From the NCBI GenBank assembly GCA_024277875.1, contig JAJRUI010000045.1, positions 1-33,222 on the forward strand: 33,222 nucleotides of DNA, written 5' to 3'. The notes beneath the pieces were generated by a model. It saw only the letters and a program-made list of their open reading frames with translations. It searched no databases and had not been told where the DNA came from. This stretch comes from Deferrisomatales bacterium (GTDB lineage: Bacteria; Desulfobacterota; Deferrisomatia; Deferrisomatales; Deferrisomataceae). Positions 1 through 33,222 of the stretch are shown here, piece after piece. How positions within the stretch are numbered: position 1 is the stretch's first letter; each line of letters begins with the position of its first letter. Position numbers and translations under genes: made by a program.

Positions 1-812
1 CCGGCGCGACCAAGGCGGCCCTGGGCACCTACCGGGACGCCAAGGTGGTGGTGATGAGCCCGTCGGCCACCAACCCCGCCCTGACCCAGAGCGGTGACTA
101 CCCCAACTTCTTCCGGACCATCGCCTCGGACTACATGCAGGCCAAGCTCGGCGTGGACTTCACCATCAACAAGCTGGGCGCGAAGAAGATCGCGGTGATC
201 CACGACAAGGGCGACTACGGCAAGGGGTTCGCCGAGTTCGCCAAGAAGTTCATCGAGGAGGGCGGCAAGGCCGAGGTGGTGCTGTTCGAGGGGATCACCC
301 CGGGCGCCGTGGACTACTCGGCCATCGTGCAGAAGATCAAGCGCTCCGGTGCGGACGCCGTGATCTACGGCGGGTACCACCCCGAGGCGTCCAAGATCGT
401 CACCCAGATGCGCAAGAAGAGGATGAAGACCTACTTCGTGTCGGACGACGGCGTGAAGGACGACACCTTCATCAAGGTGGCCAAGAAGTACGCCGAGGGC
501 GTGTACGCGTCCGGCCCCAAGGACACCTCGGACCTGCCCCTGTACAAGGAGGCCGTGGAGAAGCACAAGAAGGCCTACGGCTCCGATCCGGGCGCGTTCT
601 ACAAGGAAGCGTACTCGGCCGCCCTGGCGCTCCTGAACGCGATCGACAAGGCCGGCAGCACCGACTACGACAAGGTGGTGAAGGCCCTGCGCACCGAGTG
701 GGTCGAGACCCCGGTCGGCAAGATCTCGTTCGACGAGCGGGGTGACGCCAAGGGTGCCGGCTTCTCGATGTACATGGTCAAGGACGGCAAGTACGTCGAA
801 CTCAAGGACTGA
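1..812 (+). CDS. livK: Branched-chain amino acid ABC transporter substrate-binding protein (5' end outside window)
   Basis: This is the C-terminal part of a periplasmic Leu/Ile/Val-type (Peripla_BP_6) binding protein; the reading frame is open from base 3 and the start lies before the window. It captures the amino acid in the periplasm and hands it to the membrane pair encoded next. Visible family features are the SPSATNPALT stretch followed by a phenylalanine-arginine (NFFRT) motif, the second-lobe segment beginning KIAVIHDKGDYGKG, and the closing GKISFDERGD region typical of LivK. Lys-rich, acidic-rich composition fits a soluble exported protein. The gene ends in TGA and is followed by a strong hairpin terminator and then livHMG. 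The ligand could be another hydrophobic amino acid or amide; the family is certain, the ligand is inferred. Confidence 0.93.
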   Translation, partial: GATKAALGTYRDAKVVVMSPSATNPALTQSGDYPNFFRTIASDYMQAKLGVDFTINKLGAKKIAVIHDKGDYGKGFAEFAKKFIEEGGKAEVVLFEGITPGAVDYSAIVQKIKRSGADAVIYGGYHPEASKIVTQMRKKRMKTYFVSDDGVKDDTFIKVAKKYAEGVYASGPKDTSDLPLYKEAVEKHKKAYGSDPGAFYKEAYSAALALLNAIDKAGSTDYDKVVKALRTEWVETPVGKISFDERGDAKGAGFSMYMVKDGKYVELKD

Positions 813-832
813 TCTCACACAGACGCAGCCGA

Positions 833-871
833 AGTCAGGGGAGGAGCACCCGCTTCTCCCCTGACTTTTTC
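833..871 (+). terminator. Rho-independent terminator between livK and livH
   Basis: A roughly 15-bp stem (AAGTCAGGGGAGGAG pairing with CTTCTCCCCTGACTT, one G-T pair) closes on a 6-nt loop and runs into a T tract. It sits 20 nt after the livK stop codon. Placed inside the operon it probably lets livK mRNA accumulate above livHMG mRNA, as is common where a binding protein is needed in excess. Confidence 0.88.
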
Positions 872-926
872 GGCCTCCCTGGGGAAACCCGCCGGCCGTG
901 GCCGGCCGCACCGCGAGCGCTGACCG

Positions 927-1829
927 ATGGAGTACTTTCTCGAGTTGTTTCTGGGCGGGCTGACCCGCGGCAGCATCTACGCCCTGATCGCCCTGGGCTA
1001 CACGATGGTGTACGGGATCATCCAGCTGATCAACTTCGCCCACGGCGAGATCTACATGATCGGCGCGTTCACCGCCCTGATCGTGGCCAACGTGCTCACG
1101 CTGAACGGCATGCAGGGGATCGCCGTGCTGGTCATCGCCGCGGTGGCCGCCCTGGTGTGGTCGTCCGCGTACGGGTACACCGTGGAGAAGATCGCGTACA
1201 AGCCCCTGCGCGACGCGCCGCGGCTGTCGCCCCTGATCAGCGCGATCGGGATGTCGATCTTCTTGCAGAACTACGTGCTCCTGGCCCAGACGTCGGATTT
1301 CGTATCGTTCCCGAGCCTGATCCCGGACTTCGCGTTCATGGACCCGGTCGCCCACATCATGAGTTCGGCCGAACTCGTCATCGTGGCGACCACCGTGGTC
1401 GTGATGATCCTCCTGAACCTGCTGATCAAGTATACCCGCATGGGCAAGGCCATGCGGGCCACGGCCCAGGACAAGACCATGGCCGTGCTGAGCGGGGTCA
1501 ACGTGAACCGGGTGATCTCGACCACGTTCGTGATCGGGTCGGCCCTGGCCGCCGTGGGCGGGGTGCTGATCGCGTCCCACATCGGCCAGATCAACTTCTT
1601 CATCGGGTTCATCGCGGGCATCAAGGCGTTCACCGCGGCCGTGCTCGGCGGCATCGGCAGCATCCCGGGGGCGGCCCTGGGCGGGCTCGTCCTGGGGCTG
1701 ACCGAGAGCTTTGCCACGGGCTACGTGTCCAGCGACTACGAAGACGTGTTCGCGTTCGTCCTGTTGGTGCTGATCCTGATCTTCCGTCCGGCGGGCATCC
1801 TCGGGCGGTCCACGACCCAGAAGGTGTGA
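927..1829 (+). CDS. livH: Branched-chain amino acid ABC transporter permease LivH
   Basis: Integral inner-membrane permease of about 300 residues, the usual LivH length, with multiple hydrophobic segments. Family hallmarks are the N-terminal GGLTRGSIYALIALGYTMVYG run, INFAHGEIYM, and the C-terminal AVLGGIGSIPGAALGG segment that faces the ATPase, ending in a LILIFRPAGILG block. It pairs with LivM to form the channel for substrate delivered by LivK. The ATG at 927 is chosen because it gives the standard LivH N-terminus; no strong ribosome-binding site is seen upstream. The gene lies 41 bp before livM. Confidence 0.95.
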   Translation: MEYFLELFLGGLTRGSIYALIALGYTMVYGIIQLINFAHGEIYMIGAFTALIVANVLTLNGMQGIAVLVIAAVAALVWSSAYGYTVEKIAYKPLRDAPRLSPLISAIGMSIFLQNYVLLAQTSDFVSFPSLIPDFAFMDPVAHIMSSAELVIVATTVVVMILLNLLIKYTRMGKAMRATAQDKTMAVLSGVNVNRVISTTFVIGSALAAVGGVLIASHIGQINFFIGFIAGIKAFTAAVLGGIGSIPGAALGGLVLGLTESFATGYVSSDYEDVFAFVLLVLILIFRPAGILGRSTTQKV

Positions 1830-1869
1830 TCCCCCGGCCCCCCGGCCGGCGGATCCGCGACGACCGACC

Positions 1870-3084
1870 ATGAAGAACAAAAACCCGATCGTCCAGTCTT
1901 TGCTGATCTCCCTGTGGTTCGTGTTCCTCACCTTCCCGGTCATGGTGATCCGGGTCAACACGGTCGAGGATGTGGTGGAGTGGCGCTGGTGGAACATGCT
2001 GTGGGTCGCGGTCGGCGCGTTCCTGCTGTCGTTCCTGTGGCGCTATCTCCTGGCCCGGAAGGCGCGGGGCCCCAGGGCCGGGTCGATGCCGATCGCCCAG
2101 CGGATCGCGGGCAACCGGAAACTGCTCGTGCCGTTCCTGGCCGGCCTGGCCGCGTTCGTGGTGGTGTTCCCGCTGCTGTTCAGCGCCTACCAGGTGAACA
2201 TCATGATCACGGCCCTGATCTACGTGGTGCTGGGCCTCGGGCTGAACATCGTGGTGGGGCTGGCCGGACTGCTAGACCTGGGGTACGTCGCGTTCTACGC
2301 GGTGGGCGCGTACAGCTACGCGCTGCTCAACCACCACTTCGGGCTCGGTTTCTGGCTGGCGATCCCGGTCGGCATGGCCATGGGCGCCCTGTTCGGGATC
2401 CTGCTCGGGATCCCGGTGCTGCGGCTGAGGGGGGACTACCTGGCCATCGTCACCCTCGGGTTCGGGGAGATCATCCGGCTCGTGCTCGAGAACTGGAACG
2501 CGTTCTCGTTCGGCCCGAGCGGCATCGCCAACATCCCCCGACCCGGCCTGTTCGGGATCGAACTGTCCCTGCACCAGGCGACCATCTACCTGTACTACCT
2601 GATGATCGCGCTCGTGCTGTTCACGGTGTTCGTGGTGAACCGGCTCCAGAACTCCCGGCTGGGGCGGTCGTGGCTGGCCCTGAAGGAGGACGACATCGCG
2701 TGCCAGGCCATGGGCATCGACCGGATGAAGACCAAGCTGGCCGCGTTCGCCCTGGGCGCCACCTGGGCGGGCATGGTCGGGGTGATCTTCGCGGCCAAGA
2801 CCACGTTCATCAACCCGGCCAGCTTCACCCTGTGGGAGTCGATCATCATCCTGTCGATCGTGGTGTTCGGGGGCATGGGGTCGATCACCGGCGTGATCCT
2901 GGGCGCGCTGGTGCTGATTCTCCTGCCCGAGTACCTGCGCGCGTTCTCCGAGTACCGGATGATCCTGTTCGGCGCCACCATGGTGTTAATGATGGTGTTC
3001 CGGCCCCAGGGCCTGATCGCCAACGTGCGCAGGCGCTACGAGTACCACGGACCTGACGAGGAACCCCAGGCGGAGCGGGCTTGA
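1870..3084 (+). CDS. livM: Branched-chain amino acid ABC transporter permease LivM
   Basis: Second membrane subunit of the importer, about 404 residues. The first 100 residues form an extra hydrophobic N-terminal extension (two membrane segments plus a basic linker), as in many proteobacterial LivM proteins. The conserved core starts near ALIYVVLGLGLNIVVGLAGL and includes the GYVAFYAVGAYSYALL motif, the LRGDYLAIVTLGFGEIIRL loop and the C-terminal VVFGGMGSITGVILGA coupling region. It ends FRPQGLI followed by a charged tail. The stop overlaps the possible TTG start of livG, so the two are translationally linked. Confidence 0.95.
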   Translation: MKNKNPIVQSLLISLWFVFLTFPVMVIRVNTVEDVVEWRWWNMLWVAVGAFLLSFLWRYLLARKARGPRAGSMPIAQRIAGNRKLLVPFLAGLAAFVVVFPLLFSAYQVNIMITALIYVVLGLGLNIVVGLAGLLDLGYVAFYAVGAYSYALLNHHFGLGFWLAIPVGMAMGALFGILLGIPVLRLRGDYLAIVTLGFGEIIRLVLENWNAFSFGPSGIANIPRPGLFGIELSLHQATIYLYYLMIALVLFTVFVVNRLQNSRLGRSWLALKEDDIACQAMGIDRMKTKLAAFALGATWAGMVGVIFAAKTTFINPASFTLWESIIILSIVVFGGMGSITGVILGALVLILLPEYLRAFSEYRMILFGATMVLMMVFRPQGLIANVRRRYEYHGPDEEPQAERA

Positions 3085-3086
3085 CC

Positions 3087-3875
3087 ATGGAACCGGTTCT
3101 CGACGTTCACCAGCTCACGATGAACTTCGGGGGGCTCCGGGCCCTCGACAGCGTTGACCTGGACGTGCGCCCGAAGGAGATCGTGGCCCTGATCGGCCCC
3201 AACGGCGCGGGGAAGACCACGTTCTTCAACTGCATCACCGGGATCTACGAACCCACCGGCGGCGACGTGTTCGCCGCGCGGCCGGGGGGGGCCAGGAAGG
3301 CCCGCCTCAACGGGCTCAAGCCGAACCAGGTGACCGAGAAGGGGCTGGCCCGCACGTTCCAGAACATCCGGCTGTTCCCCAACATGACGGCGCTGGAAAA
3401 CGTGATGATCGGCCGCCACTGCCGCACCTCGTCCGGGATCGTGGGCGCGATCTTCAGGGGCCCCCGCACCCGCAGGGAGGAGCGGGAGACCGTGGCCCGG
3501 AGCCACGAACTGCTGGAGAAGGTCGACCTGGCCGAGTACGTGAACGAACTGGCGAGCAACCTGCCCTACGGCGCCCAGCGCCGCCTGGAGATCGCCCGGG
3601 CCCTGGCCACCGAGCCGTTCCTGCTGCTGCTGGACGAGCCGGCCGCGGGAATGAACCCCCAGGAGACCCTGGAACTGGACGAGCTGATCACCCGGATCCG
3701 GGACGAGGAAGGGATCTCGATCCTGCTCATCGAGCACGACATGAAGCTGGTGATGAGCCTGTCGGACCGGATCTTCGTGATGGACTACGGCCGGAAGATC
3801 GCGGAGGGGTCCCCGGAACAGATCCGGGTCAACCCCGAGGTGATCAAGGCGTACCTGGGCGAAGAAGCGGTGTAG
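3087..3875 (+). CDS. livG: Branched-chain amino acid ABC transporter ATP-binding protein LivG
   Basis: Cytoplasmic ABC ATPase of about 262 residues powering the importer. Visible motifs are Walker A GPNGAGKTT, the family's ARTFQNIRLFPNMTALENVM Q-loop region, a signature-type LPYGAQRRLEIARALA, Walker B LLLLDEPAAGMNP and the switch histidine in LLIEHDMKLVM. It closes with the usual AYLGEE. The ATG at 3087 is chosen; a TTG at 3081 overlapping the livM stop (TTGA) has a better-spaced GGAG and cannot be excluded. The stop is TAG, and reading through gives no family sequence, so this TAG works as a stop. The partner ATPase livF is not next to it; smc follows on the opposite strand. Confidence 0.95.
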   Translation: MEPVLDVHQLTMNFGGLRALDSVDLDVRPKEIVALIGPNGAGKTTFFNCITGIYEPTGGDVFAARPGGARKARLNGLKPNQVTEKGLARTFQNIRLFPNMTALENVMIGRHCRTSSGIVGAIFRGPRTRREERETVARSHELLEKVDLAEYVNELASNLPYGAQRRLEIARALATEPFLLLLDEPAAGMNPQETLELDELITRIRDEEGISILLIEHDMKLVMSLSDRIFVMDYGRKIAEGSPEQIRVNPEVIKAYLGEEAV

Positions 3876-3900
3876 CGTCCCGCTTCCGGATTCCGGCCCG

Positions 3901-3929
3901 ACGGCCGGCCCTCACCGGGGGTCGGCCGT
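3901..3929. terminator. Possible bidirectional terminator hairpin between livG and smc
   Basis: ACGGCCGGCCC pairs with GGGTCGGCCGT over 11 bp (one G-T pair) around a 7-nt loop, in the 61-bp gap between the convergent livG and smc stops. No long T run follows on either side, so its efficiency is uncertain. Confidence 0.5.
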
Positions 3930-3936
3930 TCGCGTG

Positions 3937-7521
<3,585 letters not shown>

Positions 7522-7554
7522 GGGGGTCGTCCGGGTGGGGGGATCGTTTGCGGA

Positions 7555-7583
7555 ATCCTACCCGAGGGACCGGCCGGAGTAAA
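7555..7583 (-). promoter_or_regulatory. Candidate sigma-70 promoter for smc
   Basis: On the minus strand TTTACT and TAGGAT are separated by exactly 17 nt, 34 nt upstream of the smc ATG. Both hexamers match consensus at four positions. The -35 overlaps the T tract of the preceding terminator. No clear Shine-Dalgarno sequence precedes the ATG. Confidence 0.45.
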
Positions 7584-7609
7584 GGGAAAAGCACAACGGA
7601 GTGTAGTGC
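7581..7609 (-). terminator. Terminator after the NYN nuclease gene
   Basis: On the minus strand GCACTAC pairs with GTTGTGC (one T-T mismatch), followed by TTTTCCCTTT. It lies just after the TAG stop of the upstream gene, supporting that TAG as a genuine stop and separate transcription of smc. Confidence 0.5.
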
Positions 7610-7625
7610 GGGGGGGGTGTCGGCA

Positions 7626-8075
7626 CTATATCTTGTGCCGGCCCGCCTCGAACAGCCGGAGCCAGAACTCCGGGTCCTCTTCGGCCTCGGGTTTGGTCTC
7701 GTCCCGGTCGGGCCGGGGGGCTGGCCCCAGGCGCCGGCGGAACGCCTCGGACGACTCCACCCGGGCGCCCCGCTCCCGAGCCTCCCGGGCCAGCCCCCGG
7801 TCCGAGGTGACCACCGTGGTCCCGGGCCGTGCCCGCTTCAGGATCTCCTGGTCTGCGCTGCCCCCGGCCGGCGCGTACACCACCCGGAGCGCGCCGAACG
7901 CGCCCTGCCCGGCCGCCCCGGGCCGGTCCCCGTCGAACACCACCACCACCCGGTCCCCCCGGCCCGCGGCCCACGCCCCCACCCGGCGCAGCACGACCTC
8001 CCGGCCCTCGGCTTCCCGCTCGAGGCTCAGGCCCGGGGTGCGGCCAATCAGGTTGTGCCCGTCGATCAAGACCAA
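7626..8075 (-). CDS. NYN/PIN-like endoribonuclease domain protein (YacP family)
   Basis: A 149-residue soluble protein of the YacP/NYN (PIN-like fold) family, proposed to act as a metal-dependent RNase. The N-terminal LIDGHNLIG carries the first catalytic Asp, VVVVFDGDRPG the second acidic cluster, and SADQEILKRA then VVTSDRGLAREARERG the third, which is the canonical order. The start is uncertain: TTG at 8075 or TTG at 8069; an in-frame TGA lies a few codons upstream. The stop is TAG; continuing past it gives 35 proline- and arginine-rich residues without family resemblance. An AT-rich promoter-like segment lies directly upstream. Confidence 0.82.
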   Translation of the reverse strand: MVLIDGHNLIGRTPGLSLEREAEGREVVLRRVGAWAAGRGDRVVVVFDGDRPGAAGQGAFGALRVVYAPAGGSADQEILKRARPGTTVVTSDRGLAREARERGARVESSEAFRRRLGPAPRPDRDETKPEAEEDPEFWLRLFEAGRHKI

Positions 8076-8082
8076 TGAATAA

Positions 8083-8113
8083 CATCCATTATTTCAGTAT
8101 ATTGAATGGCATG
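8083..8113 (-). promoter_or_regulatory. AT-rich nested dyad and possible promoter upstream of the NYN gene
   Basis: A sudden AT-rich island in a 70% GC background. An inner near-palindrome TTCAGTATATTGAA (8093-8106) is nested inside an outer inverted repeat, CATCCATT (8083-8090) against AATGGCATG (8105-8113), sharing nearly the same centre. On the minus strand it contains TATACT, a plausible -10. The arrangement suggests an operator over a promoter for the NYN gene; no good -35 was found. Confidence 0.5.
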
Positions 8114-8127
8114 TCTCAACGAATACA

Positions 8128-9105
8128 TCAAATGGACCGGGCTTCCAGGAAGTCCACCACTCGCTCCTCCAGGCGCACCCCGTCCAGTTCGTTGATCCGG
8201 GGGATCCCGCCCGGGCTCACGCAGTTGACCTCCACGAGCTTGCCCCCGATCACGTCGATGCCCACGAAGTACAGCCCGTCGCGAACCAGGCGGTCCCGGA
8301 TCGCGGCGCAGATGCGTTGCTCCTCGGGCGTCAGCACGTGGGCCGACGCGTGGCCGCCGGCGTGGATGTTGGCCCGGAAGTCGGCCCCGTGGGGGGTGCG
8401 CCGCATCGCCCCGAGCACCTCACCGGCGAGCATCAGGATCCGCACGTCCCCTTCCTCGCGAACCGCCGGCAGGTACTCCTGGACCATGATCGGTTCCCTG
8501 CGGGGGTACGGCTCGTACGCCCGCACGTAGTAGTTGATCAGGGAGTTGAGGTTCTCCGGGTCCCGCGCGCTCACCTTGATCACCCCTTCCCCGCCGAACC
8601 GCTGCAGGGGCTTGATCACCATCTCCCCCCCGAACTCGTCGATCACCTTCCGGAGCCGGGCCGGGTCCCTGGACACGTGGGTCTCGGGGATGAGGTCCGG
8701 AAAGTTGAGGATGTAGAGTTTGCTGTTGCCCAAGATCTGCCCCCGGATGCTGTTCACCACGAACACCCGGTTGTCCACTGCTTCGAGGATCTCCAGCATC
8801 TCGTACACCAGGGGCGGGTTTTTGCGCAGGAACAGGACGTCCAGGCCCTCCAGGGACTCGTACAGCCGGTCCTCCTCGCGAACGGCCCGGACCGCCCGGC
8901 GCCAGTAGCGCCCCAGGGACAGACCCGGTTCCGGGGAGATCTCGCGCATCCGGCCCAGCACCTCGTTGCGCCGCACGTACAGGTCGTGGGGTTCCAGGTA
9001 GAACACCCGGTGGCCCCGGCGGTAGCACGCGTGCATCAGATGGCTGGTGGTCTCGTACACCGGGTCGATGGTGTCCAGGGGGTCCATCACGAACGCGATT
9101 TTCAC
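8128..9105 (-). CDS. GshB-like ATP-grasp ligase
   Basis: A 325-residue ATP-grasp enzyme of the prokaryotic glutathione synthetase type: an N-terminal Rossmann-like substrate domain (MKIAFVMDPLDTI), then the ATP-binding stretch EMVIKPLQRFGGEGV, the MVQEYLPA hinge segment, GDVRILMLAGEVLGA and a metal-binding VNCVSPGGI near the C-terminus. Such enzymes join a carboxylate to an amine through an acyl phosphate. No gamma-glutamylcysteine ligase is in the window, so glutathione need not be the product. It starts with GTG overlapping the stop of the PP-loop gene (GTGA) and ends the four-gene operon, suggesting it acts on the same metabolite as its neighbours. Family assignment is firm, substrate unknown. 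Confidence 0.85.
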   Translation of the reverse strand: MKIAFVMDPLDTIDPVYETTSHLMHACYRRGHRVFYLEPHDLYVRRNEVLGRMREISPEPGLSLGRYWRRAVRAVREEDRLYESLEGLDVLFLRKNPPLVYEMLEILEAVDNRVFVVNSIRGQILGNSKLYILNFPDLIPETHVSRDPARLRKVIDEFGGEMVIKPLQRFGGEGVIKVSARDPENLNSLINYYVRAYEPYPRREPIMVQEYLPAVREEGDVRILMLAGEVLGAMRRTPHGADFRANIHAGGHASAHVLTPEEQRICAAIRDRLVRDGLYFVGIDVIGGKLVEVNCVSPGGIPRINELDGVRLEERVVDFLEARSI

Positions 9106-10238
9106 GGTGATCCTCCCTGCCCCGCGGCCAGGTGCGTCTCGATCACGTCGGCCAGGTCGTGGCGGCCCCGGGCGCGCAGGGGCGCGACCAGTTCCGCGTA
9201 GAACGGCTGCCGGTGGTTGATCGTCATCTTGGCCCGGGCCAGGAGCCCCGGGGTCACGTCATCCTCGACGAATGCCCGGGTCCGGTCCAGGCAGCCCAGG
9301 GCCACCAGAGCCGTCATCGTGCGCACGCACTTCTCGCACCACCCGCAGTTGAGGCGGTCGGGCACGTTCTGGAGGCAGACCCGCAGGTTCTGGAACGCCG
9401 CGTCCCACCCGGCCACCACCCGGAGCTTGTCCAGCCTGGACAGCGCCACGTCCCTGTGGCGCACCCGCACCGCCAGGCTCCCGTACAGGGGGTCGAGCAG
9501 GGGGTGGGAGCCGCACGGCGCCAGGTTGGGCAGGTCGTAGGACGACGCGATCTCGACCCGGTGGTTCCGGGCCGCGAACCCGTGGCCCACCGCGGCCAGC
9601 ACTGCGCCGAAGAACTTCTCGAGCCACAGGTCCCTCTCGTCGCACAGGTGGCGGAGGTTCGTGTACACCGGGACGAGTTCGATGCCCGCGTCCCGGGCCA
9701 CCGCGTCCAGGGCGGCCCGGGCCCGATCGAACACCGGGTACTTGGCCCCCCGTTCCACCACCCCGCCGATGTCGAACCCGTGTACCAGGAACCCGTGGCC
9801 GGCCCGGGCCGGGTGGCCGGGCGGGTAGCGGTCGTGGTTGCGCCGCAGGGCGGCCAGGGAGTCTGCACCGCCGGACAGGAACAGGCCGGTTCCCGGGGCA
9901 GCCGGCTCCGCCGGCGCGCGCGGCGGCGCCTCGATCGGCACGGGCCGGTACCGGGGGCCGTACCAGGTGTGGAGCACGGCCATGGCCGTCTCCAGGTTCT
10001 CGAGCAGTTCCGGGCACACCGGCGCGCGCACGGCGATCCGGGCCTCGCCCAGGTGCAGGGCCGGGACGAGGCAGCCCACTAGGAACGCGTCGGGGTTGGG
10101 GTCGAGATCGCCGCCGAAGCGCTCCGGGGTCTCCAGGAACACCTCCCGGGGCGGCCGGTCGCTCTCCTCCCACGAGACCCGGGCCCGTACCCGCACCCGG
10201 CCGCCGGTCTCGACCCGTTCGAACCCGGAAAGGATCAA
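9102..10238 (-). CDS. PP-loop (adenine nucleotide alpha-hydrolase) protein with C-terminal Cys cluster
   Basis: A 378-residue protein with the PP-loop pyrophosphatase motif FLSGGADSLA (SGGADS at about 122-127), as in QueC, asparagine synthetase C-domains and related AMP-forming enzymes. A NCGWCEKCVRT cluster (Cys 298, 301, 304) could bind zinc, as in QueC. An alpha/beta N-terminal domain of about 110 residues is unassigned. It likely adenylates a carboxylate or carbonyl oxygen. The start is TTG at 10238, overlapping the upstream GNAT stop (TTGA) and preceded by a strong GGAGGAGG six bases away; it overlaps the ATP-grasp gene by 4 nt. It is not QueC itself in any obvious way, since other queuosine genes are absent. 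Substrate unknown. Confidence 0.8.
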   Translation of the reverse strand: MILSGFERVETGGRVRVRARVSWEESDRPPREVFLETPERFGGDLDPNPDAFLVGCLVPALHLGEARIAVRAPVCPELLENLETAMAVLHTWYGPRYRPVPIEAPPRAPAEPAAPGTGLFLSGGADSLAALRRNHDRYPPGHPARAGHGFLVHGFDIGGVVERGAKYPVFDRARAALDAVARDAGIELVPVYTNLRHLCDERDLWLEKFFGAVLAAVGHGFAARNHRVEIASSYDLPNLAPCGSHPLLDPLYGSLAVRVRHRDVALSRLDKLRVVAGWDAAFQNLRVCLQNVPDRLNCGWCEKCVRTMTALVALGCLDRTRAFVEDDVTPGLLARAKMTINHRQPFYAELVAPLRARGRHDLADVIETHLAAGQGGSP

Positions 10239-11860
10239 CCGAGACCTCCTCCCGGCCCGCCGTCCACGGGCCGGAGTCCCTGGCGGGCAGCCGTCTCCTC
10301 GGGCATCCACAGGCCGAGGTCCTTGCCGGCCAGTTCGCTGAAAAACGTCACCACCTTCACCGTCCGGTTGCGCCGGGCGATCGTCTGGGTGGCCGGGTCG
10401 TCCTCCCGGATCAGGGAGTAGATCGGCCGGCCCCCGGCCCGGACCGTGAGCCCCTCCAGCAGGCGGGTGCCGATGCCGAGCCCCCGGTACTCGGGCCGCA
10501 CCGAGGTGTACCCCCGTTCCAGGAACCCGCGGATGTCCAGGCCGAGCCTGTCCTTCACCCGGGCCACGTACTCCGGCCGGGGGTGCTTGAGGCTCGAGTC
10601 CCCAACCACCAGCCCGCCCTCCTCGGCCACCGCCACGAGGAACGCGCGCTCCAGGTTGTGCCGGACCCACCGGGTGTCCACCGCGCCCCCGGCCTCCACC
10701 AGCCGGCAGACCTCGTCCAGCCGGCCCGGTGGCAACCGGTCCGGCGGCGCGTACCGGTAGGTCAGCCGCTCTCCCAACACGGACAGGCCGTGGTCGCCCA
10801 GCCGCCACCGGGCCACGGCCGTGCGGCCGGCCCGGGCGAGCACCGGCAGGAGGAGCCCGTCCTCTCCCACCACCCCTGCGTACGGCCGGCCGGGCACGGG
10901 CGGGAGCGCGCCGTACGGGTCTGGCAGCGCCGCGGCGCAGGACCAGCCGGGCACCAGGTTCGGATTCAGCCGGACGAACGCGGCCAGGGGCCCGGCCCCG
11001 TCCCGGAGCACCACGTGGTTCCACAGGTCCGCCCGGGCCGCCGCTGCCAGGACGGCCTGCGCCCGGTCGGCCGCCACCCCGGGCGCCTCGAGCCACCGGA
11101 CCGCCACCACCCCCGCCTGCCGCGCCGCGGCCAGGGCGCCGGCCCGGGCGCCGTCGGGGAGCAGCCGGCAGGACAGCCACACGGGCACGGGACTCGGCGT
11201 GTCCGCGGCCGACACCGCGGCCGGGTCCACCGCAGGGTCCCGGAACACCACCCCGCCGGCGCCGGCCGACGCCGCGGCCGACAACCCCGCGCGCCAGCGC
11301 TCCGGGGGCGTGAGGTCCGGCCTCGGCGGTACGGTCGGCACCGGCGCCGGGTAGGCGCCCGGGTGCAGCGGGCCGTAGTCCACCGGCCCCTCGGGCGCCG
11401 GACGCAGCACGGCCACCTCCGCGCCGGGAACGCGCCGGGCCACGGCCCGGGCCAGGCGCTCGGCGATCTCCGGGTCCCCTGCGGGCACCACCGCGAACCG
11501 GCCGGGCCTGCCCCGGGCGGCCTCGTCTGCCAGCGCGGCCCACACGCCGTGGTCCGGCGGCGCCACGGCCAGGCCGCCGGCCAGGCGCCGGGCGTCCTCG
11601 CGAGCGGTCTCGACCGCCCGCGCCCACTCCTCCGGCTGCGCGTCCAGGACCCGCGGCACCGGCGCCGGGCGCTGCACGTCCCACGGGAGCTGGCACCACC
11701 CGGACGCGGCCGCGCGCAGGTCCACCGCGTCCACGGCCGCTCCCGTACCGGCCAGGTCGGCGCACGCCCGGGCCGCGGCCAGCGGCGGGAGCAGGGCCGG
11801 ACCGGCCGGGGCCACCACCACCCGCACCGGCCGGGCCGGTCCTAGCGCTTCGCGCGCCAC
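10235..11860 (-). CDS. Two-domain protein with C-terminal GNAT acyltransferase
   Basis: About 541 residues from GTG at 11860 (a GTG at 11827 is the alternative). The C-terminal part is a GNAT domain: the acetyl-CoA-binding motif RPEYRGLGIGTRLLEGL (RGLGIG about 459-464) preceded by a beta strand RGYTSV, then IYSLIREDDPATQTIARRN. The N-terminal 300 residues, rich in Ala and Arg, look like a Rossmann or TIM-barrel-like fold; their layout (VVVAPAGPALLPPLAAARA, then VWLSCRLLPDG) faintly recalls a B12-binding radical SAM protein that lacks the CxxxCxxC cluster, which is only an inference. It overlaps the preceding translocase gene by 19 nt and the PP-loop gene by 4 nt. Function unknown, presumably acylation in the same pathway. 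Confidence 0.72.
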   Translation of the reverse strand: MAREALGPARPVRVVVAPAGPALLPPLAAARACADLAGTGAAVDAVDLRAAASGWCQLPWDVQRPAPVPRVLDAQPEEWARAVETAREDARRLAGGLAVAPPDHGVWAALADEAARGRPGRFAVVPAGDPEIAERLARAVARRVPGAEVAVLRPAPEGPVDYGPLHPGAYPAPVPTVPPRPDLTPPERWRAGLSAAASAGAGGVVFRDPAVDPAAVSAADTPSPVPVWLSCRLLPDGARAGALAAARQAGVVAVRWLEAPGVAADRAQAVLAAAARADLWNHVVLRDGAGPLAAFVRLNPNLVPGWSCAAALPDPYGALPPVPGRPYAGVVGEDGLLLPVLARAGRTAVARWRLGDHGLSVLGERLTYRYAPPDRLPPGRLDEVCRLVEAGGAVDTRWVRHNLERAFLVAVAEEGGLVVGDSSLKHPRPEYVARVKDRLGLDIRGFLERGYTSVRPEYRGLGIGTRLLEGLTVRAGGRPIYSLIREDDPATQTIARRNRTVKVVTFFSELAGKDLGLWMPEETAARQGLRPVDGGPGGGLG

Positions 11861-14800
11861 GCTTCCCCGTCCTCGCACTGTTCCGTCTGGCTCAACCGCC
11901 CCAGGACCATGCCGAGCCGCTCGCTCAGCACCTCGCACACCCGCAGCGCGATCTCCGGGTATTCCTTGGCGATCGCGTAGAACTCGTCCCGGTCGATGCG
12001 CAGGAACCGGGTGGGGGCCAGGGTGCGCACGGTCACCTCGGGCGGGGTGAACCCGAACAGGGTCACCTCGCCGAACGAGTGGCCCGCGGTCCACCGGGCC
12101 AGCTCCACCACGCCGCACGGGCTGTTGGGCCGGGCCTGCTCCACGGCCACCTCCCCCTCCACCACCACCTGGAGCCCCTGGTACGGCAGGTCCGGTGACA
12201 GGGCCACGGCCTCGGCCGGCAGGCTCGTCTCCTCCGCCACCGTGGCGATCGCAGCCAGTTCGGCCACCTGGAGGTCCCGGAACAGGCCCACCTTGCGCAG
12301 GTGGAGGATCCGCTCCGGCAGGTCCATGGTCTGTTCCACGTCGTCCTCCTTCCGGCCGGCCCAGGCGCGGGCCGCCGCGGCAGCCACGGCCGGGTTGTCG
12401 CTGCTGCGCAAGGCCTGGATCCGGGAGCGGTGTGCGCCGGTGCTCCCCCACTCGGCGAGCAACTCCAGGGTCAGGGCGTTGGTGACCCAGTCCGGGTCGT
12501 CCAGCAGGGCGGCCACGGTCTCGCGCAGCCCGTCGTCTCCTGCGGGCGGGGTGATCCCCAGGTACCGCCGGCCCACGGCCAGCCGCTCGGCCGCGGTCCG
12601 GGGTTCCAGCATCGGCATCAGGATCCGGGCGAGCGGCCGGTCCAGCAGGGCCTCCAGGGCCTCGATGCTGTCGGCCCGTTCCCGGGCTCCCCCCGCCCTG
12701 AGGCCCCGCAGGATCACTTCCAGGTGCCCGGCCGGGTCCCGGGCCGCCAGGCCCCGCACCGCGTTGTCCACCCGTTCGGCCCCCACCTGCTCCAGGTGCT
12801 CCAGGAGCAGGCGGCGGGCCGGCCCGTCCGGCACCTGCTCCAGGGCGACGGCCCGGGCGAGCACCCGGTACGCCGTCTCCAGTTGTCCCCTGCAGAACCG
12901 GAACACGTCCACGTCCTTCAGCCCCAGGGTGCGGCCGACGCGGAACAGCCCGTCCCGGATCCGGCGGCTGTGGGTGCCCATGGCCTCCACCAGTGGGCCG
13001 CGCAGGCGCTCCGGGACGCCCTCGAGCCGCTGGATCGCCCGGTCCCGGACCGCGTCCTCCGGGTCCCCCATGGCCCGGACCAGGGCCCGGACCGCGTCCT
13101 CCGAGTCGGGCTCCAGGGCGTCGACAGCCGCGGCCCGCACCCGGACGTCCGGGTGGTGCAGGTACGGCGTCACCCGGCCGGTCCGGTCGGGGGCGCCGAT
13201 CCGGGCCAGGGCGCGCAGCGCCAGGGCCAGGGCGGCCGGATCGGTCTCGGCTTCCAGCACCCGGTACAGGGTCGGGACGTCCGCCGTGCCCCCGAGTTCG
13301 CCGAGGGCCAGGATCCCGGCCCGGCGTTCGGCCGGGGTGCGGGACCCCAGCCAGCCGTGCACCAACTCGTGGAAACGGTCCGGGTCGTCCTGGTGCATCC
13401 AGCGCAGGAAACACGCCTTGACCTCGGGCATGGACGCCGACTCGAACACCCGGCGCTCCTGCTCGGGAGGCATGTCCGCGAACACGCGCTTGGCGGTCCG
13501 CGCCAGGGCGACCATCAGCGCGGGTTTGGACGGGTCCAGCAGGCCCAGGAACGCGTCCATGGCCCGGGCTCCGGCCCGGTCGGACAGGTGGGCGAGGAGC
13601 CGGATCCGGGTGTCGTCGTCCACCTCGGGGAGCTTGGACAGGATCGCGTCGTCCAGCTCCGGGATCCCGTTGGACCGGAGCACGCCAGCGTACCACACGC
13701 ACTCCTCCCCCGCGCTCGACCGGAACCTCTCGAGGAGCACGGGGCCCACGTCCACCCCCCGGAACAACCCGTCCAGCTCCTTCTGGTCGAGCCGGTAGAA
13801 GTCGGGCAGCTCCCCCCGGAGCACGTCGAGCAGGATCCGGGGGTACTGGCGGCGGAGCCTCACGACCCCGGCCAGCCACGCCGCGGCCACGGCGCCGGCC
13901 ACCACGGACAGGTACCGGGGGTGGAACAGCCGTTCGCCCAGCCACACGACCACCGACCCGGCCAGGATGCCCACCCGCACCACCGTACCCCGTAGGAACG
14001 GCCGCAGCACCCCCCGTTCGCCGGGATCGAGCAGGCCGTACAGGGCGGCCGTGGCCGGGTTGTTCACCGTGTTGCGGATCACCCCCACCGAGACCCCGGC
14101 ATAGATCGCCGACAGCAGGTTCAGCTGCACCAGGAACGCGCCGAAGGTGACGAGGTAGTTGGCCGGGTGGAACATGAGGGCCACGGGCAGGCCGAACCGG
14201 CCGTACAGGCGGCCCACGAACAGGCTGAGGACCAGGGCGATGATGTTCTGGGCGCCGCGGAAGTAGCTGTAGAACCCGAGCATCCCCGCCTCGGTGGGGA
14301 ACGACAGGTCCACGGCGAAACTGAACTGGAAGTTCAGGATCGGCACGATCACGTTGGGCAGCAGGGTCAGGAGCAGCAACGCCTGGGCCAGGGGGGACCG
14401 GCGCAGCAACGGCAGCACCTTGCCCAGTTCCCCGACCACCGGCCGGCCGGGCTCTTCCGGCTCGGTCGTCCCTTTCTTCAGCGTGGCGGTGGGCGCCACC
14501 GCGCCCAGGCGCCACACGCTCGCGGCGGCCAGGACGGCCGGCACAGGGTAGAACAGGAGCAGGTTGTCCGAGCTGAGGAGCCGCGCGATCAGGGGGGTCG
14601 CGAAACTGCCCACGACCCCGCCCACGATGCCGCCGGTGGTGATCAGCGGGAACAGCCGCTTGGACTGGCGGGTGCTGAACAGGTCGTTGGCCAGGTTCCA
14701 GAACAGGTACGCGAGCAGGACGTCGATCTGGGTCTTGCACACGTAGAGGGTGGGATACAGCAGGTCCAGGCCGAGGGGCACCACGAACCGGAACGCGCCG

Positions 14801-15141
14801 ATTCCCACGCCGCACGCCACCAGGGTCCGGGCGAGGGCCCGGTCGCCCCGCACCCGGCGCAGGACCGGCGCCAGGGCCGCGAACACCACGAACGTGACCA
14901 CCGCGTTGATCCCGGTGATCAGGGGCAGGTACTCCACCCCGAACCGTTTCAGGAACGCGGTCTCGACGAAGTTGTTCAGGACGATATTGGAGCTGCGGAT
15001 GAAGAACAGGAGCGCTGCCGCCCACAGGAACAGCTCGAACTCGCCCTCGTAGACTTTGAGCCACCGGCCGATCCAGGTCTTCATCGCCTGCGCGGTCCCT
15101 TCGACGGTGCCGGGAGCCGCGCCCCCGGCCGGAGCGCCCAT
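11842..15141 (-). CDS. MFS/NTP-NDP translocase-like membrane protein fused to HEAT repeats and a cyclic nucleotide-binding domain
   Basis: About 1099 residues from ATG 15141 (ATG 15084, MKTWIGRW, is equally plausible). Residues about 35-430 contain many hydrophobic helices resembling the ATP/ADP-translocase-like branch of the major facilitator superfamily, including a NNFVETAFLKRFG first-loop segment. Residues about 450-930 are HEAT-like helical repeats with recurring DPEDAVRDRAIQRLEG-type units. The last 150 residues form a cyclic nucleotide-binding/Crp-like jelly roll (LHLRKVGLFRDL, then GHSFGEVTLFG and the FLRIDRDEFYAIA close). The stop is TAG; beyond it the frame is only a shadow of the next gene. 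First gene of the four-gene operon; it could move or sense the metabolite made by the others. Transport substrate unknown. Confidence 0.8.
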   Translation of the reverse strand: MGAPAGGAAPGTVEGTAQAMKTWIGRWLKVYEGEFELFLWAAALLFFIRSSNIVLNNFVETAFLKRFGVEYLPLITGINAVVTFVVFAALAPVLRRVRGDRALARTLVACGVGIGAFRFVVPLGLDLLYPTLYVCKTQIDVLLAYLFWNLANDLFSTRQSKRLFPLITTGGIVGGVVGSFATPLIARLLSSDNLLLFYPVPAVLAAASVWRLGAVAPTATLKKGTTEPEEPGRPVVGELGKVLPLLRRSPLAQALLLLTLLPNVIVPILNFQFSFAVDLSFPTEAGMLGFYSYFRGAQNIIALVLSLFVGRLYGRFGLPVALMFHPANYLVTFGAFLVQLNLLSAIYAGVSVGVIRNTVNNPATAALYGLLDPGERGVLRPFLRGTVVRVGILAGSVVVWLGERLFHPRYLSVVAGAVAAAWLAGVVRLRRQYPRILLDVLRGELPDFYRLDQKELDGLFRGVDVGPVLLERFRSSAGEECVWYAGVLRSNGIPELDDAILSKLPEVDDDTRIRLLAHLSDRAGARAMDAFLGLLDPSKPALMVALARTAKRVFADMPPEQERRVFESASMPEVKACFLRWMHQDDPDRFHELVHGWLGSRTPAERRAGILALGELGGTADVPTLYRVLEAETDPAALALALRALARIGAPDRTGRVTPYLHHPDVRVRAAAVDALEPDSEDAVRALVRAMGDPEDAVRDRAIQRLEGVPERLRGPLVEAMGTHSRRIRDGLFRVGRTLGLKDVDVFRFCRGQLETAYRVLARAVALEQVPDGPARRLLLEHLEQVGAERVDNAVRGLAARDPAGHLEVILRGLRAGGARERADSIEALEALLDRPLARILMPMLEPRTAAERLAVGRRYLGITPPAGDDGLRETVAALLDDPDWVTNALTLELLAEWGSTGAHRSRIQALRSSDNPAVAAAAARAWAGRKEDDVEQTMDLPERILHLRKVGLFRDLQVAELAAIATVAEETSLPAEAVALSPDLPYQGLQVVVEGEVAVEQARPNSPCGVVELARWTAGHSFGEVTLFGFTPPEVTVRTLAPTRFLRIDRDEFYAIAKEYPEIALRVCEVLSERLGMVLGRLSQTEQCEDGEAWRAKR

Positions 15142-15203
15142 GATACCGTGCCCCCCCCCGGCCGCAAAGCGGCCCGGGAATCAAGATCCGGGCTCCGCCG
15201 GCC

Positions 15204-15224
15204 GATCAGAACCCCGGTCTGATC
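15204..15224. repeat. Inverted repeat upstream of the HD-GYP gene
   Basis: GATCAGA and TCTGATC form a perfect 7-bp dyad separated by 7 nt, ending 26 nt before the HD-GYP start in the 109-bp divergent gap. It could be an operator or a 5' UTR hairpin. No clear promoter hexamers were found nearby. A second GC-rich hairpin (GGCCGC, AAA, GCGGCC) lies nearer the translocase start. Confidence 0.45.
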
Positions 15225-15250
15225 CCTTCTTCCTGCCGCGGCGGGCCGCC

Positions 15251-16543
15251 ATGCTCAAGAAGATCCGCGTCACCGACCTGGAACCCGGGATGTTCATCTC
15301 GGACTTCAACACGCCGTGGTTGCGCCACCCGTTCTTCCCGAGCCGGATGATGCTCCGCAAGGCCCGCGACATCGACCGGATGCTCGAGTGCGGCATGACC
15401 GAGGTGTACATCGACACCGGGCTGGGGCGGGACAGCCCCCGCGCCGTCCCCCTCCAGGAGGACAACCGCCGGATCGACGACGAACTCGGCCGCGAACTGT
15501 CCTCCGAACCCGCGGCCGAGCCCGCTGCCAAGTCCCAGTGGGTGCCGTTCGAGGCCGAGTTCCGCCGCGCCCGCGAACTGTACACCGAGGCGCGCAAGAG
15601 CGTGCGCCAGCAGTTCGAACAGGTGCGACAGGGCCGCACCGTGGACGCCGAGGCCACCCACCAGAACGTCACCGGCATGGTGGAGTCGATCTTCCGGAAC
15701 AAGGACGCCCTGGTCAGCCTGTCCCGGATCCGCCGGTTCGACGAGTACACGTTCCGCCACAGCATCAACGTGGCCGTGCTCAGCCTGAACCTGGCGGTGA
15801 GCCTGGGGATCGTGGAGCGGGAACTGATGCGCCTGGGGATCGGCGCGGTGCTCCACGACATGGGCAAGGTGCGGCTCCCCGAGGGCCTGATCCAGAAGCC
15901 GGGCCGGTTCGACGACCGGGAGTACGAGATCGTCAAGACCCACGCGCTCCACGGCGCGAGCATCATCCTCGAATCCAAGGACCTGCCGGCCCAGTGCTCG
16001 TCCGTCCCCCTGGGCCACCACGAGCGCTACGACGGCAGCGGATACCCCCGCAGCCTGACCGGGCTGCGGGTGGGCAAGTTCGGGCTGATCACCGCGGTGG
16101 CCGACGTGTACGACGCGATGACGTCGGACCGGCCGTACCAGAAGGGCATGCCCGCCACCCTGGCCCTGCGCAAGATCTACGGGTGGGCCGGCACCCACTT
16201 CCACCCGATTTACGTGCGCCGGTTCATCCAGTGCATCGGGATCTACCCGGTGGGCAGCGTGGTCCGGCTGGACACCGGGGAACTCGGGGTGGTGGTCCGC
16301 CAGAACCCGGGGGACCTGCTGCGCCCGTGGGTCCGGCTGGTGCTCGACCGCCAGGGAGCACCCCTGCTCCAACACCCGGACGTGGACCTTCGCACCCCCG
16401 ACCCCCGGGGCGAGGCGCCCTACGCCCGGTCGGTCCAGGCCGTGCTCAGCCCGGGGGACGTGGACCTGGACGTGGAGGCGGTGCTCGCCCCCGACCGCGA
16501 CCCCCCGGCGCCGTCCTGGTCGGTGGGGGGACACGCCGCGTGA
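15251..16543 (+). CDS. HD-GYP domain cyclic-di-GMP phosphodiesterase with N-terminal DUF3391
   Basis: A 430-residue cytoplasmic protein. The first 130 residues match DUF3391 (LKKIRVTDLEPGMFI, then a helical segment and a variable linker). The HD-GYP domain follows, with the metal-binding His-Asp in LHDMGKVRLP (H202-D203) and the GYP motif HHERYDGSGYP (about 256-266), so all diagnostic residues are present. It should hydrolyse c-di-GMP, affecting motility and biofilm decisions. The ATG at 15251 is chosen because upstream sequence in frame has no family resemblance and runs into the divergent gene. It converges with the LOG gene only 10 bp away. No receiver domain, so its input is unknown. Confidence 0.93.
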   Translation: MLKKIRVTDLEPGMFISDFNTPWLRHPFFPSRMMLRKARDIDRMLECGMTEVYIDTGLGRDSPRAVPLQEDNRRIDDELGRELSSEPAAEPAAKSQWVPFEAEFRRARELYTEARKSVRQQFEQVRQGRTVDAEATHQNVTGMVESIFRNKDALVSLSRIRRFDEYTFRHSINVAVLSLNLAVSLGIVERELMRLGIGAVLHDMGKVRLPEGLIQKPGRFDDREYEIVKTHALHGASIILESKDLPAQCSSVPLGHHERYDGSGYPRSLTGLRVGKFGLITAVADVYDAMTSDRPYQKGMPATLALRKIYGWAGTHFHPIYVRRFIQCIGIYPVGSVVRLDTGELGVVVRQNPGDLLRPWVRLVLDRQGAPLLQHPDVDLRTPDPRGEAPYARSVQAVLSPGDVDLDVEAVLAPDRDPPAPSWSVGGHAA

Positions 16544-16545
16544 AC

Positions 16546-16563
16546 CGGGCCGGTCACGGCCGG
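16546..16563. terminator. Weak hairpin between convergent HD-GYP and LOG genes
   Basis: GGCCG and CGGCC arms pair around GTCA in the 10-bp gap and neighbouring stop codons. There is no T run, so termination is only a possibility. Confidence 0.25.
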
Positions 16564-17231
16564 CTGCCGGTCCGGCGCTCCTCGGGGAACTCCTTGGAGA
16601 TCTCCACGTAGTGGGTGGTGATGATCCGGGCCGCCTCGTCCGGGTCGTCGCACAGGTGCAGCAGGTCGAGGTCCTCGGGCCCGATGCACCCCTCCTCGAG
16701 CATCCGGGTGCGCATCCAGTCCAGCAGCCCGTTCCAGTAGCCGGTCCCCAGCAGGACGATCGGGAACCGGCGGATCTTGCCGGTCTGGACCAGGGTCAGG
16801 GCCTCGAACAGCTCGTCCATGGTGCCGAACCCGCCGGGGCAGATCACGAACGCGATCGCGTACTTCACGAACATCAGCTTGCGCACGAAGAAGTACCGGA
16901 ACGACAGGCTGACGTCCTGGTACGGGTTGGGCGCCTGCTCTTGGGGCAGGTGGATGTTGAGGCCCACCGACGTGCCGTTGCCCGCGTGGCAGCCCCGGTT
17001 GGCCGCCTCCATGATGCCCGGCCCGCCGCCGGTGACCACGGCGAACCCCGCGTCCGACAGGTTGCGGGCGAGCTTCATCGCGTTGCGGTAGTGGACCGAG
17101 TCGGGCGGCAGGCGCGCGCTGCCGAACACGGTCACCGCCGGGCCCAGCGCGTTGAGGGTCTCGATCCCGTCAATCAGTTCCGCCTGGATCCGGAAAATCC
17201 GCCAGGCCTCGGACGTCCTCAGGTCTTCCAC
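16554..17231 (-). CDS. TIGR00730/LOG family Rossmann-fold protein
   Basis: A 225-residue cytoplasmic protein of the LOG family (formerly 'lysine decarboxylase-like'), whose characterised members are cytokinin riboside 5'-monophosphate phosphoribohydrolases or related nucleotide hydrolases. The signature motifs are present: VVTGGGPGIMEAANRG and PGGFGTMDELFEA, the latter holding the catalytic Glu and phosphate-binding loop. The start is GTG at 17231, preceded by GGAGGA at 5-nt spacing. It lies downstream of a strong terminator that closes the preceding operon, so it is either transcribed by read-through or from a very close promoter that I could not identify. The physiological substrate is unknown. 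Confidence 0.9.
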   Translation of the reverse strand: MEDLRTSEAWRIFRIQAELIDGIETLNALGPAVTVFGSARLPPDSVHYRNAMKLARNLSDAGFAVVTGGGPGIMEAANRGCHAGNGTSVGLNIHLPQEQAPNPYQDVSLSFRYFFVRKLMFVKYAIAFVICPGGFGTMDELFEALTLVQTGKIRRFPIVLLGTGYWNGLLDWMRTRMLEEGCIGPEDLDLLHLCDDPDEAARIITTHYVEISKEFPEERRTGSRP

Positions 17232-17258
17232 GGCTGTCCTCCTGCCAAACGCTCAAGT

Positions 17259-17287
17259 AAAAAACGGACCCGGTCGCCACGGGCCCG
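17259..17287 (-). terminator. Rho-independent terminator after the acyltransferase/esterase gene
   Basis: On the minus strand CGGGCCCG pairs with CGGGTCCG around a 7-nt loop and is followed directly by TTTTTT. It lies 38 nt after the stop of the fusion gene and likely ends the aminotransferase-to-esterase operon. Confidence 0.85.
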
Positions 17288-17324
17288 GCGCTGCGCGCGG
17301 GCTCCGGCGAGGCTTCCCGGGCGT

Positions 17325-19625
17325 TCACGCCCGCCCGTCCCGCAGTTCGCCCAGGAACGCCTCGATCCGCGGCCAGGTGTCGCCCACCGCCTCGTAGACC
17401 AGGCCGTGGCGGTCCGACGCGACCCACGCGAGGTCCCGGCGCCCGCTGCCCAGGGCCCGGTACAGCTCTTCCACGCCGGCCGGGTCCACGGTGGGATCGT
17501 CCGTACCCTGGACCAGGAGCACGGGACACCGCACCTCCGGAGCCCGCTTCTCCAGGGTCCGGACCATGCCCAGCAACTCGTGGAGGGCGCGGATCGGCAT
17601 GTTCCGGTAGTTGATCCGGGGGTGTTCGGGCTCGGTCCGGTGGAACACCTTGATCCCCTCCAGGCCCGAAACGGCGCCCACCACCCGGTTGGCCCCGTAC
17701 ACCAGGGGCACCAGGGCCAGGGACCGGTCCCGGAGCCGTACCGGTGGGGCCACCGCCGCGACCCCGGCCAGGCGGTCGGGGTGTTCCGCCGCCAGGAGCA
17801 GCCCCAGGGCGCCGCCGGCCGAGAACCCGACCACGGCCACCCGGTCGGCCAGCGCCCCCACGATCTCGTACGCCCGCCGCACCGAGGCGAGCCACTCCTC
17901 CCAGTCCCGCTCCCGCAGGTCCCACGGGCTGGTGCCGTGACCCGCCAGCCGGGGGCCGCACACCGGGTAGCCCAGCTCCCGGAGCCGCTCGCCCAGCCCC
18001 CGCACCTCGGCCGGCGCCGCGGTGAACCCGTGCACCACCACCACCCCCAGGGGCGCGGGTTCGTCCGGGACCAGGAGGAACGGTTCGGCGCTCTCGGTGA
18101 ACGTCTCTTCCCGGTTCACCTCGTCGTGGCGTCCGCCCTGGAACCGCTCGCGGTCGCACCGGTAGGCGCGCACCTCGTCGTCGAACCGCAGCCCGGCCCA
18201 CAGGCGCGGATCCGGCGGTTCGGACACCCGTTCCAGCGCGTTCTGGACCGCTGCTGCCACCTCGGCCAGGGGCGCCACCTCGTTGGCGTACACCGCCACC
18301 GGGTTCTCGATCCGGATCTCGTCGAACCCGTGTTCCCGCCGGAGTTCGTCCAGGAACCGGTACCGGCCGTCTTCCTCAGCCACCAGGTCGGCGCGCCGGG
18401 CCGTGGCCAGGAACTGCTCCAGGCCCGGGCTCGCCCGCCCGTCCGCCAGGTCCTGGTACGCGGCCGGGTCGCGCAGGCTCCGGTGCAGGAACACCCCCTG
18501 CCGGCCCTGCACGTCCTTCACGGCCAGGTACAGGGCCCGGTGGAACGGCTCGGACCCGATCCCGGCCTTCCCCCGGTCGAGCAGCCGGAACACCATTCGG
18601 CTGGCCAGATGGCTCAGATTCACGGTGACCGCTGCGTACATGGATGCCATGTACGCGTCCCGCAACCGGTACGCCACCCGCCGCTGCCGGCGGCGCCACC
18701 ACCGCACCGGCCACGGGTCCCCCGGGCCCGGGGGCGCGAGCCACGCTGCGACCCCCTCCAGGTGCGCCGCGGCCCGGTCCAGCACCCACCGGTCCACGAG
18801 GCCCAGGAACTGCCGGACGTCGATCGGGTCGCCCAGCCGGATGTCCATGTCCGTGTTCTTGAGCAGGATATTGCCTTCGATCAGCAGTTCTTCGGCGAGC
18901 CGGGGGCCCAGGCCCCGGTTGAACCACTCGGCCCCCTTCTGGAGAATGTTCTCGGTGATCCGGATCGGGTAGAAGGTGATGTTGGCGGGTACGATCCGGG
19001 TGGGCCGCCGGGCCCGCTCCAGCAGGTCGTCCACGGATGCCAGGCCCAGGTCGTGCGCCCAGCGTCCCAACGGCTCTCGTTCGCCCCGGTCCGCCGCGCG
19101 GAGCACCGCCCGCTTGAACCCTTCCACGGCCAGGGCGGTCACGGCCGCGCCCGTGTGGTGTTTGCGCCGCTCGCGGGCCGAACGGGAGTACACCCGGTAC
19201 TCCCCGGACGGGTCCAGCACCCGCCGATCCTTGACCATGCCTCCCTCGGGGAACACCACCACCTTGCGACCCCGGACCACCTCGGCCGCCAGGAACGGCA
19301 GCAGATCGGGCCAGTCGGTGGGAACCGCGCCGAGGCTGCGCAGGTACCGGCCCAGGGGGTCGTCCTCGTCGAAGAACTCGGGCGCGGCCACCGACCGGCA
19401 GTACGCGCCGGTGCGCCGGTGGATCAGGTACTGGGGGATGAACGTCTCGAACCGGGCGAAGTGGTTGAACAGGAAGATGTCGCCGGTCTCCAGGAGGTCG
19501 CCGTCGTGGTGCAGGGCGATGCGCACCTTGAGGATCCGCTCCAGGACCCGCATCGCCTTCAGGGTCCACGCGTAGGCCGACGGCTGGATCTCGAAGTCCG
19601 CTTCGGTGAACACGGGGGACGTCAC
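17325..19625 (-). CDS. Fusion of a PlsC-type acyltransferase and an alpha/beta-hydrolase (lipase/esterase)
   Basis: A 766-residue two-enzyme protein. The N-terminal half resembles glycerolipid acyltransferases: NHFARFET (about 54-61) matches the NHx4D motif with Glu instead of Asp, and VVVFPEGGM (about 122-130) matches the FPEG block. A linker of unassigned sequence follows. The last 250 residues form a carboxylesterase/monoacylglycerol lipase-type hydrolase with VVVVHGFTA, nucleophile elbow GFSAGG (Ser602), TDDPTVD (candidate acid Asp709 or Asp714) and DRHG (His740). GTG at 19625 overlaps the thioesterase stop (GTGA). An enzyme that can both add and remove acyl chains, next to a thioesterase, suggests lipid remodelling; the substrate is unknown. 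Confidence 0.82.
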   Translation of the reverse strand: MTSPVFTEADFEIQPSAYAWTLKAMRVLERILKVRIALHHDGDLLETGDIFLFNHFARFETFIPQYLIHRRTGAYCRSVAAPEFFDEDDPLGRYLRSLGAVPTDWPDLLPFLAAEVVRGRKVVVFPEGGMVKDRRVLDPSGEYRVYSRSARERRKHHTGAAVTALAVEGFKRAVLRAADRGEREPLGRWAHDLGLASVDDLLERARRPTRIVPANITFYPIRITENILQKGAEWFNRGLGPRLAEELLIEGNILLKNTDMDIRLGDPIDVRQFLGLVDRWVLDRAAAHLEGVAAWLAPPGPGDPWPVRWWRRRQRRVAYRLRDAYMASMYAAVTVNLSHLASRMVFRLLDRGKAGIGSEPFHRALYLAVKDVQGRQGVFLHRSLRDPAAYQDLADGRASPGLEQFLATARRADLVAEEDGRYRFLDELRREHGFDEIRIENPVAVYANEVAPLAEVAAAVQNALERVSEPPDPRLWAGLRFDDEVRAYRCDRERFQGGRHDEVNREETFTESAEPFLLVPDEPAPLGVVVVHGFTAAPAEVRGLGERLRELGYPVCGPRLAGHGTSPWDLRERDWEEWLASVRRAYEIVGALADRVAVVGFSAGGALGLLLAAEHPDRLAGVAAVAPPVRLRDRSLALVPLVYGANRVVGAVSGLEGIKVFHRTEPEHPRINYRNMPIRALHELLGMVRTLEKRAPEVRCPVLLVQGTDDPTVDPAGVEELYRALGSGRRDLAWVASDRHGLVYEAVGDTWPRIEAFLGELRDGRA

Positions 19626-20029
19626 GCGGCTGGGTTCTCCTCCGGGGCCAGCGCCTCGATCAGGTCCGGGCTGAGCCGCACCGGGCGGCCGTCCCGGTTC
19701 ACCGAGCCGTGCTCGGTGTGCCCCTCGGCCAGCAGGTCGCCCCCCTCGTTGCGCAGCCGGTACCCGAACACGACCCGGGCGCCCCGGGCCCGTTCGACCC
19801 AGGTCTCCACGGTGACCAGGTCGTCGTACCGCGCGGGGCGCAAGTACCGGCACCGGGCCTCGGTGACCGGCAGGATCAGGCCCCGGCGCTCCACCTCCCG
19901 GTACGGCAGGCCCCGGGCGCGCATGTACTCGTTGCGGCCGACTTCGAAGAACCGCAGGTACTGGCCGTAGTACACCACCCCCATGTTGTCCGTGTCGCCG
20001 TAGATCACCCGGCAGGTGCTCGAGATCAC
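19622..20029 (-). CDS. Hotdog-fold acyl-CoA thioesterase (YbgC/FadM type)
   Basis: A 135-residue single-domain hotdog protein of the 4-hydroxybenzoyl-CoA/YbgC thioesterase group. The catalytic loop is visible: YGDTDNMGVVYYGQYLRFFE contains the Asp of the DxxGxVxxxxY pattern, and ARCRYLRPARYDD the second conserved strand. It probably hydrolyses short or medium acyl-CoA or acyl-ACP. GTG at 20029 is chosen because it overlaps the upstream TGA (GTGA); an adjacent GTG three bases earlier is possible. It is also overlapped by the downstream fusion gene, so the three are translationally coupled, linking it to acyl-chain handling. Confidence 0.88.
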   Translation of the reverse strand: MISSTCRVIYGDTDNMGVVYYGQYLRFFEVGRNEYMRARGLPYREVERRGLILPVTEARCRYLRPARYDDLVTVETWVERARGARVVFGYRLRNEGGDLLAEGHTEHGSVNRDGRPVRLSPDLIEALAPEENPAA

Positions 20030-21237
20030 CACAACCGCGTCCTCCCCAGCACGTGGTCCAGCAGGCGCGGCGCAGCCGCGCGCACGCCGGTGTCGCGGGC
20101 CGCGGCCTCGGCGAACCCGGCGCCCGGCCGGTCCGGGCCGTCCCCCGACCGGTACAGGGCGAACGGTACGGGGTCGGCCGTGTGGGTGCGAAGGGCCACC
20201 GGGGTCGGGTGGTCGGGGAGGGCCAGGATCGCGAACGGCTCGCCCCGGCGCTCCAGCGCCTCCCACACCGGCCCCACCACCCGGGCGTCGAACGCCTCGA
20301 TCGCCCGCACCTTGTCGGCGACGCTCCCCGAGTGCCCGGCCTCGTCCGGCGCCTCCACGTGCAGGTACACGAACTCGCCGGTCTCGAGGGCGTCGAGGGC
20401 CGCGGCCACCTTGGCCTCGTAGTCGGTGTCCAGGTACCCGGTGGCGCCGGGCACGTCGGGCGCGTCCAGGCCGGCCAGCCGGCCGATGCCCTTCAGCAGG
20501 TCCACGGCACACACCACGGACCCGGACACCCCGTAGCGTTCCCGGTACGGCTCCAGGGTCGGCCGGTGGCCCTGGCCCCACAGCCAGATCGAGTTGGCCT
20601 GGGGCAGGCCGCGCTCGGCGCGGTCCCGGTTGACCGGGTGGTCCTTGAGCACGATCTGGCTGCCGGTGATCAGGTGCAGCAGCGGGTCGGCCCCCTCTCC
20701 CCGGGGCAGGTGATCCGCGATCGGCTGGCCGATGATGTCGTGGGGAGCCACCGTGGCCGGGTCGGCCCGGCCGCCCCGCCACACCAGCAGGTGCCGGTAC
20801 CCGACCCCGGGGTAGAACTCGAACCCGTCCTCCCCCAGCCGGCCGGCAAGGGTCTCCACCACCTGCCGGGCCTCCCCGGTGGTGATGTGGCCGGCCGAGA
20901 AGTCGTGCATGAACACCTGGCCCGGGCCCACCAGCAGGGTCACCAGGTTGAGCCGGTACGCCACGTCGTCCGGGCCCAGGTCCACCCCCATGGCCGCGGC
21001 CTCCAGGGGCGCCCGGCCGGTGTAGCACTCGTCCGGGTCGTACCCGAACACCGACAGGTTGGCCACGTCGCTCCCCGCGTCGAACCCGTCGGGAACCGTA
21101 CGGGCCAGGCCCAGGGTGCCCTTGCGGGCCAGGGCGTCCAGGTGCGGGGTGTGGGCCGCCTCCAGGGGGGTGCGCCCCCCCAGTTCGTCCACGGGGACGT
21201 CGGCCATGCCGTCTCCGAGCAGCACCGCGACCTTCAC
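20026..21237 (-). CDS. Cofactor-independent phosphoglycerate mutase-like protein, probable homoserine kinase
   Basis: About 403 residues of the archaeal-type (ApgM) phosphoglycerate mutase/alkaline phosphatase superfamily. Motifs include VAVLLGDGMAD, GSDVANLSVFGYDP with the candidate nucleophilic Ser, HVEAPDEAGH and LPDHPTPVALRTHTADPVPF. Because it sits directly after hom, it matches the proposed homoserine-kinase subfamily of this superfamily (TIGR02535) rather than a glycolytic mutase; if so it phosphorylates homoserine on the way to threonine. GTG at 21237 is chosen for its AGGGG at 5-nt spacing; GTG at 21243 overlaps the hom stop (GTGA) and would add two residues. Which reaction it performs cannot be settled from sequence alone. 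Confidence 0.85.
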   Translation of the reverse strand: MKVAVLLGDGMADVPVDELGGRTPLEAAHTPHLDALARKGTLGLARTVPDGFDAGSDVANLSVFGYDPDECYTGRAPLEAAAMGVDLGPDDVAYRLNLVTLLVGPGQVFMHDFSAGHITTGEARQVVETLAGRLGEDGFEFYPGVGYRHLLVWRGGRADPATVAPHDIIGQPIADHLPRGEGADPLLHLITGSQIVLKDHPVNRDRAERGLPQANSIWLWGQGHRPTLEPYRERYGVSGSVVCAVDLLKGIGRLAGLDAPDVPGATGYLDTDYEAKVAAALDALETGEFVYLHVEAPDEAGHSGSVADKVRAIEAFDARVVGPVWEALERRGEPFAILALPDHPTPVALRTHTADPVPFALYRSGDGPDRPGAGFAEAAARDTGVRAAAPRLLDHVLGRTRLW

Positions 21238-21239
21238 GG

Positions 21240-22541
21240 TCACCCCTCGATCCGGATCAGGGCGGGCGCGCCCTGGGTCACCCCGAGGGTGCTGATCTCC
21301 CCCAGGGCCTGGCGAACGTCCGCCTCCCGGGCCTCGTGGGTCATGATCACCAGGGGCACGGCCTGGCCCGCGTCCCGGCCCATCTGGACCACGCTCTCGA
21401 TCGAGATGTGGGACTCGCCCAGCACCCCGGAGATCCGGGACAGCACCCCGGGCTTGTCCAGGGCCGTGAACCGCAGGTAGTACTGGCACACCACGTCGTC
21501 GATCAGCTTGAGGTCGGCCTGGGCCAGTTCGTCCTCCAAGAACGCCCGGGGGGGCACCCGGCCGGACCGGCCGGCCGCGACGTCCCGGGCCAGTTCGATC
21601 ACGTCCCCGGCCACGGCGCTGGCCGTGGCCCGGCGGCCCGCGCCCTGCCCGTAGTACAGGGTCGGCCCCAGGAAGTCGGCGTCCACGTACACCGCGTTGT
21701 ACACCCCGCGCACGTTGGCCAGCAGGTGGTCGTCGGGGATCAGGGTCGGGTGCACCCGAACCTCGATCCGGCCGCCTTCGCTCTTGCCCACGGCCAGGAG
21801 CTTCACGTCGTACCCGAAGTCGGCCGCGTACTGGATGTCCTGGGGGGTGATGTCCCGGATGCCCTCGGTGAACACCCCCTCGAACGGCACCCGGGCGCCG
21901 AACGCCATGGTGGCCAGGAGCGCGAGCTTGTGGGCCGCGTCGACCCCCTCCACGTCAAAGGTCGGGTCGGCCTCGGCGTAGCCCAGGCGCTGGGCCTCCC
22001 GGAGCACCCGGTCGAACGCCTCGCCCCGCTCCTTCATCTCGGTGAGGATGAAGTTGGTCGTGCCGTTCAGGATGCCGTACACCCTGCGCACCCGGTTGGC
22101 CGCCATGCCCTCGCGCACCGCCCGCAGGATCGGGATGCCCCCGCCCACCGCAGCCTCGAACCCCAGGTCCACCCCGGCCTCGTGGGCCGCGGCAAACACC
22201 TCGTCGCCGTGCACTGCCAGGAGCGCCTTGTTCGCGGTCACCACCCGCTTGCCGTTCGCGAACGCGCGCAGGATGAAGCTCTTGGCCGGCTCGTACCCGC
22301 CGATCGTCTCGACCACCACGTGGACGTCCGGGTCGTCGAGCACCCGGCCCACGTCGTCGGTGAGCACGCCTTCCGGCAGGTCCACCCCGCGGTCCGTGGT
22401 CACGTCCTTGTCGGCCACGGCCACCAGGCGCAGCCGGGCGCCCAGGCGCCGGGCGATCTCGTCGCTGTTCTCCAGGAGCACCTGCACCACCCCGGTGCCC
22501 ACCGTGCCCATCCCGATCACGCCAACACCGATCTCGTCCAT
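21240..22541 (-). CDS. hom: Homoserine dehydrogenase
   Basis: A 433-residue enzyme reducing aspartate semialdehyde to homoserine with NAD(P)H, the branch point to threonine and methionine. The N-terminal Rossmann motif GVIGMGTVGTGV binds the cofactor, VVTANKALLA and the GGGIPILRAVREG and GILNGTTNFIL stretches form the substrate site (with the KxxA catalytic Lys region), and DPTFDVEGVDAAHKL is the family signature. A C-terminal ACT domain (FTALDKPGVLSRISGVLGE) suggests feedback control by threonine. ATG 22541 has GGGAG upstream. It lies 17 bp after an aminotransferase gene and before the PGM-like gene, an arrangement known in deltaproteobacteria. Confidence 0.96.
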   Translation of the reverse strand: MDEIGVGVIGMGTVGTGVVQVLLENSDEIARRLGARLRLVAVADKDVTTDRGVDLPEGVLTDDVGRVLDDPDVHVVVETIGGYEPAKSFILRAFANGKRVVTANKALLAVHGDEVFAAAHEAGVDLGFEAAVGGGIPILRAVREGMAANRVRRVYGILNGTTNFILTEMKERGEAFDRVLREAQRLGYAEADPTFDVEGVDAAHKLALLATMAFGARVPFEGVFTEGIRDITPQDIQYAADFGYDVKLLAVGKSEGGRIEVRVHPTLIPDDHLLANVRGVYNAVYVDADFLGPTLYYGQGAGRRATASAVAGDVIELARDVAAGRSGRVPPRAFLEDELAQADLKLIDDVVCQYYLRFTALDKPGVLSRISGVLGESHISIESVVQMGRDAGQAVPLVIMTHEAREADVRQALGEISTLGVTQGAPALIRIEG

Positions 22542-22558
22542 CGGAATCTCCCTCGTCG

Positions 22559-23755
22559 TCAGCCGGCGCACCGGCGCATCATGTCCCGGATCCCGTGTAC
22601 GGCCTGGAGGATCCGGTGTTCGTTCTCCACCAGGGCGAACCGCACGTGGTCGTCCCCGAACTGGCCGAACCCGACCCCCGGGCTCACGGCCACCTTGGCC
22701 TCCTTGAGCACGAGCTTGGCGAACTCCAGGCTCCCCAGGTGCTGGAACGGCTCCGGGATCGGCGCCCACGCGTACATGGTGGCCCGGGGCCTTTCCAGGG
22801 GCCACCCGGCCCGGTTCAGGCCATTCACCAGCTTGTCCCGCCGGCGCTGGTACACCCGGGACACCTCCCGGGTGATCTCGTCGGCGTGCTCCAGGGCGAT
22901 GATCGCCGCGATCTGGATCGGCTGGAACATGCCGTAGTCCAGGTACGACTTGATCCGCACGAGGGCGTTCACCATCTGGGGGTTGCCCACGCAGAACCCG
23001 ACGCGCCAGCCCGCCATGTTGTACCCCTTGGACAGGCTCACGAACTCCACGGCCAGTTCCTTGGCCCCGGGCACCTGGAGCACGCTCGGCGCCCGGTACC
23101 CGTCGAAGCAGATGTCCGCGTAGGCCAGGTCATGGATCAACATGATCCGGTACTCCCGGCAGAACGCGACCATCCGCTCGAAGAACCCCAGGTCCACCAC
23201 CCCGGTCGTGGGGTTGTGGGGGAAGTTGAGGATCACCAGCTTGGGCCGGGGCCACACCGTCTTGACCGCCTGCTCGAGCCGTTCGATGAACTCGTCGCCG
23301 CCCGCCCCCAGGGGGATCGTGCGCAGGTCGCCGTCCGACAGGATCACCGAGTACGAGTGAATCGGGTAGGTCGGGTTGGGCACGAACGCCACGTCCCCGG
23401 GTGCCAGGGTGGCCATCACCAGGTGGCTCAACCCCTCCTTGGCGCCCATCACGGCGCACGCCTCGGTCTCGGGGTCCAGGGACACCCCGAACCGCTCCTC
23501 GTACCACCGGGTGATCCCCCGCCGGAGCTTGTGGATGCCCCTGGACACGCTGTACCGGTGGTTCTTGGGCTTGGCCACCGCTTCCACCAGCTTTTGCACG
23601 ACCGGGTCCGGGGTGGGCCGGTCGGGGTTGCCCATCCCCAGGTCGACGATGTCCTCGCCCCGGCGCCGGGCCTGCATCTTGAGGTCGTCCACCTCCTTGA
23701 ACACGTACGGGGGAAGGCGCTGGATCCGGTGGAAACTGCGGTCGTCGATGAACAT
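22559..23755 (-). CDS. Class I/II PLP-dependent aminotransferase (AlaC/aspartate aminotransferase-like)
   Basis: A 398-residue fold-type I aminotransferase. The PLP Lys is in SLSKGYNMAGWRVG (Lys243); NFPHNPTTG (Asn181), Asp209 and Tyr212 in HDLAYADICFDGY bind the cofactor, and the C-terminal VRFALVENEHR contains the substrate-carboxylate Arg. Closest in feel to the alanine/aspartate and LL-diaminopimelate aminotransferase group; position before hom suggests it supplies aspartate or acts in the aspartate pathway. First gene of the operon, read from a well-formed promoter about 45 bp upstream. Exact amino-acid specificity is uncertain. Confidence 0.9.
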   Translation of the reverse strand: MFIDDRSFHRIQRLPPYVFKEVDDLKMQARRRGEDIVDLGMGNPDRPTPDPVVQKLVEAVAKPKNHRYSVSRGIHKLRRGITRWYEERFGVSLDPETEACAVMGAKEGLSHLVMATLAPGDVAFVPNPTYPIHSYSVILSDGDLRTIPLGAGGDEFIERLEQAVKTVWPRPKLVILNFPHNPTTGVVDLGFFERMVAFCREYRIMLIHDLAYADICFDGYRAPSVLQVPGAKELAVEFVSLSKGYNMAGWRVGFCVGNPQMVNALVRIKSYLDYGMFQPIQIAAIIALEHADEITREVSRVYQRRRDKLVNGLNRAGWPLERPRATMYAWAPIPEPFQHLGSLEFAKLVLKEAKVAVSPGVGFGQFGDDHVRFALVENEHRILQAVHGIRDMMRRCAG

Positions 23756-23800
23756 CGGGGGCGTCTCGGGCGGTTCGGGGTGGCGGCCGGGGAAACCGCT

Positions 23801-23829
23801 ACTGTACTCGATGACCTCCGAGCGGTCAA
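23801..23829 (-). promoter_or_regulatory. Sigma-70 promoter of the aminotransferase-hom operon
   Basis: Minus strand: TTGACC and TACAGT separated by exactly 17 nt. The predicted transcription start is about 40 nt before the aminotransferase ATG. It is divergent from the ftsH promoter about 55 bp away. Confidence 0.72.
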
Positions 23830-23882
23830 CGGGGTACCCGTCTGCAACCCCCTGCTAGGCAAGGGTTTTCAGCCGCTGCCGT

Positions 23883-23911
23883 TTGACCTGCCCGGCGGGT
23901 TTCGCTAGGGT
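23883..23911 (+). promoter_or_regulatory. Sigma-70 promoter of ftsH
   Basis: TTGACC and TAGGGT separated by exactly 17 nt, with the predicted start about 24 nt before the ftsH ATG. A heat-shock promoter might be expected for ftsH in some bacteria, but this matches the housekeeping pattern. Confidence 0.62.
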
Positions 23912-23941
23912 ACGGGGACACCTCGCACGGAAAGGATCCCC

Positions 23942-25801
23942 ATGGAGCGGTTCCCCTGGCAGAAGGCGGTGGGCCTTCTGCTCGCCCTTCTCCTGTTCAG
24001 CCTGCTGTTCCAGAACCAGGGCCCCCGCACGGGCGGGCCGGTGCCCACCGTGTCCTACACCGCGTTCAAGGCCCAGGTCGAGGCCAACAACGTGCGCAAG
24101 GCAGTGCTGACCGACGGGGAGGCGGTCGCGACCCTGTTCCGGAAGGTCCCGGTCCCCGGCTCGCCCCGCAAGACCGATACCGTCCGGACCGAACTGCCTC
24201 CCATGAACGACCCGGGCCTGCTGCCCCTGCTCGAGTCCAAGCAGGTGGAGGTGGAGGTCCGCCGCAAGGAGGGGGCGTCGTTCGGGTGGACGCTGCTCGC
24301 CAACACCCTGCCGTGGCTGCTGCTCCTCGGGTTCTGGGTGTGGACGATCCGGCGGGCCCAGAACCCGAAAACGGGACCGTTCGGCAGCTTCGGCCAGGTC
24401 AAGGCCCGGGTGTACGACGCGTCGGTGCCCCAGGTCACGTTCGCAGACGTGGCCGGCCTGGAGAACCCCAAGCGGGAGTTGCTGGAGATCGTGGACTTTC
24501 TGCGCGAGCCGGACAAGTACCAGCGGCTGGGAGGCAAGGTGCCCAAGGGGGTCCTGCTCATGGGCCCGCCCGGCACGGGCAAGACCCTCTTGGCCCGGGC
24601 CGTGGCCGGGGAGGCCGGCGTCCCGTTCTTCTCGACCAGCGCGTCGGAGTTCATCGAGATGTTCGTGGGGGTCGGCGCGGCCCGGGTGCGGGACCTGTTC
24701 CAGAAGGCCCGGGAAAAGGGGCCGAGCATCGTGTTCATCGACGAGATCGACGCGGTGGGCCGGTCCCGGGGCGCCGGGCTCGGCGGCGGCCACGACGAGC
24801 GCGAGCAGACCCTGAACCAGCTGCTGGGGGAGATGGACGGGTTCGAGGGCCACGAACGGGTGATCGTGGTGGCCGCCACCAACCGGCCCGACGTGCTCGA
24901 CCCGGCCCTGCTCCGGCCCGGCCGTTTCGACCGTCACGTGGTGATCGACCTGCCTAACCTGGAAGAACGCGAGGCGATCCTGGGGGTGCACACCCGGGAC
25001 CTCCCCCTGGCCGACGACGTGGACCTGCGCACCATCGCCCGCTCGTCCCCCGGCATGAGCGGGGCCGACCTGGAGAACCTGTGCAACGAGGCCGCCCTGT
25101 TCGCGGCCCGGGAGAACGCCGGCTCGGTGACCATGGCCCACTTTGAACTGGCCAAGGACAAGATCCTGATGGGCGTGGAACGCCCGCCCCTGACCGACGA
25201 GCGCGAGCGCAGGATCACCGCGTACCACGAGGCCGGCCACACCCTGGTGGCCCGACTCACCCCGGGCATGGACCCGATCCACAAGGTCACGATCATCCCC
25301 CGGGGTCACGCCCTGGGCGTGACCCAGATCATGCCCGAGGCCGACCGGCACTACTACCCCAAGCGGTACCTGATGGGGAAACTCGTGGTGAACATGGGCG
25401 GCCGGGCCGCCGAACTGGTGGTGTTCGACGACCTGTCCACCGGCGCCCAGAACGACCTGAAACAGTCCACCGATCTCGCCGAGAAGATGGTGTGCCAGTG
25501 GGGGATGAGCGACAAGGTGGGCCCGGTCACGTTCAGCCGGGGCGAGGAGCACGTGTTCCTCGGCAAGAAACTCGCCCAGGAGAAGACCTACTCCGAGGAC
25601 ATGGCGTGGATCATCGACCAGGAGATCGAGACGATCGTGCGCGAGTGCGAACAGCGCGCCCTCGACTTGGTCCGCCGCCACCGGGACGGCCTGGACCGCC
25701 TGGCCACCGCCCTGCTCGAGCGCGAGGAACTCACCGGCGACCAGATCGACCAGGTCCTGTTTCCGGGCGCCGAGCCCCAGGCCGCCACGCCCCCCAGCTG
25801 A
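23942..25801 (+). CDS. ftsH: ATP-dependent zinc metalloprotease FtsH
   Basis: A 619-residue membrane-anchored AAA+ protease that extracts and degrades damaged membrane proteins and selected cytosolic regulators. Two transmembrane helices (about 8-24 and 115-135) flank a short periplasmic domain. The AAA module has Walker A GPPGTGKT (208-215), Walker [12 protein letters not shown] and second-region-of-homology [20 protein letters not shown], with the pore-loop FVGVGA. The protease has zinc motif HEAGH (429-433) and the third ligand Asp in [12 protein letters not shown] 23942 follows GGAAAGGA. It has its own promoter; glpK follows 49 bp downstream on the same strand. Confidence 0.97.
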
Positions 25802-25850
25802 CCGGCGCAGGCGTCCCGACCGCGACCGGGCGCCGAAAAGGAGTATCGCG

Positions 25851-27365
25851 ATGGGCCGGTACGTGGCTGCCATCGACCAGGGAACCACCAGCACCCGGTG
25901 CCTGGTGTTCGACCGGGAGGGCCGGTGCGCCGGCCATGCCCAGGTGGAGCACCGCCAGCTGTTCCCCCGCCCCGGCTGGGTGGAACACGATCCGGTCGAG
26001 ATCCTGGAGAACACGCGGCGGGTGGCGGCCGGGGCACTGGCCCGCGCCGGCATCCCGGGCACGGACCTGGCGGCCGTGGGAATCACCAACCAGCGGGAGA
26101 CCACGGTGGTGTGGGACCGGCGCACCGGCCGGCCGGTGCACAACGCGATCGTGTGGCAGGACACCCGCACCGACGCCCTGTGCCGGGAACTGGCCGGGGC
26201 CGCCGGCCCGGACCGGTTCCGGGGCAAGACCGGGCTGCCCCTGGCCACCTACTTCTCCGGCCCCAAGCTCCGGTGGCTCCTGGACGCGGTGGACGGCCTG
26301 CGGGACGCGGCCGGCCGGGGCGACGTGCTGTTCGGCACGGTGGACGCGTGGCTCGTGTGGAACCTGACCGGCGGGCCGGATGGCGGCCGCCACGCGACCG
26401 ACGTGACCAACGCGTCCCGCACCCTGCTGGCGGACCTGGAGACCGGGGCGTGGGACGGCGGCCTGCTGGACGCGGTGGGGGTCCCCCGGGCGATGCTGCC
26501 CGAGATCCTGCCCTCGAGCCACCCCGACGGGTTCGGGCTCACCGCGGCCGGCGGCCCGTTCGGCGCCCGGGTTCCGATCACCGGCGTCCTGGGCGACCAG
26601 CAGGCCGCGGCCGTGGGCCAGTCGTGCTTCTCCCCCGGGGACGCCAAGAACACCTACGGCACCGGGTGCTTCCTGCTCCTGCACACCGGCGACCGGATCG
26701 TGCGGTCCCGCCACGGCCTGCTCACCACCCCGTGCTACCGGTTCGGCGACGGGCCCACGGCGTACGCCCTGGAAGGGTCGGTGGCCGTGGCCGGCGCCGT
26801 GATCCAGTGGCTCCGGGACAACCTGGGCGTGCTCCGGACGGCGGCGGAGATCGAAGACCTGGCCGCCGGGGTCGAGGACACGGGCGGGGTGGTGTTCGTG
26901 CCCGCGTTCTCGGGCCTGTTCGCGCCCCGGTGGCGGAGCGACGCCCGGGGAGCCATCGTGGGCCTCACCCGGTTCACCGACCGGCGGCACCTGGCCCGGG
27001 CCGCCCTGGAGGCGGTGGCCTACCAGACCCGGGAGGTGATCGAGGCGATGGCCGCGGACGCCGGGGTGCCCCTGCGGGGTCTCCGGGTGGACGGCGGCAT
27101 GGTGGTCAACGACCTGCTCATGCAGCTCCAGGCCGACGTGCTGGGAGCCCCCGTGACCCGGCCCCGGGTCACCGAGACCACGGCACTGGGCGCGGCGTTC
27201 GCAGCCGGGCTGGGCGTGGGGTTCTGGGCCGGCACAGACGAGATCTCGGCCCTGTGGTCCGAGGACCGCACCTGGCAGCCCCGCAGCACCCCGGACGAGC
27301 GGGAACAGGGGTACCGGCGGTGGAACGCGGCCGTGCAGCGGTCCCTGGGCTGGGCAGGGGCGTGA
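25851..27365 (+). CDS. glpK: Glycerol kinase
   Basis: A 504-residue FGGY-family kinase converting glycerol to glycerol-3-phosphate. The N-terminal [14 protein letters not shown] phosphate-binding loop, [22 protein letters not shown] and the C-terminal [21 protein letters not shown] signature are all present, giving the full ordinary length. A clear AAAGGAG precedes the ATG at 25851 by 8 nt. No glpF or glpD is nearby. It lies 49 bp after ftsH without a visible terminator, so read-through from the ftsH promoter is possible. Its stop is 7 bp from the end of the convergent DUF4105 reading frame. Confidence 0.96.
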
Positions 27366-27372
27366 CGCCCGG

Positions 27373-29310
27373 TCAGAAGTACAGGTGCCACGCGGCGCGC
27401 CACTCGGTCTCGTAGCCCCGGACCCACCGCTACCGCCGCACCGACAGCTCCACCGCGGACTGCCCGGTCACCCGCACCGTCTGCCACGCGGAAACCGCAA
27501 CCGGGGGCGGCCCCCCGGTCCACAGGTACCCGTACCCGCGCACCTGGCCGCCCACCTTCCACCCCCGGGCCAGCACGGCCTGGCCGCCCAGGAGCCCGCC
27601 CAGGCCCACGTCCACGCCCCGGCGCAGGGCCGGCGCGGCAGCCGCCTCCCCGTACACGGCGGCGTACCCGAGGGTTCCGTCCTCGTCGCCCCCGGTGAGC
27701 CCGACCAGGCCCGACCCCAGGGCCACCAGGTCCCGGCCGCCGGCCGGACCGGGCCGGCGCTCGCTCCCGAACCGCACCCCCCAGGACGTGGGCCGGAAGA
27801 ACCGATCACGGGGGCTCAGGGACGCGATCCGCAGCAGGTCGGCGCGCTCGATCGCCACCGCGCCCTCCTCCGGGTGCACGCGCGCCGTGAAGTCGGCGAA
27901 CGCGATCTCGGAGCCGGGTACGTACCCGGCGTCCGGGTCCCGCAGGCCGTGGTGGGCCGGCCGGAACGAGAGGTCTGCGAACCCGCCCCGCCGGTCCGAC
28001 CCGGCCGCGAGCCCGGCCCGGGCGGTGCGGTGGCCCCGGTGGGGCGGTTCGGGTTCGGGCACCGGGTCCGGGTCGTCTCCCCCCCGCACCCGGCTGCGCG
28101 CGGCCAGGAGCGACAGGAACCGGCGCCGGTACGTGGCCTCGTCCAACGCCTTGCCCACGTAGGCCACCTGCACCAGGTCCGCGGCCACATCCAGGGCGGC
28201 GGCCCGCGCCCGGGGGTCGGCTACCGCGTCCGCAGCGGAAGGGGGCGCCTCGCCGGCGGCCATCCGGCGCGCCAGGGCCGCCTGCCCGTCGTCCAGCGCC
28301 CGGCCCCGGTGCCGGATCTTCCGGGCCAGGGACGGCCGGAACACCACCCGGTCCACCAGGCCCGCGTCCCACACCTGGAACACGGTGTCCGGGGGCGACA
28401 CCCACAGGGGGTACGCGTCGGTCAGGCGCACGCCGGGGCGGGCGGCCTCCAGGAGGAACAGCACGTTGTACGAGCAGTTCTCGTCGAAGTAGTAGTATCG
28501 GGACCAGGTGTCCTTGAGTTCCCACGCGTGCAGCGTGAGGCGCCGGGCCTCGGCCGGGGTGAGGTCGAGCCGGTACTCCCACAGGTCCCGCTGTTCGATG
28601 TCGCTGTACTCCTCCACCTTGTCGTAGTACGGCAGGATCCCGTAGTACCCGGGGTACCCGCCGAACAGCCCCTTGACCACGTACGTCACCGCCAGGTCGT
28701 CCGGGTCGGTCTGGGCCGCGAAGTTCACGCCGTACCCCAGGAGGGGCGCGTCGCCGGCCGGGTCGATCCGGACCAGGGTGTGGCCGAACATGGACGCCGG
28801 GCCGTTGGGATGGGCTGCCGGGAACACCAGGGTCGCGCCGTGGGGATCGATCCGGTCGAGGGCGGCGTCCAGGTCCGGGCACGCCACCGCGGGAAAGCCG
28901 GCATCGGGCAGCCGCTCCCGGAGCCACGCGGCCCGGGCCGGGAACCGGCACGCCGCCTCTGGCGCGCCCCGGCACAGGGCGCTCACCGTGGCGTCCAGTT
29001 CGGCCGCAAGGTCGTACTTCCCGTCGGGAGACAGGTAGAACCCGGGGTCGTCCACCAGGCCCCGCTGCCCGAACCAGCCCGCCCGGTGGTGGAGCAGGGT
29101 CGCCCAGTACGGGTCGGAAGCGAGTTCCAGGTCCCGGGCCCGCTGCCGTACCGGCCCGCAGTCCGTGGCCAGGTCAGGGCCGGCCTCGGCCGGGGCGTTC
29201 CCAGGAGGGGCGAAGCCTGCCAGGAGGCCGAACGCGAGCAACAAGAAAGGGCGCGCGGCCTTCGGCCGCGCACCCTCTCGAAAAACGGATGCCAGTGCGA
29301 ACGCGATCAA
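27373..29310 (-). CDS. DUF4105 (Lnb-type) periplasmic/outer membrane protein, frame interrupted by one in-frame UAG
   Basis: An exported protein of 645 codons (from TTG 29310). After a hydrophobic signal-like segment comes the DUF4105 papain-like domain: MFGHTLVRID (His about 177) and FDENCSYNVLFLLEAARPG (Cys about 279), the candidate catalytic pair. The C-terminal 250 residues have alternating hydrophobic strands of a beta-barrel. Codon 627 is TAG; the same frame continues RWVRGYETEWRAAWHLYF to TGA, ending in Phe with Leu at -3 and Trp at -5, the pattern BamA recognises in outer-membrane proteins. Stopping at UAG would remove that final strand. The TTG start overlaps the DUF3015 stop (TTGA); a TTG at 29244, after an intervening terminator-like hairpin, is the alternative. 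Function of the family is not established. Confidence 0.82.
27430..27432 (-). other. In-frame UAG codon near the 3' end of the DUF4105 gene
   Basis: Minus-strand codons CGG CGG TAG CGG TGG. The 18 codons after it complete a typical outer-membrane terminal beta-strand, and the TGA that follows leaves just 7 bp to the convergent glpK stop. Second in-frame UAG of this window. Confidence 0.82.
29245..29279 (-). terminator. Strong hairpin terminator downstream of DUF3015
   Basis: On the minus strand a stem of about 14 bp (GGGTGCGCGGCC against GGCCGCGCGCCC plus flanking pairs) closes on a GAA triloop and is followed by TTTCTTGTTG. It starts 28 nt after the DUF3015 stop and lies inside the N-terminal codons of the DUF4105 reading frame if TTG 29310 is the start, so it may attenuate the downstream gene. 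Confidence 0.75.
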
Positions 29311-29777
29311 CCGCCGGCACTCACCTCGACGATGGCGTCCACCACGTACGCGTAGTCCACGTCCGGGTTGGGGAAAATCCGGTCGAACCCGGCCTGGAGC
29401 CGGCCCACGAACGCGGCGCGATCCCCAGCCGGGATCCCCATCAGATCGGCCAACCCATCGATGGTCTCTCCGCCGCCCCGGGCGATGTCCTTGGCCAGGT
29501 TGTCCAGGTTGGCCAGCACGTACTCGTTCATCCGCTCGGTGCTCGCGATCTTGGACGGCTTCTCGCACTCGGACGTCCCCGAGGTGATGCCGAACGTCTG
29601 GTTCGCGGACGTCCCGTTGGTGGTGACCGCCAGGGACTGGAGCACGATCGAGTCGTCGGCCTGGTCCCCGAACAACATGGTGCCCAGGCCGCAGCCGGTG
29701 TTGTCCTTGGCGTTGCCGGCCCAAGCGGCCGGAGCAGCGAAAAGGGCGACGGCGAGCACAACTGCGAGCTTCTTCAT
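29307..29777 (-). CDS. DUF3015 family secreted protein
   Basis: A 156-residue exported protein. It begins MKKLAVVLAVALFAAPAAWA, a textbook signal peptide with cleavage after Ala-Trp-Ala. The mature part has the DUF3015 signature: CGLGTMLFG, then SLAVTTNGTSANQTFGITSGTS-Cys, followed by a helical tail with a conserved NEYVLANLDNLAKDIARGGGE run. The first and second Cys probably pair. ATG 29777 has GGGAGGGAG upstream. Its own promoter lies about 50 bp upstream, and a strong terminator follows. The function is not known; adjacency to DUF4105 suggests a shared envelope role. Confidence 0.88.
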   Translation of the reverse strand: MKKLAVVLAVALFAAPAAWAGNAKDNTGCGLGTMLFGDQADDSIVLQSLAVTTNGTSANQTFGITSGTSECEKPSKIASTERMNEYVLANLDNLAKDIARGGGETIDGLADLMGIPAGDRAAFVGRLQAGFDRIFPNPDVDYAYVVDAIVEVSAGG

Positions 29778-29824
29778 GGTACTCCCTCCCATTCTGATGG
29801 GGTGAAAAGATTACGGACGGACCG

Positions 29825-29852
29825 ACTGTAACACGCCGTCTACCCGCGTCAA
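29825..29852 (-). promoter_or_regulatory. Sigma-70 promoter of DUF3015
   Basis: Minus strand: TTGACG and TACAGT with a 16-nt spacer, about 48 nt before the ATG. The -35 hexamer overlaps the stop codon of the upstream hydrolase gene. Confidence 0.65.
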
Positions 29853-30685
29853 GGCCCCAGGTTTTCGTCGAGCCAGCCGAGCAACCGGCTCCGGAGGTCC
29901 GGGTCAGCCAGGGCGCCGAGGTGGCCGGCGCCGGCCACGAGCCACAGGCCCTTGGGCTCCAGCGCCAGCTCGTACAGCCGGCGGGCGTGGGACACCGGCA
30001 CCACCCGGTCCCGGGTACCGTGGAGGATCAGGACCGGAACGGGCCGCACCCGGGATATCCACCTCTCGGGGCTGAACCGGTCGTCCACCCCCCACGCCAG
30101 GGGCGCCTGGAACGGCCACAGCACCACAGTGGCCGCCACCTTGTCCCGAACGATCCGGCGGTACCCGGCGAACCCGCTGTCCGCCACCAGGAGCCCGATG
30201 CGGTCCTTGGCCGGGGAGACCGCCACCGCGTGGATCGCCACGGCCGCGCCCAGGGACTGGCCGAGCACCCACAGGGGGCCGCCGCCCCAAGCGTCCAGTG
30301 CCCAGGCGAGCCCGTCGTCCCCGTCCCGGTGGACCCCCTCGATTGTGGGGCTGCCCCCGGACCGGCCGTACCCGCGGTAGTCGAACGCCACCACCCGGTA
30401 CCCCTCCCGGGCGAGCCACACCATCGGGCCCCGGTGGCCGGCCAGATTGTCCGCGTTGCCGTGGAAGAACACCACCGTGCCCCGGATCGGCCGGTCCGCC
30501 GGCTCGAGCTGCCACCCGTGGAGCCGGGGCTCGCCGGGCCGGTCGAGCCAGAGGTCGGTCTTCCGGACGTCCGGGGGCAACGAAACCGGTTCGAGACCGG
30601 TTTTCGGATAAAAGAACGCCCCTGAGCACCCGGACGCGACCACGGACGCGACGAGCGCCCCTAACAGGATGCTGAAAAAGCCCAT
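29849..30685 (-). CDS. Alpha/beta-hydrolase of the BEM46/ABHD13 type, probable lipoprotein
   Basis: A 278-residue serine hydrolase. The N-terminus is a short hydrophobic helix ending VVASGC, a lipobox-like site (Cys20), so the protein is probably membrane-anchored by lipid. The core has VVFFHGNADN (oxyanion loop), FDYRGYGRSGG, nucleophile elbow GQSLGA (Ser144), LILHGTRDRVVP (acid Asp) and GAGHLGAL (His), in the order of the BEM46-like family; natural substrates are unknown. The ATG at 30685 lies within a palindromic repeat, which therefore encodes the first residues of the signal peptide and could hide the start in an mRNA hairpin. No good ribosome-binding site is seen. Confidence 0.85.
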   Translation of the reverse strand: MGFFSILLGALVASVVASGCSGAFFYPKTGLEPVSLPPDVRKTDLWLDRPGEPRLHGWQLEPADRPIRGTVVFFHGNADNLAGHRGPMVWLAREGYRVVAFDYRGYGRSGGSPTIEGVHRDGDDGLAWALDAWGGGPLWVLGQSLGAAVAIHAVAVSPAKDRIGLLVADSGFAGYRRIVRDKVAATVVLWPFQAPLAWGVDDRFSPERWISRVRPVPVLILHGTRDRVVPVSHARRLYELALEPKGLWLVAGAGHLGALADPDLRSRLLGWLDENLGP

Positions 30686-30701
30686 CCGTGGGTTTTTCAG
30701 C
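30671..30701. repeat. Palindromic element overlapping the hydrolase start codon
   Basis: GCTGAAAAAGCCCA and TGGGTTTTTCAGC are inverted repeats (one unpaired G) around TCCG. The flanking CTAACAGGAT makes it resemble dispersed palindromic elements I recall from deltaproteobacterial and other genomes, but only one copy is present here. Confidence 0.6.
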
Positions 30702-30747
30702 GACGGCCTCTCGGGGACGGCCCTGTGACTCGCCGCGCCGTTCAAAC

Positions 30748-30766
30748 GTCCGGATCGTCTCCGGAC
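30748..30766. repeat. Perfect inverted repeat upstream of the hydrolase gene
   Basis: GTCCGGA and TCCGGAC are separated by TCGTC, about 63 bp before the hydrolase ATG. It could be an operator or part of the mobile-element debris. Confidence 0.4.
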
Positions 30767-30954
30767 GCCAAGGGTTCCGCTGTCGAGGCCCGGACCAACC
30801 GGCAAACAGCGGCATCGCAAGGCGCGGCGATCGGGTGCCGCACTCGCGCCCGGCCGGAACCAGGCGCCCACCCCGCACCCTGGCCATACAATTGCAGGTC
30901 TTGGTAAGAGGAGCCGTCGCCACCGGCTCCCCGAGTTGGATCCCGGGCTAGGCA

Positions 30955-31151
30955 TCAAAGGGAAACCCATCTCGTCCCAATCTGTCGTGGCACGAGCCGC
31001 GAACGTGGCCCGTTGCCCGGGGCGCCCGGGGGCCTCTGATGCCGGGCGGAATCGTCCCCTGGGCACGCGGACGGAGGGATCCTGCCCGCACCAACTCCAC
31101 GATTCTGGCCTTGTATTCCGCGGGACACGCTGCTCCCGTCTTCGGCATCAT
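30955..31151 (-). pseudogene. Remnant of an IS3-family transposase orfA
   Basis: From ATG 31151 the minus strand encodes MMPKTGAACPAEYKARIVELVRAG, split here as MMPKTGAACP and AEYKARIVELVRAG, the helix-turn-helix opening typical of IS3-family OrfA proteins. The frame then loses resemblance, apparently by a frameshift; in another frame a TDWDEMG segment recalls the later OrfA region. No orfB is present. TGGACACT on the minus strand about 30 nt before the start may be the old terminal repeat. Inactive fragment. Confidence 0.55.
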
Positions 31152-31448
31152 GAACACCGGGCACATCCTTCCAACCCAGTGTCCAGGGGTCCACGATGCC
31201 GGGTCAAGCCCATGTCGCCAGATCCTGAAGAAGACTCCAACCCGGCCGCTCCCGAAGTCCTCCCTCCAGGTGGGGCCCCCAGGGGGTTGTCGCGACCGGG
31301 TTCGTGGTCCCCGCTTGCAGAGGTCGCCGGTCAGGGGTACTGATAAGCAGGTCCCGGGGCGGGGTCTCTAGTTGCGCAACCCGGCCCGGGTGACGCGTGG
31401 TCCGGCACCGGCCCGGCCGGTCCCGGCGTTGCGCCGTGGAGAAAAGCC

Positions 31449-31970
31449 TTGCCCCAGACCGACACGGACAGACCGCTGGGCGACTGGATCGCTGCCCTTG
31501 CCGGCTCCTCCCCCACCCCGGCCGGGGGCGCCCTCGCCCTGGTCACCCTGGCAGGCGCGGCCGCCCTGGCCGCCAAGCTCGCCCGGCTGGCCGGCGACCA
31601 CGACCCGGACCGCCACCGGGAGCGGGCCGACCGGTTCTTGCGCGCCGCCGGCGACGACGCCCGGGGGTACGGGCCGGCGGCCAGGCGGGGCGGGGCCGCG
31701 GCCCGGGCGTTCCTCGGCCAGGGGCTGGCCCAGGCCGAAGCAGCCGTCGCCCTCCTGGACGACCTGGCGGGGCTCGGCCCGCGGGTCCCGGCTCCGGCCC
31801 GTCCCGACGTGACGGCGGCTGCCGGGCTCGCCCGCGAGGGCGCCCGGGTGCTGGTGGCGAACCTCCGGGCCAACCTGGACGCGTGGGCCCCCCGCCTGGC
31901 CCCGGCCGGGCCGCTCGCCGAACGGGTGGCCGGCCTGGAAGCGCGCCTGGCCGGTCCCGGCACCGGTTGA
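31449..31970 (+). CDS. Cyclodeaminase/cyclohydrolase (FTCD C-domain) family protein
   Basis: A 173-residue, mainly helical protein of the formimidoyltetrahydrofolate cyclodeaminase family. The N-terminal signature SSPTPAGGALALVTLAGAAALAAKLARLA matches the family's PTPGGGS block (written here as PTPAGG with Ala for the middle Gly), followed by Ala-rich helices. The usual product deaminates formimino-THF or hydrolyses methenyl-THF in one-carbon metabolism. TTG 31449 is supported by GGAG seven bases upstream. No other folate gene is near. The trpS promoter -35 overlaps its stop codon. Substrate assignment is tentative because this short, Ala-rich version is divergent. Confidence 0.75.
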   Translation: MPQTDTDRPLGDWIAALAGSSPTPAGGALALVTLAGAAALAAKLARLAGDHDPDRHRERADRFLRAAGDDARGYGPAARRGGAAARAFLGQGLAQAEAAVALLDDLAGLGPRVPAPARPDVTAAAGLAREGARVLVANLRANLDAWAPRLAPAGPLAERVAGLEARLAGPGTG

Positions 31971-31996
31971 CACGGACCGGCGGTTCCCGGTATACG
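31967..31996 (+). promoter_or_regulatory. Sigma-70 promoter of the trpS leader transcript
   Basis: A perfect TTGACA (31967-31972) and TATACG (31991-31996) separated by 18 nt. The predicted start, near 32003, is only about 3 nt before the leader-peptide ATG, so the leader may be translated from an almost leaderless RNA. Confidence 0.8.
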
Positions 31997-32005
31997 GTCG
32001 GGCCC

Positions 32006-32092
32006 ATGACGACGCATACACAGGCTTCCACGACTTCCGCTTGCGCCGGCTGGTGGTGGCGGACCCCGCACGGAGGGGCCCGGACGGCGTGA
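32006..32092 (+). CDS. Trp-rich leader peptide of trpS
   Basis: A 28-codon ORF, starting MTTHTQ and containing GWWWR at codons 15-19, where Trp16-Trp18 are three consecutive TGG codons (32051-32059). Such Trp runs are the hallmark of ribosome-mediated tryptophan attenuation (as in trpL). It lies between a strong promoter and a terminator hairpin 148 nt before trpS. Scarce charged tRNA-Trp would stall the ribosome at these codons. No Shine-Dalgarno sequence is seen; the ATG lies almost at the predicted transcript start. Confidence 0.78.
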   Translation: MTTHTQASTTSACAGWWWRTPHGGARTA

Positions 32093-32152
32093 CGTGGAAG
32101 CGAAGACGCCGGCTGCGGGCTCGGGTCCGCGGCCGGGGCGACCGGGCCGCGG
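32059..32152 (+). promoter_or_regulatory. Attenuator pairing segments (1:2 and 2:3) of the trpS leader
   Basis: Segment 1, GCGGACCC (32059-32066), begins at the last base of the third Trp codon and pairs perfectly with segment 2, GGGTCCGC (32123-32130). The overlapping segment CCGCGGCC (32127-32134) pairs perfectly with segment 3, GGCCGCGG (32145-32152), over a 10-nt loop. Segment 3 is also the 5' arm of the terminator. A ribosome stalled on the Trp codons would cover segment 1, free segment 2 to pair with 3 and prevent termination. Confidence 0.75.
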
Positions 32153-32182
32153 GGTCCCCCCAAGGGAACCGCGGCTCTTTTT
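32146..32182 (+). terminator. Intrinsic terminator of the trpS attenuator
   Basis: GCCGCGG (32146-32152) pairs with CCGCGGC (32169-32175), with a further TCCC/GGGA inner stem and a small bulge, and is followed by TCTTTTT. It ends 58 nt before the trpS ATG, in the untranslated leader, so it acts on trpS itself. Confidence 0.82.
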
Positions 32183-32240
32183 CGTCCGACAAACAGGCCG
32201 CGCCCCGCCCCCCCCGGCCGGGCGCAGGAGGAGACCGCGC

Positions 32241-33209
32241 ATGAAACGGGTCCTTTCGGGCATCCAGCCCTCCGGGGCGCCCCACATCGGCAACTACTTC
32301 GGGATGATGCGCCAGATGGTCCGCTACCAGGAACAGGCCGACCTGTTCGCGTTCATCGCCAACTACCACGCGATGACGTCCCTGGAGGACGGCGGGGCCC
32401 TGGCCAGGGGCACGTTCGACGTGGCGGCCGCGTTCCTGGCCCTGGGCCTCGACCCGGACAAGGCCACGTTCTGGGTCCAGTCGGACGTGCCCGAGGTGCA
32501 GGAGCTGACCTGGGTGCTCTCGACGATCGCGCCGATGGGCCTGCTGGAGCGGTGCCACTCGTACAAGGACAAGGTGGCCAAGGGGATCCAGCCCAACCAC
32601 GGCCTGTTCGCGTACCCGGTGCTGATGGCCGCGGACATCCTGCTGTACGGCGCCCACGTGGTGCCCGTGGGCAAGGACCAGAAGCAGTACCTGGAGGTGA
32701 CCCGGGACCTGGCCGTGAAGTTCAACCACCTGTACGGGGACGTGCTGGTGGTGCCCGAGCCCGAGATCGACGAGGACCTGGCCGTGATCCCGGGCACCGA
32801 CGGCCAGAAGATGTCCAAGTCCTACGGAAACACCATCGATATCTTCACGACGAAAAAGATGCTCAAGAAGGCGGTGATGTCGATCGTGACCGACGCCACC
32901 CCGATCGAGGAGCCCAAGGACCCGGACCGGTGCAACCTGTTCGCCCTGTACCGCCTGTTCACCACCCCGGACGAGCTGGCCGCCCTGCGGGAGCGCTACC
33001 TGGCCCCGGGCATGAAGTACTCGGACGTGAAAAAGGAGCTGGTGGAACGGATCTGGACGTTCTTCGGGCCCCACCGGGACCGGTACCAGTGGTTCCAGGA
33101 CCACCCGGACGACGTGCGGGACATCCTGCGGGCCGGCGCGACCAAGGCCCGGGCCGCGGCCGCGCCGATCCTGGACGCGGTGCGCAGCCGCACCGGCCTG
33201 GTGTACTGA
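32241..33209 (+). CDS. trpS: Tryptophanyl-tRNA synthetase
   Basis: A 322-residue class I aminoacyl-tRNA synthetase that charges tRNA-Trp. It has SGIQPSGAPHIGNYFG (HIGH-type motif HIGN at about 15-18) and KMSKS (190-194) in DGQKMSKSYGN, the two ATP-binding signatures, plus the substrate-pocket GVMAADILLYGAHVVPVGKDQ-like stretch (LMAADILLYGA, PVGKDQKQYLE). ATG 32241 is chosen over an upstream in-frame ATG at 32094 because AGGAGGAG lies just before it and the upstream residues are part of the leader RNA, not protein. Its expression is expected to respond to charged tRNA-Trp through the upstream attenuator. It is nearly at the window's right edge. Confidence 0.97.
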   Translation: MKRVLSGIQPSGAPHIGNYFGMMRQMVRYQEQADLFAFIANYHAMTSLEDGGALARGTFDVAAAFLALGLDPDKATFWVQSDVPEVQELTWVLSTIAPMGLLERCHSYKDKVAKGIQPNHGLFAYPVLMAADILLYGAHVVPVGKDQKQYLEVTRDLAVKFNHLYGDVLVVPEPEIDEDLAVIPGTDGQKMSKSYGNTIDIFTTKKMLKKAVMSIVTDATPIEEPKDPDRCNLFALYRLFTTPDELAALRERYLAPGMKYSDVKKELVERIWTFFGPHRDRYQWFQDHPDDVRDILRAGATKARAAAAPILDAVRSRTGLVY

Positions 33210-33222
33210 CCGCGGCCGGCCC

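What the first reader, a model, noticed from the sequence alone, without database searches (positions are those of the whole stretch)
31967..32241. Complete-looking ribosome-mediated Trp attenuator upstream of trpS
Seen in sequence: TTGACA/TATACG promoter, a 28-codon ORF with three consecutive Trp codons, segment 1 immediately after those codons pairing perfectly (8 bp) with segment 2, segment 2 alternatively pairing perfectly (8 bp) with segment 3, and segment 3 forming the terminator stem followed by TCTTTTT. This is the E. coli trp-leader logic applied to an aminoacyl-tRNA synthetase. pheM-pheST is a known synthetase precedent for Phe; in Gram-positive bacteria trpS is normally under a T-box. 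I do not know of a described trpS leader peptide of this kind, though I cannot search.
Basis: partly seen in the sequence, partly recalled or inferred. Interest (0 to 1): 0.87.

Follow-up and report, generated by a model that had tools for sequence, protein, structure and literature searches.

The report
Tryptophan leader-peptide attenuator controlling trpS
[quoted passage not shown] the readable relatives of its family have it too, and it would likely switch the enzyme on when charged tryptophan tRNA runs short, a kind of control already reported for trpS in Streptomyces.

Summary
In detail: promoter-like boxes (31967-31996), a 28-codon ORF with Trp-Trp-Trp (32006-32092), alternative GC-rich stems, a terminator-like hairpin plus TTTTT (32144-32182), then trpS (32241-33209). 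Dinucleotide shuffles rarely give the stem chain (1, 3 and 0 of 3000 for the window and two relatives). The 3 readable family genomes (window included) have it; two are another genus (TrpS 74-75% identical) with a different leader peptide (MD..LLPFWWWRWRTRDPRGRPA); the fourth has matching flanks around a run of N. I read it as a ribosome-mediated Trp attenuator, unreported in this lineage as far as my paper searches reach. It is not a new kind: trpS attenuators are predicted in Streptomyces (PMC1262725), reported in S. lividans (PMC8079986), and named in the title of Vecchione and Sello 2010. The leader ORF starts 9 nt after the -10 box, so it is probably leaderless. The same genome's trpE also has a WWW leader.

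The parts
31967..31972 (+). -35-like box TTGACA
   Evidence: sequence; TTGAC[A/G]-18-TATNNN-8/9-ATG geometry, boxes picked by eye, also in L003, L004, L005, L006 and the trpE leader L039; not experimentally mapped
31991..31996 (+). -10-like box TATACG, 9 nt before the leader ATG
   Evidence: sequence; promoter scan did not list it
32006..32092 (+). leader peptide ORF, 28 codons, MTTHTQASTTSACAGWWWRTPHGGARTA*, predicted leaderless
   Evidence: relatives L004 and L006
32051..32059 (+). three tandem Trp codons (predicted stall site)
32076..32090 (+). segment A, between Trp codons and stop; pairs with 32106-32122 in the stalled-ribosome model
   Evidence: not better than shuffles
32109..32120 (+). 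segment B; 12-bp stem with 32125-32136
32123..32136 (+). segment C; pairs with B, with segment 1 or with D
32144..32153 (+). segment D; pairs with C (antiterminator) or E (terminator)
32169..32177 (+). segment E; 3' arm of the terminator
32178..32182 (+). TTTTT tract of the terminator
32226..32233 (+). AGGAGGAG, Shine-Dalgarno-like site of trpS
   Evidence: sequence
32241..33209 (+). trpS, tryptophanyl-tRNA synthetase, 322 aa
   Evidence: TIGR00233 291.2 bits against a cut-off of 176.75; PF00579

Best explanation
The region 31967-32182 carries a short ORF with three consecutive Trp codons and a chain of alternative stems ending in a terminator-like hairpin, and it is likely a ribosome-mediated transcription attenuator that would raise trpS transcription when charged tRNA-Trp is scarce. 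Shown: the sequence elements, their recurrence in a second genus, and the rarity of the stem chain in shuffles. Inferred: transcription starts at the leader ATG or a few nt before it, so translation begins on a leaderless mRNA. With enough Trp-tRNA the ribosome reaches the stop codon (32090-32092) and covers segment A (32076-32090); B then pairs with C, D with E, and transcription stops before trpS. When Trp-tRNA is short the ribosome stalls at 32051-32059, covers segment 1 and leaves A free; A pairs with B, C pairs with D, the terminator cannot form in time, and trpS is transcribed. More TrpRS would then restore charging, closing a feedback loop. The stated confidence is for Trp attenuation of trpS; the five-segment detail (A:B freeing C) is the least certain step, about 0.3.
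For: WWW leader ORF plus terminator and T-tract in the 3 readable genomes of the family (window, L004, L006); the fourth (L005) shows promoter, leader start and terminator around a run of N. Leader peptides differ (28, 25 and 25 codons) but keep WWW. Stem chain (8 bp or more) in 1, 3 and 0 of 3000 shuffles. In the aligned relatives B:C and D:E are mostly kept in L004 and L006, with U-G to C-G and G-U to G-C changes. WWW ORFs of at most 45 codons occur in 4 of 131 trpS upstream regions read (at least 150 nt), all 4 with a terminator-like hairpin: the three above and L077 of a distant family. Folding with the ribosome masked, averaged over three transcript ends just after D: C:D pairs with a stall at Trp against ribosome at stop are 6.93 vs 3.25 (window), 7.95 vs 2.62 (L006), 9.82 vs 5.24 (L004); the same procedure on E. 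coli trpL (L168; segment limits recalled) gives 2:3 pairs of 10.5-10.6 vs 4.6-4.7. The same genome's trpE carries MRDTTANTAAAIAHGQSLTGWWWPLFRG* followed by two terminator-like hairpins.
Against: No expression data. Segment A is not distinguishable from chance: 51, 58 and 30 of 200 base shuffles, and 42, 85 and 25 of 200 codon shuffles (window, L006, L004), do as well. The terminator is in the minimum-energy fold in 15 of 15 ribosome settings of the three trpS leaders and usually dominates once E is out, so any switch is kinetic. Some settings reverse the contrast: window Trp1 at D+2, L006 Trp2/Trp3 at D+4, and it vanishes in L004 at footprints +15 and +16; when the terminator loop has emerged, L006 shows B:C 0.67-0.98 with a stall but C:D 0.98 with the ribosome at stop, and L004 at stop shows C:D 0.88. 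L003 breaks most aligned B:C pairs. Most of the order lacks it: of the 8 held genomes outside the family none has a WWW leader at trpS. Only two genera support it.
Confidence: 0.9

Rival explanations
1. Classical four-segment attenuator exactly as in E. coli trpL: a ribosome stalled on Trp codons masks segment 1 (32059-32066), freeing segment 2 (32123-32136) to pair with segment 3 (32144-32153). This is a rival only on the pairing logic, not on attenuation.
For: The two stems exist; segment 1 starts at the last base of the third Trp codon and would be covered in a stall at Trp2 or Trp3.
Against: The 12-bp hairpin 32109-32120:32125-32136 can form before segment 3 is made and is out of reach of a ribosome on the Trp codons (B:C probability 0.75-0.90 when C has just emerged with a stall at Trp1-3).
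Confidence: 0.3
2. The five-segment chain works in the other genus, and the window's copy is a weakened or decaying version.
For: The other genus has longer, palindrome-rich segments (CCGCGG in A to D) and a fourth nearby Trp codon; the sister-family relative L003 has one Trp codon and a poor T-tract.
Against: The window's stem chain, Trp codons and T-tract are intact.
Confidence: 0.1
3. Not regulatory: a chance short ORF in GC-rich DNA followed by the terminator of the upstream FTCD-like gene, with trpS transcribed from elsewhere.
For: Overall fold stability is ordinary; GC-rich DNA gives many stems; an upstream ORF ends at 31970.
Against: Recurrence in another genus with a different upstream neighbour (tRNA-Ala), conserved WWW, chain rarity.
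Confidence: 0.04
4. A T-box or another known RNA element senses tRNA-Trp directly.
For: T-boxes control most synthetase genes in Firmicutes (stated in PMC1262725, passage read).
Against: No Rfam family at gathering score in the window; at E up to 5 only SECIS_3, asR3 and BcKCsr2, all far below threshold.
Confidence: 0.01

Closest known systems
Streptomyces trpS attenuators: Seliverstov 2005 PMC1262725 (passages read), S. lividans trpL2-trpS PMC8079986 (passages read), Vecchione and Sello 2010 (title only, in the reference list of PMC4787780)
   Same: Leader peptide with Trp codon(s) before trpS; alternative hairpins; leaderless leader in S. lividans
   Different: Another phylum; three tandem Trp codons against one in S. 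lividans TrpL2; a T-tract is present here, none was found after trpL2; here trpS is the only copy found in a 92%-complete genome, while the Vecchione and Sello title calls theirs auxiliary and antibiotic-resistant
E. coli trp operon leader (trpL)
   Same: Tandem Trp codons, terminator and antiterminator, ribosome position decides (model control)
   Different: Target is a synthetase, no room for a Shine-Dalgarno site before the leader ORF, an extra strong stem between leader stop and terminator
E. coli pheM-pheST (pheM recalled; the pheST attenuator is mentioned in PMC1262725)
   Same: Attenuation of an aminoacyl-tRNA synthetase gene by its own amino acid
   Different: Phe instead of Trp; sequences not compared here
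Caulobacter crescentus small leader CDS before trpS (PMC4117421, passages read)
   Same: Small translated ORF on the trpS mRNA
   Different: No attenuator structure for trpS described in the passages that I read
trpE leader of the same genome (L039)
   Same: TTGACG-18-TATCCT-8-ATG, WWW, GC-rich terminator-like hairpins
   Different: Two tandem terminator-like hairpins; stop codon 24 nt after the start of the Trp codons against 39 nt

Membership tests
Ribosome-mediated Trp transcription attenuator | Short leader ORF with tandem control codons | tested here: met
   WWW in the window, L004 and L006
Ribosome-mediated Trp transcription attenuator | Intrinsic terminator with U-tract before the structural gene | tested here: met
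   32144-32182; hairpin energies -26.8 to -31.7 kcal/mol before the T-run in the window, L004 and L006. The simple scan missed it; termination itself not measured
Ribosome-mediated Trp transcription attenuator | Antiterminator mutually exclusive with the terminator | tested here: met
   C:D shares D with D:E; chain rare in shuffles
Ribosome-mediated Trp transcription attenuator | Conserved in relatives | tested here: met
   3 of 3 readable family genomes, fourth partly N; 0 of 8 held genomes of the order's other families have WWW at trpS
Ribosome-mediated Trp transcription attenuator | Ribosome position decides the fold | tested here: inconclusive
   Mean contrast points the right way in all three sequences but depends on footprint and transcript end, reversing in some, and segment A is not better than shuffles
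Ribosome-mediated Trp transcription attenuator | Read-through rises on Trp-tRNA limitation | not testable with these tools
   needs a reporter
E. coli four-segment trpL layout | Segment 2 free to pair with 3 once segment 1 is masked | tested here: inconclusive
   12-bp stem B:C competes
Rfam Trp_leader (RF00513, accession recalled) | Match to the covariance model | tested here: not met
   no match at gathering score or at E up to 5
T-box | Match to a T-box model of Rfam | tested here: not met
Leaderless mRNA | Transcription start at or within a few nt of the ATG | tested here: inconclusive
   -10-like box (picked by eye) 8-9 nt before the ATG in 6 of 6 leaders of this order compared; L077 not among them; no 5' mapping

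The most novel reading that the evidence does not exclude
A five-segment Trp attenuator on a leaderless leader ORF: a stalled ribosome acts by leaving segment A free rather than only by covering the first segment, so that an untranslated leader would read through (default ON) instead of terminating as in E. coli trp, and in this genome it yokes the only trpS found and trpE to the same tRNA signal.
Probability: 0.3. Interest if true: 0.55.

Novelty: new member of a known kind. Interest (0 to 1): 0.42.

Why it matters
It extends Trp-codon attenuation of a tRNA synthetase gene to Deferrisomatales (Thermodesulfobacteriota), shows the device distributed patchily (own family, a one-Trp relative in the sister family, one distant genome), and offers a testable alternative pairing logic in which absence of leader translation would give read-through.

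Tried and rejected
Orientation error: read the genome-search loci as if all were oriented with the gene; minus-strand loci (L005, L008 to L013 and others) were wrong there and were redone. A coordinate slip of one base (32007 for 32006) was corrected from its own output. Whole-leader fold stability gave no evidence. Alignment A1 included the mis-oriented L005 and was dropped. A2 includes L005 with Ns and L003; its C:D column with a gap in L004, L005 and L006 is an alignment effect in my reading. The five-segment logic was tested by shuffling segment A and did not pass.

Survey rows: 131 trpS upstream regions of at least 150 nt (104 after dropping L103, too short, plus 27, of which 8 had failed the orientation step). 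L007/L038 and L073/L165 are the same places, so at most 129 are distinct. They are not all of the 240 of 247 genomes with a match: I fetched 60 stretches beside the loci already held, and one search's own list was cut. L079 was rejected because its WW ORF seems to lie within the upstream coding region in another frame (my reading). The other W..W hits were not inspected one by one; none has three Trp codons in a row. In the family of G124 the L077 leader stands alone among the loci fetched: 0 of 19 others, out of 28 of 31 genomes with a match; the other genome of its genus (G260) has trpS cut at the contig start and was not testable.

Papers: search listings only (36, 59 and 60 returned 0 papers); passages of PMC1262725, PMC8079986, PMC4117421 and PMC4787780. 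PMC2897330 is not held. My statement that no trpS attenuator is in print for this lineage rests on the zero results and on the titles listed, in a library that lacks most subscription journals.

Full report
What is there. The window is contig C22 of a 2.98-Mb draft genome. trpS lies at 32241-33209 (TIGR00233). The only other match in the genome is a 153-residue piece at the end of contig C18, 98.7% identical over 475 nt to the end of this contig, which looks like an overlapping contig or strain variant, so trpS seems single-copy (genome 92% complete). Before it come TTGACA, an 18-nt spacer, TATACG, a 9-nt gap, the 28-codon ORF with Trp-Trp-Trp, and a chain of GC-rich stems ending in a hairpin and TTTTT.

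More than chance. Shuffling the stretch between leader stop and T-tract (dinucleotides kept) gave the full chain B:C, C:D, D:E with stems of 8 bp or more in 1 of 3000 (window), 3 of 3000 (L006) and 0 of 3000 (L004); with 7 bp or more in 11, 12 and 13 of 3000. Overall stability, in contrast, is ordinary (z -0.83), and the simple pattern scans did not list promoter or terminator.

Relatives. The family has four held genomes, the window's included. Two of another genus, L004 and L006, have MDTMVSLLPFWWWRWRTRDPRGRPA* and MDATTPLLPFWWWRWRTRDPRGRPA*, then the same kind of chain and CTTTTTCG. L005, of that genus too, reads N from just after the leader start to just before segment C, but its promoter, leader start and terminator match. 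The neighbour upstream differs: an FTCD-like gene in the window, a tRNA-Ala facing away in that genus. In the sister family, L003 has the same promoter geometry, a 20-codon ORF with one Trp codon (my reading) and a hairpin with a poor T-tract; L007 to L013 show no WWW leader. Across 131 trpS upstream regions, WWW ORFs occur in 4, the fourth being L077 of a distant family (MTIEQTKNIQLYWWWRSN*, followed by a hairpin and TTTTTGTTTTT); the 19 other loci fetched from its family lack it.

Mechanism. It is far from the Trp codons and would capture segment C unless B is taken. Folding the RNA from 13 nt past the A-site codon on, at the moment D has emerged, favours A:B plus C:D with a stall at Trp and mostly B:C with the ribosome at the stop codon, in the three sequences (means). 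A control on E. coli trpL gives the expected switch. Results against: shuffling the bases or codons of segment A gives as good a value in 12.5-42.5% of trials; some footprints and transcript ends weaken or reverse the contrast; once the terminator loop has emerged, L006 shows the opposite (B:C with a stall, C:D with the ribosome at stop), and with a footprint 3 nt further L004 at stop favours C:D; and the terminator is in the minimum-energy fold in 15 of 15 settings of the complete trpS leaders. I therefore hold attenuation as very likely and the five-segment detail as a working model. Without any ribosome the model gives C:D 0.89, 0.72 and 0.99 when D has emerged (window, L006, L004) but D:E 1.0 once E is out, so the default-ON prediction is untested and rests on kinetics.

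Leaderless start. In six leaders (window, L003, L004, L005, L006 and the trpE leader L039) the geometry is TTGAC[A/G]-18-TATNNN-8 or 9-ATG (boxes picked by eye), leaving no room for a Shine-Dalgarno site. This is a prediction.

Regulon. trpE of the same genome (L039) has a WWW leader and two terminator-like hairpins. trpE of the other genus (L040, L041) shows no WWW ORF within 600 nt; G002 gave no trpE match. A search for TGGTGGTGG followed at 95-125 nt by TTTTT in the 12 genomes of the order found the trpS and trpE leaders of this genome and the trpS leaders of G001 and G003 (G002's is in the N run); I took the remaining matches as chance without inspecting them one by one, and control counts with the reversed pattern were of the same order.

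Comparison with what is known. Attenuators before trpS are predicted in Streptomyces (PMC1262725), a leaderless Trp leader before trpS is listed in S. lividans (PMC8079986), a small leader CDS before trpS is seen in Caulobacter (PMC4117421), and the title of Vecchione and Sello 2010 states ribosome-mediated attenuation of an auxiliary TrpRS gene. The finding is thus a new member of a known kind in a new lineage; no Rfam family covers it.

Noticed in passing
L039:1199-1285 (trpE upstream, G000 contig C87): trpE of the same genome has a WWW leader peptide and two tandem terminator-like hairpins; trpS and trpE leaders share the 15-mer CCGGCTGGTGGTGGC around the Trp codons.
   Followed up: partly
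L077:1172-1320: Isolated trpS WWW leader with a strong terminator-like hairpin in a distant family; absent from the 19 other loci of that family that were fetched.
   Followed up: partly
window 32748-33222 and the end of G000:C18: Two contigs of the draft genome overlap by 475 nt at 98.7% identity in the 3' half of trpS; probably a strain variant or unjoined contig.
   Followed up: yes
L040, upstream of the trpE start: An inverted repeat (CCAAGTTGCGTTCAAA ... TTTGAACGCAACTTGG) precedes trpE in the other genus; in L041 only the right arm is recognisable.
   Followed up: no
L003:1329-1391: Sister-family ORF before trpS with only one Trp codon and a hairpin with a weak T-tract, perhaps a degenerate or early form of the attenuator.
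   Followed up: partly
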